NCBI RefSeq assembly: GCF_000092405.1
Contig: NC_014220.1
Span: forward strand, 744,001 to 808,000
Length of the DNA: 64,000 nt
Reading direction: 5' to 3'
Origin: Syntrophothermus lipocalidus DSM 12680
GTDB lineage: Bacteria > Bacillota > Syntrophomonadia > Syntrophomonadales > Syntrophothermaceae
Of the stretch, positions 1 through 64,000 are shown in pieces (positions within the stretch are counted from its first letter, which is position 1; every line of letters starts with the position of its first letter). A program made the position numbers and the translations under genes. The notes under the pieces were generated by a model. It had not been told where the DNA came from and searched no databases. It saw only the letters and a list, made by a program, of their open reading frames with translations.

Positions 1-444
<444 letters not shown>

Positions 445-457
445 CTAAGGAGCAACG

Positions 458-537
458 AAGTGGAGGGAAGAACAGGAGAAGACAGTTCTGAGTGATTGTC
501 TCACTTCCAACTTCCCGCCTCCCACTTCCATTCTCCT
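458..537. repeat. Imperfect palindrome of the GGAAGT-type family after 16S
   Basis: Just after the 16S 3' end lies an imperfect hairpin. Its right arm ACTTCCAACTTCCCGCC (503-519) continuing to ACTTCCATTCTCC resembles the ends of the helix-45 insertion (2583-3051) and of the tRNA spacer repeat (834-939). The left arm is a looser match. It could simply be the 16S processing stem built from this repeat. It contains no gene. Confidence 0.5.
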
Positions 538-576
538 AGGTCGATCGCTAGGCTTCCGCTGTTTTGGTTTATAAAT

Positions 577-728
577 AAGAATTGAGAGTTAAGAGTTAAG
601 AATTAAGAATTAAGAATTAAGAATTAAGAATTGAATGAGGCAAGGTACCCGGATACGGACGAGACAGGAATTGAGTGAAAGACGGCAAAAAATATAATTC
701 TGCATTCTTAATTCTAAATTCTAAATTA
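577..728. repeat. AATTAAG-periodic inverted repeat, 16S-tRNA-Ile spacer
   Basis: The left arm consists of 7-bp units close to AGAATTA repeated about eight times (577-635). The right arm (693-728) is the inverse, TTCTGCATTCTTAATTCT and similar. Between them is a short unique core. A second, related copy with a similar core lies at 1022-1195. No ORF is seen. The unit is much too short and the arms too regular for a CRISPR array. Confidence 0.8.
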
Positions 729-754
729 CAAAGTTTATAAAGCGGTAAGTTTTG

Positions 755-831
755 GGGCCTATAGCTCAGCTGGTCAGAGCGCACGCCTGATAAGCGTGAG
801 GTCGGTGGTTCAAGTCCACCTAGGCCCACCA
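755..831 (+). tRNA. tRNA-Ile (GAT)
   Basis: This is a 77-nt cloverleaf with acceptor GGGCCTA paired to TAGGCCC, discriminator A and encoded CCA. The D arm is AGCTCAG and the T loop is GGTTCAAGTCC. The anticodon GAT is at 789-791. It lies in the 16S-23S spacer, as is usual in bacterial rRNA operons, and would be co-transcribed and trimmed from the rRNA precursor. Confidence 0.97.
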
Positions 832-833
832 AG

Positions 834-939
834 ATGGAAGTTTGAAGTAAGAGGTTAGAGGTTGGAATTTTGGAAGAAATCGTTGTCGAGGAATATCAAT
901 AGTTTCTCCAACATCCAACTTCCGGCATCTTACTTCCAT
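834..939. repeat. GGAAGT-type palindrome between tRNA-Ile and tRNA-Ala
   Basis: The left arm begins ATGGAAGTTTGAAGTAAGAG (834-853). The inverse of the right arm, ending ACTTCCAT at 932-939, begins ATGGAAGTAAGATGCCGGAA. The pair forms a long imperfect hairpin. The arms resemble the ends of the protein-carrying insertion in 23S helix 45 (2583-3051), so this looks like a non-coding member of that family. No ORF is present. Confidence 0.75.
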
Positions 940-943
940 ATTT

Positions 944-1018
944 GGGGGTGTAGCTCAGAGGGAGAGCACCTGCCTTGCAAGCAGGGGGTCAGGAGTTCGA
1001 ATCTCCTCATCTCCACCA
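944..1018 (+). tRNA. tRNA-Ala (TGC)
   Basis: This is a 75-nt cloverleaf with acceptor GGGGGTG paired to CATCTCC (two G-U pairs), discriminator A and encoded CCA. The D arm is AGCTCAG, the T loop is GAGTTCGAATCTC and the anticodon TGC is at 976-978. It is the second tRNA of the rRNA spacer in the usual Ile-Ala order. Confidence 0.96.
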
Positions 1019-1021
1019 AGT

Positions 1022-1195
1022 TATGAATTAAGAATTAGCAAGTAACAATTAACAATTAAGAATTCAGAATTAAGAATTAAGAATTGAATAGGGAAAGCCA
1101 CGAGGTACGGACAGAGCACGAATCAGACATAAGTCAGACTCAAGAAGGAAAAAATATAATTCTACATTCTGCATTCTTAATTCTAAATTCAAATT
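1022..1195. repeat. AATTAAG-periodic inverted repeat, tRNA-Ala-23S spacer
   Basis: This is a second copy of the repeat at 577-728. Left-arm units close to AGAATTA run from 1022 to about 1087, the core is related (GAATTGAAT followed by a purine-rich stretch and GGTACGGAC), and the right arm is at 1153-1195. Immediately downstream, TGGTTCTTTGAAAACTGCAC (1200-1219) is the conserved leader motif that commonly precedes Gram-positive 23S genes. Confidence 0.8.
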
Positions 1196-1863
1196 GATGT
1201 TGGTTCTTTGAAAACTGCACAAGAGAGAATTAGCGCGTTTTAGGTCAAGCGTAGTAAGGGCGTACGGTGGATGCCTAGGCGCTAGGAGGCGAAGAAGGGC
1301 GTGGCAAGCTGCGAAAAGCCACGGGGAGCTGCAAGCGAGCGAAGATCCGTGGATACCCGAATGGGGGAACCCGGTACCTGGGAACAGGTATCATCCCTAC
1401 CTGAACACATAGGGTAGGAGAGGCGAGACCCGGCGAACTGAAACATCTTAGTAGCCGGAGGAGAAGAAAGCAAGAGCGATTCCCTTAGTAGCGGCGAGCG
1501 AAAGGGGAAGAGCCTAAACCGTGCAGGTGTTAAAGGCTGCAGTCGTTGCCTGTACGGGGTAGAGGGGATGTTCGAGGTAGAGCTGCAGATTTACCGGAGC
1601 CGAAGGCTGTTTAGGAGAACGAGGCTGGAAAGCCTGACCACAGAGGGTGAAAGTCCCGTATTCGGAAAGCAGTTGTAGGTTCTAGAGCATACCCCGAGTA
1701 CCGCTGGACACGTGGTATCCGGTGGGAATCAGGGAGGACCACCTCCTAAGGCTAAATACTACCTAGCGACCGATAGCGCATAGTACCGTGAGGGAAAGGT
1801 GAAAAGCACCCCGGGAGGGGAGTGAAATAGAACCTGAAACCGTATGCCTACAAGCAGTCAGAG

Positions 1864-1967
1864 TCTGGCACTCAACTCAGTGCTCATTTGCAGATTAAGA
1901 GGGAGTTATGGACCCGGGAGGGTAAGTAAGGGATAAGAGTGGAGTGGGCAGCGAGTTGAGTGCCGGA
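1864..1967 (+). mobile_element. CCGGCACTCA-type hairpin insertion in 23S helix 25
   Basis: The 104-nt insertion has left end TCTGGCACTCAACTC (1864-1878) and right end GAGTTGAGTGCCGGA (1953-1967), which match in 14 of 15 positions, the exception being a G-U pair. It sits where E. coli has the helix 25 hairpin (near 545), between AAGCAGTCAGAG and TGATGGCGTACTTTTTGTA. No ORF is seen in its interior. It belongs to the family described at 261-357. Confidence 0.88.
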
Positions 1968-2582
1968 TGATGGCGTACTTTTTGTAGAACGGGCCGGCGA
2001 GTTACGGTAGCAAGCGAGGTTAAGCCTGATTAAGGGTGGAGCCGAAGCGAAAGCGAGTCTGAAGAGGGCGAATAGTTTGCTGCTGTAGACCCGAAACCGG
2101 GTGATCTACCCATGTCCAGGGTGAAGCGGTGGTAAAGCATCGTGGAGGCCCGAACCAGATGGCGTTGAAAAGCCAGTGGATGAGGTGTGGGTAGGGGTGA
2201 AATGCCAATCGAACCCGGAGATAGCTGGTTCTCCCCGAAATAGCTTTAGGGCTAGCCTCAGGGGTTTCTTAGCGGAGGTAGAGCACTGGTTGGGCTAGGG
2301 GCCTTACCCGGTTACCGAACCTTCCCAAACTGCGAATGCCGTTAAGTGAACCCTGGGAGTCAGACTATGGGTGATAAGGTTCATAGTCGAGAGGGAAACA
2401 GCCCAGACCGCCAGTTAAGGTCCCAAATCCAGGCTAAGTGGGAAAGGAAGTGGGGTTGCGAAGACAGCCAGGATGTTGGCTTAGAAGCAGCCATCATTCA
2501 AAGAGTGCGTAATAGCTCACTGGTCAAGTGACCCTGCGCCGAAAATGTAACGGGGCTCAAGTCTGGAACCGAAGCTGCGGAT

Positions 2583-3051
2583 ATGGAGGTTGGAGGCCAG
2601 AGGTAGGAAGTAGGAAGAGGGGCTAAAGAGACCTGGAGGACAGAGCATATGGCTATTAGAGGATATGAAGACCTAGAGGTATACCAACTTGGGTACCAAC
2701 TGGCAATGATGGTACATCGGAAGAGCCAGGAGATGCCAGCGAGTGAGAGATACGAACTAGGTCGACAGATTCGGAAGGCGGCGATATCAGTACCGGCCAA
2801 TATAGCGGAAGGATATGGTCGCAAGGATTCTGCAAAAGAGTTCAAGCACTTTCTTAGGAACGCTATGGGTTCAGTAAACGAGGTACAGGTTTATATAGAC
2901 ATGAATGAAGGACCTGGGATATGTAGATGGAAGGGCCCATGAGGAACTAAGGAGTGGGTATGCTCTGTTAGGGAAGAAACTATACCATTTGATAAAGAGT
3001 TGGAACAGAGATGAATGATCCGACTTCCGACTTCCGGCCTCCAACTTCCAT
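2583..3051 (+). mobile_element. Intervening sequence in 23S helix 45
   Basis: The 469-nt insertion lies between GAAGCTGCGGAT and GTGGTAGGGGAGCGTTCTTA, the helix 45 position (E. coli near 1170). Its ends form a long imperfect inverted repeat: ATGGAGGTTGGAGGCCAGAG on the left, and the inverse of the right end begins ATGGAAGTTGGAGGCCGGAA. It carries the four-helix-bundle IVS protein gene at 2649-3018, which has a frameshift. Palindromes with related arms lie at 834-939 and 458-537, suggesting one dispersed family. Confidence 0.9.
2649..3018 (+). pseudogene. Four-helix-bundle 23S rRNA IVS protein, frameshifted
   Basis: The first 86 or so codons encode a typical 23S-rRNA intervening-sequence protein (pfam05635/TIGR02436 type): YEDLEVYQLGYQLAMMVHR, then RQIRKAAISVPANIAEGYGR and FLRNAMGSVNEVQVYID. 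These are usually 115-120 residue four-helix bundles of unproven role. The open frame ends early at 2942. In the next frame, starting at 2905, the sequence reads MKDLGYVDGRAHEELRSGY, then ALLGKKLYHLIKSW, which is the expected last helix, ending at TGA 3016-3018. One extra A at about 2904 accounts for the shift. Joined, the protein would be about 122 residues. There is no obvious slippery site, so this is either a broken gene or a sequencing error. Confidence 0.85.
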
Positions 3052-3217
3052 GTGGTAGGGGAGCGTTCTTACTGGGCAGAAGCCATACCGTAAGGAATGG
3101 TGGACTGGTAAGAAGAGAGAATGCCGGCATGAGTAAGCGAGAAGGCAGGTGAGAATCCTGTCCGCCGAAAGCCTAAGGTTTCCTGGGGAAGGCTCGTCCA
3201 CCCAGGGTAAGCCGGGA

Positions 3218-3250
<33 letters not shown>

Positions 3251-3514
3251 GAATCGGTTGAGAATCCGATGCCACCTTCAGACCGATTGAGCGAAGGGGT
3301 GACGCAGGAGGGTAGGCGAAGCGCACGGATGGAAAAGTGCGTCCAAGCCCGTAGGGTGCAAGGCAGGCAAATCCGCCTTGCGGAGAGCCTGAGGGGTGAC
3401 GGGGAGCGAATATTAGTAGCGAAGTCGCTGAACCCAAACTGCCAAGAAAAGCCTCTAGCGAGGTTTGGGGTGCCCGTACCGCAAACCGACACAGGTAGGC
3501 GAGGAGAGAATCCT

Positions 3515-3546
<32 letters not shown>

Positions 3547-3745
3547 CGGACAAAATCGGCCCCGTAACTTCGGGAGAAGGGGTACCCCGATAGTGTAGCC
3601 GTAATATACTTATGGTGGCACGAGGGGGTCGCAGTGACCAGGCCCAGGCGACTGTTTACCAAAAACACAGGTCTCTGCAAAATCGAAAGATGAAGTATAG
3701 AGGCTGACGCCTGCCCGGTGCCGGAAGGTTAAGGGGAAGGGTTAT

Positions 3746-4046
3746 CCGGCACTCAATGGTCTTTACCAGGAGGAGATAAAGTGTACTACGTGTATGTATT
3801 AGTAAGCGAAGAGGGAAAGACGTATCTAGGATACACGTCAGACCTCAAGCGGCGGATACAGGAGCACAATGAAGGCAGGAACAAGTGGACACGTGGGCAC
3901 AGAAGGAGATTAGCATACTATGAAGCGTATGCGAGCGATGCGGACGCAAGGAGAAGGGAAAGGAATCTCAAGCGTTCGGGACAGGCCAGAAGATGGCTTA
4001 GGGAGCGCATACGGGAGAGCGTGAAGTAGAGACCATTGAGTGCCGG
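3746..4046 (+). mobile_element. CCGGCACTCA-type element in 23S helix 68 carrying a nuclease gene
   Basis: This 301-nt insertion has perfect 17-bp terminal inverted repeats: CCGGCACTCAATGGTCT at 3746-3762 and its complement at 4030-4046. It lies between GGTTAAGGGGAAGGGTTAT and AGAAGCTCTGAACCGAAGCC, the tip of helix 68 (E. coli 1830-1905), next to the tRNA exit site of the large subunit. Most of its length is the GIY-YIG ORF at 3781-4029. It is the only coding member of the five-copy family seen here and may be the parental form. Confidence 0.93.
3781..4029 (+). CDS. GIY-YIG nuclease-domain protein encoded inside 23S rRNA
   Basis: This is an 82-residue protein consisting of a single GIY-YIG domain of the small UPF0213/YhbQ type. 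Visible motifs are VYV (GIY position) at residues 4-6 and YLG (YIG position) at 16-18, the helix SDLKRRIQEHN with the expected arginine, and the metal-binding glutamate in ARRRERNLKRSG. The start is GTG 3781, preceded by a strong ribosome-binding site AGGAGG at 3768-3773. The stop is TAG 4027-4029, one base before the right inverted repeat. GIY-YIG enzymes cut nucleic acids and include homing endonucleases. A role in mobility or in cutting the rRNA insertion is an inference. Whether the ORF is translated from pre-rRNA or from excised RNA is unknown. Confidence 0.88.
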   Translation: MYYVYVLVSEEGKTYLGYTSDLKRRIQEHNEGRNKWTRGHRRRLAYYEAYASDADARRRERNLKRSGQARRWLRERIRESVK

Positions 4047-4055
4047 AGAAGCTCT

Positions 4056-4169
<114 letters not shown>

Positions 4170-4404
4170 GACGAGGGGCTCGGTGAAATTGTAATACCGG
4201 TGAAGATGCCGGTTACCTGCGACAGGACAGAAAGACCCCGTGGAGCTTTACTGTAGCCTGATATTGGATTTTGGCAGGTCATGTACAGGATAGGTGGGAG
4301 GCTGGGAAGCAGGGCCGCCAGGTTCTGTGGAGCCGTTGGTGGGATACCACTCTTGGCTTGCTGGAGTTCTAACCTGCCCCCGTGAGCCGGGGGAGGGACA
4401 GTGT

Positions 4405-4442
<38 letters not shown>

Positions 4443-4443
4443 G

Positions 4444-4478
<35 letters not shown>

Positions 4479-4614
4479 TGGAAATCGCGCGTAGAGTGCA
4501 AAGGCAGAAGGGAGCTTGACTGCGAGAGGGACGCTTCGAGCAGGGACGAAAGTCGGGCTTAGTGATCCGGCGGTACCGAGTGGAAGGGCCGTCGCTCAAC
4601 GGACAAAAGCTACC

Positions 4615-4646
<32 letters not shown>

Positions 4647-4647
4647 C

Positions 4648-4743
<96 letters not shown>

Positions 4744-4748
4744 TACGT

Positions 4749-4791
<43 letters not shown>

Positions 4792-4818
4792 TCGCAGGCG
4801 CAGGAGAATTGAGGGGAG

Positions 4819-4849
<31 letters not shown>

Positions 4850-4906
4850 AGACCGCTGGTGTACCAGTTGTTCCGCCAGGGGCACAGCTGGGTAGCTATG
4901 TCTGGA

Positions 4907-4941
<35 letters not shown>

Positions 4942-4963
4942 GACCCCAAGATGAGTTCTCCCA

Positions 4964-5063
4964 CCCGGCACTCAACCAGGCACTTAGCAGGAAGCGAGGA
5001 TTGTATCAGCGGATGCTGGTAGAAGAGGCAAGCGAGATGTTAGGTGTCGGGTTGAGTGCCGGG
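4964..5063 (+). mobile_element. CCGGCACTCA-type hairpin insertion in 23S helix 98
   Basis: This 100-nt insertion has perfect 14-bp inverted ends: CCCGGCACTCAACC (4964-4977) and its complement at 5050-5063. It replaces the helix 98 hairpin after GATGAGTTCTCCCA. It holds no ORF. It shares the interior string AGCAGGAAGC with the 16S copy, the only clear interior similarity among the copies. Confidence 0.9.
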
Positions 5064-5205
5064 GTAAGACCCCAGCAAGACTAGCTGGTAGATAGGCCGG
5101 GGGTGTAAGCACAGCAATGTGTTGAGCCGACCGGTACTAATAGGTCGAGGGCTTGACCTAGGCGCTTTAAAATCTCTTGTGCAGTTTTGAGAGAGCCTAG
5201 AATAA

Positions 5206-5410
5206 GCCACAGATGAACACAGATTTACACAGATGAGCACAGATAAATAAAAAATACAAATAAAAATATCAGTGTTAATCAGTGTTAATCTGACGGTCTA
5301 CACAGAGTCGAGATTGGTGGAACATAAAGATTGGCCTGCTAGAAGAAGGGTCAGTCGTAATTTTCAAGATAATCAGTGTAAATCAGTGCTAATCAGTGTG
5401 TATCTGTGGC
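5206..5410. repeat. CACAGAT/ATCAGTG periodic inverted repeat, 23S-5S spacer
   Basis: The left arm GCCACAGATGAACACAGATT (5206 on) and the right arm ending TCAGTGTGTATCTGTGGC (5410) are inverse to each other, each built of short units (ACACAGAT or ATCAGTGTTA). An inner pair of ATCAGTGTTA units lies at 5268-5291. Related arms recur at 8402-8445 and 14103-14311. No gene is seen. The family type is common in intergenic DNA of many bacteria, but its function is not established. Confidence 0.8.
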
Positions 5411-5431
5411 TCTGAAAATTGAAATAAAAAT

Positions 5432-5541
5432 TCCTGGTGGCCATAGCGGAGGGGAAACACCCGTTCCCATACCGAACACGGAAGTTAAGCCCTCCAGCGC
5501 CGATGGTACTGCTAACGCGGGAGAGTAGGTCGCTGCCAGGA
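5432..5541 (+). rRNA. rrf: 5S ribosomal RNA
   Basis: The 5S gene runs from TCCTGGTGGCCATAGCGGAG to GTAGGTCGCTGCCAGGA, with the paired termini TCCTGG/CCAGGA and the conserved core CCCGTTCCCATACCGAACAC. It is the last gene of the rRNA operon and is followed directly by a terminator. Confidence 0.95.
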
Positions 5542-5551
5542 TCTATTTTCT

Positions 5552-5579
5552 AAAACCCAGCCTAAACGCTGGGTTTTTT
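5552..5579 (+). terminator. rRNA operon terminator
   Basis: The hairpin AAAACCCAGC / GCTGGGTTTT closes a short loop and is followed by a run of T, ending the rRNA operon after 5S. Confidence 0.9.
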
Positions 5580-5630
5580 GATTTTGGGTCGAATGCTATG
5601 AGGAGTAAAAGGAAAAGTTACGTCAGGGCT

Positions 5631-5639
5631 TGCTATAAT
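5631..5639 (+). promoter_or_regulatory. Extended -10 promoter for the HD-GYP gene
   Basis: TGCTATAAT is an extended -10 box about 75 bp upstream of the chosen start at 5715. No good -35 is visible at 17 bp. The same TGCTATAAT string occurs at 34248-34256 and 36871-36879. It lies downstream of the longest possible ORF start (5598), which supports the shorter protein. Confidence 0.45.
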
Positions 5640-5714
5640 TGGCACAATAGAGGAAAAAAGGACAAAGGTGTGGAATTGTACACAAATAAGAGCATTTTTA
5701 GTAGGGGTGTGTCG

Positions 5715-7871
5715 ATGGGAAAGAGGACTGACGAAATAGGGGTTGCTATAATAGGCGGAGGACAGGGGTGTTTGGAGCTACTGCAGCTTTTTGATCATTT
5801 GCGGCTGGAAGAATTCCAGGCGAGGATTGTTGGAGTGGCTGATTTGCGGTCTGATGTTCCCGGGATGCTATACGCGCGAGCCCAAGGATTAATGACTACT
5901 ACTGTTTTTACGGACTTTTACTCCAACCCAGATGTGAAGATGATAATAGAGCTAACGGGTAGTGAGGAGGTTCTGAACGAGATCTACCGTACGAAACCCC
6001 CTTATATCAAGGTCATAGACCATGTCGGAGCCCGGTTGTTCTGGGATTTAATGAAATTGAAGGCTGAGCACCGGGCACGTAACATTTTAGAGTCTACCCG
6101 TGATGCTTACCTGGTCGTGAACTCAAAAGGGAGTTTGTTGCATTTTAACCAGGCAGCTAGCGAGATGCTGAGACAAGGTTGTGAATTGCGAATAGGGACT
6201 TCGATAGAGGAGTTGATGAATGCAGTATTTGGGATTGGTGGTCTCCAGCTGCTAAACGAAAGAACAGAGGGGGTATATACCCTTACCGCATTTCGAGAAA
6301 CCCCTGCCGAATTTCCGGCCGAGATATCTCTTTTCCGAGCGGAAATCGATGAGGATGAGTGCTTGGTTATTTCTATACGGGACGTAAGCGAAAGGCTGCA
6401 GGCCGAAAAAGAGATATCCCGTCTTCACCGTTACGAGCGGCTGTTCAGCAATGCTGCAGCAGACTTTGCTTTGTCAAGGAACTTGAACCAGTCGATACGA
6501 TCCACGCTGAAAATGATCGGGGAGAGCTTTGGGGAATGTAAGGTCGGTTTGTGGCGGATTGATTCAAAACAAAAACAAATGGTGTTGAAGAGCAAGTGGT
6601 CGGCTGACGAGGAATTCGATGATGGCGGTTTTGAGATATTGAAGGAGAAAGATGTGCCAGTTTTATGGAGAGAAGTGACTACGGGCAGGGCGGTGAAACT
6701 CAGCAGTCTAAAAGAACTAACAGAAAGCGAACGAGTTGTTTTCGCCAGATGCGGTATTCGATCGCTGGCTGGGGTCCCGGTACTGGGCGAGGATGACCGG
6801 TGGGGTGTTTTGTTGGTAGAAAGCAAGACGGCTAGGGAATGGACGGACGGAGAACTGGAGCTTTTGTCAGCCATAGTCAACATCATGGAGAGCGGGTTGC
6901 AGCGAGAAAAGGCACAACGAGCTCTGCGAGAATCGGAAGCGCTTTACCAGGCCATGGTAGACAAGTCCTTGACCGGCATCTATATACTCCAAGATGGGGT
7001 GTTTCTTTATGTCAATAAGCGCATGGCTGAGATATTCGGTTATGCTGAAGAAGAGCTACTGAACAAGAATCCGCTCGATGTTATAGTCTATCCTGGCGAT
7101 CGGTGGCTAGTGGATAAACAGTTAAAAGACCGCTTGTCCGGGGAAGTCTCCAGTGTTCATTATATTTTTCGGGGGGTGAGGAGGGACGGTAAGGTGATAT
7201 GGCTCGAGTGTATGGGAGCCAGGTTGATGATTAAAGGCCGCCCAGCGATTATCGGTAATCTGATGGATGTCACCGAACGGATACAGAACGAAGAGCAACG
7301 CAGCAGGATTTTTGACGCCATAACCATGCTAGCGGTAGGCATGGTCGAACAGAGGGACCCTTATACTGCTGGTCACCAGAGACGGGTGGCTGCGATTGCC
7401 ACCGCAATAGGCAGGTACATGGGCCTGCCAGAGGACAGAATCGAGGGTCTGCGGTTAGCGGCTTTGCTCCATGACATCGGTAAATTTGCCGTTCCTATTG
7501 AAATACTGACTAAGCCAGGGAAGCTGCGTCCTTCCGAGTTTGAATTCATTAAATTGCACAGTCAAGTTGGAGCGGAGATACTGGCTGAAGTACCTTTCCC
7601 TTGGGACATATCTTCTATAGTGACGCAGCATCACGAAAGGTTGGACGGATCCGGGTATCCGAGTGGGCTCAGGGGCGAAGAAATATGCCTGGAAGCCAGA
7701 ATCATAGCTGTAGCCGACGTGGTGGAGGCGATGTCATCTCACCGGCCCTACCGCCCTTCTTTGGGATTAGAAGCTGCTTTGGAAGAAGTGAAAAACAATG
7801 CGGGCAAGCTCTATGATCCGGAGGTCGTGAGGGCCCTGCTCGAGGTAGCGGACGTGCTGGAGCTGCAGTGA
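5715..7871 (+). CDS. Rossmann-PAS-GAF-PAS-HD-GYP signalling protein
   Basis: This is a 718-residue probable cyclic-di-GMP phosphodiesterase. Domains in order: an N-terminal dinucleotide-binding-like fold (residues 8-118, glycine-rich loop AIIGGGQG), PAS (about 122-235), GAF (about 245-395), PAS (about 410-525) and HD-GYP (about 535-700). The last has the metal-binding HD in LLHDIGKFAVP near 585 and the signature HHERLDGSGYPSG near 640-650. No membrane segment is seen, so it is cytoplasmic. An in-frame start at 5598 would add 39 residues lacking similarity. ATG 5715 follows AGGGGTG and matches where the conserved fold begins. It converges on the flagellar rod genes flgJ/flgG, fitting a motility or lifestyle role, although the input signal is unknown. 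The Rossmann-like domain in place of a typical receiver is unusual. Confidence 0.88.
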   Translation: MGKRTDEIGVAIIGGGQGCLELLQLFDHLRLEEFQARIVGVADLRSDVPGMLYARAQGLMTTTVFTDFYSNPDVKMIIELTGSEEVLNEIYRTKPPYIKVIDHVGARLFWDLMKLKAEHRARNILESTRDAYLVVNSKGSLLHFNQAASEMLRQGCELRIGTSIEELMNAVFGIGGLQLLNERTEGVYTLTAFRETPAEFPAEISLFRAEIDEDECLVISIRDVSERLQAEKEISRLHRYERLFSNAAADFALSRNLNQSIRSTLKMIGESFGECKVGLWRIDSKQKQMVLKSKWSADEEFDDGGFEILKEKDVPVLWREVTTGRAVKLSSLKELTESERVVFARCGIRSLAGVPVLGEDDRWGVLLVESKTAREWTDGELELLSAIVNIMESGLQREKAQRALRESEALYQAMVDKSLTGIYILQDGVFLYVNKRMAEIFGYAEEELLNKNPLDVIVYPGDRWLVDKQLKDRLSGEVSSVHYIFRGVRRDGKVIWLECMGARLMIKGRPAIIGNLMDVTERIQNEEQRSRIFDAITMLAVGMVEQRDPYTAGHQRRVAAIATAIGRYMGLPEDRIEGLRLAALLHDIGKFAVPIEILTKPGKLRPSEFEFIKLHSQVGAEILAEVPFPWDISSIVTQHHERLDGSGYPSGLRGEEICLEARIIAVADVVEAMSSHRPYRPSLGLEAALEEVKNNAGKLYDPEVVRALLEVADVLELQ

Positions 7872-7886
7872 CCATACAATAACGGT

Positions 7887-8252
7887 TCATCGACTTTTTC
7901 GGCAAATCGTGAGTTGGCGGAAGATTAAATCGGCCAGTCCGGTGCTACCGGTTTTGGCCATCTGGCGAGCAAACTCCTCATCCAGCATGGATTCAAAAAC
8001 CTCACCGCCGAAGCCTTCATCTATTAACCCGCCCTTTGGAACGGTCGAGCGCATGGCCCTTATCATCTGGTAGACCAAAACGCTCTCCAATTCCTGGCAA
8101 GCCTCTTTCAACTTCTCATCGTTTTTATCGTTGTCGTAATCCTTGGCTGCTTCGTTCAATGCCTGCTGGAACTGAGTCTTACTGGTCCTGGTTTTTGCGT
8201 TCGGAGGGAACTCGACTAGGCTTGGCCCTCTAACAGCGGCAATTGCGTCCAA
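7887..8252 (-). CDS. flgJ: FlgJ-type rod-binding protein
   Basis: This is a 121-residue protein with the rod-binding domain found at the N-terminus of FlgJ: KLKEACQELESVLVYQMIRAMRSTVPKGG, then FESMLDEEFARQMAKTGSTGLADLIFRQL. It lacks the C-terminal muramidase domain of proteobacterial FlgJ, as usual for Firmicutes. It helps cap or chaperone flagellar rod assembly in the periplasmic or wall zone. The start is TTG 8252 with AGGAGG about 12 bases upstream. It lies 203 bp downstream of flgG on the same strand. Confidence 0.8.
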   Translation of the reverse strand: MDAIAAVRGPSLVEFPPNAKTRTSKTQFQQALNEAAKDYDNDKNDEKLKEACQELESVLVYQMIRAMRSTVPKGGLIDEGFGGEVFESMLDEEFARQMAKTGSTGLADLIFRQLTICRKSR

Positions 8253-8401
8253 TTTAGACTCGCGCCTCCTATTGACCTGTTACGATTCGATCAGTTCTAT
8301 GCAACACGGCTATTGATTTCAACCATGGATACGATATCCTTTCTTGCGAATCCACAAAATCGGCTCTATTCCCGGTGGTTTTTATTAGGAATGCAGGTTC
8401 C

Positions 8402-8445
8402 ATCAGTGTTAATCAGCGGACATCTGTGTTCATCCGTGGCTTAAC
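8402..8445. repeat. Single arm of the CACAGAT/ATCAGTG repeat
   Basis: ATCAGTGTTAATCAGCGGAC followed by ATCTGTGTTCATCCGTGGC is one arm of the repeat family at 5206-5410, lying in the 203-bp gap between flgJ and flgG. The opposite arm is not evident. Nothing else is seen in the gap. Confidence 0.65.
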
Positions 8446-8455
8446 CCAAACCAAA

Positions 8456-9247
8456 CTATCGGCGGAGATTGGCAGCCATACCCAGCATTTCGTCTGCGGA
8501 TTGAATGACTTTGGAGTTAATCTCGTAGGCCCGCTGGGCGGTAATCAGGTTCACCATTTCTTCTACGATCTGGATATTAGCCGCTTCCAGGTAACCGGCG
8601 TGAAGAGAAACGGTTGTGTCTGCCTCCGGATCCCAATCTATTGCCTCACCGGAGCTGGCAGTGGGACGATAGAGATTGCCTCCTATCTTTTCCAATCCGG
8701 CTGGATTGGTGAACTTTGCCAGCTCGACCTGTCCTGCTTCAACCGGCTCATCCTGCCCCGGCATCTTATAAGTGACGGTACCGTCAGGAGCTATGGTGAC
8801 ATCGTAACCCTCGGGATCTATGGTATCAACACCCACTACGTAATAACCATCAGTAGTCACAAGGTTGCCTTCGGAATCAAGCTTGAAGGAACCGTCCCGG
8901 GTGTACAAGTATTCTTCGTTAGTAGGTGACTGCACTCGGAAGAAGGCTTGCCCTTGTATCGCTACATCCAGCGGGTTATCGGTGGGGGTTAGATTACCCT
9001 GGGAGAATATGGTCTGAGTTGCACTCGGCTTAACTCCTAGCCCCACCCAGAGCCCGGAAGGCTGCACGGTGGTATCGTTAGCCACCGGGCGCCTCAGCAT
9101 CTGGTATATAAGGTCCTGAAACTCAACCCGGGATTTCTTGTAGCCGGTAGTATTCACGTTGGCGATGTTGTGAGCGATGTTGTCGATATTGAGTTGCTGG
9201 GCAAACATTCCGGTACTAGAGGTATAAAGAGCCCTCAACATTGGCAT
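8456..9247 (-). CDS. flgG: Flagellar distal rod protein FlgG
   Basis: This 263-residue protein of normal length has the N-terminal rod-protein signature MLRALYTSSTGMFAQQLNID followed by NIAHNIANVNTTGYKKSRVEFQD, a middle FlgE/F/G-type region (NPLDVAIQGQAFFRV), and the C-terminal helix EEMVNLITAQRAYEINSKVIQSADEMLGMAANLRR. It forms the distal flagellar rod and is exported by the flagellar type III system, so no signal peptide is expected. A good ribosome site (GGAGG) lies on the complementary strand just upstream of ATG 9247. No flgF or other flagellar genes are adjacent apart from flgJ, so the rod genes are separated from the main flagellar cluster. Confidence 0.93.
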   Translation of the reverse strand: MPMLRALYTSSTGMFAQQLNIDNIAHNIANVNTTGYKKSRVEFQDLIYQMLRRPVANDTTVQPSGLWVGLGVKPSATQTIFSQGNLTPTDNPLDVAIQGQAFFRVQSPTNEEYLYTRDGSFKLDSEGNLVTTDGYYVVGVDTIDPEGYDVTIAPDGTVTYKMPGQDEPVEAGQVELAKFTNPAGLEKIGGNLYRPTASSGEAIDWDPEADTTVSLHAGYLEAANIQIVEEMVNLITAQRAYEINSKVIQSADEMLGMAANLRR

Positions 9248-9492
9248 AACCTCCTATGTGATAGGGGTTTAAAAACAAACCCTGTGGGCATGTGTGTTCA
9301 CCGAAAGGGCCTGCTTAAATATATATCGTTAAAAACAGCTCCCAGCTTTACGGTTTGCCAAGGACAAAATACGATTGACCTTACCTAGCTAAAATGCTAT
9401 GGTTAAAACTAAGTAAACCAGGATAATGCCAATAGTATACCAGCTTCAATAGAGTTCAAGTCATTGGGTAGGGAGAGGCGGGTAAAAGGGAC
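9248..9492. other. Divergent intergenic region, flgG / HlyD operon
   Basis: This 245-bp region separates divergent flgG and the export operon. A hairpin AGGGGTTT / AAACCCTG (9260-9283) lies just upstream of the flgG ribosome-binding site on the minus strand. No clear promoter pair could be defined by eye and no gene is seen. Confidence 0.5.
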
Positions 9493-10488
9493 ATGAAGAA
9501 ACGGTTGATTTTGCTCTTGCTGGTGACAGCTTTGGGAGTAGGAACATTTCTGGCATATGAACATTATTACTCATCGCCGCAGAATACGGGTATCCAGGCT
9601 TCCGGAACCATTGAGGCTACCACTGCCGAGCTGACGGCCAAGGCAGCCGGGGTTATTGAGTACGTGACGGTGAAAGAAGGGGACCATGTCCAGAAAGGAC
9701 AGTTGGTAGCAGAGCTTTCACGCAATGACCTTGTCGCCCAAAGGGAGCGTGATGCTCTCAGCGTGTTGAAAGCGAAGGCCCAACTCAGGGATCTCACTTC
9801 CGGCGCCAGGGAAGAGGAGATAGCTGAGGCGGCGGCCAATGTGGAAATAGCCAAAGCCAGCCTGAAACAAGCGACAGAGGACTTAACGAAACGGGAGGAA
9901 CTGTATCAGGCTGGGGCCATAACCAAAGACGAGCTAGAGAAGTTTCAAACTGCTCAAGCCATAGAAAAACAAAAACTGCAAGCTGCTGAAGCCCGGCTGA
10001 GGCTGCTCAAGGCGGGTTCCAGATCGGAGCAAATTACCCAGGCCGAGTTAGAGGTAAAACGCTGCGAGGCTGTGTTGAAGGCCACGGAGGCGATGATCAG
10101 GGATCTCAAGGTATTTTCTCCTATCGACGGGGTGGTTTTAAACAGGAACTACGAGCCAGGGGAATACGTGCAGGCGGGGGCATCCCTGGCTACGGTGGCT
10201 AATCTCAACGATTTGTGGATAAAGGTATATATCCCGACCGACGACTTGCCCGCTATTCGGCTGGGACAAGAAGTCAAGATCACGGTAAGTGGAAGCCCGG
10301 AGGTGTTCACCGGTAGGGTGACTTATATCGCTTCCCGAGGCGAGTATACTCCTAAGATGATACAAACCAAGAAGGAGAGGACGAACGTAGTCTTTGCGGT
10401 GAAGATCAGCGTTGATAACAAGGACGGGGTGTTAAAGCCGGGAATGCCGGCAGATGTGGTGTTTGACGGGGGAAAGAGCCGTGATTAG
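9493..10488 (+). CDS. HlyD/EmrA-type membrane fusion protein
   Basis: This is a 331-residue periplasmic adaptor-like subunit. It has one N-terminal membrane segment (LILLLLVTALGVGTFLAY, residues 4-21), a biotinyl-lipoyl half (residues 48-75, VIEYVTVKEGDHVQKGQLV), a long coiled coil (about 80-200, rich in A, E, K and Q), the second lipoyl half (FSPIDGVVLNRNYEPGEYVQAG) and a beta-barrel. It is the first gene of a four-gene exporter operon and overlaps the next gene by 8 bp. It resembles the YbhG/YhiI adaptors that work with YbhFSR-type ABC exporters. The substrate is unknown. The start ATG follows GGTAAAAGGGAC. Confidence 0.85.
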   Translation: MKKRLILLLLVTALGVGTFLAYEHYYSSPQNTGIQASGTIEATTAELTAKAAGVIEYVTVKEGDHVQKGQLVAELSRNDLVAQRERDALSVLKAKAQLRDLTSGAREEEIAEAAANVEIAKASLKQATEDLTKREELYQAGAITKDELEKFQTAQAIEKQKLQAAEARLRLLKAGSRSEQITQAELEVKRCEAVLKATEAMIRDLKVFSPIDGVVLNRNYEPGEYVQAGASLATVANLNDLWIKVYIPTDDLPAIRLGQEVKITVSGSPEVFTGRVTYIASRGEYTPKMIQTKKERTNVVFAVKISVDNKDGVLKPGMPADVVFDGGKSRD

Positions 10489-11389
10489 GCTTGAAAACGT
10501 GCGTAAGAGCTTCGGGGAAACCCTGGCTCTTGACGATGTGAGCTTATGGGTGCAGGAACAGGATTTGTTCGGGTTGGTAGGGCCTGATGGGGCAGGCAAA
10601 ACCACCTTGATGCGGGTTGTGTGCGGTTTGATAAGGCCGGATTCCGGCCAGGTGTACCTGATGAACCATAGCATAGGGAAGATAGATCGGGTTAGGGCAG
10701 ATCTCGGTTACATGCCGCAGCGTTTCAGCCTTTACCCGGATCTTACGGTGATGGAAAACATCGAGTTTTTTGGAGCCATGTACCGGCTGTCGCGAGTTCT
10801 TATTAGGCAGCGGGCCGAAGAAATACTTAGTATCACCGGATTAGAGGGTTTCGAAAGCAGGTTGGCCGACGACCTTTCAGGGGGGATGAAACAGAAACTG
10901 GCTCTAGCCTGTGCCCTGGTCACGAGGCCGCGTTTGTTGGTACTGGACGAACCTACCCTCGGGGTGGATCCTCAGTCACGGAAAGAGATCTGGAAGATAC
11001 TGTATCGCCTGAATCAAGAGGGTATTACGGTTTTGGTTTCTACTCCTTATATGGATGAGGCCGAACTGTGCACTAAAGTTGCTCTGATGAACCGGGGCCG
11101 AATCGTTGGGGTCGATTCGCCGACAGGATGGAAGAAGGCTTACCCCTATCATGTCCTGGAAGTAAGACTGGCCACAAGAGATCCCGAGTTTTTTCGGGGC
11201 ATGCCTGGACTCACAGAGTACTCCTTTTTTGGAGACAGGTTCCACCTGGCGGTCGACGATGTTGAACAGTCGCTGACCGCGATGAAGGAGTACATCGCCG
11301 AACGAGGGGAAAAGGTGAGGTCGGTTCGGCAAATCAGGCCTTCGATGGAGGACGTGTTCGTCGAGTTTGCGGAAAAGGGAGCAGTTTAA
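10481..11389 (+). CDS. ABC exporter ATP-binding protein 1
   Basis: This 302-residue nucleotide-binding domain has Walker A GPDGAGKTTL, Q-loop MPQRFSLYPDLTV, signature LSGGMKQKL and Walker B LLVLDEPTLGVD. The catalytic histidine position after the D-loop reads STPYMDEA, so the usual switch His (STHYMDEA) is Tyr-preceded and appears absent. GTG 10481 follows GGGGGAAAG and overlaps the HlyD stop. It corresponds to the first half of the fused YbhF/YhiH-type double ATPase, here split into two genes. Confidence 0.88.
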   Translation: MIRLENVRKSFGETLALDDVSLWVQEQDLFGLVGPDGAGKTTLMRVVCGLIRPDSGQVYLMNHSIGKIDRVRADLGYMPQRFSLYPDLTVMENIEFFGAMYRLSRVLIRQRAEEILSITGLEGFESRLADDLSGGMKQKLALACALVTRPRLLVLDEPTLGVDPQSRKEIWKILYRLNQEGITVLVSTPYMDEAELCTKVALMNRGRIVGVDSPTGWKKAYPYHVLEVRLATRDPEFFRGMPGLTEYSFFGDRFHLAVDDVEQSLTAMKEYIAERGEKVRSVRQIRPSMEDVFVEFAEKGAV

Positions 11390-11391
11390 CG

Positions 11392-12312
11392 GTGTGGGCT
11401 GTGACTGCCAAGGGGTTAACCAAAGCTTTCGGGGATTTTGTGGCTGTGTCCGACGTTAACCTCGAAATTCAGGCCGGAGAGATATTCGGGCTCTTGGGGC
11501 CTAACGGCGCGGGTAAGTCTACGCTTATCAGGATGCTGACCGGCATACTGGAGCCTACTAGCGGGTCGGGGACAGTACTCGGTTACGACCTCACCCGCCA
11601 GGCAGAGACTATCAAACAGAACCTGGGGTACATGTCTCAGAAGTTCAGTTTGTACGAGGACCTGACCGTTGTCGAAAACCTCCAGTTTTACGCCGGCATC
11701 TACGGGATACCGCACAAAAAAAGGAAGGAACGCATTCAAGAGATTTTGGCTTTGACCGGGCTTGAAAGCCGGACAGGGGAATCAGTAGCAGCCTTGAATC
11801 TCGGGGCTAAACAGCGTTTAGCTCTGGGGTGTGCTTTGATAAGTCGACCCAGGATTGTTTTCCTCGACGAGCCGACCAGCGGGGTCAGCCCGACAGCGCG
11901 CCGCAGCTTTTTCAACATTATTCAAAACCTGGCTTATGACGGTACCACGGTGATACTCACCACTCATTTCATGGACGAAGCCGAGCGTTGCGATCGGGTA
12001 GGTTTTATGCTTAATGGAAAGCTTATAGCGGTCGGGAGCCCGGATTCCCTTAAGGCAGGTACCCTGCCCGGTACCTTGGTGGAGCTGGAAGCGCCGAATG
12101 CCATCCAACGGGCCAAGGAATTTGAGGGATTGCCGTATGTCAAAGACTGCTCCGTACACGGGACGGTTTTGCACGTTCTCTTGTCAGACGAGGCTGGGAT
12201 TGAATTCTTAAGAAACACCACCGGGGTTGTTCCTCAACCGATTATCCCGAGTTTGGAAGATGTATTCATGTACCTGGTGCGTAACCCTGAGGGTGAGGAG
12301 GGTGCTAGGTGA
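11392..12312 (+). CDS. ABC exporter ATP-binding protein 2
   Basis: This 306-residue ABC ATPase has canonical Walker A GPNGAGKSTL, Q-loop MSQKFSLYEDLTV, Walker B VFLDEPTSGVSP and switch histidine TTHFMDEAERCD. The signature motif is degenerate: LNLGAKQRL instead of LSGGxxQR. Paired with the upstream ATPase, whose switch His looks missing but whose signature is intact, the two probably form an asymmetric heterodimer with one competent composite site. GTG 11392 starts 3 bp after the previous stop. Confidence 0.88.
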   Translation: MWAVTAKGLTKAFGDFVAVSDVNLEIQAGEIFGLLGPNGAGKSTLIRMLTGILEPTSGSGTVLGYDLTRQAETIKQNLGYMSQKFSLYEDLTVVENLQFYAGIYGIPHKKRKERIQEILALTGLESRTGESVAALNLGAKQRLALGCALISRPRIVFLDEPTSGVSPTARRSFFNIIQNLAYDGTTVILTTHFMDEAERCDRVGFMLNGKLIAVGSPDSLKAGTLPGTLVELEAPNAIQRAKEFEGLPYVKDCSVHGTVLHVLLSDEAGIEFLRNTTGVVPQPIIPSLEDVFMYLVRNPEGEEGAR

Positions 12313-13418
12313 GCCGTATTGCAGCCGTTCTTTATAAAGAGTTTCTGCAGATCCGAAGAGACCGCATGACCCTGGCCCTGGTTTTCCTGATTCCGCTGGT
12401 TCAGCTCTTGCTTTTCGGCTATGCCATCCAGACCGAGGTACGACACGTCCCCACGGTTGTATTCGACCAATCCTTGTCACCTGAAAGCCGTGATCTACTC
12501 CAGTCTTTTGTGGCCTCGGGCTATTTTGATGTAGTTGAGGCAGCCGGAAGTTACCATGAGGTGAACAAGACCATCGACAGCGGGGAAGCACAGGTCGGCA
12601 TTATTTTTCCTCCGGATTTTGCTCGTTGTCTCAAGCGGGGGGAATCAGGCACGGTGCAGGTCATAGTTGACGCCAGTGACAACATGGTGGCCAACCAGGC
12701 GGTGGCGGTGGCCAACGCCATCGGTCTTCTCAAATCACAGCAGGTTTTGGTGCAAAAGGTTAAGCTCACCAGTCCGCCCTACGATGTACGGGTGCGACCA
12801 TGGTACAACCCGGACGGGATTACCGCTTATTATATGGTCCCGGCTATCCTCGGTATTGTTGTGACTATGACCATGGTCATCCTGACAGCAGTGGCCATAG
12901 TGAGGGAGAGGGAACGGGGGACTCTGGAACAGCTAATGGTGACCCCCATCAAGTCGTATGAGCTGATGATCGGCAAGATCCTTCCGTACATCGTACTCGG
13001 ATACATCCAGATAACCGTGGCTCTGCTGGTGGGGGTGCTGGTATTCGGTGTGCCCATACGGGGGAGCTTGCTGGAGCTCTATCTTCTTACCCTCTTTTTT
13101 ATCACGGCTTCGTTAGGGCTGGGGCTAATGATATCGAACGTAGCACGGACCCAGATGCAGGCTTTTCAGTTAGCTTTTTTTGTTATGTTGCCTAGCATTC
13201 TCCTGTCGGGCTTTATGTTCCCGCGAGCCGCCATGCCCAAGCTTATTTATTATCTCAGCGATGTAATTCCTTTGACTTACTATCTGGTAATCATCCGAGG
13301 GATAGTGTTGAAAGGGATAGGGTTTGAGTACCTGAAGGGTCAGGTTGCTTGCTTGTTGGTATTCTCGGCCGTGTTCTTGCTTGTAAGCGTTCTGAAGTTT
13401 AAGAAGAGAATCGCCTGA
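12309..13418 (+). CDS. ABC-2 type permease (YbhS/YhhJ-like)
   Basis: This 369-residue permease has an N-terminal membrane segment (MTLALVFLIPLVQLLLFGYAI), a large extracytoplasmic domain (about 45-175) and five further hydrophobic segments, including the ABC-2 region RERERGTLEQLMVTPIKSYELMIGKILPY and LPSILLSGFMFPRAAMP. GTG 12309 overlaps the previous stop in GTGA, so translation is coupled. A single permease gene is present and would act as a homodimer. The export substrate is unknown. Confidence 0.88.
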   Translation: MSRIAAVLYKEFLQIRRDRMTLALVFLIPLVQLLLFGYAIQTEVRHVPTVVFDQSLSPESRDLLQSFVASGYFDVVEAAGSYHEVNKTIDSGEAQVGIIFPPDFARCLKRGESGTVQVIVDASDNMVANQAVAVANAIGLLKSQQVLVQKVKLTSPPYDVRVRPWYNPDGITAYYMVPAILGIVVTMTMVILTAVAIVRERERGTLEQLMVTPIKSYELMIGKILPYIVLGYIQITVALLVGVLVFGVPIRGSLLELYLLTLFFITASLGLGLMISNVARTQMQAFQLAFFVMLPSILLSGFMFPRAAMPKLIYYLSDVIPLTYYLVIIRGIVLKGIGFEYLKGQVACLLVFSAVFLLVSVLKFKKRIA

Positions 13419-13483
13419 GGTTTGTTCATGTCTTTTTGAAAAGTGTCTGCCAGGGGACTGACGAGAACAGGGGGTGAGCACCT

Positions 13484-14041
13484 TTGGATACTAGAGAGAG
13501 ACTGATTGCGGCCTGCTTGGACCTGGTGCGGGCCAAGGGATTGGGGCAGGTTACCATGGAAGAACTGGCTGCCCGAGCGGGGATGAGCAAGCGTACGGTA
13601 TACCGGTATTTTGCCAGCAAAGAAGAAGTTATCGAGAAAGCCGTGGAAGCTTTGATATTAAGGATAGCCTCGCAAGCGGAAGAGATAATAAAAGGCGAGG
13701 AAGACCCGAGAAAGGCCGTGACTGAAATTCTAAGGTACCTTACCAGGCAGGCCAGTTCCGTTATTACTCGCCAAAGCTTAGACGATTTGAGAAAACACTA
13801 CCCATTCCTCTGGCAGAAAATAGATAGATTGAGGACAGAAAGGCTGGAGTGGCTGGTCAGGGAACTGGTCCGCTGTAGCCCTAAGGAGGAAGTGAAAAGT
13901 ATTGACCCGCGCGTTGTCGCGGCGGCCATGATCGCTTCGGTGCAAGCGGTTGTCAACCCCGATTTCATAGTGGACAATAATTTAACCTTCGAAGATACGA
14001 CTACCCAGCTGGTGAACTTATTTCTCCTCGCTCTTTTCTAG
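13484..14041 (+). CDS. TetR/AcrR family regulator
   Basis: This 185-residue protein has an N-terminal helix-turn-helix (LIAACLDLVRAKGLGQVTMEELAARAGMSKRTVYRYFASKEEV, residues 6-48) and a variable ligand-binding C-terminal domain. The start TTG 13484 follows AGGGGGTGAG. It is 65 bp behind the ABC permease on the same strand, so it probably represses the exporter operon and responds to an exported compound. No operator was identified by eye. Confidence 0.87.
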   Translation: MDTRERLIAACLDLVRAKGLGQVTMEELAARAGMSKRTVYRYFASKEEVIEKAVEALILRIASQAEEIIKGEEDPRKAVTEILRYLTRQASSVITRQSLDDLRKHYPFLWQKIDRLRTERLEWLVRELVRCSPKEEVKSIDPRVVAAAMIASVQAVVNPDFIVDNNLTFEDTTTQLVNLFLLALF

Positions 14042-14102
14042 GAGATACTTCCCTAGAACCTGGCGGTGTTACACCCGGCATAACCGACACAGCTGCTCCA
14101 AA

Positions 14103-14311
14103 AATAGCGACAGATGCACACAGATTTTGACAGATGTTCACAGATGATTATAGAATTGGTATTATTGACTGCCGCGTTGTTAGGAAGCCTCTGTGAATTT
14201 TCAGTCTCTAGTGGTGACACTGCCGGGTGTCATGAGGGTTTGCCGGGAAATGTTTTTGAGCAAAAAAATCATCTGTGTTCATCAGTGCGAATCAGTGTAC
14301 ATCTGTGGCTA
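14103..14311. repeat. CACAGAT/ATCAGTG inverted repeat with nested palindrome
   Basis: This is a third copy of the family at 5206-5410: left arm GACAGATGCACACAGATTTT and on, right arm ATCTGTGTTCATCAGTGCGA to CATCTGTGGC. Between the arms lies a different palindrome, TGACAC...GTGTCA at 14215-14232, flanked by CTAGTG and TGAGGG. A similar flanked palindrome occurs at 28685-28716. The 436-bp gap from 14042 to 14477 holds this repeat and no supported gene. Confidence 0.75.
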
Positions 14312-14477
14312 GTTTTAGGAGCAGGGTTGACGGGGTTTGCTTTCGGATGCGGGTTTGGTCGCCGTGGTTACAGGGAAATCTATAAACGTAGGTTATCGAC
14401 GATGTTGCCCGGCGGCGGCTACGCAGCAAGCCAGTGGTTGTTTTCTTGACGCTATTACCGCACAAGGAGGTAGGCGC

Positions 14478-16475
14478 ATGCTCGTTTTCGCAGGGCCCCA
14501 GCTTGGGCCTCCTGCAGGAACGAAGAGAGAGTGGCTTCTGACCAACGGCATTGGAGGCTTTGCTTCCTCCACCGTCTCCGGTATCAATACCAGAAAATAC
14601 CACGGGTTACTGGTGGCTGCATTAAACCCTCCGGTAGAGCGGCGCCTCCTTTTGGCCAAGCTGGAAGAAGAGGTTTGCGTTGAGAGCAGAAAGTACAGCC
14701 TTTTTTGCAGTCAGACCGTGGGCGGTTACTCCGGGCACGGTTTTGAGTTTCTGTATGAGTTTCACCGGTTTCCTTTTCCTACATATATTTACAGATTGGA
14801 GAACATTTTTATTCGAAAAGAGATCATGATGGTGCGGGGCGAAAACACGGTATTAATTCTGTACCACGTCCTCAACCCGGACAATCTTAATTTTAGACTC
14901 TGTCTCTTTCCGCTGGTCACAAACCGCGACTACCACTGGACTGTACGCAAAAACAAGTGGCCGTTTCTTACCAGCATTCAGGACAACAGGGTTATGATCG
15001 AGGCCTATCCAGGAGCACCGAAACTTTATTTGAGTGCCGACCGGGGTAGACTCCAGCGGGCGGGGTTCTGGTACTATGACCTGTTCTACGAGCTGGAGGC
15101 GGAACGCGGTCTAGATGCGGTGGAAGACTTGTACTGCCCGGCGAAATTCGAGATAGAGAGCAACAGGAGTTTATCTTGGGCTCTAAGGGCTTCTACCGAA
15201 GACTTGGCCATTGACCAGGAGTGGGTACTTAAACAAAGAAACGAATCGCTCGACCGTATGAAGAGATTAGGCCGCGCCTTACCGCAGACCGATAATCACA
15301 TAAAGGTGCTGACTTTGGCGGCTGACGATTTCATTGTGGAACGCAGGAACACGGGTAAGAAGACCATAATTGCGGGTTATCCCTGGTTTACGGATTGGGG
15401 ACGGGACGCCATGATCGCCTTGCCAGGGCTGACCTTGGTGACGGGGCGTTACCGAGATGCACGAGAGATAATTAAAGGCTTTGTGGACTGTGTTCAAGAA
15501 GGCCTGATACCCAATTGCTTCTCCGATGATTCTGGATGTCCTCATTACAACACGGTTGATGCTTCTTTGTGGCTATTTTGGGCTGTGTATAAGTACCTTG
15601 AATATACGGGGGACTGGGATTTTGTGAACGAAGTGTACCCTTGCCTTTGTGCTATAGTTGATGACTACTGTCGGGGAACAAGGTACGGCATCAAGGTAGA
15701 TAAAGATGGGCTAGTCACCCAGGGAGAGGAAGGGATGGCCCTGACTTGGATGGATGCCCGAATCGCTGGGCAACCGGTAACCCCGCGAAGGGGGAAAGCC
15801 GTGGAGATAAACTCGTTGTGGCATTTTGCTGCACGGTTTTTGGCTTACTTGACATCCCGGTTTGAAGGACCGAGATCGGGCAAAGAGTTCACAAAACTGG
15901 CTGACCTGGTCAGGAGCTCTTTCGTCAGGGAGTTCTGGTTTGAGCCAGGCGGTTACCTCTATGATGTCGTGGGAGAAGTTGACAAAGACGCCACATTAAG
16001 GTGCAATCAGGTAATCGCGGTTAGCCTGCCAACCCGTCTGTTGAACTCGGAACAGGAAAAGAGTGTAATAAGAAAATTATGGCAAGAGCTGTACACGCCG
16101 TACGGGCTAAGGACTCTGTCTCCTCTTTCCGAGGGGTATGTGGGCACCTACAGTGGAAACGAGCACGAGCGCGACCGTGCTTATCACCAGGGAACCGTTT
16201 GGGTGTGGCCGTGGGGACATTTCGTCACGGCGGTGAGCAGGATTTACGCTGACTACAGCGGGCGCCTGATGTTGATAAAGAAAATGGTAAAACCCCTTTT
16301 GATCCATCTTGAGGACGGATGCGTTGGTAACGTTTCTGAGATTTTTGATGGCGATTTTCCGCATTCTCCCAGGGGTTGCTTTGCCCAGGCCTGGTCAGTA
16401 GGAGAGGTGCTCCGGGTCTATGCGGAAGAGGTTATAGGGGTCAAAGGAAGGCATAAAATCGATATCCAGGACTAA
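14478..16475 (+). CDS. Glycogen debranching enzyme (amylo-alpha-1,6-glucosidase type)
   Basis: This 665-residue enzyme is of the archaeal/bacterial GDE type. The N-terminal domain (about 1-215) begins with LTNGIGGFASSTVSGINTRKYHGLLVAA, and the C-terminal (alpha/alpha)6 barrel (about 260-650) carries the conserved GYPWFTDWGRDAMIALPGL and the RDRAYHQGTVWVWPWGHF motif of glycoside hydrolase family 133. It removes alpha-1,6 branch residues from glycogen-like glucans in the cytoplasm. ATG 14478 is chosen because AGGAGG (14466-14471) precedes it. An upstream in-frame start at 14337 falls in repeat DNA. It stands alone with no other glycogen genes nearby. Confidence 0.9.
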   Translation: MLVFAGPQLGPPAGTKREWLLTNGIGGFASSTVSGINTRKYHGLLVAALNPPVERRLLLAKLEEEVCVESRKYSLFCSQTVGGYSGHGFEFLYEFHRFPFPTYIYRLENIFIRKEIMMVRGENTVLILYHVLNPDNLNFRLCLFPLVTNRDYHWTVRKNKWPFLTSIQDNRVMIEAYPGAPKLYLSADRGRLQRAGFWYYDLFYELEAERGLDAVEDLYCPAKFEIESNRSLSWALRASTEDLAIDQEWVLKQRNESLDRMKRLGRALPQTDNHIKVLTLAADDFIVERRNTGKKTIIAGYPWFTDWGRDAMIALPGLTLVTGRYRDAREIIKGFVDCVQEGLIPNCFSDDSGCPHYNTVDASLWLFWAVYKYLEYTGDWDFVNEVYPCLCAIVDDYCRGTRYGIKVDKDGLVTQGEEGMALTWMDARIAGQPVTPRRGKAVEINSLWHFAARFLAYLTSRFEGPRSGKEFTKLADLVRSSFVREFWFEPGGYLYDVVGEVDKDATLRCNQVIAVSLPTRLLNSEQEKSVIRKLWQELYTPYGLRTLSPLSEGYVGTYSGNEHERDRAYHQGTVWVWPWGHFVTAVSRIYADYSGRLMLIKKMVKPLLIHLEDGCVGNVSEIFDGDFPHSPRGCFAQAWSVGEVLRVYAEEVIGVKGRHKIDIQD

Positions 16476-16592
16476 AAGAAATTAAGAATTGCACCGCTTA
16501 TAAAAAAGGAGTAGAATGGCATATGAAAGCCAGGACAGGACACGGGCATCACGCGGAACTGCCCGTTGCCGATAAAGGAGGTGGATCTAACG

Positions 16593-16817
16593 GTGTTTGG
16601 CTTGATCGGGAATGTCGGGCCGTGGGAATTGATACTGATACTGACTATAGCTCTAATCATTTTTGGACCGGGGAAATTACCTGAGGCCGGTAAAGCCATC
16701 GGCCGGGCTATGAATGAGTTCAAGAAGGCATCTACAGGAATACAAAACGAAATACGAGAAGCGGTTTCCCTGGATGAAAAGGACAGCAAGGACAACAGCA
16801 GTGCAAGTTCTACGTAG
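16593..16817 (+). CDS. tatA: Twin-arginine translocase subunit TatA
   Basis: This 74-residue protein has one N-terminal membrane helix (GPWELILILTIALIIF), the hinge FGPGKLPEAGKAIGRAMNEFKKA and an acidic tail, the classical TatA/E layout. GTG 16593 is preferred because AAAGGAGGTG (16574-16583) precedes it. TTG 16566 lies upstream of that site. It forms the pore-like assembly that carries folded proteins across the membrane. No tatC is adjacent. Confidence 0.9.
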   Translation: MFGLIGNVGPWELILILTIALIIFGPGKLPEAGKAIGRAMNEFKKASTGIQNEIREAVSLDEKDSKDNSSASST

Positions 16818-16911
16818 ACAGTGCTCTATGTCGTGGCCGTTGCGGCTCGGGATGGTAACCATGGTCCTAAAGAAGATTTTTCTCTAATGTTAAGTTGAAT
16901 AAGGCATCCAA

Positions 16912-17072
16912 CTCTTATCGAGAGAGGTGGAGGGACGGGCCCTATGAAACCCGGCAACCGCCTTGGTTATCCGAGGTATGGTGCCAATTCCTGCAGGATG
17001 TGATTCCTGGGAGATAAGAGGAGGCAGACCAATCGCGAGTTCATATGCCTCTTCCTGGGAAGAGGCTTTTTT
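16912..17072 (+). promoter_or_regulatory. SAM-I riboswitch (S-box) with terminator
   Basis: The leader has the S-box layout: P1 strands CTCTTATC (16912-16919) and GATAAGAG (17012-17019), then AGAGGTGGAGGGAC, the core ATGAAACCCGGCAACCG, and the P3-P4 hairpins. It is followed by the terminator GCCTCTTCC/GGAAGAGGC (17047-17066) and six T. AAGAGG of the P1 3' strand can alternatively pair with CCTCTT of the terminator, giving the antiterminator. With S-adenosylmethionine bound, P1 forms and transcription stops. It controls metH and probably the sulfur-assimilation genes after it. Confidence 0.95.
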
Positions 17073-17099
17073 ATGTTTTGGGTAAAAGGAGTGAAGCAC

Positions 17100-19631
17100 T
17101 TGATCAAAGACCTGGCATCTTTGTTAAGAGAAAGGATAATCATTCTCGACGGGGCCATGGGGACTATGCTTCAAGAGAGAGGCCTGCGCCCAGGGGATTG
17201 CCCGGAGTTGTTTGGGCTGGAACACCCGGAAGTACTGGAAGAAATACATGGCCAATATATAGAAGCAGGTGCTGACATAATCCAGACTAATACATTCGGA
17301 GCTAACCGTTTCAAGCTGACTGAATACGGCTTACAAGACCGCGTGGCCGAAATAAACAAGGCTGCGGTTAAGGCTGCCAAGAAAGTGGCAGGCAGCGGGG
17401 CCTTGGTGGCTATCGATATCGGCCCTACCGGTCGCCTGCTGCAACCTGCTGGGGATGCTACGTTTGACCAGCTTTACGAGGCTTTTCGCGAGCAGGTGGT
17501 AGCTGGGGCCGAAGCCGGGGCTGACCTGGTTTCGATTGAAACCATGACTGATATAGGTGAACTCCGGGCCGCCGTGATTGCGGCCCGTGAGAATACTGAC
17601 CTGCCGATATTGGCCCATTTGACGTTCGAGCCCAACGGGCGGACCATGATGGGAACTTCTCCGGCTGGGGCTGCACTGGTGCTGGAAGCTTTGGGAGTAA
17701 CGGCTATCGGCGCTAATTGCTCGGGGGGGGCCAAAGAATTGCTCCCGGTTATCGAAGAGATGGCTCGGGTTACCGGAATTTTTCTGTCAGTGGAGCCGAA
17801 TGCTGGTCTTCCTAAGCTAGAAAACGGGCGCACTATTTTCCCGGAGACTCCAGAGAGTATGGCTGTTTATGCCCTGAGCTTGCGGGAAGCTGGAGCTAAC
17901 TTGATCGGCGGGTGTTGCGGGACTACTCCTGCCCATATCAGGGCTATGGCTGAAATCTTGCGGGGCCTTCCCCCGGTAACCAGAAGGCCTAAACGGGTTC
18001 GTGCTCTGGCCTCGCGCAGCCGGTACGTAGTATTGTCTGAGGATAGTCCGCTTCATTTTATTGGGGAACGGATTAACCCTACTGCTCGCAAGAAACTGGG
18101 TCAGGACATTGCCCAGGGCAGCATGGCCATGGTGGCCGAAGAAGCCCGGAAGCAGGTGGAAGCCGGGGCGCCATTGATAGACGTAAATGTTGGGGTCCCA
18201 GGTATCGATGAACCGTCGGCTATGGAAAAGGCGGTAATTGCGGTGCAAAGCTCGGTGGACGTGCCGATATCAATAGATTCAGCCAATTCGGCGGCAGTAG
18301 AGGCTGCCTTAAAGGCCTTTGTGGGCCGTCCTCTAATCAATTCAACTACGGGCGAACAAAAGGTTTTGGAGCGTATATTGCCTTTGGCTAAAAAGTACGG
18401 GGCAGCGGTACTGGGATTATGTTTGGACGAGAAGGGGATCCCGTCAACAGCCGGGGAGAGGTTCGAGATAGCGGTTCGCATATTAGAGCAGGCCCGGTTA
18501 TACGGTTTGCGCGAAGAGGATATTTATATCGATTGCCTGGTTAAGACCGCCGGGGCAGAACAAGCCCAGGTCATGGAAACCATCAAGTGCGTGCGGATGG
18601 TTCGTGAGAGACTAGGACTGGCTACGGTTTTGGGCATCAGTAATGTTTCCCATGGACTGCCGGCTAGAGAAATCCTTAACTCGACCTATTTGGCTATGGC
18701 GTTGGGTAGCGGTTTAGATCTCCCGATAATCAACCCGTTTGACCAGCGTATTCGGGAGGTCATTTTGGCGTCTGGGGTGCTCCTTAACCGGGATATTTCC
18801 GCCCGGAAGTTCGTAGGTGAGTTCAAAGATAGAACATCTTTGCCCTCAGAGGCTGCTCGACCTAGATCGTGGGTATGTGAGAAGTGCAACATTCCCTTGC
18901 TTGTAGCTGGCAAGCCTCCGGGAGGAGTTGACGATGCTAGCCGACTTCCTGTTGTAGCCGGGGATGAAAAGATTAAACAGGAAGAGGGTTCCAAGGGGGC
19001 CGATATAGCTGCTAGGATAGAGGAAGCGGTGGTTAAAGGGGAGGAACACCTAATAGTTGGACTGGTGAAAGAAGCTTTGGCAGCTGGAATCGCTGCTTTG
19101 GAGGTAGTCAACAAGTCTTTGATACCGGGAATAGAGAAAGTAGGTGAGCTTTACGAAAAGCAGGAGTACTTTTTACCTCAGCTAATGCTTTCGGCCGAAA
19201 CAATGAAGAAAGGTTTTGCGACAGTCAGGCCATTTTTGACACAACAGGCCCAGCAACAATTCGGTACAATTATCATGGCAACCGTCGAGGGAGACATCCA
19301 TGACATAGGTAAGAACATCGTGAGCCTGATGCTGGAGAATTACGGGTTCAAGGTGATAGACCTTGGCAAGAACGTTCCGGCCCAGCGCATCGTGGAGGAA
19401 GCAGTCAGGAGCCGGGCTGACATCGTTGGCCTGAGTGCCTTGATGACGACCACTATGCCTCGCATGGGAGAGGTTATCGAGAGATTGCGCGAGAAGGGAC
19501 TCGGCTGCAGGGTCATGGTTGGCGGAGCGGTACTGACTCAGGAGTATGCTGAGCGGATTGGGGCTGATGCCTATGCCCGTGATGCGCGCGAAGCAGTTAT
19601 AAAAGCCAGAAAACTTTGCAACCTGGACTAA
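17100..19631 (+). CDS. metH: Cobalamin-dependent methionine synthase, short form
   Basis: This 843-residue protein has a homocysteine-binding domain (about 1-300, DGAMGTML, zinc cysteines in GANCSGG and GGCCGTTP), a pterin-binding domain (about 315-570, FIGERINPTARKK) and a B12-binding module (about 625-840, EGDIHDIGKNIV with the DxHxxG cobalt-ligand motif). The C-terminal SAM-dependent reactivation domain is absent, as in many anaerobes, so reactivation must be provided otherwise. The linker near residue 595-640 contains WVCEKC and a low-complexity stretch, unusual for the family. The start TTG 17100 follows AAAGGAG. ATG 17073 would lie directly after the riboswitch terminator T-run. It methylates homocysteine to methionine using methyl-tetrahydrofolate. 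Confidence 0.95.
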   Translation: MIKDLASLLRERIIILDGAMGTMLQERGLRPGDCPELFGLEHPEVLEEIHGQYIEAGADIIQTNTFGANRFKLTEYGLQDRVAEINKAAVKAAKKVAGSGALVAIDIGPTGRLLQPAGDATFDQLYEAFREQVVAGAEAGADLVSIETMTDIGELRAAVIAARENTDLPILAHLTFEPNGRTMMGTSPAGAALVLEALGVTAIGANCSGGAKELLPVIEEMARVTGIFLSVEPNAGLPKLENGRTIFPETPESMAVYALSLREAGANLIGGCCGTTPAHIRAMAEILRGLPPVTRRPKRVRALASRSRYVVLSEDSPLHFIGERINPTARKKLGQDIAQGSMAMVAEEARKQVEAGAPLIDVNVGVPGIDEPSAMEKAVIAVQSSVDVPISIDSANSAAVEAALKAFVGRPLINSTTGEQKVLERILPLAKKYGAAVLGLCLDEKGIPSTAGERFEIAVRILEQARLYGLREEDIYIDCLVKTAGAEQAQVMETIKCVRMVRERLGLATVLGISNVSHGLPAREILNSTYLAMALGSGLDLPIINPFDQRIREVILASGVLLNRDISARKFVGEFKDRTSLPSEAARPRSWVCEKCNIPLLVAGKPPGGVDDASRLPVVAGDEKIKQEEGSKGADIAARIEEAVVKGEEHLIVGLVKEALAAGIAALEVVNKSLIPGIEKVGELYEKQEYFLPQLMLSAETMKKGFATVRPFLTQQAQQQFGTIIMATVEGDIHDIGKNIVSLMLENYGFKVIDLGKNVPAQRIVEEAVRSRADIVGLSALMTTTMPRMGEVIERLREKGLGCRVMVGGAVLTQEYAERIGADAYARDAREAVIKARKLCNLD

Positions 19632-19644
19632 AGGGGAGGATTGT

Positions 19645-20868
19645 ATGGCGGTGAAAAAGACTTACGAAGAAATCAATGAGAAGATTCGCCGGGGAAAAGC
19701 GGTGGTAGTAACGGCGGAAGAGATGATCGGTATAGTTGAAGAGAAAGGATACACCAAGGCCGCGGAAGAAGTGGATGTAGTTACTACCGGGACGTTTGGT
19801 CCTATGTGTTCGTCGGGGGCTTTTCTTAACTTCGGTCATTCGAATCCCCGCATAAGGATGAAACGGGTTTGGCTTAACGGGGTAGAAGCATATTCTGGGA
19901 TTGCTGCGGTTGACGCTTACATCGGTGCAACCCAGCTTCCAGAAAACGATCCGGAAAACAAAGTATACCCGGGCAAATTCGTGTACGGGGGAGGTCACGT
20001 CATTCACGACCTCGTGGCTAGGAAAATGATAAGACTAGAAGCCGTAAGTTATGGAACCGACTGTTATCCGCGCAAGAAAATTGAAACGATGATAACCCTA
20101 GATGATCTAAACGAAGCGTATCTGTATAATCCGAGAAACGCTTACCAGAATTACAACTGTGCGGTAAACTTAGGTAATCGCACTATTTATACTTATATGG
20201 GTATACTCAAGCCCAATCTGGGAAATGCAAGTTACTCTAGTGCCGGGCAATTAAGCCCCCTGTTGAACGATCCCTATTACCGAACCATAGGCATCGGAAC
20301 CCGGATTTTCCTAGGGGGAGGGATAGGCTATGTGGCTTGGTACGGAACCCAACACCATCCCAATGTTCCCAGAGCTGAAAACGGCGTTCCTTTAGGAGGA
20401 GCAGGTACTTTGGCCGTGATCGGCGATCTTAAACAGATGAGCCCGGAGTGGCTGGTTGGAGCCAGTTTCATAGGGTACGGAGCCAGCATGTACGTAGGTC
20501 TAGGTATACCTATCCCCATTTTAGACGAAGAAATGGTTCGGTACACGGCAGTGAAGGATGAGGAGATTTTGTGTCCCGTGGTGGATTACAGCGAAGGTTA
20601 CCCCTACTGCAAGCCCATTGATCTCGGCTATGTAAACTATAGGGATCTGAAGAGCGGGAAGGTTACCATTAGGGGTAAAGAGGTTCCAACCACTCCTATG
20701 TCCAGCTATCCCAGAGCGCGGAAGATCGCTGAAATACTCAAAGAATGGATAAAGAGCGGAAGGTTCGAACTGACACAACCTGTCGCACCGTTACCTTCGG
20801 CCGATGCAGACATCGTTTTTCATTCACTGCCTGAGCGCAATGTAAACGGGTACAATGGGTTAAGATAA
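19645..20868 (+). CDS. Homocysteine biosynthesis protein (COG1900/DUF39)
   Basis: This 407-residue protein of the DUF39 family has conserved stretches VVTTGTFGPMCSSGAFLNFGHSNP, AYIGATQ, YGGGHVIHDLVA and the cysteine in YGTDCYPRKKIETMITLDDLNEA. In Methanosarcina the homologue MA1821, with a NIL/ferredoxin partner, is needed to make homocysteine from aspartate semialdehyde and sulfide. It sits 13 bp after metH in the SAM-riboswitch operon, which fits making the substrate of MetH. ATG 19645 follows GGGGAGG. No transmembrane segment is seen. Confidence 0.9.
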   Translation: MAVKKTYEEINEKIRRGKAVVVTAEEMIGIVEEKGYTKAAEEVDVVTTGTFGPMCSSGAFLNFGHSNPRIRMKRVWLNGVEAYSGIAAVDAYIGATQLPENDPENKVYPGKFVYGGGHVIHDLVARKMIRLEAVSYGTDCYPRKKIETMITLDDLNEAYLYNPRNAYQNYNCAVNLGNRTIYTYMGILKPNLGNASYSSAGQLSPLLNDPYYRTIGIGTRIFLGGGIGYVAWYGTQHHPNVPRAENGVPLGGAGTLAVIGDLKQMSPEWLVGASFIGYGASMYVGLGIPIPILDEEMVRYTAVKDEEILCPVVDYSEGYPYCKPIDLGYVNYRDLKSGKVTIRGKEVPTTPMSSYPRARKIAEILKEWIKSGRFELTQPVAPLPSADADIVFHSLPERNVNGYNGLR

Positions 20869-20882
20869 AAGGGGGAAGAAAA

Positions 20883-21302
20883 GTGATAAAGAACAGGGTG
20901 GTTTGCTTTTTCTCCGCCTCTCAATCGGAACAACCGATCATTTATAGATTAGTCAAGGATTATGACCTCGTGATAAACATCTTAAAAGCGGATATCAATC
21001 CACAGAAAGAAGGATACCTAGTAGTCGAACTCGTCGGAACCAGAGAACAGTTTGAGCAAGGAGTTAATTATCTGAAGGACTTGGGGGTTAGGGTGGAGCC
21101 TCTAAGCCAAACCGTGGTTTGGCATGAAGAAATCTGCATCCAGTGTGGTGCTTGTGCTTCCTTCTGTCCAACCGGGGCTCTAGAGATTACCGACCGTGAA
21201 AAAATGGAGGTATCTTTCGACAACAGCCGCTGCGTGGTATGCGGTATGTGCTTAGATTGTTGCCCGACCCGGGCAGTGAAGCTGCACTTTGAAGTAGCAT
21301 AG
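20883..21302 (+). CDS. NIL-domain ferredoxin, homocysteine synthesis partner
   Basis: This 139-residue protein has an N-terminal NIL domain (about 5-78) and two 4Fe-4S cluster motifs: CIQCGACASFCPTGAL and CVVCGMCLDCCPTRAV. It matches the arrangement of Methanosarcina MA1822, which works with the DUF39 protein in homocysteine synthesis, probably delivering electrons or handling sulfur. The start GTG 20883 follows AAAGGGGGAAG, 14 bp after the DUF39 stop. Confidence 0.9.
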   Translation: MIKNRVVCFFSASQSEQPIIYRLVKDYDLVINILKADINPQKEGYLVVELVGTREQFEQGVNYLKDLGVRVEPLSQTVVWHEEICIQCGACASFCPTGALEITDREKMEVSFDNSRCVVCGMCLDCCPTRAVKLHFEVA

Positions 21303-21392
21303 TCCTCTGGGTGACTGGTAGTTCAAAAATTGACACATCAGATATAATTAAAGCAACAAGGAAAGCAACAAGTCTAGGCAGGAGCGGGGGCA

Positions 21393-22163
21393 GTGGTACA
21401 AAACGATTACAGCCGGCGAAAGTACCGGATTTTTTACCAGGCCTCGGATCTCATTTACTTCCAAGTAAAGCTGAAGGAGACCGATCTAGCAATAGGAGTA
21501 GATAGAGAAAGCTTTAATGATGGACTGGTAGAGCTCGCAGAAAGGACAGTTATTAAACTTCGAGGAGATCTGGAAAGCTATATTATCTTGTCACCAGAAT
21601 TTAGGACGTCTTTTGCTCCGGTTCCGGCTTTGCCGGGAGCGCCTCCCGTAGCTATGAGTATGATAAGGGCTGCCGCTGTAGCTGGGGTTGGGCCTATGGC
21701 AGCCGTAGCAGGTGCTATTGCAGAAGCGGTAGGAAAAGAGCTGGAATCCAGGGTGCGGGAGGTTGTGGTCGAAAACGGTGGAGACATCTATTTGAGTGGC
21801 AAACACGACAGGATCATCGGGATTTTTGCCGGCGAGTCGCCTTTCAGCAACCGTATAGGTTTGAAGGTAGGGGGCGCAGAGATGCCGGTTGGTGTGTGTA
21901 CCTCCTCCGCGACAGTGGGCCCATCGGTGAGCCTAGGGCGGGCTGACGCGGCGGTAATTAAAGCCAAAAGTGCGGCTTTAGCAGACGCGGTCGCTACCGG
22001 AGCCGGAAACCTAGTGCAGGGCGAGAGTGATTTGGTCAAGGCCCTGGAGTATGCTAAAGGGATTGACGGAGTACTGGGGGTAATTGTTATAAAGAAAGAT
22101 AAGTTAGCTGCATGGGGAGAAATGGAGATAATTCCTCTGTCAAAGCAAGCTAACCGGAGATGA
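21393..22163 (+). CDS. UPF0280/COG2122 protein, ApbE-related
   Basis: This 256-residue protein has the UPF0280 layout (YRIFYQASDLIYFQVKLKETDL, PEFRTSFAPVP, GPMAAVAGAIAEAVG, VVENGGDIYL, GPSVSLGRADAAVI), a family distantly related to the ApbE flavin transferase. In Methanosarcina acetivorans the homologue MA1715 improves homocysteine synthesis at low sulfide. Its position behind DUF39 and NIL-ferredoxin genes supports the same role here. GTG 21393 follows AGGAG with 8-base spacing. The 90-bp gap before it holds no terminator that I can see. Confidence 0.85.
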   Translation: MVQNDYSRRKYRIFYQASDLIYFQVKLKETDLAIGVDRESFNDGLVELAERTVIKLRGDLESYIILSPEFRTSFAPVPALPGAPPVAMSMIRAAAVAGVGPMAAVAGAIAEAVGKELESRVREVVVENGGDIYLSGKHDRIIGIFAGESPFSNRIGLKVGGAEMPVGVCTSSATVGPSVSLGRADAAVIKAKSAALADAVATGAGNLVQGESDLVKALEYAKGIDGVLGVIVIKKDKLAAWGEMEIIPLSKQANRR

Positions 22164-22182
22164 GGGAGAAGGAGGAGTTATT

Positions 22183-22917
22183 CTGGACAGTGAAATGGTG
22201 GTTGACCTACTGACGGAATGGCTTAAAACCAGAGTCCAAGAAGCAGGTGCCCAAGGGGTCGTATTCGGCCTTAGCGGGGGAATCGATTCGGCAGTAGTAG
22301 GAGCTCTATCCCGCCGTGCTTTCGGGGACGATGTACTCGGAATAATCATGCCTTGTCAAAGCAGTGTTCAGGACATGTTGGACGCGAAGCTGGTAGCGGA
22401 CGAGTTGTCTATTCCCTGCATCATGGTGGAACTGGACGATGCTTACCAGTTACTGCTCGGGCAGTATGAGGCTTTTGTTAAGATAGGGAATGAGGAGAAG
22501 GCCCGTCAGGTTAAGGGTAACATTAAACCGCGTTTACGCATGATAACTCTCTATTATTTTGCCCAGGCTTTGGGATATTTGGTGGTAGGCACGAGTAACC
22601 GTGATGAGCTGGAAGTCGGGTACTTTACCAAGTATGGTGATGGGGGAGTAGACCTTATGCCCATCGGGGCTTTAGTTAAATCACAGGTGAGAGAACTGGC
22701 CAAGTTCTTGGGGGTTCCGGAATGTATCATTAATAAGGTTCCTTCGGCTGGCTTGTACGAGAATCAAACGGACGAAGCGGAGATGGGCATCCGCTATGAG
22801 GATTTGGACCGTTACCTTTTAACTGGTGAAGGTACGGATGAAATTGTACGGAAGATCAGGACCATGCAGAAGCTGTCCGAGCATAAGCGGAGATTGCCCC
22901 CGATTCCCGAACTGTAA
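22183..22917 (+). CDS. nadE: NH3-dependent NAD+ synthetase, probable CTG start
   Basis: This 244-residue protein amidates nicotinate adenine dinucleotide to NAD. It has the PP-loop GLSGGIDSAVV, the motif GTSNRDELEVGYFTKYGDGGVDLMPIGALVK and the C-terminal GLYENQTDEAEMGIRYEDLD. There is no glutaminase domain, so ammonia is the nitrogen donor. The first in-frame ATG (22195) is 19 bases from the only Shine-Dalgarno, AAGGAGGAG (22169-22177). CTG 22183 is 7 bases from GGAGG and gives LDSEMVVDLLTEWL, the usual family N-terminus M-D-x, so a CTG start is proposed. Confidence 0.92.
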   Translation: MDSEMVVDLLTEWLKTRVQEAGAQGVVFGLSGGIDSAVVGALSRRAFGDDVLGIIMPCQSSVQDMLDAKLVADELSIPCIMVELDDAYQLLLGQYEAFVKIGNEEKARQVKGNIKPRLRMITLYYFAQALGYLVVGTSNRDELEVGYFTKYGDGGVDLMPIGALVKSQVRELAKFLGVPECIINKVPSAGLYENQTDEAEMGIRYEDLDRYLLTGEGTDEIVRKIRTMQKLSEHKRRLPPIPEL

Positions 22918-22957
22918 TCGGGGTTACAAACACAGTGCTAAGGGGAGGCTCTAGGGC

Positions 22958-23719
22958 ATGTCAGGTCATTCTAAATGGGCGAACATTAAACACAAGAAGG
23001 CACGTTCGGATGAAAAAAAGGGAAAAGTGTTTACTAAGATAGCCAAGGAGATTATCATAGCTGCTCGAGACGGAGGAGGGGATCCTGATAATAACCCTCG
23101 TCTTAAAGCATTGATTCAGAAAGCTAAGGGCGTTAACATGCCGAATGAAAACATACTCCGTGCCATCAAACGGGGAACAGGTGAAATAGAAGGCGGCAAT
23201 ATCGAAGAGGTGACTTATGAAGGATACGGACCGGGCGGAGTCGCTTTGATGCTGTCTATCGTGACTGACAACCGAAACCGGACAGCTGCCGACATCAGAC
23301 ACCTGTTTTCCAAACATGGGGGCAACCTGGGGGAAGCCGGGTGTGTTAGCTGGATGTTCAGGAAAAAAGGGCTTCTAACCTTGAATTCAGAGGACATAGG
23401 AATGGATGCAGATGAGTTTATGCTGATTGCCATTGAAGCAGGGGCCGAAGACGTGAGGGAAGACTCAGGAGTGCTAGAGGTTATTACTTCGCCTGAAGAT
23501 TTTAGCACGGTGAAGGAGCAGTTGGAGAATTACGGAATAAGATTTGACAGCGCGCAAGTGGCTATGGTTCCGGAAACCATAGTGGATGTTAATGATTTGG
23601 AGACAGCGAAAAAGGTGCTGAAGCTGGTGGATATCCTTGAAGACCACGACGACGTACAGGAGGTCTATGCCAACTTTTCAATTCCCGACGATATTATGGA
23701 GAAAGTACAGCTCCAGTAG
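22958..23719 (+). CDS. yebC: YebC/PmpR-family protein
   Basis: This 253-residue protein opens with the family signature MSGHSKWANIKHKKARSDEKKGKVFTKIAKEI and contains YEGYGPGGVALMLSIVTDNRNRTAADIRH. YebC-type proteins act as DNA-binding regulators and, more recently, as factors that relieve ribosome stalling. It commonly precedes ruvCAB, as here. ATG 22958 follows AGGGGAGG. Confidence 0.95.
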   Translation: MSGHSKWANIKHKKARSDEKKGKVFTKIAKEIIIAARDGGGDPDNNPRLKALIQKAKGVNMPNENILRAIKRGTGEIEGGNIEEVTYEGYGPGGVALMLSIVTDNRNRTAADIRHLFSKHGGNLGEAGCVSWMFRKKGLLTLNSEDIGMDADEFMLIAIEAGAEDVREDSGVLEVITSPEDFSTVKEQLENYGIRFDSAQVAMVPETIVDVNDLETAKKVLKLVDILEDHDDVQEVYANFSIPDDIMEKVQLQ

Positions 23720-23781
23720 AGGGAGCGTTAGCTGGCCAAGGGACAACGGGTCTTCGTGACAGTGGAAATGCAGCATCTAGG

Positions 23782-23815
23782 AAATGGCGGGGGATAACTC
23801 CTGCCATTTGTTTTT
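23782..23815 (+). terminator. Terminator after yebC
   Basis: AAATGGC and GCCATTT close a hairpin, followed by TTTTT. Confidence 0.85.
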
Positions 23816-23869
23816 GTCTGAATACTTTATCCTCAATTGGGAAGAATAGACATTGATGGAGGTGAGAGT

Positions 23870-24436
23870 ATGATCAGGCCTTACCGGGGTGCAGTTCTTG
23901 CAGGAACCTTGCTGTTAAGTTTTGCACTGGGCTACGGGCTTGCCCACAACTGGCCCCGTTTCAAGAATTTCGATTTCAAGCCCGCCGCAATAGACAGCAA
24001 AAAAGAATTCATGGTTCAGGATAAAACCCCGGTGATATTGGAACAGGTCTATACCCGCTGCGGTCATGTGACTACCAGTGAGTTCAAAGGGAAGAAATAT
24101 CTGATTGGGAAATCGCTGAGCGGGGTTAGGGAATTATATCCGGTGCGAGATGGGTATCTCGTGTGGTTCGAGGACAATGGGTCGCTCGTGATTTACCAGA
24201 GGATTGACGATTGGTGTCCTAAGGATAAGAATCTCTGCCACTTGGGCGCATATAAGGGATACCTGGCTGTTTATAAGGGACCTTCAGGGAATAACCAGGA
24301 GGTGGCGCGCGTGACCAAGATACGGGTCGAAGACTTGCCAGAAAAAATTCAAGAAGATGTATTGAACGGGAAGATGGAGTTCAATAACGAAACTGCTTTA
24401 AATGACGTTTTGGAAAGCCTAGATGAGTATGAGTAA
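23870..24436 (+). CDS. BofC-like secreted protein
   Basis: This 188-residue protein has one N-terminal membrane or signal segment (GAVLAGTLLLSFALGYGLAHN, residues 6-26), followed by an extracytoplasmic part resembling the C-terminal domain of BofC: VRELYPVRDGYLVWFEDNGSLVIYQRIDDWCP, and then YKGYLAVYKGP. In Bacillus, BofC tunes the forespore signal that activates sigma-K. The role here is inferred from similarity and from the Firmicute context. ATG 23870 follows GGAGGTGAG, and an earlier TTG start lacks such a site. Confidence 0.7.
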   Translation: MIRPYRGAVLAGTLLLSFALGYGLAHNWPRFKNFDFKPAAIDSKKEFMVQDKTPVILEQVYTRCGHVTTSEFKGKKYLIGKSLSGVRELYPVRDGYLVWFEDNGSLVIYQRIDDWCPKDKNLCHLGAYKGYLAVYKGPSGNNQEVARVTKIRVEDLPEKIQEDVLNGKMEFNNETALNDVLESLDEYE

Positions 24437-24446
24437 TCACCGATAA

Positions 24447-24467
24447 CCCGGCAAGCCGGGCTTTTTT
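24447..24467 (+). terminator. Terminator after bofC-like gene
   Basis: CCCGGC/GCCGGG with a two-base loop is followed by C and six T. Confidence 0.85.
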
Positions 24468-24520
24468 GTCCCCCCAGTACCAGTTGTATGGTAAGATAAT
24501 TATTGAAATGGGGAGGGAAG

Positions 24521-25018
24521 ATGATAGTATTAGGTATTGATCCGGGAACGGCGACGACTGGATACGGCGTGCTTGAAGACATAGGTGGGAAAGCCCGCTT
24601 GATCGACTACGGTGTAGTCCGAACCTCATCGGGTACGAACCAAGCCATTCGGTTACTAGAGATACATAACCGAATTGAACAGGTTATCCAATGTTATTCG
24701 CCTTCGGTTTTGGCGGTAGAAGAACTGTTTTTCAGCCGCAACGCCAAGACCGCAATCACCGTAGGTCAAGCCCGGGGGGTAGTTTTGATGACTGCTGCCG
24801 AGAGAGGGCTTGTTATTTACGAGTACACGCCCTTAGAGGTTAAGCAGGCGGTCGTTGGGTTTGGAAACGCAGACAAGCGACAGGTTCAAGCGATGGTTAA
24901 AGCCATACTGCAAATGAAAGAAATACCAAAACCTGACGACGCAGCCGATGCCTTAGCGGTAGCGATATGTCATATCCACGCTGCCCGGCTGGCGAAAGTG
25001 AGGGGAACCCAGTTGTGA
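24521..25018 (+). CDS. ruvC: Holliday junction resolvase RuvC
   Basis: This 165-residue endonuclease has the catalytic acidic residues in GIDPGTATTGYG (D near residue 7), AVEELFFSRN and the C-terminal PDDAADALAVAICH. It cuts four-way junctions after RuvAB branch migration. ATG 24521 follows GGGGAGGG, and the first possible in-frame start (24503) is inside the spacer. It overlaps ruvA in GTGA. Confidence 0.96.
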   Translation: MIVLGIDPGTATTGYGVLEDIGGKARLIDYGVVRTSSGTNQAIRLLEIHNRIEQVIQCYSPSVLAVEELFFSRNAKTAITVGQARGVVLMTAAERGLVIYEYTPLEVKQAVVGFGNADKRQVQAMVKAILQMKEIPKPDDAADALAVAICHIHAARLAKVRGTQL

Positions 25019-25620
25019 TTGCTTTTTTAAGGGGAATCTTGGTAGACACAGGCACTGACTGCGTGTACTTGGACGTGAACGGAGTAGGGTTCGAAGTGAC
25101 GGTACCACCGCGTGTCCTCAACCGTGTGACTTGCATAGGGCAGGAAGTCTTTCTGTACACTTATCTGCAGACCCTGGAAAACGAGTTTAGAATTTACGGA
25201 TTTTTGGACGAAGATGAGCGCCAGCTGTTCCGGACGTTATTGAGCATTCCTGGTTTGGGAGCGAAGACTTGTTTGGGGATCGTATCCTCTATGACTACGG
25301 AAGAGCTATACCGCGCGGTGTTGGCTCAGGACGAAAAGAGCCTGACGAGTGTACCGGGGATTGGGCGTAAAACGGCACAAAGGCTGATTTTTGAGCTGCA
25401 AAACAAGTGGCCCAAAACTGATTTAATAGCTACGACGGCGAGCGAGAATCTACGCTCGAGCTGGACCGATACCATCAGCGCATTGGAAACCCTAGGTTTT
25501 AAGAGCAGCGAGCTAATTCCAATCTTATCTCAATTACAGGCCAAAAACGAGCTAGGAGAGGCGGTAGAAGAAAACGTGAGGAAAGTTCTTAGGCTGAAAG
25601 GAGCAAGCGCAAAGTCCTGA
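25015..25620 (+). CDS. ruvA: Holliday junction helicase subunit RuvA
   Basis: This 201-residue protein has the N-terminal OB-fold ([25 protein letters not shown]), two helix-hairpin-helix motifs ([32 protein letters not shown]) and the C-terminal RuvB-contacting domain ([11 protein letters not shown]). GTG 25015 overlaps the ruvC stop, so it is translationally coupled. It tetramerises on Holliday junctions and loads RuvB. Confidence 0.96.
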
Positions 25621-25646
25621 TTTATGATTGGACGGGGAGGACGGAG

Positions 25647-26687
25647 ATGAAGAGATTGGTGTCACCTGGGAGGGTAGAAGAAGACTTCATCGAGACGAAT
25701 ATCGAGATTTCATTGCGGCCGTCAAGACTTGCAGAATATATAGGGCAGGAGAAGGCGAAAGAAAATATCGCCGTTTTCATCGATTCGGCTCTACAAAGGA
25801 AGGAACCTTTAGACCATGTTTTGCTTTCAGGTCCTCCCGGGCTGGGAAAGACCACCTTAGCCAGTGTTATTGCCAACGAGATGGGGAAACCGATTAGAAA
25901 GACTTCAGGACCGGCTCTCGAGCGCCCGGGCGATTTGGCTGCTATCCTAACTAACCTGGAACCGGGGGAAGTGCTCTTCATCGACGAAATTCATCGGTTA
26001 AACCGAGTGGTAGAAGAAATACTCTACCCTGCCATGGAGGACTTTGCCATCGATATCGTAATCGGTAAGGGACCGAGTGCTCGAACTCTAAGGTTGGATC
26101 TGCCACCTTTTACGTTAATAGGGGCGACGACTCGTCCTGGACTTTTGAGTTCACCCCTGCGGGACCGTTTCGGTATTCTTTGCCGTTTGGATTTTTACGA
26201 GGAAGATGAATTAATTCTGATCATAACGAGATCGGCTGCTTTGCTGGGTATCAGTATCGATGAGGGCGGAGCTAGGGAAATAGCCCGTCGGGCTAGAGGG
26301 ACTCCTCGAATAGCTAACCGCCTTTTAAAAAGGGTCAGAGACTTCGCTGTGGTTCAGTCAGGGGGAACGATTGACGCAGAAATCGCGGCCATGGCTTTAT
26401 CCAAATTGGAAATCGATGAACGAGGACTGGACCGAATCGACCGGACAATACTGGATATTATCATTTCAAAATTTAATGGAGGACCGGTGGGGTTAGATAC
26501 ATTAGCCGCCGCCGTTTCCGAAGAACCCGATACCTTACTCGACGTTTACGAGCCATATTTGCTGAAGATCGGCTTTATCCAAAGATCGCCCCGAGGGAGA
26601 ATGGTAACTCCCAGCGGGTACCGCCACCTGGGTTACAAGTGCTCCGAGGATCACGGGGGCCGACTTTTTGCGATCAATGAGGAGTGA
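25647..26687 (+). CDS. ruvB: Holliday junction helicase subunit RuvB
   Basis: This 346-residue AAA+ motor has Walker [12 protein letters not shown], Walker [11 protein letters not shown], sensor 1 [18 protein letters not shown] and the C-terminal winged helix ([40 protein letters not shown]). It drives branch migration with RuvA. ATG 25647 follows GGGGAGGACGG. It overlaps queH by 4 bp. Confidence 0.97.
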
Positions 26688-27256
26688 AACCGTTGAAGTT
26701 GCTGTTGCATGTTTGCTGTGGACCCTGTGCTACTTACCCGGTTCCTTTCTTGCGGGAAAAGGGGTTTGAGCTCTGGGGCTACTTTTACAATCCTAATATA
26801 CATCCTTTTACCGAGTACGCTAAACGAAGGGAATCTTTTTATCGGTATGCTGAACTGGATAAGCTCATGATAATTAAGAATGACGAGTACAGTTTCGAAG
26901 ACTACTGGCAGAGGGTTTCATTCCGCGAGGGTCGTCGGTGTTTTTTCTGCTACCACCTTCGCTTGGAACAAACCGCCCGGATAGCCCGGAGAGGCAAATT
27001 TGAGGGCTTCAGTACTACTTTGTTAGTAAGCCCTTTTCAGAAGCATGACCTTATTAGGGAAACTGGAGAGTCAATGGCAGATAAGTACGGCGTTCCTTTT
27101 GTGTATTTCGATTTCAGAGAGGGCTTTAAGGAAACGGTAGCGAGATCAAGAGCTTTGGGGCTGTACCGACAGCAGTACTGTGGTTGTCTTTTTAGCGAAG
27201 TCGAGCGATTCCAACCATCAAAGAAAGGGGATTTTGCTGATGGAAGGAATGGCTAA
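26684..27256 (+). CDS. queH: Epoxyqueuosine reductase QueH
   Basis: This 190-residue QueH (DUF208) has the cysteine motifs [10 protein letters not shown] (residues 9-18), CFFCYHLRL and QYCGCLFS expected for its 4Fe-4S cluster and second metal. It makes the last step of queuosine synthesis, reducing epoxyqueuosine in tRNA, and replaces the cobalamin-dependent QueG. GTG 26684 overlaps the ruvB stop in GTGA. It shares the operon region with queA and tgt, which do the earlier tRNA steps. Confidence 0.93.
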
Positions 27257-27455
27257 GTTATTAATCGTAAGCGGTTTAATACTTGTGGTATTGGGGATGG
27301 TATTTTTGGGGGCGGCTAAATTCGGAGGAAGTTTCCGTTTGCCGGGGGACATTTACTACCACCGGGGCAACTTTACGTTTTATTTTCCAGTTGTTACGTG
27401 TATCGTCCTTAGCTTGATACTGACCTTTCTTTTAAACTTGTTCTGGCGGCGTTAG
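27240..27455 (+). CDS. DUF2905 small membrane protein
   Basis: This 71-residue protein has two hydrophobic helices (LLIVSGLILVVLGMVFLGAA; FPVVTCIVLSLILTFLLNLFW) separated by the family motif RLPGDIYYHRGNFTFYFP. The function is unknown. ATG 27240 overlaps queH by 17 bp. ATG 27249 is an alternative start. It commonly sits between ruvB and queA in clostridia. Confidence 0.8.
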   Translation: MEGMAKLLIVSGLILVVLGMVFLGAAKFGGSFRLPGDIYYHRGNFTFYFPVVTCIVLSLILTFLLNLFWRR

Positions 27456-27578
27456 GTTTGTTAGGATGAGTACTCTAGTTGACGAACAGTCCTGGTTATT
27501 TTTTTGATCAGTTCGGACCGAAAACTGAAGGCACAGGGGTCGTCTCTAGCGGGGCGAGATGAGAGGGGTTGCAACAGG

Positions 27579-28016
27579 ATGGCTCCAATAAGGCGGTTTG
27601 GGGTGTTGGTCAAAGGCCGGGATAAGCGGCCTACGACCATGACAGATGATAACAGCGTGGAGACGGTGATGGCTCGCCAGAAAGAGATTAACCGGCTGCG
27701 ATTAACACTTCAAGAATTTGGTCTTGACTATGATGTCTTGATCAAGGAGAGCCCGCAAAATTGGGCAGTGCTGGAAGCGGTTAAGGAAGCGGCTTTTAGG
27801 TTATCTGAACAAATACAGTTACTTTCGACAGTTTTGATCAGTGACGTTTCGCAATTTGAATCCTGGCTGGCGCAAAGGGTGGATCTGCCTCTGCCTTACG
27901 TGAGAAGGCACGGGCATTATCTGGTAGCGATATCCTTGATTGTCGCGCACGACCTGAGACATTTGTTGCCTTATATTTTGCCAGTAAAAAGGAGAAATAC
28001 ATATGGCTGTAATTAA
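27579..28016 (+). CDS. SigI-type sigma factor fragment (C-terminal region only)
   Basis: This is a 145-residue protein. Residues about 35-140 (RQKEINRLRLTLQEFGLDYDVLIKESPQNW, and later LPLPYVRRHGHYLVAISLIVAHDLRHLLPYI) resemble the C-terminal DNA-binding region of the SigI sigma factor, which in full-length proteins of about 240 residues follows a sigma-2 domain. No sigma-2 sequence is present here or in any frame upstream, where only 120 bp separate it from DUF2905. It is paired with an RsgI-type anti-sigma gene (14-bp overlap), the usual sigI-rsgI order. ATG 27579 follows GAGAGGGG. It may be a decayed sigma factor or a regulator that keeps only the DNA-binding part. Confidence 0.6.
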   Translation: MAPIRRFGVLVKGRDKRPTTMTDDNSVETVMARQKEINRLRLTLQEFGLDYDVLIKESPQNWAVLEAVKEAAFRLSEQIQLLSTVLISDVSQFESWLAQRVDLPLPYVRRHGHYLVAISLIVAHDLRHLLPYILPVKRRNTYGCN

Positions 28017-28584
28017 GGGAGTGGTGCTCGAAAGCAGCGAAAGCGGTGCCGTAATACTGACAAGAAGCGGCCGTTTCCGCAGAGTACGAGCAAGAAAGTA
28101 CCTACCGGATGTCGGAACTGAGATTCAGTACCGGGAATGGGGGCGAGATGTAGTCTGGTACGGGGTAGCCGTTGTGGTTTTGTTTGTCTTAATGTTGCAG
28201 ATAGCGGCGTTTCTAAGCCCTGCAGTTTACATGAGTATTGAAAGTGGCCCAGGAATTAAACTAGGGATCAACAGGTTCGGGTTGGTAGTGAACCCCGTTT
28301 CTACTGATGAAAACGGGGCCAGGATTCTGAACCAAGTCTCGGTAAGGGGACGAGATGCCGGTTCAGCTCTGGAAGCGCTACTGAACAAGTCGTTGGCCGA
28401 GGGTCTGATCGAGACGCCGAGGCATGAAGTAGTACTGATAGCGGTTCCGGTAAACCAAACTGGAGATCGGCTTTTAAGGAAACTTGTTCCGCCTCTAAAT
28501 GGGCGTTTAGAGAGTTGGTTCGCGGAAAACGGCGGGTCCCACACGTCGGTTGAGATTTGTGTTACGCGCAAACCGGACGAGTAA
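28003..28584 (+). CDS. RsgI-like anti-sigma factor
   Basis: This 193-residue protein has an N-terminal cytoplasmic RsgI domain (KGVVLESSESGAVILTRSGRFRRVRA, residues 5-30), a membrane segment (VAVVVLFVLMLQIAAFLSPAV, about 56-76) and an extracytoplasmic domain similar to the middle RsgI domain (MSIESGPGIKLGINRFGLVVNPVS). It lacks the carbohydrate-binding or GH modules of cellulosomal RsgI proteins. The N-terminus would hold a SigI protein at the membrane. ATG 28003 follows AAGGAG. The partner upstream is truncated. Confidence 0.75.
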   Translation: MAVIKGVVLESSESGAVILTRSGRFRRVRARKYLPDVGTEIQYREWGRDVVWYGVAVVVLFVLMLQIAAFLSPAVYMSIESGPGIKLGINRFGLVVNPVSTDENGARILNQVSVRGRDAGSALEALLNKSLAEGLIETPRHEVVLIAVPVNQTGDRLLRKLVPPLNGRLESWFAENGGSHTSVEICVTRKPDE

Positions 28585-28684
28585 CTGGGCTATCCGGCTA
28601 TTAGTGGGCGCAGACCCCTTTAGAACCCTGGGTTCGGTGAGTTCGATAATGAAAGCTGCTCTGAGTTCTCGGTTGCTATCATTT

Positions 28685-28716
28685 TCTAGCAGTGACACTT
28701 TTAAGTGTCATGGGGG
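28685..28716. repeat. TGACACTT...AAGTGTCA palindrome
   Basis: TGACACTTTTAAGTGTCA (28693-28710) is a perfect palindrome flanked by CTAGCAG and TGGGGGG. A near copy with the same flanks (CTAGTGG, TGAGGG) is nested in the repeat at 14103-14311. It lies in the 200-bp gap between rsgI and queA. It could be a protein-binding site or a small repeat. Confidence 0.55.
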
Positions 28717-28782
28717 GCTGCGTATATCTGGGGTGCATAGAGGATTGTATTTTGGTAGCCAGGGGTGATAAGGGTTAAAGTT

Positions 28783-29817
28783 ATGGACATATACAGTCTA
28801 GAAACTTATCAATACCAGTTACCGCCGGAACTGGTAGCTCAATACCCGGTTCAGCCTCGCGACCACTCCCGGCTTTTGGTGGTGGAGCGGGAGACAAAGA
28901 AATTTCGAGACCGTTATTTTTTTGCACTCGCCGAATACCTTGGAGAAAAGCATGTTCTGGTCCTCAATGAGACCAGGGTTATTCCGGTTCGTCTCAGAGG
29001 TATCAAGGAAACGGGAGCACATGTGGAAATCTTACTCCTGCGCAAGGTTGGTGAGGATTGGCAAGCCTTGGTACGCCCTGCCCGTCGCTTGAAACCCGGG
29101 GCGGTGATTCAGTTTACCTGTGGAGCAAAAGCCGAAATTATTCAGGAATTAGGCTTTGCCGGAGGTCGGGTTATAAGATTTCAGGGGGTAAGCGACTGGT
29201 ACGGTTTTCTTGAGAATGAGGGGGAGGTTCCGCTTCCTCCATACATTAGCCGCCCTCCTACCGAGCAGGATAAGGAAACATACCAAACGGTTTATGCTGC
29301 CCGCCCAGGTTCGGCCGCAGCACCTACGGCTGGTCTCCATTTTACCGAACAATTATTGACCAGGCTTACTCAACAGGGAGTCGAAGTGGTCAAGTTGCTC
29401 TTGCACGTCGGCCTGGGAACCTTTCGCCCAGTCGAAAGCCCGGATATACGCCAGCACCGGATGCACCAAGAGTACTATGAATTGGGAGAACAGGAAGCTG
29501 AACGCTTGAACGATGCCCGGGCTGCGGGTAAAAGAATCGTAGCAGTTGGCACTACAGTAGTGAGGACCCTGGAAAGCGCGTATGAGGAGAAGCGTGGCTA
29601 TGTACCCCGCCAGGGGTTTACGGATTGCTATATCTATCCGGGGTACCGCTTCAGGGCGGTAGACCAGCTTATAACTAATTTTCATCTCCCGAAGTCGTCG
29701 TTACTGATGTTGGTTTGTGCCTTTGCGGGAATAGATCTTACGTTAGCCGCCTACCGTCACGCAGTAGAGAATCGCTACCGGTTTTTTAGTTACGGGGATG
29801 CGATGTATGTTATTTAG
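28783..29817 (+). CDS. queA: tRNA preQ1 ribosyltransferase-isomerase QueA
   Basis: This 344-residue enzyme transfers and isomerises the ribosyl group of SAM onto 7-aminomethyl-7-deazaguanine in tRNA to give epoxyqueuosine. It has the family motifs YPVQPRDHSRLLVV, VLNETRVIPVRL, EVPLPPYI, AAPTAGLHFT, LLHVGLGTFRPV and TNFHLPKSSLLMLVCAF. ATG 28783 follows AAGGG with an 8-base spacer. GTG 28765 is an alternative. It is followed by a terminator and then tgt. Confidence 0.95.
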   Translation: MDIYSLETYQYQLPPELVAQYPVQPRDHSRLLVVERETKKFRDRYFFALAEYLGEKHVLVLNETRVIPVRLRGIKETGAHVEILLLRKVGEDWQALVRPARRLKPGAVIQFTCGAKAEIIQELGFAGGRVIRFQGVSDWYGFLENEGEVPLPPYISRPPTEQDKETYQTVYAARPGSAAAPTAGLHFTEQLLTRLTQQGVEVVKLLLHVGLGTFRPVESPDIRQHRMHQEYYELGEQEAERLNDARAAGKRIVAVGTTVVRTLESAYEEKRGYVPRQGFTDCYIYPGYRFRAVDQLITNFHLPKSSLLMLVCAFAGIDLTLAAYRHAVENRYRFFSYGDAMYVI

Positions 29818-29843
29818 CCCGGTAATCGCCGACCGGCTTTTTT
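29817..29843 (+). terminator. Terminator after queA
   Basis: GCCCGGT and ACCGGC pair with one unpaired C, followed by six T. Confidence 0.75.
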
Positions 29844-29927
29844 GAGAAAAGCAGCAGTGATGTTCTCTCGATAAGTTAGTTTCTCGATTTATCAAGCGAC
29901 ATATAAAGTAGTGCCTTGGATTCTTAA

Positions 29928-31067
<1,140 letters not shown>

Positions 31068-31095
31068 GCCGAGAGTATCTTTAGGAGGGGTAGAT

Positions 31096-31353
31096 TTGGA
31101 GTGGAAAGGGTTGGCCGCGTATATACTAACTTTCTTAGTCGCGTTTTATCTACTCATCGTTTTACCTAGGCAGCGGCAAGAAAAAAAGCACCAGCAGTTT
31201 ATCGAGGATTTGAAGGTTCATGACAAGGTGGTTACCATCAGCGGGATACTGGGCGAGGTAAGAAAGGTTAAAGATACAACTATAATACTTAGAGTGGCGG
31301 AGGGTGTGGAATTAGAGGTGCTTAAAAAGGCGATAGCTTATAAGCAAGAGTAA
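31096..31353 (+). CDS. yajC: Preprotein translocase subunit YajC
   Basis: This 85-residue protein has one membrane helix (AAYILTFLVAFYLLIVLPRQ) followed by the YajC motif EDLKVHDKVVTISGILGEVRKVKDTTIILRVAEGVELEVLKKAIA. It is associated with SecDF in the translocon. TTG 31096 follows AGGAGGGG. It sits in the classical tgt-yajC-secD-secF order. Confidence 0.93.
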   Translation: MEWKGLAAYILTFLVAFYLLIVLPRQRQEKKHQQFIEDLKVHDKVVTISGILGEVRKVKDTTIILRVAEGVELEVLKKAIAYKQE

Positions 31354-31374
31354 AACAACAGGGGAAGAGGACAT

Positions 31375-32034
31375 ATGGTGACATTGGAGGAGGTAAGACA
31401 GAGCGCGATCGTCGATGCCTTTATCAGGAAAGGGAACGAACATCTGGGGGTGCTCGGGTACACGGATCACGGATACGATCACGTCACTCTAGTGGCAGAA
31501 CGAGCTTACACCATATTGAAGAAGCTGGGAGTCTCTGAGAGAGAAGCTGAATTAGCCGCCATAGCCGGGTATCTGCACGATATAGGGAATGTGATCAACC
31601 GGGTTGGGCATAGCCAGAGCGGGGCCTTGATGTCATTGCACATACTGAGGGCTATGGGCATGCCGGCTGAGGAGATATCTGTAGTGGCGGCGGCTATCGG
31701 GAACCATGACGAGGGCAGTGGGCATCCCATAAACCGGGTAGCTGCAGCCTTAATCTTGGCCGATAAGTCTCATGTCCACCGTTCTCGGGTGAGAAACCCC
31801 GATATATCAACCTTCGATATCCATGACCGTGTTAATTATGCTGTAGAAGAAGCTTCGCTCAGGGTCAACGAGGAAAACATGACCATTACGATGGACCTGG
31901 TGATAGACATTAACATATGCCCGGTCATGGAGTATTTTGAGATATTTTTAAGCCGGATGGTTATGTGTAGGAGAGCAGCTGATTTCCTGGGCTGTGAGTT
32001 CGAACTCATAATAAACGGGGCCAAGCTGCTTTAG
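31375..32034 (+). CDS. HD-domain phosphohydrolase
   Basis: This 219-residue protein has an HD domain: HVTLVAERAY, the metal-binding HD in AGYLHDIGNVINRVGHSQSG (near 65-85), and a downstream NHD in AAIGNHDEGSGHP. The substrate is unknown. It is cytoplasmic, with no membrane segment. It lies between yajC and secD with short gaps, so it is co-transcribed with the secretion genes. ATG 31375 follows GGGGAAGAGG. Confidence 0.82.
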   Translation: MVTLEEVRQSAIVDAFIRKGNEHLGVLGYTDHGYDHVTLVAERAYTILKKLGVSEREAELAAIAGYLHDIGNVINRVGHSQSGALMSLHILRAMGMPAEEISVVAAAIGNHDEGSGHPINRVAAALILADKSHVHRSRVRNPDISTFDIHDRVNYAVEEASLRVNEENMTITMDLVIDINICPVMEYFEIFLSRMVMCRRAADFLGCEFELIINGAKLL

Positions 32035-32058
32035 CGTGTCTGAGAAGGAGGAAGTGAA

Positions 32059-33264
32059 GTGAGCAACCGAACCGGTTTGATAAAACTGATAGCGATGTTG
32101 ATAGCTGTTGGGATAGTAGCCTATGTAGCTTACCAGCCGATCATTCACAACCTCAACCTCGGTCTTGATCTCAGGGGCGGGGTACACGTAGTAATGGAGG
32201 CCAAAGAGAGGCCGGGCCAGAAAATAACGGATGACACCCTGAAGAAAACCGTCGGGGTTTTGCGTAACCGGGTGGACCGGCTCGGGGTGAAAGAACCGGT
32301 TATCCAGACCCAGGGAGATCGTAGGGTTATCATTGAGCTGGCAGGGGTTAAGGATCCAAATGAGGCGATAAGGGTTATCGGCAAGACCGCGGAGCTGCAG
32401 TTTATCGACGAAAACGGCAAAGTGTGGGTAACGGGTAGGAACCTCAAGGACGCCAAGGCGGGTATTGACCAAGAAGGCCAGCCTAAGGTGGACCTGACTT
32501 TCGACAAGGAAGGGGCCGAGCTTTTTCGCAAGGCTACAAAAGAGAACCTGGGCAAGAGAATAGCCATTGTACTGGACAAAGAAATCATCAGCCAGCCAGT
32601 GGTGAGAAACGAGATTCCCAGCGGCCAGGCCGAAATAAGCGGAGGGTTTGAATCGGCTAAGGATGCGGAAAACCTGGCGGTACTGTTGAGGTCCGGGGCT
32701 TTGCCAGTTACGTTGGAGATGGCTCAAAAGTGGACTGTAGGCCCAACCTTGGGCAGCGACTCATTAGCCAAGAGTATAAAGGCCGGGATAATCGGTTTGC
32801 TGGCGATATTAATATTCATGATCGGGTATTACCGGCTGCCGGGCTTTCTGGCAGACATTTCTCTGGTAGTATATTCGATGCTGGTCCTGGGAGTAATGGC
32901 TCTGGGCAAGTTCACGCTTACCTTGCCGGGAATTGCCGGATTTCTCCTGTCCATAGGTATGGCAGTGGATGCTAACATTATCATTTACGAACGGCTAAAA
33001 GACGAACTCCGCGCTGGGAAAACTCTTCTGGCGGCAGTAGATGCCGGGTTCAAGCGGGCATTTTGGACTATATTCGATTCTAACCTCACTACTTTGATAG
33101 CAGCGGTAATCCTTATGTACTTTGGCATAGGGCCGATCAAGGGATTTGCCGTGACTCTTGCCATTGGTATCGTGACCAGTATGTTTACTGCGGTGGTGTT
33201 CACGAGATGGTTGCTTAAGTGGGCGGCGGAGTCTTTCCGTAATCCCAAGTACTATGGAGTATGA
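32059..33264 (+). CDS. secD: Protein translocase subunit SecD
   Basis: This 401-residue protein has a first membrane helix near the N-terminus, the motif LGLDLRGGVHVVMEA, a large extracytoplasmic P1 region (about 50-220), and five C-terminal membrane segments with the RND-type motif FLLSIGMAVDANIIIYERLKDEL. With SecF it uses the proton motive force to finish protein export. GTG 32059 follows AAGGAGG. Its length is compact compared with proteobacterial SecD. Confidence 0.96.
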   Translation: MSNRTGLIKLIAMLIAVGIVAYVAYQPIIHNLNLGLDLRGGVHVVMEAKERPGQKITDDTLKKTVGVLRNRVDRLGVKEPVIQTQGDRRVIIELAGVKDPNEAIRVIGKTAELQFIDENGKVWVTGRNLKDAKAGIDQEGQPKVDLTFDKEGAELFRKATKENLGKRIAIVLDKEIISQPVVRNEIPSGQAEISGGFESAKDAENLAVLLRSGALPVTLEMAQKWTVGPTLGSDSLAKSIKAGIIGLLAILIFMIGYYRLPGFLADISLVVYSMLVLGVMALGKFTLTLPGIAGFLLSIGMAVDANIIIYERLKDELRAGKTLLAAVDAGFKRAFWTIFDSNLTTLIAAVILMYFGIGPIKGFAVTLAIGIVTSMFTAVVFTRWLLKWAAESFRNPKYYGV

Positions 33265-33277
33265 GGAGGGGTTACTC

Positions 33278-34132
33278 ATGAAGATTATAGAGCACAGAAA
33301 GTGGTTTTATTTGTTGTCACTACTCCTGATAATTCCAGGACTGGTCTCTTTACTGTGGCCGGGCCGCGGTCTGAATAAGGGTATTGATTTTACAGGCGGC
33401 TCATTGCTCAGGGTTAAGTTTGAGCAACCGGTTGAGGTTCAGCAGGTAAGAAGTGTTTTGGATAGTTTAGACTTAGGTGAAAGCTCCATCCAAAGGAGCG
33501 GGGACCGGGAATTCTTTATCCGTACCCGGATGCTGACCCAGGAAGATCGAGATAAACTCGTTACCCAGCTAGAAAAGCGGGTCGGGAAAGTTGACGTACC
33601 CAGCGAGGAATCGGTTGGACCTACCATTGGAAAAGAACTTACCATGAAAGCTGTATTATCGATATTAATTGCTTCGGTTCTTATGTTGGTGTATATTTCC
33701 TTTAGGTTTGAGTTTTCTTTTGGAGTTGGGGCCATAGTTGCTCTGCTTTACGACGTTGTACTGGTACTTGGTGTTTTTTCTTTATTCCGACTCCAGGTGG
33801 ACGGGGCGTTTGTTGCGGCTATCCTTACAATTCTCGGTTATTCGATTAACGATACCATCGTGGTGTTTGACCGGATTCGGGAAAATCTAGGTTTCAAGAA
33901 AAAAGGAGACCTGGCTGAAACCATTAACAAGAGCATCATGCAGACGTTGAACCGTTCGATCAATACCGTGCTCGCTGTAGTATTTGTATTGTTGGCATTG
34001 CTGGTGTTTGGAGGAGAGACTATCAAAGTCTTCAGCTTGGCTCTGTTAATAGGGGTGATCAGCGGGTGTTACTCTTCCATATTTGTTGCGAGTCCCATCT
34101 ATTACGACTTAAAGATGAGTGGAAGTCGTTGA
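33278..34132 (+). CDS. secF: Protein translocase subunit SecF
   Basis: This 284-residue protein has an N-terminal helix, the motif NKGIDFTGGSLLRVKF, and a C-terminal membrane domain with ILTILGYSINDTIVVFDRIREN, the SecF counterpart of the SecD motif. ATG 33278 is chosen because GAGGAGGGG precedes it. ATG 33254 overlaps the secD end without such a site. It is the last gene of the tgt-yajC-secDF run. Confidence 0.96.
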   Translation: MKIIEHRKWFYLLSLLLIIPGLVSLLWPGRGLNKGIDFTGGSLLRVKFEQPVEVQQVRSVLDSLDLGESSIQRSGDREFFIRTRMLTQEDRDKLVTQLEKRVGKVDVPSEESVGPTIGKELTMKAVLSILIASVLMLVYISFRFEFSFGVGAIVALLYDVVLVLGVFSLFRLQVDGAFVAAILTILGYSINDTIVVFDRIRENLGFKKKGDLAETINKSIMQTLNRSINTVLAVVFVLLALLVFGGETIKVFSLALLIGVISGCYSSIFVASPIYYDLKMSGSR

Positions 34133-34165
34133 GAGTTTGCCAGGTTTTGAAGAACAAAGCTTCGG

Positions 34166-34198
34166 AGCGTCCGATTTGTTCGGGCGCTTTTTCTTTTT
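34166..34198 (+). terminator. Terminator after secF
   Basis: AGCGTCCGA and TTCGGGCGCT pair (one G-U), followed by TTTTCTTTTT. Confidence 0.8.
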
Positions 34199-34227
34199 GA
34201 GCTATTCGTGAAAGGGTTGTTGGGTTC

Positions 34228-34602
34228 TTGCTTCCAGTCTAATCACTTGCTATAATAAAGACAAACATGAAATTCTTACCGATATAGCTTCATGTGAATC
34301 TCATCTTTAAACGATTGCACTGCGGATCTGGAACGGAATTCGGAAGTGCATCCTCGTCAAGATGCATCACTTTTGCTCGCTTTAGTCAGGTGTACGATTT
34401 ATAGAAGCTTTTGGCAAAGAATCATATTTAGCCCTATGGGAAGCATATGATAGATAGGGGTTTTTGGGTAATTACTTCTATAACGGGGGATAGTATTATT
34501 GATTATTCAAGAACTCTTGTCCAGTAAGACTTACCTAGCTTGTTTTATAAGTTAATGCGGTACCGCGTAAGTTAAGTCTTGTCCAAGAAAGGAGTGGTGT
34601 CG
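34228..34602 (+). promoter_or_regulatory. Promoter and long leader of the glycosyltransferase gene
   Basis: TTGCTT (34228-34233), a 17-bp spacer and TATAAT (34251-34256, extended -10 TGCTATAAT) form a good promoter about 345 bp upstream of the start at 34603. The leader has a hairpin AGTGCATC / GATGC...ACT (about 34344-34370), a perfect palindrome GCGGTACCGC at 34557-34566 just upstream of the start, and two CTTGTCCA strings near 34516 and 34577. No ORF or known riboswitch is recognised. Confidence 0.55.
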
Positions 34603-35778
34603 ATGTCATTAATCAACCTCGGTACTTATCCCCCTAAACAATGTGGGATTGCATCTTTTTCTAATGATCTGAGGGACAACCTCATAGCGGCCGGTGAGGA
34701 GGTAAAGGTCATAGCCGTATCAGACAGCGCTTATTCCTATGTTTATCCGCCAGAGGTGGTCTATAAGATCAGGCAGGAACGAAAACTGGACTATATAGAC
34801 GCTGCTAAATTGGTAAACTACAATCCGGAAATAAAAGCTGTGCTGATACAACACGAATACGGTATTTTCGGGGGTTCAGATGGTGAATATGTGCTCAAGT
34901 TCACTTTTCACCTTCGCAAGCCGTACATTTTGGTAACCCATACGGTTTTGCCAAGACCTTCTGCTACGCAAAGAAGTATTCTGTCAAGACTGGGGCAGAA
35001 GGCGGCTGCGGTAGTATGTATGACCCGGCGTTCTGCCAACTGGCTGACCAGGGTCTATGGCATAGCTCCCGAGAAGATAGCGGTCATTCATCACGGGGTC
35101 CCTGTATTTGAAGAAAAGGACAGGGGCGAGCTTAAGAAAAAGTACGGGTTGGAAGGAAGACGCGTGATAACGACCTTCGGATTGATCGGTCCTGGAAAGG
35201 GTCTGGAAAATGGGCTTCTGGCTTTAGCCCGGGTAATCAACAGGTACCCTGACGTGCTGTATCTGATCGCGGGTGGAACTCATCCCATGCTCCTTAAGAG
35301 AGAGGGCGACAGGTACAGGCAGATGTTGGTGAGGATGGTAGCAGATCTGGGACTAGAGAATCACGTTAAGTTCGTTAACCGGTTCCTTGAGCTGGATGAG
35401 CTGGGAGATTACCTGTACATGACAGATCTGTACTTAAGCCCTTATCCTAACCGGGACCAGGCGGTGAGCGGGACTTTATCTTACGCGGTGGGATGCGGTC
35501 GGGCTGTAGTTGCGACTCCCTACGAACACGCTTTGGAAATGTTGTCTGACGGCAAGGGCCTGGTGTGTAAGGAGATTAATCCGGAGGAAATAGCGGATCT
35601 CGTGGATCGCGTTTTGTCAGATGAAGAACTAAGAAGAGACATGGAAGCAAAAACCCGGGAATTTGGAAAAACTATTGAGTGGCCTCGCATCGGTGAACAG
35701 TACGTTAGACTGGCCAATCAGATTGCCGGAGCCGGTCAGGGAGTTGCGGACGGCGAGAGGGTGGGGCATGGACTATAG
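34603..35778 (+). CDS. GT4-type glycosyltransferase
   Basis: This 391-residue retaining glycosyltransferase is of the GT-B fold, family 4 type. The N-terminal half opens with LGTYPPKQCGIASFSNDLRDNL and contains QHEYGIFGG. The C-terminal half has IAVIHHGVP, TTFGLIGPGKGLENGLLA and ALSYAVGCGRAVVATPYEHALEMLSDGKG, where the usual E-x7-E reads E...GKG. It is cytoplasmic. ATG 34603 follows AAAGGAG. It overlaps the next gene, and it groups with GH130 and GDP-mannose genes downstream, suggesting a mannosyl donor, although the donor cannot be read from the sequence. Confidence 0.85.
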   Translation: MSLINLGTYPPKQCGIASFSNDLRDNLIAAGEEVKVIAVSDSAYSYVYPPEVVYKIRQERKLDYIDAAKLVNYNPEIKAVLIQHEYGIFGGSDGEYVLKFTFHLRKPYILVTHTVLPRPSATQRSILSRLGQKAAAVVCMTRRSANWLTRVYGIAPEKIAVIHHGVPVFEEKDRGELKKKYGLEGRRVITTFGLIGPGKGLENGLLALARVINRYPDVLYLIAGGTHPMLLKREGDRYRQMLVRMVADLGLENHVKFVNRFLELDELGDYLYMTDLYLSPYPNRDQAVSGTLSYAVGCGRAVVATPYEHALEMLSDGKGLVCKEINPEEIADLVDRVLSDEELRRDMEAKTREFGKTIEWPRIGEQYVRLANQIAGAGQGVADGERVGHGL

Positions 35779-36826
35779 ACATGTGAAGACAATGACCGAT
35801 GAAAACGGTATAATACAGTTTTCGGTCAACGGTGTACCTGACATAAGTAGCGGGTACACCGTTGATGATAATGCGAGGGCACTCCTGGTTGCTTTGAGTA
35901 TGGAGGAAGAAGACCGGAAAAAGTATGCTCTGACTTACACCAGGTTTCTGTATAGTGCGCAGAGAGAGGACGGCACCTGGTGTAACTGGAAAATTGGGCA
36001 AAAGTTTATTCCGGACATCGATTCTGAAGACAGTATTGGAAGGGCGTTTCTGGCTTGTAGCGTAGCGGCACAATGCGATATAGAGGAAGTACATCGATTG
36101 TCGATGGAAATGGTCATGAAGGCTCTACCCAACCTAAATAAGTTAAGCTTCCCGCGGTCAGTTGCCTACGGGTTGGTTGGAATAAGTTTTGGTATTAATG
36201 TATTGCCGGGATACCGGGCTTACGTGGAGCTGGTTGCTAAGGAGTACTGTCAATCTCTTATCAGCCTGTACATGTCTCACCGCGGTCCAGGATGGAACTG
36301 GTTCGAAAACAAACTAACATACTGTAATGCTATACTCCCCCATGCTTTGTTTGCTTACTACCGGATGTCGGGTGACAAGAAGGCCTTGAGAGTAGCAGAG
36401 GATACGATGAGGTTCTTAGGGGGAACTGTATTTAAAGAAGGATTTCTTGACATCGTTGGTAATAAGGGATGGTGGGTCAGGGGATGCGAAATGCCTCTTT
36501 ATGACCAGCAACCGGTTGACGCTTGTTCCATAGCTTTGGCTGCGATGGAAGCTTATCAGATTACTGGAAGGGACGATTATCTTTGGATGGCTGACCTTGC
36601 ACGTGCTTGGTACTGGGGCAAGAACCGTAACCGCATATCTCTTTACAACATTAAAACGGGTGGCTGTCATGACGCGTTGACCGAATACGGGATCAACGGC
36701 AACCAAGGAGCAGAGGCAGTAGTCTCGTTTTTGTTAACGGAACAGGCTTGGCAGAGGCTTCACAAAGAGAACCGCGAGCCGAAGGTCGATCGTGGAATTC
36801 AGGAAGAGGCTAAGCGGATTGTTTAA
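35768..36826 (+). CDS. (alpha/alpha)6-barrel protein associated with GT4 enzymes
   Basis: This 352-residue protein overlaps the upstream GT4 gene by 11 bp. It has the motif SSGYTVDDNARALLVAL, YTRFLYSAQREDGTWCNW, DSEDSIGRAFLACSVAA and repeated helical hairpins such as YCNAILPHALFAYYRMSGDKKAL, typical of (alpha/alpha)6 toroids. Similar domains occur fused to, or beside, GT4 glycosyltransferases in other bacteria. The catalytic role is not established, and a glycan-trimming or epimerase-like activity is possible. ATG 35768 follows GAGAGGGTGGGG. An in-frame start at 35663 would overlap GT4 by 116 bp. Confidence 0.7.
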   Translation: MDYRHVKTMTDENGIIQFSVNGVPDISSGYTVDDNARALLVALSMEEEDRKKYALTYTRFLYSAQREDGTWCNWKIGQKFIPDIDSEDSIGRAFLACSVAAQCDIEEVHRLSMEMVMKALPNLNKLSFPRSVAYGLVGISFGINVLPGYRAYVELVAKEYCQSLISLYMSHRGPGWNWFENKLTYCNAILPHALFAYYRMSGDKKALRVAEDTMRFLGGTVFKEGFLDIVGNKGWWVRGCEMPLYDQQPVDACSIALAAMEAYQITGRDDYLWMADLARAWYWGKNRNRISLYNIKTGGCHDALTEYGINGNQGAEAVVSFLLTEQAWQRLHKENREPKVDRGIQEEAKRIV

Positions 36827-36870
36827 GGTATAAAGTGGATATAAATAAGTGGAACTTAATGAGATGTGTG

Positions 36871-36879
36871 TGCTATAAT
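36871..36879 (+). promoter_or_regulatory. Extended -10 promoter before the 108-residue ORF
   Basis: TGCTATAAT lies 50 bp upstream of the start at 36929. The -35 at the usual distance (GGAACT) is weak. This suggests a transcript start separate from the GT4 operon. Confidence 0.45.
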
Positions 36880-36928
36880 TAAATCTAAAAAGAGAAAGCC
36901 TAGCTGAGCGAGGGAGGAATTGAATATC

Positions 36929-37255
36929 ATGGAGATCAAGCTTCCGATTAAGTTTCACGCCAACTACAAGGTGATCGTTCGGGACGAGACGGGAGAGAAG
37001 GCTGCGCGCTGCAACCGGGTGCTGGTCAGGGAGTTTACTCCTGCGGAAAAGGAGAGGTTCTTTGGCACCCTAGAAGAGTCCGAACGGCCTACCCACCAGG
37101 TAACCTTTCACGATTACGGATGTAAACGTAGTGCCGAAGGTCGTATTGTGGAGAACACTGCCGACAAGTTGACTATCGAGATTAGAGGCGGAAAACAATA
37201 CGAGTTTTCACTTCTCCGACCCGGCGAAGAGAAGAATTTGACCGGGGCATGCTGA
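36929..37255 (+). CDS. Hypothetical protein, 108 residues
   Basis: I do not recognise this protein. It is soluble, charged and beta-rich in appearance (FHANYKVIVRDETGEKAARC, and EGRIVENTADKLTIEIRGGKQYEFSL). It has three cysteines and no signal peptide or membrane segment. ATG 36929 follows GGGAGGAA with a 10-base spacing, and it has its own extended -10, so it is likely expressed. It stands between the glycan genes and cobO with no clear link to either. Confidence 0.65.
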   Translation: MEIKLPIKFHANYKVIVRDETGEKAARCNRVLVREFTPAEKERFFGTLEESERPTHQVTFHDYGCKRSAEGRIVENTADKLTIEIRGGKQYEFSLLRPGEEKNLTGAC

Positions 37256-37506
37256 TTACCGTTGACAGTTGAAAAGAATAATAGCTAAAATGTACTCAGA
37301 TTGTTGGCGAACAGAATAATTATTAACCAAACAAAGCTTCGTTGAGCGACAGAGGGTATTTACGTGCTTTACGGTGGATTTATGTGCGGCTAGGTCATTA
37401 CTTGCGGTAACTTTTTTGTCGGCGAATACGGAATGATCAAGAAAAGGGGTCCGGGCATAGTCGAACGGCGTTGTTTTACCTCCATACAAGGAGGTGATAA
37501 AACACA

Positions 37507-38064
37507 GTGTATGAGGAGGAAAAAGAGGCTGTTCTGAAGAAATATAACAAAGGAATTGTATTTGTTTATACCGGCAATGGGAAAGGCAAGACCACGGCAG
37601 CTTTGGGATTAGCATTGCGGGCGCTCGGTCATGGTTGTAAGGTTTTTGTTGTTCAGTTTATGAAAGGTAGGGACTACGGAGAAGTACTGAGTACCAAGCA
37701 ATTTTTGCCCAACCTGATCATTTATCAAAGCGGGCTAGACAGTTTTGTCATGAAGGATAACCCGTCTCCTGTAGATATCGAGCTGGCACGGCAGGGACTG
37801 GAAGTCGCAAAAAAAGCTATAACTTCTGGCGAATTCGATATGGTTATTCTTGATGAGATAAATGTAGCTCTCGACTTCAAGTTAGTACCCCTAGAAGAGG
37901 TTGTAGAACTGATAAAGACCAAGCCGCCAGAACTGGACCTCGGTTTGACCGGTAGATATGCTCCACCGGAGATAATAGAACTAGCAGATCTCGTAACAGA
38001 GATGGTGGAGATTAAACACCCGTATCATCAAGGGGCTCCGGCTAGGAAAGGCTTTGAATATTAG
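37507..38064 (+). CDS. cobO: Cob(I)alamin adenosyltransferase, CobO/BtuR type
   Basis: This 185-residue enzyme has P-loop YTGNGKGKTTAALGLALRALG, VQFMKGRDYGE and the Walker-B-like motif DMVILDEINVALDF, ending HPYHQGAPARKGFEY. It adds the adenosyl group to cob(I)yrinate diamide or cobalamin. It lies just upstream of an adenosylcobalamin-dependent mutase and its MeaB chaperone, so it probably supplies their cofactor. GTG 37507 follows GGAGGTGAT. The 250-bp gap before it has no B12 riboswitch consensus that I can see. Confidence 0.93.
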   Translation: MYEEEKEAVLKKYNKGIVFVYTGNGKGKTTAALGLALRALGHGCKVFVVQFMKGRDYGEVLSTKQFLPNLIIYQSGLDSFVMKDNPSPVDIELARQGLEVAKKAITSGEFDMVILDEINVALDFKLVPLEEVVELIKTKPPELDLGLTGRYAPPEIIELADLVTEMVEIKHPYHQGAPARKGFEY

Positions 38065-38090
38065 TTTTTGGCTACTTGTATTTTACCTGT

Positions 38091-38115
38091 TGCATCAATT
38101 CAGGATGCGATTTTT
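38091..38115 (+). terminator. Probable terminator after cobO
   Basis: GCATC and GATGC pair around a 7-base loop, followed by GATTTTT. The stem is short. The rest of the 308-bp gap to the mutase gene (38065-38372) holds no recognised gene. A 17-codon ORF after GAGGGG (start GTG near 38129) is too short to support. Confidence 0.6.
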
Positions 38116-38372
38116 GTAATGTGTGAGGGGGTGAAAAAGGCCGGACCGAGCTTAGGGGAGATTACCAGCAGTTATGAACTTTAGAAAGGAGGAGAGAGCC
38201 AGAAATACCGTCCGCACTTGTTTCATGTTATCTGACCAGGTAGCTTAGTGCTGTACCTGTCCACAATTGAAAATATACACTAAGCCGACTTGGCGAAGAT
38301 ACATCTAGAAATGACAAGCCGGGCAGATGCGATTTAGGTGTTGAGATTACATTATTTTGGGGAGGGAGTTAA

Positions 38373-40058
38373 ATGTATTTTGCCAAGGAAGTACTTGATT
38401 CTTCCTCTGAACTGAGGAGAAAGTGGGAGGACGAGGTTCGGAGAGCTATTGAAAAGGCTCCCGAAAGCAAGCCGAGGTTTAGTACGGTTTCGGACCTCGA
38501 AATCAAGAGGATATACGGGCCCGAGGATATCAAGGATATGGATTTTGCTCGGGATGTAGCTTATCCGGGGCAGTTCCCGTTTCTGCGCGGCAACCAGGTT
38601 ACGGGATACCGCGGTAAGGTCTGGACGATGAGAATGTTCTCCGGTATGGGCGACGCGAAGATGACCAATCAGCGCTGGCACATGCTGCTCAAGGAAGGGC
38701 AAACCGGACTCTCTACTGCTTTTGACTTTCCTACCTTAATGGGCTATGATACTGACCATCCTAAAGCCAAAGGTGAGTGTGGGAAGGTCGGGGTCGCCAT
38801 CGACACGCTCGACGACTTCTTAGTGCTCGTCGACGGCATTCCTATGGATAAGATCACCACTTCTATGACCATCAATCCCCCAGCAACCGCGATATGGGCC
38901 ATGTATTTGGCTGCAGGCGAGCTGAAGGGCATTCCTCTGGAAAAGCTTGGCGGTACCATTCAGAACGATATGCTCAAAGAGTTTATTGCTCAGAAGACTC
39001 TAATGTGCCCGCCTGAGCCCTCGGTCAAGCTCATCAGTGACACTATCGAATTCGGTACCAAATATGTTCCTAAATGGAATACAGTAAGTATCAGCGGGTA
39101 TCATATCAGAGAAGCAGGAGCGACTGCAATACAGGAGCTGGCCTTCACTCTGAGGGACGGCATGGAATATGTTGAAGACGTCATCAGGCGCAAAGGCTTG
39201 CATGTTGACGAGTTTGCTCCGAGGCTGTCGTTCTTCTTCAATTCGCATATTGATTTCTTCGAAGAGATCGCCAAGATGCGGGCTGCCCGCCGGATTTGGG
39301 CTAAGGCCATGAAAGAACGTTACGGCTCCAAGAACCCGCGGTCCTGGTGGATGCGGTTCCATACCCAAACCGCTGGTTGTTCATTGACGGCTCAGCAGCC
39401 ATACAACAACGTAATAAGGACAGCTTGCGAAGCGCTAGCGGCGGTCCTAGGTGGAACTCAGTCCCTGCATACCAACTCGCTGGACGAGGTTTTGTGCTTG
39501 CCGTCGGATCATGCGGTTGAAATAGCACTCAGGACTCAGCAGATCATCGCTGAGGAGACCGGTGTTATCAATACTATCGACCCGTTGGCAGGTTCTTATT
39601 TCGTGGAAGCTCTAACCAATGAAATGGAAGAGAAGGCTTGGGAATACATCCACAAGATAGACGAAATGGGCGGAATGATAGCTGCCATCGAAAAAGGATT
39701 CCCGCAGATGGAGATTGCGGATGCCGCCTACAAGTTCCAGCTGCAGATCGACAACGGTGAAAAGATAATGGTGGGCATTAACAAGTATGTGAAGGAAAAC
39801 GAGGTCATAGACATTCCCATCGTGGAGATCGATGACGCGCTGGAACAAGAGCAGGTTAAAAGGACACAAGAAGTACGGCGCAGACGCGATAACCGGGCAG
39901 TCAAACAGTGCTTGGAAGACTTGAAGCAGGCGTGTATCAAGGGTGAAAACGTAATGCCTTATTGTATCGCTGCTGTGAAAGAGAGAGCTACCGTTGGAGA
40001 AATCTGCGACGTTTACCGCGAGGTGTTCGGCGAGTACCGCGATCCTGGACTGTATTAG
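38373..40058 (+). CDS. Acyl-CoA mutase large subunit, isobutyryl-CoA-mutase-like
   Basis: This 561-residue TIM-barrel subunit of a B12 acyl-CoA mutase has MRMFSGMGDAKMTNQRW and GQTGLSTAFDFPTLMGYDTDHP in the substrate region, and SGYHIREAGATAIQELAF, followed by DGMEYVEDVI. True methylmalonyl-CoA mutases carry Tyr in R-x-YAG and PTQIGYDSDH. Here Phe and PTLMGYD match isobutyryl-CoA mutase, and the HCM-specific Ile/Asp pair is absent. It likely interconverts isobutyryl- and butyryl-CoA, joining isobutyrate use to beta-oxidation. ATG 38373 follows GGGGAGGG. The B12 subunit and MeaB follow in an operon. Confidence 0.87.
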   Translation: MYFAKEVLDSSSELRRKWEDEVRRAIEKAPESKPRFSTVSDLEIKRIYGPEDIKDMDFARDVAYPGQFPFLRGNQVTGYRGKVWTMRMFSGMGDAKMTNQRWHMLLKEGQTGLSTAFDFPTLMGYDTDHPKAKGECGKVGVAIDTLDDFLVLVDGIPMDKITTSMTINPPATAIWAMYLAAGELKGIPLEKLGGTIQNDMLKEFIAQKTLMCPPEPSVKLISDTIEFGTKYVPKWNTVSISGYHIREAGATAIQELAFTLRDGMEYVEDVIRRKGLHVDEFAPRLSFFFNSHIDFFEEIAKMRAARRIWAKAMKERYGSKNPRSWWMRFHTQTAGCSLTAQQPYNNVIRTACEALAAVLGGTQSLHTNSLDEVLCLPSDHAVEIALRTQQIIAEETGVINTIDPLAGSYFVEALTNEMEEKAWEYIHKIDEMGGMIAAIEKGFPQMEIADAAYKFQLQIDNGEKIMVGINKYVKENEVIDIPIVEIDDALEQEQVKRTQEVRRRRDNRAVKQCLEDLKQACIKGENVMPYCIAAVKERATVGEICDVYREVFGEYRDPGLY

Positions 40059-40084
40059 AATGGTGCTGAGGGAGGGAATATTTG

Positions 40085-40489
40085 ATGGCAGAGAGAAAAC
40101 TTCGCGTTATGGTAGCAAAGCCGGGTTTGGATGGACACGACCGCGGGGCTAGAGTTCTGGCAAGGGCGTTCAGGGATGCCGGTTATGAGGTAATATATAC
40201 CGGTTGTCACCAAACTCCTGAGCAGATCGTAGCCGCAGCTATTCAAGAAGACGTAGATATGGTCGGTTTGAGTTGTCTTTCGGGTGCCCATAATCACTTG
40301 TTTCCGGCAGTAGTCAAGGGGCTACGGGAAGCGGGAGTCAATGACATACCGGTAGTCGGTGGCGGTATTATTCCCGACAGAGATTTTCAGTTTTTGAAAG
40401 ACAACGGTATAATCGAGATATTCACACCAGGGGCGAAACTGGAAGACATCATAAAATGGATTAACGAAAACATCAAACCGAGGGCGTGA
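40085..40489 (+). CDS. Acyl-CoA mutase small, B12-binding subunit
   Basis: This 134-residue cobalamin-binding Rossmann domain has the DxHxxG motif in [13 protein letters not shown] (His ligand near residue 18), the [10 protein letters not shown] loop and the [12 protein letters not shown] loop. It completes the mutase with the large subunit encoded 26 bp upstream. ATG 40085 follows GGAGGGAAT. It ends overlapping meaB. Confidence 0.93.
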
Positions 40490-41463
40490 AGCTAATGGAA
40501 AATGTTCAGAAAGTGCTGGCGGGAGACGTTCGTATCGCCTCCCGCCTGATTCGAAATCTTGAGGACAATATACCAGGGGCCAAGGAGACGGTAAAGAAGG
40601 TATTTCCATACACGGGGAAGGCCCACGTGGTAGGGATTACCGGTTCTCCGGGGGCAGGCAAGAGCACGCTGACCGACGGTATCATAGCTTCGGTGCGGAG
40701 GAAAGGGAAGACGGTAGGGGTTCTGGCAGTGGACCCGACCAGTCCTTTTACCGGAGGGGCGATTCTGGGGGACAGGTGCCGGATGCAGCGGCACGCCGAG
40801 GACCCTGGGGTATTCGTGAGGAGTTTAGCATCGCGGGGAGCGATGGGGGGATTGTCGAAGGCGATAGGGGACAGTATACACGTACTGGATGCGATGGGAA
40901 AAGACATGATAATAGTCGAGACAGTAGGAGCGGGGCAGCAGGAAGTAGACATCATCAACCACGCTCACACCGTGATAGTGGTGCTGGTACCGGGGATGGG
41001 GGATGCGATACAGGCGATAAAGGCGGGGATAATGGAGATAGCGGACATATTTGTGATAAACAAGGCGGACCGGGAGGGAGCCGGGAAGCTGTATGCTGAA
41101 GTGAACATGATGCTAGACATGTCGCCGTCGTTTCCGGGAGGCTGGAGGCCGCCGGTTATAATGACCAAGAACATTTACGACCCGCATCAATTTGCCCAGG
41201 ACGTAGAGGTACTGGCGGAGAAGATAGAGGAACACTACAAGATGCTGATAGAGAACAACATTTTAGGTGAGCGGCAGAGAAGGAAGGCCTTATACGAGCT
41301 TAACGAGGCATTGAGGGGTTATATACTGGAGCCGATTTTAGACAAGCTGGTAAGGACGGGAGAATTCAGCCAGATGGTAGAACAGCTGGTAGCTAAAGAA
41401 GCTGACCCGTATACGCTAGCTGAACAGGTGGCCAAAAGGTTTATGAACGGATCCCTAGGCTAA
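40486..41463 (+). CDS. meaB: MeaB-type GTPase chaperone of the B12 mutase
   Basis: This 325-residue G3E GTPase (MeaB/ArgK) has P-loop [44 protein letters not shown] and NKADREG. It protects the mutase and gates adenosylcobalamin loading, and it is co-transcribed with it. GTG 40486 overlaps the previous stop. ATG 40495 is an alternative. Codons in the middle of the gene are unusually G-rich (many GGG, GCG, ACG, ATA) compared with the two mutase genes. Confidence 0.94.
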
Positions 41464-41504
41464 AACGAGAATGATAATTTTAAGAGGGTGGGTTTTACGG
41501 TGTT

Positions 41505-41547
41505 GCCCGGAGTACGAAAGCCGAGTTCTCCGGGCATTTCTATTTTT
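41505..41547 (+). terminator. Terminator after meaB
   Basis: GCCCGGAG and CTCCGGGC form an 8-bp stem around a 15-base loop, followed by ATTTCTATTTTT. Confidence 0.8.
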
Positions 41548-41556
41548 GGCCACGGA

Positions 41557-41641
41557 CCCGGCACTCAGCTCGAATCTTGATTACCGACTAGCGTTTTGGG
41601 ACCTACTGTCATGTGACAACTTCGGTCAGCTGAGTGCCGGG
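41557..41641. mobile_element. CCGGCACTCA-type hairpin element, intergenic copy
   Basis: This 85-nt element has perfect 14-bp inverted ends CCCGGCACTCAGCT (41557-41570) and AGCTGAGTGCCGGG (41628-41641), the same ends as the rRNA insertions. It lies 10 bp after the meaB terminator in the 300-bp gap before the GH5-like gene. It has no ORF. It shows that the family is not confined to rRNA genes. The inner arm CAGCT/AGCTG differs from the rRNA copies but stays paired. Confidence 0.9.
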
Positions 41642-41763
41642 CTGATGAACACGGAGGATGTATTATAAACAATACATAACCGGTATCAGAAGAAAAACAA
41701 ACACCTTTTTGACATTTGCTCGCGCAGTTATGGAGGCCTTTTAGGAAGGAGGCTGCGCTACAA

Positions 41764-43029
41764 ATGCGGGAGGAGTGGGTTATTGTGGATGCGACGAACA
41801 TTGGCCAGTTCTTGATGGGGGTTAATTATTGGCCTCGGGCTAAAGCGATGTACTGGTGGGAAAGATTTGACTTAGACGAAGTAAAAAAAGATTTCGAGAG
41901 GATAGCAGAATATGGCCTGGGCTTGGTGAGGATCTTCTTGGTTTGGGAGGCCTTTCAGCCCACTCCTAAGCAGGTATCTGTAGAGAACCTGAAGAGACTG
42001 ATAGCTGTGGCTGACTTGGCCAGCGATACTGGAATTTCTTTGATGCCCACGTTATTCTGTGGCCACATGAGCGGGGTAAACTGGTTGCCGGAGTGGGTAC
42101 TAGACGAGGATTGTATTCGGCAACGGTTTCCCGTATATACTGGAGGAAGATTGCATTTTCGCGGGCTTAAAAACGTTTACACCGATAAGGTTATCAGTAA
42201 CGCCCAAGAGTTGCTCTGCAGGGAGGTAGCTCGGGCCATGGAGGGGCATCGTGCTCTGTTTGCTTGCGATCTGGGCAATGAGTCTTCTAATTGCTTTGTT
42301 CCCCCGGATCGAGAGACAGCGAGATCCTGGTTAGAGACTATGGCTGGAACCTTGAAAGCAAATGGAGGAGGGTGCATGGTTACTTTCGGGATGCATGCTG
42401 AGGACCTGGAAGAAGACCGGGCTTTGGGACCCGGCGAAGCTGCGACTGTTTGTGATTTCCTTTCCATGCACGGATACCCCTTTTATCTGAAATGGGTCGA
42501 TGATCCCCTGGACTACGAGGTACTCCCTTTCCTAGGTGCTGTGACGGAGTGGCTGGGAGAAAAACCCGTGTTGTTTCAAGAGTTCGGTATACCGAGCTAT
42601 CCGGTGATACCGCCATTCTTGAAAGGTGATGAATCGGATAGACTTCGGGGCCGGCTGTGGGATGAAGAAACAGGGGCAATTTACTACAGGCACGCACTGG
42701 AAAGGTTACAACAGGAGGGGATGATAGGGGCTGTGGCTTGGTGCTTCGGAGATTACGTTCCTGGCCTGTGGAATCATCCGCCGTTGCGGGAAAACCCACA
42801 TGAGAGGTTTTTCGGTCTTTTCAGGTATGACGGGTCAGCTAAACTGGCGGCCGAGGTGGCGCGGGAGTTTGCTGGAAGCAGAAAGGTCAGGACCGTTGCC
42901 ATGGAGGTGCGTTACAGGCGCCCATGGTTAGATGAGGAGAAACCGGAAGTTTTCTATCTCGATCCACAGGCAAATCTTAAGCGATTGTACAGGAAATACA
43001 AGGCTTGGACAGGACTTTCGGCAATTTAG
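41764..43029 (+). CDS. GH5-like glycoside hydrolase
   Basis: This 421-residue TIM-barrel protein has the clan GH-A pattern: GVNYWPRAKAMYWW near the start, RIFLVWEAFQP, acid/base glutamate in ACDLGNESSN (near residue 173) and nucleophile glutamate in KPVLFQEFGIPS (near 273), with WCFGDY after. This resembles family 5 mannanase-like enzymes. There is no signal peptide, so it acts in the cytoplasm or is misnamed as a degradative enzyme. ATG 41764 follows AAGGAGG. It overlaps no gene and is 23 bp upstream of a GT4 gene, in a locus with GH130 and GDP-mannose genes. Confidence 0.8.
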   Translation: MREEWVIVDATNIGQFLMGVNYWPRAKAMYWWERFDLDEVKKDFERIAEYGLGLVRIFLVWEAFQPTPKQVSVENLKRLIAVADLASDTGISLMPTLFCGHMSGVNWLPEWVLDEDCIRQRFPVYTGGRLHFRGLKNVYTDKVISNAQELLCREVARAMEGHRALFACDLGNESSNCFVPPDRETARSWLETMAGTLKANGGGCMVTFGMHAEDLEEDRALGPGEAATVCDFLSMHGYPFYLKWVDDPLDYEVLPFLGAVTEWLGEKPVLFQEFGIPSYPVIPPFLKGDESDRLRGRLWDEETGAIYYRHALERLQQEGMIGAVAWCFGDYVPGLWNHPPLRENPHERFFGLFRYDGSAKLAAEVAREFAGSRKVRTVAMEVRYRRPWLDEEKPEVFYLDPQANLKRLYRKYKAWTGLSAI

Positions 43030-43052
43030 CGATGAACGAGGGGGAACTGGCC

Positions 43053-44366
43053 ATGAAAATTGCTCTGTTATCTCCCATCGCGTGGAGGACTCCTCCACGC
43101 CATTATGGACCGTGGGAAAGAGTAGTTTCGCTATTGTGCGAAGGTTTGGTGGAAAAAGGTATCGATGTGACCTTGTTTGCCACTAAGGATTCACAAACAC
43201 GTGGTAAACTCGACTATATTTGCCCGGCTCCTTATGAGGAAGATAAGAGCATTGAGCCTAAGGTATGGGAATGCCTCCACATAGCTCATCTATTCGAGCA
43301 GGCTAATCAATTTGATCTGATACACAACCACTTCGATTTTTTGCCTTTGTCCTACAGCCGGTTGGTTGATACGCCGATAGTGACCACAATCCACGGTTTT
43401 TCTTCACCTCGAATCTTACCGGTTTACCAGCAATACGCTGATAGAAGTTATTACGTGTCGATCAGTAACGCGGACCGTCACCCCACTTTGAACTATATTG
43501 CCACTGTATACCACGGCATAGATCTCGAATCTTTTACTTTTCAATCGGAACCGGGAAACTATCTACTTTATTTTGGCCGTATTCATCCTGACAAGGGTGC
43601 TGCGGAAGCGATTCGGATAGCCAAGACATTCAAGATGAGACTAGTAATGGCTGGAATTATTCAGGATGATCGTTACTTTGAGCAGGAAGTAGCCCCGCAT
43701 TTGGACGGGGAGTTCATAAATTACGTAGGATCTGTGGGGCCTGGTGACCGCGACCGCCTTTTGGGAGGGGCATATGCCTTGGTTCACCCGATTGCCTTTG
43801 CCGAGCCTTTCGGTTTAAGCGTGGTTGAAGCCATGGCCTGCGGTACCCCGGTTGTGGCCTTTGCGCGGGGATCCATGCCAGAGGTTATAAGGGATGGGAA
43901 TACCGGATTCTTGGTCGAGTCGGTGGAGGAAGCAGTCGAGGCTTTGACGAAGATTCCGGCTATTGAACGCATCGCCTGCCGCCAATGGGTTGAGGAACGT
44001 TTCAGCCAAGAGAGGATGGTTAACGATTATCTCAAGGTATACGAAAAGGTGCTTGAGTTGGAAACCGCTAAGAGAAGTCGCGCTCAGAGCGTATGGGGTA
44101 AGGAAGAGTTAATATGCGATGAGGGAAACTATCGGATACGGCGGTTGACCATAAAGCCAGGGCAAAATTTAAAGTGGACGTCATCTACTCCGGTAAAACA
44201 AGAGTGGATGGTGGTACAAGGCGCAGCCAGTCTAAGTTTGAAAAATCAGAAAGTACTTTTGAAAGAAGGAGAGAGCATCAACCTTTCTCCAGAATTCGAA
44301 CTCGAGATAGCCAGTACAGGCGTGTGCTCACTAGTGATGATCGTAACGGAGGTCAGGGACACGTAG
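43053..44366 (+). CDS. GT4 glycosyltransferase fused to a C-terminal cupin
   Basis: This 437-residue protein has a GT-B glycosyltransferase of family 4 (residues 1-340: WERVVSLLCEGLVEKGIDVTLFA, DLIHNHFDFLPL, YFGRIHPDKGAAEAI, PFGLSVVEAMACGTPVVAFARGSMPEV) and a cupin-like C-terminus (about 355-435: IRRLTIKPGQNLKW, EWMVVQGAASLSL, LKEGESINL). The tail resembles the cupin that usually ends type II mannose-6-phosphate isomerase/ManC proteins, here absent from the local ManC. The GT may transfer mannose. It overlaps the convergent GH130 gene by 36 bp. ATG 43053 follows GAGGGGGAAC. Confidence 0.8.
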   Translation: MKIALLSPIAWRTPPRHYGPWERVVSLLCEGLVEKGIDVTLFATKDSQTRGKLDYICPAPYEEDKSIEPKVWECLHIAHLFEQANQFDLIHNHFDFLPLSYSRLVDTPIVTTIHGFSSPRILPVYQQYADRSYYVSISNADRHPTLNYIATVYHGIDLESFTFQSEPGNYLLYFGRIHPDKGAAEAIRIAKTFKMRLVMAGIIQDDRYFEQEVAPHLDGEFINYVGSVGPGDRDRLLGGAYALVHPIAFAEPFGLSVVEAMACGTPVVAFARGSMPEVIRDGNTGFLVESVEEAVEALTKIPAIERIACRQWVEERFSQERMVNDYLKVYEKVLELETAKRSRAQSVWGKEELICDEGNYRIRRLTIKPGQNLKWTSSTPVKQEWMVVQGAASLSLKNQKVLLKEGESINLSPEFELEIASTGVCSLVMIVTEVRDT

Positions 44367-47300
44367 CCACAGTCGGGAATAGTATTCCGGCATAAACGCC
44401 AATTCTAATTTTTCGTCAGCTAGGACTCGCTCGCGTATGAGCTTCGGAATCAGGTCTCCTACCGTGGCCGTAGCTACACATACATAGGTATCGGCGGCGC
44501 CATAATACACTAAGATACGGTCGTTTTCATCCAGTACTTCTTTGTCAGTCTCAGGAACTGCACCACAAGTGAATACCACGTTTGGAACCCAACAGTTTCC
44601 TACAGTTCCCATTTCGTACCCGGTTTCCGGAGAAAGGATGGGGTTCGGCGATCGATACAGAAGCCGTTCGGGGTTACGAAGATCAACCAGCAGTACGCCC
44701 AAGCGATAGACTCGCTTCGGATCGACTCCATGATAAATCATTAACCAACCGAACTTGGTCTTAAGAGGCTGAGTGCCTGCTCCTATTTTGAGTGAGTCCC
44801 ACATTCTGCCGGAACGGGGTCCGAGAATGATGGAATGTCTATCTTTAGGAATTGGGAACTCTAGTTTGTCAAGGTAAGATACCCAAACACTCGGTTCGAT
44901 TCGGTGATAAATCACGTATTTACCGTTTATTTTTTCGGGGAAGAGTATCGCATCTTTGTCCCATATGTCTTCAAAAGCAAGACCCAGTCGCTGCCACCTG
45001 TCGAAACGCCTGTTTAAAAAATCGCCAACCTGAATAAAAGCTGCCGCTATCTGGGCGATTACACCGTCATAAGCGGTGTACAGCATGAAAATACGGTCGT
45101 CTATTATGACTACTCGCGGGTCTTCGCAGCCTTTGTTTTCTTTGCTGTCTTGAGGGGAAAATATAGGATCTGGCAGCCGCTCCAAGACGTTGTAGCCGTC
45201 GGTTATGGCTAAACCAATACGGGAAACTTCGTCCTCACCGAAAGCTCGGTAAAGGACGTAGACCCGAGAGCCTATTCGCAGTGCGGCAGCATTGAGGACG
45301 TATTTGCTTTCCCAAGGATGGTCTGCTATGGGTTCGAGAATTGGGTTGTCGGGATATCTGACCAAGGGCTGGGCTGGAGGGAACACAGGGGTATCCTGAG
45401 CCACGACTACCACGTCTTTTGGACGTATTCCCAAATGAGCGTCCAAGATATTGTTACCTGCTTTCCCTTCTCCTATTAGTTGAACCATGCCTTGCCAGAT
45501 TTCATCCGAATGGTAACCGAGTTCAGCATATATCTCTTCTAGCAGGTCATGATTGAACCATTTTTCTTCGACGTGATTAGACATCGGGGTAGGGATGCCT
45601 CTTCCTCCTTTATAACTATAGCTAGACCAGCTCCAAGCGGAACAGGGGATAAAGGTTCCATCGTCAAGAACCTGGCTTAGCCCGTAGCTGTCTGTCATCA
45701 GCCGGAGAACCTGAGCTTCTTCGTAACGGCCGTTTTCGGCTAACCGTTGCGCTAAACTACGGAAGTGCCTAACCAGGGCTCTGTGGTGGAAGTTTTCAAA
45801 CAGGTTGTTTGCAGTAAATGCCCCTGTTTCGTAGCGGCTTACAAGCGAATTTTTTATCTTTTTCCCAAGGTTCTTTCTTTCTTTGGCATAAAGCTGCCAC
45901 AAGACCGAGTAATTTTCAGCCATTACCATATATCTTGCTATTGATAGGCAGAACCTGAGTCTAGGATAATCTCCTCCCATACCCCGAATCAGAGGCCGGA
46001 CAACTATTCGAGTAGTCAATTTATTGAAGTCTGAAAAGCTTCCCAACCTCAGTTTACCGTCTAGAGTTCCAGGCCCGACGACGATAGGGCGGATTTCGAC
46101 TTCTTCCATATCATCTGGCTTCAAATTGTCCAGGATCCAAAGCAGTGACATATCTGTAAAGTTTCGGGTTTCAAGTAAGTTGGCCAAAGTGACGGCATCT
46201 CGGGCGTCTATTCGGTTTAGAAGCTCGCGCGAGCTTTGACAGCTAGCAGGTATCAACAAGTTGCGCGGGGGAAAGCGCAGGAGCGCCTCTCGAAAAAGTC
46301 TGGTGCTTATGGAAAACATTTTAGGGTGAGGAAGAAGTTTGAACAGGTGATCTACGACTTCCCGGGTACCCTCTTCAGTGTAAATGTCACCGGGAAACAA
46401 AATTCCCATGGTTTTATCGACTTTTTGCACGAAAGATTGGATATAGGCGGCAATTTCTTGAGACGTTGCGTCTTCAGGGGCACCTAAAGATTGATGTACA
46501 AAATGATTGAATAGGTCAACGTAGCGCTTTTGTACACGGTTGAACAGAGGTTCGGTAGAAATGACTTTTCCGCCTTTTCCCGGGATTTTCTTAGGCAGGA
46601 CTATAGGGATTCCGGGTACGAATTCCATATAGTGGGCTGGGACTAAAGGAGGATTGGTTTCCATGGATGCCTTTTTCCACATTTCTATGAACCGGGGGCG
46701 AGATCGGTAGAAGGCATTAATGACCGTAGTCTGATCCCAAGGGAAAACATCTGTAACATGGTATCCTGGCGTTTTTTCATGCATGAGATGCTGAAAATAA
46801 CGGAGATGAGCGAAAAAACTGGCTGCGTAACCGGCAAAAACAGCAGCAAGGGCAGAGAGAATGTCTTCTCTGGAAGTAGGAGGAGAGAACCAGTAGTGGA
46901 ACAAAAAGTTGTGAACGATTTCAGCCCACATATCATGAGGGAAAACCGGTCTCGAACCGGGGAATGAAGAAAGGTTTTCTAAGTGTTCGTACGCGGCTCT
47001 CGGTAGACACGAACGGTAGACAGGTTTATACTGGCTGAAACCTCGCCGGAACAAAAGGAGCATATTTTCGACGTCGAATTCAGGAGGGCATGTTTGGTTC
47101 GGCCAGAAGCTGCCTAGAATATCTGGGGTTTTGATGATCAGCTTATCTTTATTTAACCATTGCTCTTCGTCACGCTTGATACATGCAAAGATTGTTGCAG
47201 CGACATCCTTGATAAGGTTGTTAGTGGTTTCCAAGGACTCGGTTCGTGGGTTTGAGCTGAGTGCAACTTGACAAATTTGTTTTTTCCAGCAAACAGCTCG

Positions 47301-47966
47301 GGTTACAAGCCACGGATCGAAGCCGTAGCCATAGCTTATATCTTCCCACAAAGTAGATTGAGCGCAATAATCTTCGACCAAGTCGTGAGATATGGCATAG
47401 ATCCCACTCAAAGTGTTTTTCAACCTGTAATCGTAGAATGTCTCTACCAAAGGAGTTACAAAGATGTTGTCGGCTAATTCGTAACAGGGGTCTTTACGAA
47501 GGGAAGCAATGACCAGGTCATATTCCGAGCGGATAGGGTCAATTATTTGCTTGACCTGTTCTGGCTCGAATTTAGCGAGCTCTTCACAAGAGAGGTAAGA
47601 AGAGAACAACAATACATCAGCTTCTATTTCTTTGCCGATTTCTAATACCGTTCTTACCCTGTCCTCACGGTTTGCGTCGTTAGCAAATGGGGCAGAAGTG
47701 AGAACAGGGGTATTGATTCGGACTTGTTTCACGGTTTCAACCAAGTCTTTATAGGTTGCAGTTTCAGCGGAGCACACTATCAAGGGACGGATTTGAGACA
47801 CAGAGGAAAGACCTTTATCTATCGTCTCAAGCGCATGTTTGAATGATGCGGAGTTTCGATACAAGGGAAATCCGACTACCAGGTCGACATTCTCTAGGCT
47901 TTGTACCCCAAACATATCCTTTGCTGCGAATTCTTCAAGGACGGATTGGGTGACTGATTTTGGCAT
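44331..47966 (-). CDS. Giant GH130-family protein with GT-A-like N-terminus
   Basis: This 1211-residue protein has an N-terminal region (about 20-240) resembling GT-A glycosyltransferases (VDLVVGFPLYRNSASFKHAL, and VLLFSSYLSCEEL where a DxD would be expected), a middle helical part (about 260-850) that I do not recognise, and a C-terminal GH130-type beta-propeller (about 875-1185: GCEDPRVVIIDDRIFMLYTAYDG, YVIYHRIEPSVW, GWLMIYHGVDPKRVYRLG, YYGAADTYVCVA). GH130 enzymes are mannoside phosphorylases, and related proteins in Leishmania build and degrade mannogen. Together with ManC and ManB, this suggests mannan turnover. ATG 47966 has GGAGG on the complementary strand. It lacks a signal peptide, so it is cytoplasmic. 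Confidence 0.75.
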   Translation of the reverse strand: MPKSVTQSVLEEFAAKDMFGVQSLENVDLVVGFPLYRNSASFKHALETIDKGLSSVSQIRPLIVCSAETATYKDLVETVKQVRINTPVLTSAPFANDANREDRVRTVLEIGKEIEADVLLFSSYLSCEELAKFEPEQVKQIIDPIRSEYDLVIASLRKDPCYELADNIFVTPLVETFYDYRLKNTLSGIYAISHDLVEDYCAQSTLWEDISYGYGFDPWLVTRAVCWKKQICQVALSSNPRTESLETTNNLIKDVAATIFACIKRDEEQWLNKDKLIIKTPDILGSFWPNQTCPPEFDVENMLLLFRRGFSQYKPVYRSCLPRAAYEHLENLSSFPGSRPVFPHDMWAEIVHNFLFHYWFSPPTSREDILSALAAVFAGYAASFFAHLRYFQHLMHEKTPGYHVTDVFPWDQTTVINAFYRSRPRFIEMWKKASMETNPPLVPAHYMEFVPGIPIVLPKKIPGKGGKVISTEPLFNRVQKRYVDLFNHFVHQSLGAPEDATSQEIAAYIQSFVQKVDKTMGILFPGDIYTEEGTREVVDHLFKLLPHPKMFSISTRLFREALLRFPPRNLLIPASCQSSRELLNRIDARDAVTLANLLETRNFTDMSLLWILDNLKPDDMEEVEIRPIVVGPGTLDGKLRLGSFSDFNKLTTRIVVRPLIRGMGGDYPRLRFCLSIARYMVMAENYSVLWQLYAKERKNLGKKIKNSLVSRYETGAFTANNLFENFHHRALVRHFRSLAQRLAENGRYEEAQVLRLMTDSYGLSQVLDDGTFIPCSAWSWSSYSYKGGRGIPTPMSNHVEEKWFNHDLLEEIYAELGYHSDEIWQGMVQLIGEGKAGNNILDAHLGIRPKDVVVVAQDTPVFPPAQPLVRYPDNPILEPIADHPWESKYVLNAAALRIGSRVYVLYRAFGEDEVSRIGLAITDGYNVLERLPDPIFSPQDSKENKGCEDPRVVIIDDRIFMLYTAYDGVIAQIAAAFIQVGDFLNRRFDRWQRLGLAFEDIWDKDAILFPEKINGKYVIYHRIEPSVWVSYLDKLEFPIPKDRHSIILGPRSGRMWDSLKIGAGTQPLKTKFGWLMIYHGVDPKRVYRLGVLLVDLRNPERLLYRSPNPILSPETGYEMGTVGNCWVPNVVFTCGAVPETDKEVLDENDRILVYYGAADTYVCVATATVGDLIPKLIRERVLADEKLELAFMPEYYSRLWLRVPDLRYDHH

Positions 47967-48121
47967 CCCGGTATACCTCCTCGGCTAAGTAGATCTGGTA
48001 GGGCTATATTAGTGAAGAGTTTTGGGCTCTAGAGTATTGGTAATATATATTATTTTTCCTAGAATGGGTGATGATAATGTTGACAAAACGAGGGTAATTT
48101 GTAAATGTGCGTAAAGGCGAT

Positions 48122-48150
48122 TTGGCAAGCTTGGTTCTATGTACTAAAAT
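48122..48150 (+). promoter_or_regulatory. Promoter of manC
   Basis: TTGGCA (48122-48127), a 17-bp spacer and TAAAAT (48145-48150) lie 36 bp upstream of the start. A second -35-like TTGACA lies at 48080-48085. The region is divergent from the GH130 gene. Confidence 0.6.
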
Positions 48151-48186
48151 GTTTAATAAATGTTATTACATGCGGGAGGGAATCAT

Positions 48187-49230
48187 TTGATTTGTCTAAT
48201 ATTGGCAGGGGGAAGAGGAGTCCGGCTGTGGCCGGAAAGTACGGAAGCAAGGCCGAAACAGTTTTGTAAGTTTTTCGGGGACAAGTCGATGCTTGAGCAG
48301 ACTATCGACAGGACAATGGCGGTTGGTGCTGATACAGTCATGATTGTTACCAGCCAAGATCAAGCTGAAACGGTCGAGCAGGTCGTCAGGTCGGGGAATT
48401 ACGACGGTGTCGAGGTAATAGGGGAGCCTCAAGGCAAGAACACTGCTCCGGCCGTGGGCTTGGCTATTGCCAGGTACTTTGATTCTCGACCCGAGGATGT
48501 AATCGCGGTGTTTCCTTCCGACCATTTTGTTTCCGATGTTGCGGCATTTCGGTGGGTGCTCGACAAGGCCGTAAAAGCGGCGCAGGCGGGGTATTTAGTA
48601 ACTATCGGTATCAAGCCTTCTTATCCGGAAACAGGTTACGGTTATATACAAGCTGATAGTCACGACATATCAGGGATCGCGGGCGTTTATAGGGTCAAGT
48701 CTTTTAAGGAAAAGCCGGATTCGGTGACAGCAGAGCACTACATCAATAGCGGCGGGTATTTCTGGAACGCAGGGATTTTCGTGGGCCGAATCGATGTTTT
48801 TGCCCAGGAATTTGCCCGGCATTTGCCGGAGGTTTACCGATTCATTGAAAAGGGGTTTGGGGACTACCTTGCTAGCTATGACTCTTTACCTGAAATCAGT
48901 ATTGACTATGGTATTGCAGAAAAGAGTGATCGGGTAGCAGTTGTACCTGGTGACTTTGGATGGAGTGACGTTGGGAGCTGGAAAGCCTTGGCGGATTTAT
49001 TCGAAGGAGATAAAGACGGAAACGTTCTACTAGGACCAGATATAATCGCGGTCAATGCCGGTAATTGCTTAGTCAAACAAAACCATAGGACTGTAGCTTT
49101 ACTGGGGGTTCGGGATCTGGTGGTTGTGGAAACCCCTGAGGTTGTGATGGTGTGCCACAAAGAAGAGGCCCAGAAAGTGCGGATACTGGTAGACATCTTG
49201 TCAGAAATGGGGAAGAATCACCTGCTTTAA
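48187..49230 (+). CDS. manC: Mannose-1-phosphate guanylyltransferase
   Basis: This 347-residue nucleotidyltransferase opens MICLILAGGRGVRLWPESTEARPKQF, with VFPSDHFV, GIKPSYPETGYGYIQ, FKEKPD, GGYFWNAGIFV and PGDFGWSDVGSW, the ManC pattern. It makes GDP-mannose. The protein lacks the cupin isomerase domain of longer ManC enzymes. TTG 48187 follows GGGAGGG. ATG 48160 lies upstream of that site. Confidence 0.92.
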   Translation: MICLILAGGRGVRLWPESTEARPKQFCKFFGDKSMLEQTIDRTMAVGADTVMIVTSQDQAETVEQVVRSGNYDGVEVIGEPQGKNTAPAVGLAIARYFDSRPEDVIAVFPSDHFVSDVAAFRWVLDKAVKAAQAGYLVTIGIKPSYPETGYGYIQADSHDISGIAGVYRVKSFKEKPDSVTAEHYINSGGYFWNAGIFVGRIDVFAQEFARHLPEVYRFIEKGFGDYLASYDSLPEISIDYGIAEKSDRVAVVPGDFGWSDVGSWKALADLFEGDKDGNVLLGPDIIAVNAGNCLVKQNHRTVALLGVRDLVVVETPEVVMVCHKEEAQKVRILVDILSEMGKNHLL

Positions 49231-49430
49231 CTTTGTCCGTCAACGGGCCATGACAACCGCTTTCATTCCATAGTATTGATAACGAAAGATGTCATATGGC
49301 CCTCTGTTATGTATCCAACACATGTTCGACATGTACCGTGTGTAGGCTCTCGAATCGCACAAGGCCGACAAGATCTCGCACAAAGGGATTCAAGATACAT
49401 GCAAGGATTGCCTGAAAGGAGAGGTGACCT

Positions 49431-50810
49431 GTGAACGGTAATGTATTTAGGCAGTATGACATCAGGGGTATAGTTGATAAAGAGCTGACCGATGAATTGG
49501 TAATCGGTATCAGCCGGGCCTTTGCGGTATGTGCGGACCGCCGGGGGTTTAAAGAGGTTTTGGTTGGGCGAGATAATCGCAAATCCTCACCCCGTTACCG
49601 TGATCTAGTGGTCGAAGCTTTGCAGGCTTCCGGTTGTCGGGTTGTGGATATCGGTACGGTGGTGACGCCCATGTTTTACTTTGCTGCCCGCTACTTGGGA
49701 ATTAAGGCAGGATTAATGATCACTGCCAGTCACAATCCGGGAGACTACAACGGGTTCAAAGTGTTGTTAGGTGAGACTACCATCTATGGTGAAGAAATAC
49801 AGGAGCTGCGCCGGATGGTGGAAAGGGGAGAGTCGATTACGGAACCGGGTGGGCGGCTGGAGATAGCAGATATTACTAAGGCTTATATCGATATGATAAA
49901 AGACAAGGTGAAATTAGGGCCGAGGAAACTTAGTGTTGTTGTGGATTGTGGGAATGGTACCGCTTCTTTCTTCGCGCCGCGCGTTTTTCGAGAGTTGGGC
50001 TGTAACGTGTATGAACTTTACTGCGAATCGGATCCTGAGTTTCCGAACCATCATCCTGATCCGGTGAAGCCAGAGAACTGCCAGGACCTTATCCAAAAGG
50101 TTCAGGAGATAGAGGCCGATCTCGGGCTGGGGTTTGACGGAGACGGGGATCGGTTGGGTGTTGTTGACCGCGAAGGTAACATTATCTGGGGAGATATGTT
50201 GATGATACTTTTCTGGCGGGAAATATTGCCGAAGTATCCTGGATGTTACTGCATTGTGGAGGTCAAGTGCTCGCAAAGCCTTATCGATGAAATCAAGAGG
50301 TTGGGAGGCCGGCCCCTTATCTACAAAACGGGACATTCATTGATTAAGGCCAAGATGAAAGAGATAGGAGCCGTGTTCACGGGCGAGATGTCTGGGCACA
50401 TGTTTTTCGCTGACGAGTATTACGGTTACGACGATGCTTTATATGCAGCAGCTCGGTTGCTTCGGATACTTTCTAACAGCAATCAGACCATAACCGAAAT
50501 GCTCGCAGATGTTCCCAAGTACTATGCCACACCGGAAATCAGGGTGCACAGCAGCGATGAGGAAAAATTCAGAATCGTTAATGAAGTACTGGAACACTTC
50601 AAGAAGAAGTACGAGGTCATAGACGTAGATGGGGCACGGATACTGTTCCCGGACGGTTGGGGATTGGTACGAGCTTCGAATACCGGGCCTGAATTGATAC
50701 TGAGGTGTGAAGGAAGCACGCCAAGAGCTTTGGAGAACATCAAGGAAGAGCTATTCGGTTACCTTAAGAATCTGGGACTAGAGGTCGATGTTGGCGGTTT
50801 AACTAGCTAG
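49431..50810 (+). CDS. manB: Phosphomannomutase/phosphoglucomutase
   Basis: This 459-residue enzyme has the active serine in ITASHNPGDYNGFK, the metal-binding DGDGD in GLGFDGDGDRLGVVD, the sugar loop GEMSGHMFF and the C-terminal phosphate loop RCEGSTPRALENI. It interconverts mannose-6-P and mannose-1-P (and possibly the glucose forms), supplying the adjacent ManC. GTG 49431 follows GAGAGGTGA. The 200-bp gap before it contains no gene. Confidence 0.93.
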   Translation: MNGNVFRQYDIRGIVDKELTDELVIGISRAFAVCADRRGFKEVLVGRDNRKSSPRYRDLVVEALQASGCRVVDIGTVVTPMFYFAARYLGIKAGLMITASHNPGDYNGFKVLLGETTIYGEEIQELRRMVERGESITEPGGRLEIADITKAYIDMIKDKVKLGPRKLSVVVDCGNGTASFFAPRVFRELGCNVYELYCESDPEFPNHHPDPVKPENCQDLIQKVQEIEADLGLGFDGDGDRLGVVDREGNIIWGDMLMILFWREILPKYPGCYCIVEVKCSQSLIDEIKRLGGRPLIYKTGHSLIKAKMKEIGAVFTGEMSGHMFFADEYYGYDDALYAAARLLRILSNSNQTITEMLADVPKYYATPEIRVHSSDEEKFRIVNEVLEHFKKKYEVIDVDGARILFPDGWGLVRASNTGPELILRCEGSTPRALENIKEELFGYLKNLGLEVDVGGLTS

Positions 50811-50879
50811 AAAAAGTTTTGGACGTTTAGTCTTGCTGTTGCTTGTAAGGAACTGCGGGGTGTGGTAACATAAAACTTA

Positions 50880-50982
50880 ATAATTGGAACTGGTTTTGGT
50901 CAGGCGTTCGAAGCCGGGCCCTAGCGGGCAGCGGTTGTGAAATCCGCGGGACTTCATCGTAAAAGGTGGGGTCCCGTTTTTT
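50880..50982 (+). promoter_or_regulatory. Structured leader with terminator before CDF gene
   Basis: A run of small hairpins (GGC..GCC at 50913-50925, GCCC TAGC GGGC near 50927-50938 and GCGG..CCGC) is followed by GGGAC (50948-50952), whose pairing to GTCCC (50971-50975) and six T makes a terminator. This is an attenuator layout upstream of a metal transporter. It recalls the NiCo riboswitch (AGGC, GCCGGGC and GGGAC strings in order), but the P2 arm is too short to match, so a metal-sensing RNA is only a suggestion. Confidence 0.55.
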
Positions 50983-51001
50983 GATATACAGGGGGTTGTG
51001 G

Positions 51002-51916
51002 ATGATGGAAAAGAGAGTCAAGGCGGCTTTGGTTTCGGTTATCAGTAACACATTCTTGGTTACAGCTAAACTCGTAGTTGGTTTTCTGATAGGCTCGGTG
51101 AGTGTGATTTCTGAGGGCATTCATTCGGCTAATGATCTTTTGGCATCATTTATAGCTCTATTCGCGGTGAAGTCAGCCTCAAAGCCGCCTGACGAGAAGC
51201 ACAATTTCGGCCACGGCAAGATCGAGAACATCTCCGGTACGATCGAGGGTCTACTTATATTTATAGCTGCTTGTTTGATAATCAAGGAGGCAATCGAAAA
51301 AATTTTGCATGGCGGTGAACCCTTGGCCCTGGGGTGGGGAATCGGGGTTATGGGGCTTTCCGCCCTGGTAAATTTGTTGGTTTCTTCTTATTTGATGCGG
51401 GTAGCAAAAGCTACTCATTCCATAGCTTTAGAGGCGGACGCCATTCATCTCCGAACCGATGTCTACACCTCAGCTGGGGTTTTTGCGGGCTTGTTATTGA
51501 TACACTTCACAGGATGGACAATGCTTGACCCGATTGCTGCCATTCTCGTTGCTATGTTAATTATCAGGGCCGCTTTTGAACTGACGTCCAAAGCGTTTGT
51601 ACCTTTGATCGACACGGCTCTCTCGGAAGACGAAGTCAGTGAGATAAAGGCGATTATTGAAAACTACAGCGACAAGTTTGTGGAATACCACGATTTACGT
51701 ACAAGGAGGTCCGGACGCGAAAAGCATATTGATTTTCATCTGGTAGCTCACTCCGATTCGAGCATCCAAGAGGTTCACGACCTTTGCGACTCGATAGAGG
51801 ATCACATTATGAGGGAGATACCCCACTCGCATGTGTTGATTCACTGTGAGCCTGTGTGCTGTTGTGAAGGCGAGGAAGCTTGCCAAGCTGCAGATTTAAC
51901 CAGAAGTCATGCCTAA
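51002..51916 (+). CDS. Cation diffusion facilitator transporter
   Basis: This 304-residue CDF protein has metal-binding motifs SEGIHSANDLL (HxxxD) in helix 2, HNFGHGKIE, and EADAIHLRTD (DxxHxxxD) in helix 5. It has six membrane segments and a C-terminal domain ending in HSHVLIHCEP and a cysteine-rich tail VCCCEGEEAC. It exports divalent metals such as Zn, Mn, Fe, Co or Ni in exchange for protons. The specific metal is not clear. ATG 51002 follows AGGGGG. It is under the leader at 50880-50982. Confidence 0.88.
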   Translation: MMEKRVKAALVSVISNTFLVTAKLVVGFLIGSVSVISEGIHSANDLLASFIALFAVKSASKPPDEKHNFGHGKIENISGTIEGLLIFIAACLIIKEAIEKILHGGEPLALGWGIGVMGLSALVNLLVSSYLMRVAKATHSIALEADAIHLRTDVYTSAGVFAGLLLIHFTGWTMLDPIAAILVAMLIIRAAFELTSKAFVPLIDTALSEDEVSEIKAIIENYSDKFVEYHDLRTRRSGREKHIDFHLVAHSDSSIQEVHDLCDSIEDHIMREIPHSHVLIHCEPVCCCEGEEACQAADLTRSHA

Positions 51917-51965
51917 TAAAGCGGAGATGAATTTTACTTTGCAATTTGATATGGTTGTTTGTGCC

Positions 51966-51992
51966 AACCCGGGTATATCCCGGGTTTCTAAT
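51966..51992 (+). terminator. Terminator after CDF gene
   Basis: AACCCGGG and CCCGGGTT form a hairpin, followed by a T-rich tail TCTAATTTCT. Confidence 0.7.
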
Positions 51993-52078
51993 TTCTGCAT
52001 GGCGGGCCACCTGTAAACATAGTAGAATTTCAATTAGTACTACCCTGGGGACAGGCTTGGGACTGAGCGAGGTAAGTC

Positions 52079-54934
52079 ATGAGAAAGTTTCCGATTTGGA
52101 CAGTGAAAACGGCAGAAAACCGAGTGATAAGGGAAATACAAGAAAGTTTGGGGATATCTGAGGTTTTGGCGCGTTTGCTTTACTTGCGTGGGATTAGAAC
52201 GCGTGAAGAAGCGCGCCTGTTTATTGATGGTGGTTTGGACGATTTATGTGATCCGTTTTTGTTGCCCGATTTAGCCGCTGCGGTAAATCGGTTGGAAAAG
52301 GCACGCCAATACCGCGAAAAGGTACTCATTTACGGTGATTACGATGTTGACGGAATCTGCAGTGTGGTGATGCTGAAAGAGTTCCTAGATTATCTGGGAG
52401 TGGAAAACAGCTATTACATCCCGAATCGTTTCTCCGAGGGTTACGGTCTCAATGAGGAAGCGGTTAAGGAAGCCGTGCAAAAGCAATACCAACTACTGGT
52501 AACCGTTGATTGCGGGATTTCTTCCTGCCGGGAAATCGAATTAGCCGCTGGTTTGGGACTTGATGTAGTGGTTACCGACCATCATCAGCCGCCGGAGCAA
52601 TTGCCGCCAGCTGTGGCCATAGTTAATCCCAAGCTTGTTCAAGAACCGGGCCTACAGGAACTGGCCGGGGCTGGAGTCGTGTTTAAGCTAGTCACTGCTT
52701 GGGCTGATATAGCTGCGCCCGAGTACGATAAGACTAAGTGGCTGGACCTGGTTTGCTTGGCTACCGTTGCCGACATAGTCGCTCTGCTGGGTGAAAACAG
52801 GTTGCTGGTTAAGGCTGGATTGGAGTTCGTCGCAAAAACGGAACGACCCGGACTCAGGGCTCTTTTGGATGAGAGCGGGTTGAACGGTAAGAGTCTTAAG
52901 GCCTGGCACATTGGGTATGTGGTGGCGCCGAGGCTTAATGCTGCTGGCAGGATAGGAGATGCAGATGTTGCAGTAGAATTACTTCTTACTCAAGACCCCG
53001 GGAAAGGGCTGGATCTCGCCAGGTTTCTGATTCAACAAAACCGTCAACGACAGGAGGTTGAAGCCCAAATACTACAGCAGGCCACTAAAGAAGTAGCAGA
53101 CAGCGCAGATATTGAAGCGCAGAGGGTACTTGTAGTGGCCGGAGATGGCTGGCATCAAGGAGTAATAGGGATTGTAGCTTCGCGGCTGACAGAACAGTTC
53201 GGACGTCCTACCATATTGATCTCCTGGGACGAGGACTACGGGAAAGGATCGGGACGGAGTGTTGATGGCTTTGATCTTTATCAGGCTCTGTGTCAGTGCT
53301 CTCATATTTTGAACCGGTTCGGGGGGCACCGCTATGCGGCTGGATTAATTTTGGAAAGGGCTCGTTTCCACGAATTTCGTGAAGAAATCAATAGAGTAGC
53401 GGCTTCGATGACCGGGAGTGCAGGGTTAGTGCAGAGGTTGGAGATTGATTGTGAAGTAGCCCTAGATGACATAGACTGTCAACTCTTAAATGAACTGGCG
53501 ATGTTAGAACCTTTTGGAGAGGGAAACCCAGTACCCAACTTGCTTTTGCGCCGGTCCCACTTATCCGATCTGATGTGGGTGGGAAAGAACTCGGAACACG
53601 CGAAGTTTTGGGTCGACAATGGCAAAAGGAAAATAGAGGCCATCGCTTTCAACGCCAAAATTGAAAAAGAGGTGGATTATTCGAGTTTTTTGGTTGACCT
53701 TGTATTCCAACCGGAGCTTGATGTTTATAATGGAGATACGAGGCTTGTACTTAAGGTCAGGGATATGAAGCCTAGTTGGGCAGCCGATGATTCACAGGCC
53801 CGGGCCCCTGCCGTAGGAGTGTCACCGCCGCCACCTGTTCTGCTATCGCTGGGACAAAAGGTTGAAAATGAACTCAGATGCGGTAGACCGGTAGTGTTGG
53901 TTTACCCCACTTTGCGGTGTTTGGACAGGCATCTTTTATCTATGCAAAGTTTCTTGTCACGTCGAGCTTTAGCTATACTTAGTGGGAGACAGTCCCGGGA
54001 GATGAGAAATAACGTAATACGGATGCTGTTAGCGGGCGAGAACCGCTTGTTTTTGACAACCGAGGTACTTTTTAAATACTATATAGAAAACTATGTTCTT
54101 CCTGAGCGGTTGCAATTACTGTGCTTTGTCATGCCGGAGGGGCAAGCCACTGACTTAGCAAATTTTGGACGGAATCACCTCGAAGTGACGATCTGTTTGC
54201 CTGATTCTCGTGATTTCGACCATGCGGTGCAGGTGGTAGAACCGGCAAAAAGGTTAAAAAGGGCGTTCATTTATGCCAACCGTGCGGTTACGGTTCACCG
54301 TCTTTGTGGTGAACGGGTGGGTTTGATATCAGAAGCGGGAATAGATGATATAGAGAAGCGTTGGCAGGCTAGGGATAGGTTTCGTCAGGGGTTAGGAAAT
54401 GGTCTGGTTTCCGACGGTAAGTTTGGATTGGCGTTACCGTTTTTGTCGGAAGTAAAAGAGGTGTTGTTTGCCGATTCTCCCTTTGGGCTGAGCGAAGCGC
54501 TGGGTTTTATGAGTCAGGCCAGTCGTCCGGAAGAAGGGTTGTTTTTCTGCTTTACGGAAGAGGATTTGGCTTCAAACCGGCGTTATTTGGAACGGATTTT
54601 CCCTGGTCCAGATTCAGTTAATTCTTTTCTGGGGTATGTCAAAGAACTGGATAGGACCGAGGTAGCCATTGATCAGAAAATGATGTTAGAACTGAACGAG
54701 TACATGGGAAGGAAGCTAGAAACAACGGAGTTGAAGGCGGTTCTGCAAATTCTCCGTGAGTTGGACGTATGCCGCACCATTATGAATAATGGGAGGGTTC
54801 AAATAGTTTTCATGGACGACGGAAGTGGTAAAGCGAATATTACCGAATCCTTATACTTTCTCGAGGGGTACGCGACCCGAAAGAGTTTTCTCCGATGGTG
54901 CGAGGTGTGTCGAAGGGCGCGGGTGGTGATTTGA
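52079..54934 (+). CDS. recJ: Single-strand DNA exonuclease RecJ, long form
   Basis: This 951-residue protein has the DHH catalytic core: YGDYDVDGICSV, TVDCGISS, VTDHHQPPEQLP, then the DHHA1 motif (FGGHRYAAGLIL) and an OB-like part. The core and OB part fill the first 570 or so residues. The C-terminal extension (about 600-951) looks like a degenerate helicase-like module (PVVLVYPTLRC, SGRQSREMRNNVIRMLLAGENRLFLTTEV) plus a short terminal domain, as seen in other clostridial RecJ. ATG 52079 is the start. It overlaps rel in TGATG. Confidence 0.92.
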   Translation: MRKFPIWTVKTAENRVIREIQESLGISEVLARLLYLRGIRTREEARLFIDGGLDDLCDPFLLPDLAAAVNRLEKARQYREKVLIYGDYDVDGICSVVMLKEFLDYLGVENSYYIPNRFSEGYGLNEEAVKEAVQKQYQLLVTVDCGISSCREIELAAGLGLDVVVTDHHQPPEQLPPAVAIVNPKLVQEPGLQELAGAGVVFKLVTAWADIAAPEYDKTKWLDLVCLATVADIVALLGENRLLVKAGLEFVAKTERPGLRALLDESGLNGKSLKAWHIGYVVAPRLNAAGRIGDADVAVELLLTQDPGKGLDLARFLIQQNRQRQEVEAQILQQATKEVADSADIEAQRVLVVAGDGWHQGVIGIVASRLTEQFGRPTILISWDEDYGKGSGRSVDGFDLYQALCQCSHILNRFGGHRYAAGLILERARFHEFREEINRVAASMTGSAGLVQRLEIDCEVALDDIDCQLLNELAMLEPFGEGNPVPNLLLRRSHLSDLMWVGKNSEHAKFWVDNGKRKIEAIAFNAKIEKEVDYSSFLVDLVFQPELDVYNGDTRLVLKVRDMKPSWAADDSQARAPAVGVSPPPPVLLSLGQKVENELRCGRPVVLVYPTLRCLDRHLLSMQSFLSRRALAILSGRQSREMRNNVIRMLLAGENRLFLTTEVLFKYYIENYVLPERLQLLCFVMPEGQATDLANFGRNHLEVTICLPDSRDFDHAVQVVEPAKRLKRAFIYANRAVTVHRLCGERVGLISEAGIDDIEKRWQARDRFRQGLGNGLVSDGKFGLALPFLSEVKEVLFADSPFGLSEALGFMSQASRPEEGLFFCFTEEDLASNRRYLERIFPGPDSVNSFLGYVKELDRTEVAIDQKMMLELNEYMGRKLETTELKAVLQILRELDVCRTIMNNGRVQIVFMDDGSGKANITESLYFLEGYATRKSFLRWCEVCRRARVVI

Positions 54935-57108
54935 TGGAACTTGCCCAGCTTATCAACAGAATCGAGAAATACCATTCACCGGAGGATATAACCGAAATCG
55001 AAAGGGCGTATGCTTTCGCAGAGAAGGCCCATGCTGGCCAGACCAGGATTTCTGGGGAGCCCTATGTGTGCCATCCTTTGGCGGTTGCCATAATCCTCGC
55101 CGAATTGGAATTGGATGCAGCTACTTTGATAGCTGCTCTTTTGCATGATGTGGTTGAAGATACAGAGGTCACCCTGGAAGAAGTCAAGCTTCAGTTTGGG
55201 GAAGAGGTGGCTCTGCTCGTAGATGGGGTTACCAAGCTGGGCAAGCTGGAGTTTATGTCTAAAGAAGAGGCCCAGGCCGAGAACCTGCGCAAGATGTTCC
55301 TGGCGATGGCCAAGGATATTCGAGTGCTTATTATAAAGCTGGCTGACCGCTTGCACAACATGAGAACCCTAGTTTATCAACCTGAGCGAAAACAGGTAGA
55401 GATCGCTGAAGAGACTTTGGAAATATTTGTTCCTTTGGCTCACAGATTGGGTATATTCCGTTTCAAATGGGAGTTGGAGGATTTATCTTTTCTATACTTG
55501 GAACCTGATACCTATTATGAGCTAGCCCGGCGGCTAAAAGCAAAACGCAAAGAGAGAGAGGAATACGTACACGAGCTGATAGCGCGAATAAGGGCAGAGT
55601 TGCAGAAGATAGGAATAGAAGCTGATATTGCCGGGCGTCCTAAAAACCTTTACAGCATTTATACCAAGATGCTCAAACAAGGAAAGGACCTGGATGAGAT
55701 CTACGACAAGATCGCCATTCGGGTGCTGGTGGATACGGTCCGTGACTGCTACGGGGTTCTTGGGATAATCCATACCTTGTGGAAACCACTGCCGGGGAGA
55801 TTCAAAGACTACATCGCTATGCCCAAACCTAACATGTATCAATCCTTGCACACCACCCTGATCGGGCGTGGGGGCGAACCGTTCGAAGTGCAGATAAGGA
55901 CCTGGGAGATGCACCGGACGGCTGAGTACGGGATAGCAGCGCACTGGAGGTACAAAGAAGGGAAAACCAAAACCAGCGACCTCGACGAAAAGCTGGCTTG
56001 GTTGAGGCAGATGTTGGAATGGCAACAAGAGGTCAAGGATACCCGCGAGTTTATGGAATCTCTGCGCATAGACTTGTTTGCAGACACGGTGTTCGTCTTC
56101 ACGCCCAAGGGCGATGTTGTAGAACTTCCTCGAGGGTCCTGCCCTGTAGATTTTGCTTACCGGGTACACACTGAAGTCGGGCACCGATGTGTAGGAGCTA
56201 AGGTTAACGGCCGTATTGTGCCTCTTGATCACCAGCTAAACAACGGTGATATCGTACAGATAATAACTTCGAAACAGTCAACTGGTCCGAGTCGGGACTG
56301 GCTGAATTTTGTGAAGACTTCTCAGGCCAAGAGCAGGATTAAGCAGTGGTTCAAAAAGGAGAAGCGAGAAGAGAATATTATAAGAGGCCGAGACCTGTTA
56401 GAGAGCGAACTCCAGAAAAACAACCTAGATCCTAAAGAGTTCTTAAAAGAAGAACGCCTGCAGAAGATAGGGCAGAAGTTCAGTCTCAACAAAGTAGAAG
56501 ATTTGTTCGCTGCTCTGGGCGATGGAGCCCTGACGGCCAATCAGATCATCGGCAAAATGAAGGAGGAATTTTTCAAGCAGAAGCAGTTGGATGATCTTCT
56601 TGCTCGTAGCTTGAAGAAGCCCAAAACTGTGGGCAAGGTGGAAACGGGAGTCGGGGTCAGTATCAAAGGCATCAGGAACGTGGAGGCAAGACTTGCTCAC
56701 TGTTGTAACCCGCTGCCGGGGGATGAGATCATAGGTTACATTACTCGGGGGAAAGGGGTGTCTGTTCATCGGGTGGATTGTCCTAACATCCACGCTCATC
56801 TGCGCGACCATAAAGAGGCAGAAAGACTGGTCGAAGTAGAATGGGACTCCAGCAACCAGGCTATTTATACCGTAGAAATCGAAATAACCGCTTTCGACCG
56901 CTCGCGTCTTACCATGGATGTCATGGCCGTGGTAGCAGAAGCTAAGATACCAATTAACTCAGTGTTTTCGCGAGCGGACCGAAAGAGTAAAATGGCGACC
57001 ATAAACTTGAAATTGGAGATAAAAGACCCGAGTCATCTCTATGCGATAATGCAACGGATTGCCAAGGTTAAAGATGTTATGGAGGTTAAGAGAGTTGTTC
57101 ATTCGTAG
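54934..57108 (+). CDS. rel: (p)ppGpp synthetase/hydrolase Rel
   Basis: This 724-residue bifunctional enzyme has an HD hydrolase domain ([35 protein letters not shown]), a synthetase domain ([39 protein letters not shown]), then TGS, a helical and zinc-finger region ([11 protein letters not shown]) and a C-terminal ACT domain. It controls the stringent response. The start is ATG 54934, overlapping the recJ stop by one base (TGATG), so it is translationally coupled. The order recJ-rel-dtd-MBL is typical for Firmicutes. Confidence 0.97.
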
Positions 57109-57194
57109 ATATTCAATTCGGTGCGAGAAATATTACGCACCAAGCAACAAAGGATTCGGCCAAGACTCGCCTGAGACACGGGAGAGTGATTGAT

Positions 57195-57644
57195 GTGCGG
57201 GCCGTAGTACAGAGAGTGGTCAAAGGAAGGGTTCTGGTAGAAGACAGAGAAGTGGGGCGCATCGGTCACGGACTTGTGGTGCTGCTCGGGGTCAAAAAGG
57301 AAGATAGCGAAGCAGATGCCAGGTATTTGGCGGACAAGGTCTGCAACCTGCGAGTGTTCGAGGATGATGCGGGTAAGATGAACAGGTCTTTGCTGGATAT
57401 AGGCGGGTCCGTGCTGGTGGTGTCTCAGTTTACGCTCTTAGGTGACGCGCGCAAAGGAAGGAGGCCGAGTTTTAGCGAGGCCGCTGATCCCGTCCGAGCA
57501 ATTCCACTAATAGACGCTTTTGTATCTGAGGTCAAGAACAGAGGGGTCGAGGTATCAACCGGTGAATTCGGTGAACATATGATGGTTGAGATTCACAATG
57601 ATGGCCCCTGTACCATATTACTTGACAGCGAAAGAGTATTCTGA
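57195..57644 (+). CDS. dtd: D-aminoacyl-tRNA deacylase
   Basis: This 149-residue enzyme hydrolyses D-amino acids from tRNA. It has the start motif [12 protein letters not shown], the active-site [17 protein letters not shown] and the C-terminal [23 protein letters not shown] with the Gly-x-Pro-like loop. GTG 57195 is preferred over GTG 57186 because the family starts with M-R-A-V-V-Q. Confidence 0.94.
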
Positions 57645-57656
57645 GGAGGGATTGGG

Positions 57657-58277
57657 TTGATTCTGAAGTGGCTAGAAGTAGGTTCGATCGGAGCAAACTG
57701 TTACATTATTGGCTGTGAAGAGACTCGGGAGGGGGCTGTCATAGACCCAGGGGGGAATGGCCCTTCGATTGTACAGGTTATTGAAAGCCTTAAACTGAAA
57801 ATAAAATATATAATCAATACCCATGGGCATATTGATCATATTGGGGCTAACCGTCAGGTCAAAGAAGCTACCGGGGCAGAAATCCTGATTCATGAAGAAG
57901 ATGCGGGTATGCTGACTAATCCGGTTTCCAATTTTTCAATGTTTATGGGCAGAAACATAACCAGTCCTCCAGCCGATAGGTTTATAAAGGACGGTGACAT
58001 AATTAAGATCGGAAACACGATAGAACTTGAAGTCATCCACACTCCAGGACATACTCGGGGCGGCGTCTGCCTTAAAACCGGTGACATCATTTTTGCTGGA
58101 GACACGTTGTTCGCTGGCTCGATTGGCAGGACCGACTTCCCCGGGGGGTCTTTCAAGACTTTGATCGAGTCCATAAACAACAAGATAATGTGTTACGAGG
58201 ACCACGTGAAGGTTTATCCGGGGCACGGACCGGCCACGACGGTAGGATTTGAACGCAAGCACAACCCGTTTTTGTGA
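57657..58277 (+). CDS. MBL-fold metallohydrolase (glyoxalase II-like)
   Basis: This 206-residue metallo-beta-lactamase fold protein has the dinuclear metal motif NTHGHIDHIG, then HTPGHTRGGVCL, FAGDTLFAGSIGRTDFPGG and VYPGHGPATTVGFE. It belongs to the small YqgX/glyoxalase II-like group that follows dtd in many Firmicutes. The substrate is uncertain. TTG 57657 follows AGGAGGG. Confidence 0.88.
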   Translation: MILKWLEVGSIGANCYIIGCEETREGAVIDPGGNGPSIVQVIESLKLKIKYIINTHGHIDHIGANRQVKEATGAEILIHEEDAGMLTNPVSNFSMFMGRNITSPPADRFIKDGDIIKIGNTIELEVIHTPGHTRGGVCLKTGDIIFAGDTLFAGSIGRTDFPGGSFKTLIESINNKIMCYEDHVKVYPGHGPATTVGFERKHNPFL

Positions 58278-58344
58278 TATTGTTTCAAATCTTTCACGAA
58301 GTTCTTTACAAGAGGATGCTTTGCATGGTATGATTCATTCAAAG

Positions 58345-58631
58345 TAATCTAATACCGGAAAAGTGATGATGAAGGAAAGTAGCTCCACGGAATCCTACAG
58401 GGAGGAGATGCCGTGACTGGAAGCATCTCTAGGAGGAAAGGGAGTGAAGTTCCCTTCTGAACTCCCGGCTGAAACCGCCAAGCGGCAAGTAGGTCGAGGC
58501 GGAGACTTCCACCGTTAAAAGGAAGGGGATATCGGATGGCAGATCCCGTATCCTGCAAAGAGCGGACCGAGTTCAATTTGGGTGGTACCGCGGAAAGTAA
58601 GCTTTCCGTCCCATGGGCGGAAGGCTTTTTT
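58345..58631 (+). promoter_or_regulatory. T-box riboswitch upstream of aroF
   Basis: The leader has a long stem I region (AGTAGC near 58379, AGGGAGGAGATGCC and AAGCATCTCTAGGAG arms) and the T-box sequence GGGTGGTACCGCGG at 58580-58593. Its terminator GCTTTCCGTCC / GGGCGGAAGGC is followed by T6 (58611-58631). The bulge UGGU would pair with tRNA ACCA, i.e. discriminator A. A TTC (58455-58457) lies where a specifier could be, which would read Phe, but the fold is not proven. The downstream genes make phenylalanine precursors. Confidence 0.88.
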
Positions 58632-58662
58632 GATTGCAAGGGTAACCGGGGCTACATCATCC

Positions 58663-58756
58663 CGTATCCTGGCGAGCGGGCTTGATCCAGGCCAAGTAGG
58701 GTGGTACCGCGGGAGGAAAGAAAACCTCTCGTCCCTTTCGAGGACGAGAGGTTTTT
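58663..58756 (+). promoter_or_regulatory. Second, partial T-box antiterminator
   Basis: About 80 bp after the first T-box terminator, a second GGGTGGTACCGCGG (58699-58712) appears with its own terminator ACCTCTCGTCC / GGACGAGAGGT and T-run (58725-58756). The 30 bp before it (ATCCCGTATCCTG) duplicates the sequence before the first T-box. There is no room for a stem I, so it cannot read a codon by itself. It may share the upstream stem I or be a tandem gate needing two antitermination events. Confidence 0.82.
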
Positions 58757-58793
58757 ATATTTCTTACGAAAGGTTCGAAGGAGGTGATGAAAG

Positions 58794-58853
58794 ATGGAGG
58801 TTGACTTTGATTTTTGGAGTTTTGAAACCGAATGGTTTACCACTTACTTGTGA
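58794..58853 (+). CDS. Aromatic-rich leader peptide of aroF
   Basis: A 19-residue ORF MEVDFDFWSFETEWFTTYL with four Phe, two Trp and one Tyr follows GAAGGAGGTGATG (58778-58790), a near-perfect ribosome-binding site. Its TGA stop (58851-58853) is immediately followed by AAGGAGG (58853-58859), the ribosome site of aroF, and aroF starts 12 bases after the stop. A ribosome stalled in the peptide for lack of aromatic aminoacyl-tRNA, or one terminating there, would directly affect aroF initiation. It is too short for homology evidence, but composition, signals and position agree with a leader peptide. Confidence 0.8.
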   Translation: MEVDFDFWSFETEWFTTYL

Positions 58854-58865
58854 AGGAGGATTATT

Positions 58866-59708
58866 ATGGAGAGCAAGAGTCAACGCACATGCGGTGAACT
58901 CAAAGTCATGAAAAATTCTGAAACGCGTCATCCCCTAGTCCGCGTTAAAGACTGCGTTGTAGGAGGCCATGATGTGACAGTTATCGCCGGCCCCTGCGCG
59001 GTGGAGGACGAAGAAACCTTATGGGCGACTGCAGTACAGGTCAAGAAAGCGGGGGCCCATATTCTGCGGGGCGGGGCTTACAAGCCCAGAACCTCGCCTT
59101 ACAGTTTCCAGGGCTTAGGTAAAACGGGACTGAGAATCTTGGCTTCAGTGGGTCAGGCTTTGGGAATGCCGGTCGTAACCGAGGTAATGGATACAGCTGA
59201 CATAGAAGAGGTTGCCGCTTATGCCGATGTATTGCAAATCGGAGCCCGTAACATGCATAACTACGGGTTACTGAAAAGACTGGGAAAGGTTGAAAAACCG
59301 GTTATACTGAAGAGGGGTCTGTCTGCGACCATTGAAGAGTGGCTGATGGCAGCCGAGTACGTGGTATCCGGGGGCAATGACCAGGTCATACTGTGTGAAA
59401 GGGGAATAAGGACTTATGAACCCTGGACGCGGAACACGCTGGACCTCTCCGCTGTGGCCTTGGTTAAGACTCTTACCCATCTTCCTGTAATCGTTGATCC
59501 AAGCCACGCTACTGGTAAAGCCGATCTTGTCGGTCCCATGGCGAGAGCTGCGGTTGCTGCCGGTGCTGACGGTTTGATGATCGAGGTCCATATTGATCCG
59601 TCCAAGGCCTTATCTGACGGAGAGCAGTCTTTAACCCCAGGCCAGTTCGCGCAGTTGATGCAAGACATAAGAGCGTTAACCTCCATTCGGCAAAGGCGGG
59701 TGTCGTGA
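58866..59708 (+). CDS. aroF: DAHP synthase, AroF/type I-beta
   Basis: This 280-residue enzyme condenses phosphoenolpyruvate and erythrose 4-phosphate, the first step of aromatic synthesis. It has motifs [101 protein letters not shown] and GLMIEVH. It has no N-terminal ferredoxin-like regulatory domain of full length, only about 35 extra residues. ATG 58866 follows AAGGAGGATTATT. It is controlled by the T-box and the leader peptide. Confidence 0.95.
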
Positions 59709-59709
59709 A

Positions 59710-60267
59710 ATGAAACCTGTTTATGCCGTACTGGGTTCCCGCTGTACATTTACCGTGGAAGCGGCCCGCTGTTACTGGGGAGATGGTGTAGATCTGCTAG
59801 GCTTAAAGTCTATCCCAGAAGTCTTCGAGTCTGTCGTGCAAAGCGGTGTTAGTGGGGGCATGGTCCCGGTTGAAAACTCGATCGCCGGGCGAATCCCCGA
59901 AACCGAAGCTGGGCTCAGAGAGTTTCCAGTAGTCGTGGCTGGTGAGATTTGCCTCACAATACAACACTGTTTGCTTTCGACCAAACCCTTAGCCATTGAC
60001 CGGGTTAATCTGGTCTTCAGCCAGGCCCAGGTGTTTGCCCAGTGCCGGCGGTTTTTACGCGAACACCTGCCATGGGTAACGCTGGTAGCGGTTGCCAACA
60101 CCGAATTGGCAATCCAGATGGCCCGGCACGCAGGTGAAAACTCCGCGGCCGTAGGGTCGGCATTAGCAGCTGATATCTACGGTATGCACGTCATAGCCAA
60201 GGGGATTCAGGACAGTGATTCCAATGTTACCCGCTTTGTCCATATCAAGCCACGAGAGCCGCAATAG
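59710..60267 (+). CDS. pheA: Prephenate dehydratase, no ACT domain
   Basis: This 185-residue protein contains only the catalytic PDT domain: [40 protein letters not shown] and the catalytic TRF in NVTRFVHI. Ordinary PheA proteins carry a C-terminal ACT domain that senses phenylalanine, and this one ends after the PDT domain. Feedback control would then rest on the leader RNA. The entry motif [12 protein letters not shown] deviates from the usual GPxGTFS. ATG starts one base after the aroF stop, so it is coupled. Confidence 0.9.
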
Positions 60268-60318
60268 GGGAGAAGAGTTAGGCCACTCAGGAAAGTACGA
60301 GGTAGGGGTAAATATCTT

Positions 60319-60347
60319 AATGTTTTAGTGTGAATCAGGTACAATCA
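60319..60347 (+). promoter_or_regulatory. Possible hemZ promoter
   Basis: TTAATG (60319-60324), a 17-bp spacer and TACAAT (60342-60347) lie 31 bp before the hemZ start. The -35 is weak, so this is tentative. Confidence 0.35.
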
Positions 60348-60378
60348 GAACACATTCTGGCAATGGGGGAAACACTAG

Positions 60379-61869
60379 ATGAAACTGTTGCTACAAACTG
60401 ATCCTCCAACCATGACAGCCTGGCTCCACGATGTGGTGAGATTGTACTACCCTGGGTGGAAAATTGAAGTTGAGGACTCGGGACAGGCTGAAGGGCGGAT
60501 GAGAATCGTTCGCAGCCAGTCAAAGGGAAAGGTGGAAGTCGCCCTTACAGTAGAGGACAGGAATGGCACCATCCGGGAGAGAATAATGCTTGAGGCCGGC
60601 GACGAGAAAAACAGTGAAGACGTAGAGAAGGAAGTCCGGCGTCAAATACGGCTCATAACGTACCGGCTTCTGGCCCGGCATACGGGAAAGGAAGGCAATC
60701 CCTATGGTATCCTCACCGGAGTGCGCCCGACCAAGCTTGTTCAGCGCTGGCTGGATGAAGACCTCCCGACAGAACAGGTAGAAACTAGGCTAGAAAATCA
60801 ATATGCCATCAGACGGGACAAAGCGAAGTTGTTGACTGAGATTGCGTTGCGAGAAAGGCCCTACCTCATGGATAACGATGCTGCTTCCCGCTATCTCAGC
60901 GTCTACGTTGGGATCCCGTTCTGCCCGAGCCGCTGTCATTACTGTTCGTTTCTAGGTGCAACGGTGACCGACTATTCTCGCCAGGTAACACCGTTTATGG
61001 AGGCATTAGGCCGGGAGGTGGAGGTGTTCGGTCAGGTAACCAAGGATTTGGGATTTAAGGTCCAGTCCATCTATGTGGGTGGGGGAACTCCTACAGTACT
61101 GGCCTGTAACGACCTTGAAGTGTTGCTGGAATGGCTTAACCGTTATTTTGTTTCGGCCGCCACCAGGGAGATCACAGTAGAGGCCGGCCGTCCCGACACC
61201 TTGACTGCAGAAAAGTTGAGACTGTTACGAGAAGCTGGAGTGACTCGAATCTCTATTAATCCGCAAACTATGAACGACGCGACACTGAGGGCCATTGGGA
61301 GAAGCCATTCGGTAGAAGAGGTGGTACGTGCTTTCGAACTAGCACGGCACGAGGGTCTTAGACAAATAAATATGGATCTAATAGTTGGGCTTCCGGGTGA
61401 AGGGATGAAAGAGTACACGAACACAGCAGATCGGATTCTGCAACTAAAGCCGGAAAACGTGACTGTTCATGTTCTGGCGGTGAAACGAGGCTCAGTCTTG
61501 GCTGAAACCGAGCGCGGGGTAGGTGCCAGGGAGCAAATCGAGCAAGTCGAGAGAGGGATCGAAATGTTTCGGAACCGTCTTACCGGCACCGGCTACGAAC
61601 CCTACTACCTTTACCGCCAGCGTTATATGGCTGCCAACATGGAGAACCTGGGCTATTCTTTACCGGGCTGCTATTGCCTGTACAACATCCTGATGATTGA
61701 GGAGAGGCAGACTATTCTGGGATTAGGCGCCGGTACTGCTAGTAAATTCGTGAATCCCGGCAGTTGGACCTTGACCTCCTTATATAGCCCCAAGAACCCG
61801 TTAAGTTACGTAGAGTCTTTGTCACGCTTGATCCGCAACAAAGTTGACAAGCTAGGGGCCTTGACCTAG
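60379..61869 (+). CDS. hemZ: Coproporphyrinogen dehydrogenase-type radical SAM protein HemZ
   Basis: This 496-residue radical SAM protein has an N-terminal extra domain (about 1-165, including PYGILTGVRPTKLVQRWLDE), cluster motif CPSRCHYCSF (CxxxCxxC near residue 182), the SAM motifs YVGGGTPTVL and TVEAGRPDTLT, and a HemW/HemN-like C-terminus. The layout is that of Firmicute HemZ. It would act in anaerobic haem synthesis or a related tetrapyrrole step. HemZ proteins have been less well tested than HemN, so the function is by family. Confidence 0.88.
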   Translation: MKLLLQTDPPTMTAWLHDVVRLYYPGWKIEVEDSGQAEGRMRIVRSQSKGKVEVALTVEDRNGTIRERIMLEAGDEKNSEDVEKEVRRQIRLITYRLLARHTGKEGNPYGILTGVRPTKLVQRWLDEDLPTEQVETRLENQYAIRRDKAKLLTEIALRERPYLMDNDAASRYLSVYVGIPFCPSRCHYCSFLGATVTDYSRQVTPFMEALGREVEVFGQVTKDLGFKVQSIYVGGGTPTVLACNDLEVLLEWLNRYFVSAATREITVEAGRPDTLTAEKLRLLREAGVTRISINPQTMNDATLRAIGRSHSVEEVVRAFELARHEGLRQINMDLIVGLPGEGMKEYTNTADRILQLKPENVTVHVLAVKRGSVLAETERGVGAREQIEQVERGIEMFRNRLTGTGYEPYYLYRQRYMAANMENLGYSLPGCYCLYNILMIEERQTILGLGAGTASKFVNPGSWTLTSLYSPKNPLSYVESLSRLIRNKVDKLGALT

Positions 61870-61917
61870 AATAGGTTTTAGATTTTTAGGGGATTTTTCC
61901 CTTCGGTGGTGGCAAAG

Positions 61918-63183
61918 ATGAGCATTACCGGGCCGCGAGGCACCTACGACATTTTACCTGATGAGTCCAGGAAATGGCAGTGGTTGGAGGGACTTTTGCG
62001 CGAAACCGCTGAGTTATACGGGTTTCGGGAGATCAGGACTCCGGTTTTTGAGCATACGGAGCTCTTCCAGCGGGGAGTTGGCGAAACCACAGACATAGTG
62101 CAAAAAGAGATGTACACTTTTGCCGATAAAGCGCGCAGGAGCTTGACTCTCCGGCCGGAGGGCACGGCTTCTTGTGCTCGGGCATTTATTCAGCATCAGA
62201 TATATAACCAGCCCCAACCTGTCAAGTGGTATTACCTAGGGCCAATGTTCCGTTATGACCGGCCGCAAGCTGGGCGCTACAGACAGTTTCACCAATTCGG
62301 GGCTGAGGTTTTTGGTAGCAACAATCCGTTTGTAGATGCCGAGCTTATAGTCATGATGGTGGATATGGTTTTTAAGGCTGGCCTGCCGCAATACGATCTG
62401 CGTCTCAATTCGGTTGGGTGTGAAACCTGTCGTCCTTCATATCGTCAGGCTTTGGTCAGTTTTTTGCAACCTATTAAAAAAGAGTTGTGTCAAGATTGCC
62501 GTAAGCGGATTGAGCTTAACCCTCTGCGGGTGTTAGACTGCAAGAACCAGGGTTGCCGCGAGGCAGTTACCGGTCTTCCCAGGGTTGCTGACTACTGGTG
62601 TAATGATTGTCGCCAGCACTTTACAGCCGTAACTCAGAGTTTAGACCGATACGAGGTATCGTACACTGTTGACGACCGGTTGGTGAGGGGATTGGATTAT
62701 TACACCAACACCGCTTTCGAGCTGCTGGTGCCGGGAATAGGTGCTCAGAACGCGATTGGCGGAGGAGGCAGGTATAACCACCTGGTGAGGGAGGTTGGAG
62801 GGCCGGACGTTCCCGGTATAGGTTTTGCCATTGGTCTGGAACGGTTGTTATCGGGCGTAGAGGAAGCCGGCGCATTACCTGTGTTTTCACCGGACATAGA
62901 GGTTTATATAGCCGTGACCGGGCGTGAGTACGAAGCTTCAGCTGACCAAGCTTTGAGAGAACTGCGAAGAGCCGGGCTTAAGGCTGATCGGGACTATATG
63001 GGGCGGAGTTTAAAGGCCCAGATGAGGCAAGCTGACCGTCTGCAGGTCCCGGTCGTGGTGCTTATCGGAGAGGACGAAGCCACCAGAGGGACGTATACCA
63101 TACGCCGCATGCAAACAAAAGAGCAGTATGAAATAGGGCAAGCAGACTTGATCGACGAAGTCAGGAAAATACTCGTTAAATAG
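61918..63183 (+). CDS. hisS: Histidyl-tRNA synthetase
   Basis: This 421-residue class II synthetase has motif 1 ([25 protein letters not shown]), motif 2 ([41 protein letters not shown]), the histidine loops [12 protein letters not shown], motif 3 ([12 protein letters not shown]) and a C-terminal anticodon domain. It contains an insert with paired cysteines (CETC, CQDCRKR, CKNQGC, CNDC), likely a zinc-ribbon-like insertion region. ATG 61918 follows GGTGG, and GTG 61906 is possible. No T-box precedes it. Confidence 0.96.
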
Positions 63184-63199
63184 CAGGGAGGAAACAAAG

Positions 63200-64000
63200 G
63201 TGTTGAAAAGAACCCACAGTGCCAGGGAAATCGCGCCGCTTCTGGTGGGGCAAAGGGTGGTTCTGAACGGATGGATCGACACGCGACGGGATCACGGGGG
63301 CTTGATTTTCGTTGATTTGCGGGACCGTTCCGGGATAGTACAGTTGGTTTTTAGCCCCGACGTGGACGAGAAAGCGTTTCGCTTGGCAGAAGAGATGCGT
63401 TCCGAACACGTGATTGGCGCCGAGGGTGTTGTGAGGATGAGGCCCGAAGGCACGGAGAACCTTAATCTCGAAACGGGGACGGTCGAGGTCTATGTCGATA
63501 AGGCCGAGATATTTAGCCGGGCTAAGACACCGCCGTTTTACATCGAAGACGGCATCGAAGTGGATGAACACCTGCGGCTGCGATACCGGTATTTAGACCT
63601 GCGCCGGCCTGAAATGAAAAACAACTTGGTGTTTCGGCACCGGGTTATAAAGGCCATGCGGGATTTCCTCGACAAGAGAGGCTTCCTAGAAATTGAGACT
63701 CCGATTCTTACTAAAAGCACGCCCGAGGGGGCTAGAGATTATTTGGTGCCGAGCCGGGTACATCCTGGGGAATTCTTTGCTTTGCCGCAATCTCCGCAGT
63801 TGTTCAAGCAGATATTGATGGTAGCAGGTATGGAAAAATACTTTCAGGTAGCCAGGTGTTTTCGAGACGAGGACTTGCGGGCTGACCGCCAGCCTGAATT
63901 TACCCAGCTGGACATCGAAACATCCTTCGTGGAAGAAGAGGACATTTTTGAACTGGTAGAATCGATGCTCTCAGAAGTAATCGAGGAGGTCATGGGAAGG
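63200..64000 (+). CDS. aspS: Aspartyl-tRNA synthetase, N-terminal part (runs off window)
   Basis: This is a 267-codon open frame without a stop to the window end. It has an OB-fold anticodon-binding domain ([32 protein letters not shown]), the [17 protein letters not shown] linker, then class II motif 1 ([25 protein letters not shown]) and motif 2 ([20 protein letters not shown]). This is the normal bacterial AspRS order. GTG 63200 follows GGGAGGAAAC. It is 16 bp behind hisS, the usual hisS-aspS pair. Confidence 0.95.

Follow-up and report, generated by a model that had tools for sequence, protein, structure and literature searches.

A short ORF rich in aromatic codons between a phenylalanine T-box and aroF as a candidate translational leader in Syntrophothermus lipocalidus

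The aroF-pheA locus and its leader region

We analyzed 64,000 nucleotides of the genome of Syntrophothermus lipocalidus DSM 12680 (NC_014220.1, positions 744,001 to 808,000), which is a single contig of 2,405,559 bases; this whole stretch is referred to below as the window, and positions are counted from its first base. A leader region of 590 nt separates a metallo-beta-lactamase-fold gene (end at 58277) from aroF, which encodes a DAHP synthase of the DAHP_synth_1 type and is followed by pheA, the gene for prephenate dehydratase (Table 1). The leader region contains a candidate promoter, a full T-box riboswitch with its terminator, a second, partial T-box module with a terminator of its own, and a short ORF that follows both terminators.

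Table 1. Features of the aroF-pheA locus in the window.
Feature	Position	Strand	Basis or remark
Sigma-70-like candidate promoter, TTTACA-18-TATGAT, TG before the -10 element	58305..58334	+	Consensus scan, 10/12 matches
Full T-box riboswitch, stem I to antiterminator	58357..58616	+	Rfam RF00230
Terminator 1 of the T-box	58599..58632	+	Stem 58599-58627 and T run
Second, partial T-box module, stem-III-like CCCGTATCCTGGCGAGCGGG and T-box sequence GGGTGGTACCGCGGG	58656..58719	+	Repeats module 1
Terminator 2	58720..58761	+	15-bp stem and T run
Ribosome site of the leader ORF, AAGGAGGTGAT	58778..58788	+	11 nt of anti-SD complement
Leader ORF, MEVDFDFWSFETEWFTTYL and stop	58794..58853	+	In frame with aroF
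aroF ribosome site, AAGGAGG	58853..58859	+	One-base overlap with the leader stop
aroF, DAHP synthase (DAHP_synth_1)	58866..59708	+	Pfam PF00793, E 2.7e-85
pheA, prephenate dehydratase	59710..60267	+	Pfam PF00800, E 3.7e-49

The T-box scores 101.7 bits with the covariance model, against a cut-off of 93, and GUGAAGUUCCC contains UUC (Phe) as its specifier; the motif GAAGTTC that holds the specifier is kept in the relatives inspected. Both the specifier and the gene content of the operon therefore indicate phenylalanine. The T-box sequence GGGTGGTACCGCGG occurs twice in the leader region, the second time in the partial module, which is without a stem I and has terminator 2 as its own terminator (fold z = -5.2 for this region). 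In this respect the locus resembles the partially tandem T-boxes, whose mode of action is stated as unknown in a passage of PMC7583486. Such a second module is common to most aroF loci of the order, and nothing that was tested sets the one in the window apart. The genome has two further DAHP synthase loci, neither with a T-box. No similar leader ORF was found at the other T-boxes of the genome in the loci that were read downstream; the T-box pattern did not anchor two loci.

Elsewhere in the window, a SAM riboswitch was found at 16912-17020 (95.6 bits), and the 23S rRNA gene (1243-5160) is about 3.9 kb long, which is about 1 kb beyond the bacterial model, with insertions seen in the alignment.

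An aromatic-rich ORF with a strong ribosome site

The short ORF, which has its own SD sequence, follows the last T-box terminator and precedes the aroF SD sequence. It comprises 19 codons followed by a TGA at 58851-58853, and seven of the 19 (37%) encode aromatic residues (F5, F7, W8, F10, W14, F15 and Y18), that is, four Phe, two Trp and one Tyr; all four Phe codons, which specify the amino acid sensed by the upstream T-box, are UUU. The SD sequence is complementary to the 3'-end of 16S rRNA over 11 nt at a spacing of 5 nt and ranks highest among the 56 predicted genes of the window, the others having at most 8 nt. The final A of the leader TGA is at the same time the first base of the aroF SD sequence, and the aroF ATG lies 6 nt beyond the latter, so that the two start codons are 72 nt, or 24 codons, apart and in the same frame. 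The composition of the ORF, its near-perfect ribosome site, the contact of its stop with the aroF ribosome site and its location between the T-box and aroF had all been claimed in a preliminary description of this DNA and were borne out here. The second T-box module, which lies between the Rfam match and the ORF, had not been mentioned there. Judged by these sequence features, the leader ORF is very likely translated.

The chance expectation was estimated from the 64-kb window only. Under local coding usage, the probability of at least seven aromatic codons in 18 is 1.4e-4, while the same count is reached in 0.8% of shuffled versions of the ORF that have the same bases and no stop, and T-rich composition therefore accounts for part of the enrichment. 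Among 76 window ORFs of 10-60 codons with an SD score of at least 6, the leader is the outlier in aromatic content, the next having 21%. The contact between stop and SD sequence is less distinctive, since 13 of 46 same-strand gaps in the window fall within -20 to 20 nt; taken alone, it is a normal feature of operons and points to plain coupling.

Conservation in the family and in the order

Four genomes of the family were compared. The locus was found in three of them including the window, two of these three sequences being draft assemblies; no such locus was found in the fourth genome (G001). All three loci retain the leader ribosome site, the start and the (V)DF opening, two are rich in aromatic codons, and only in the window does the leader stop lie at the aroF SD sequence.

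In the closest relative (G003, locus L121), the leader SD sequence is AGGAGGTGG, read as AGGAGGTGGTGGCT-ATG, and the leader MTSDFDFIPPGFYGANGYL reaches the aroF SD sequence after 19 codons without a gap, five of them aromatic. F5, F7, Y18 and L19 are identical to those in the window, DFDF and YL being kept, while between codon 8 and codon 17 the aromatic residues do not align. G003 has CGA where the window has TGA, which yields an ORF of 41 codons running past the SD sequence and start of aroF. A TAA was also seen in the AroF frame of G003 (L121, approximately 1044-1060), between the SD-led ATG and the conserved core; because it precedes the core, either the draft sequence may be wrong or AroF starts later.

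The second relative (G002, locus L120) has the leader SD sequence AAAGGGGGTGAT, read as AAAGGGGGTGATGACA-GTG-GGT-GAA-GAG-GTT-GAC-TTT, and keeps the SD sequence, the start and EVDF in the same frame despite a 5-nt change in the distance from SD to EVDF. After EVDF the similarity is lost, there are few aromatic codons near the start, and the ORF overlaps aroF over a long stretch. Neither relative has its leader ORF in the AroF frame.

These alignments indicate that the family conserves the translation start of the leader, its aromatic richness in part and the contact between stop and SD sequence not at all, and that even the few close relatives do not retain most key features. The aromatic-rich peptide, for which the preliminary description proposed a search in relatives, recurs in G003, with CGA in place of the stop, and is reduced in G002 to the SD sequence, the start and EVDF; the lack of conservation that was named there as a refutation is half borne out.

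Outside the family, no such leader ORF was found in the 28 loci checked (family f3), in which AroF starts directly after the last terminator, with a longer spacer in two. In genus g13, the space from the T-box to aroF holds another short ORF, MSA[QE]L..PGMF, at three loci (L020, L139 and L141). It is not rich in aromatic codons, its start region is conserved and its end variable, and in one genome its stop lies 44 nt before the aroF ATG.

Possible control of aroF translation

Both terminators lie upstream of the leader ORF, no terminator was found 3' of it, and the ORF region has no significant fold (z 0.28); any effect of the leader must therefore be translational. Transcription attenuation by the leader was accordingly rejected. 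A hairpin sequestering the aroF SD sequence was also rejected, given the insignificant fold and a modelled SD accessibility that is barely altered by a ribosome at a Phe codon (0.40-0.44, against 0.44 in the free leader).

Our favored reading, which we put forward tentatively and rate as somewhat short of probable, is that the leader is a translated cistron through which aroF(-pheA) comes under translational control, in addition to the control of transcription by the Phe T-box upstream. In its most likely form, according to footprint geometry, the terminating ribosome would occlude the aroF SD sequence and stalling at Phe or Trp codons would relieve this occlusion. Uncharged tRNA-Phe would bind the T-box and let transcription pass both terminators, a step that the anatomy of the region supports well. 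Ribosomes would then load at the very strong leader site, whose start the family conserves, and decode the 19 codons. Where both tRNA-Phe and tRNA-Trp are charged, they would complete the leader and terminate at the UGA, where they would cover the aroF SD sequence and limit aroF initiation; under shortage of Phe (or Trp) they would be held at codons 5-14, so that the SD sequence would stay accessible and aroF translation would rise. Such a switch would require no change of RNA structure.

With an assumed footprint of 29 nt, a ribosome at codons 5-14 leaves the aroF SD sequence and initiation region free, one at codon 15 just touches the initiation region, and one at Tyr18 or at the stop covers the SD sequence. 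In the window the leader stop is thus positioned for a terminating ribosome to cover the aroF SD sequence, an arrangement that is not kept in G003 and G002. Because a ribosome stalled at Tyr18 would cover the aroF SD sequence, shortage of tyrosine should not derepress aroF. This prediction, the Phe specificity of the T-box and the aroF-pheA content of the operon speak against the sensitivity to all three aromatic amino acids that had been suggested for the leader. What stands of the coupling or stalling control proposed in the preliminary description is a very likely translated ORF placed to act only on translation; sensing of three amino acids is not supported, conservation is so only in part, and the claim of novelty does not hold.

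The aromatic residues of the leader match the aroF-pheA pathway, which is in favor of a control function. Against it are the restriction of the stop at the SD sequence to the window, the unaligned aromatic residues in the middle of the leader, the small number of loci (three) and the 28 other loci of the order that manage without such an ORF. Plain coupling accounts for the conservation pattern about as well as control does, and for the aromatic content less well. Ribosomes ending at the UGA would restart at the adjacent aroF SD sequence, 12 nt before the AUG; the leader would be a strong landing site whose encoded residues are irrelevant, and Phe would be sensed by the T-box alone. A stop adjoining an SD sequence is the usual geometry of coupling, tight gaps being frequent here, and three genera keep the SD sequence and start but neither the coding middle nor the stop, as if only loading matters; moreover, other clades carry non-aromatic ORFs at the same place, such as that of g13. 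However, a loader is not obviously needed, as the aroF SD sequence is itself good (7 nt), and coupling leaves the seven pathway-matching aromatic codons unexplained. We regard it as a serious possibility, if a rather doubtful one.

It is unlikely that the ORF is incidental, that is, an SD-like stretch and T-rich codons brought together by chance, or what is left of an earlier leader in decay, without effect on aroF. The unconserved coding middle and stop, the absence of the ORF from most of the order and the fraction of shuffles that reach the aromatic count through T-rich composition alone would fit such an origin, but an 11-nt SD sequence 5 nt before an ATG that is kept in three genera, along with the EVDF frame, can hardly be put down to chance. 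The match of the leader and aroF frames in the window would also allow readthrough of the UGA to give AroF with a 24-residue N-terminal extension. We rejected this explanation, which is highly improbable: the leader ORF is out of the AroF frame in G003 and G002, a strong SD sequence and an ATG directly follow the UGA, and an in-frame arrangement is expected by chance in one case of three.

An out-of-frame aroF start in a sister family

In the sister family f2, represented by five genomes of two genera (G004, G010, G012, G006 and G008; loci L133-L137), the sole well-spaced start after the same Phe T-box is an ATG (four genomes) or a TTG (one genome), followed by GG[GA] TTT. This start is out of frame with AroF, with an identical offset in each of the five. 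In the AroF frame the sequence is (x)G[VI]L[LT]A[ED], which resembles the AroF N-termini of f3 (M-x-x-LLAK); sequence differences in this stretch fall mainly at third positions of AroF codons, and in G004, G006 and G012 the AroF frame is cut off by a TAA close upstream. Several routes into the AroF frame may be considered from these sequences: a ribosome held at UUU for want of Phe-tRNA could slip by -1 at GGG and so restore the frame, AroF could start at a UUG or AUU, or ribosomes could re-initiate at a GTG overlapping the TGA of the short ORF (GTGA, seen in four g7 genomes). The out-of-frame start may be of more interest than the leader ORF itself.

A broader reading, which we consider a long shot, is that the aroF-pheA Phe T-box of this order repeatedly precedes a second, translation-level Phe sensor in lineage-specific forms. 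These would be the aromatic leader ORF in the window's family, the out-of-frame start (ATG/TTG GGG UUU) in f2, at which a ribosome held up for lack of Phe-tRNA would move one base back and so enter the AroF frame, and the short ORF in g13.

Comparison with known systems

The leader peptides of the enterobacterial pheA, pheST and trp operons act in ribosome-mediated transcription attenuation. Like them, the leader in the window is rich in amino acids of its operon; however, because no terminator or antiterminator overlaps or follows the ORF, the defining step of trpL/pheL-type attenuation is absent here.

A closer parallel is the leader of rtpA, the gene for anti-TRAP. There, codons for the sensed amino acid are found in a short ORF located 3' of the T-box terminator and 5' of the SD sequence of the gene, and translation is controlled through tRNA-dependent stalling of the ribosome. 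This combination of a T-box and Trp leader-peptide control was reportedly described by Chen and Yanofsky (Science 301:211, 2003; Mol Cell 13:703, 2004; both cited in PMC11255114 and PMC4027176). Both loci have a T-box and, ahead of the SD sequence of the gene, a short leader ORF that encodes the sensed amino acid, and the occlusion proposed for the window would follow the anti-TRAP logic with Phe replacing Trp. The differences are that the window has scattered Phe codons, plus Trp and Tyr, where rtpA has Trp codons, that the controlled gene encodes a biosynthetic enzyme and not a regulator, that the T-box is partly duplicated, and that the case in the window is known from its sequence alone. 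Passages in PMC11255114 and PMC4027176 describe for Bacillus subtilis rtpA both T-box control of transcription and leader-peptide control of translation, and dual control of this type, which had been thought undescribed, therefore has a precedent.

At aroF itself, a Phe-containing uORF of Acholeplasma (uORFC-13-1) is proposed, in a passage of PMC8632094, to sense the supply of phenylalanine. As in the window, a short ORF with one or more Phe codons precedes aroF; in contrast, the Acholeplasma motif precedes a terminator (transcription attenuation) and a T-box is not described for it in that passage, whereas the ORF in the window comes after the terminators and has none downstream. Our literature search for a T-box together with a Phe leader at aroF returned nothing beyond uORFC-13-1.

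By analogy, the arrangement in the window would be a Phe-for-Trp variant of that of rtpA, in which the operon is biosynthetic and the T-box duplicated in part. The leader is a short and easily mutated construct for distinguishing occlusion of the SD sequence from coupling. If functional, it would represent a second, independently evolved combination of a T-box with leader-peptide control of translation, here for phenylalanine and acting directly on a biosynthetic enzyme, which would suggest that the rtpA arrangement is a general solution and not an oddity of Bacillus.
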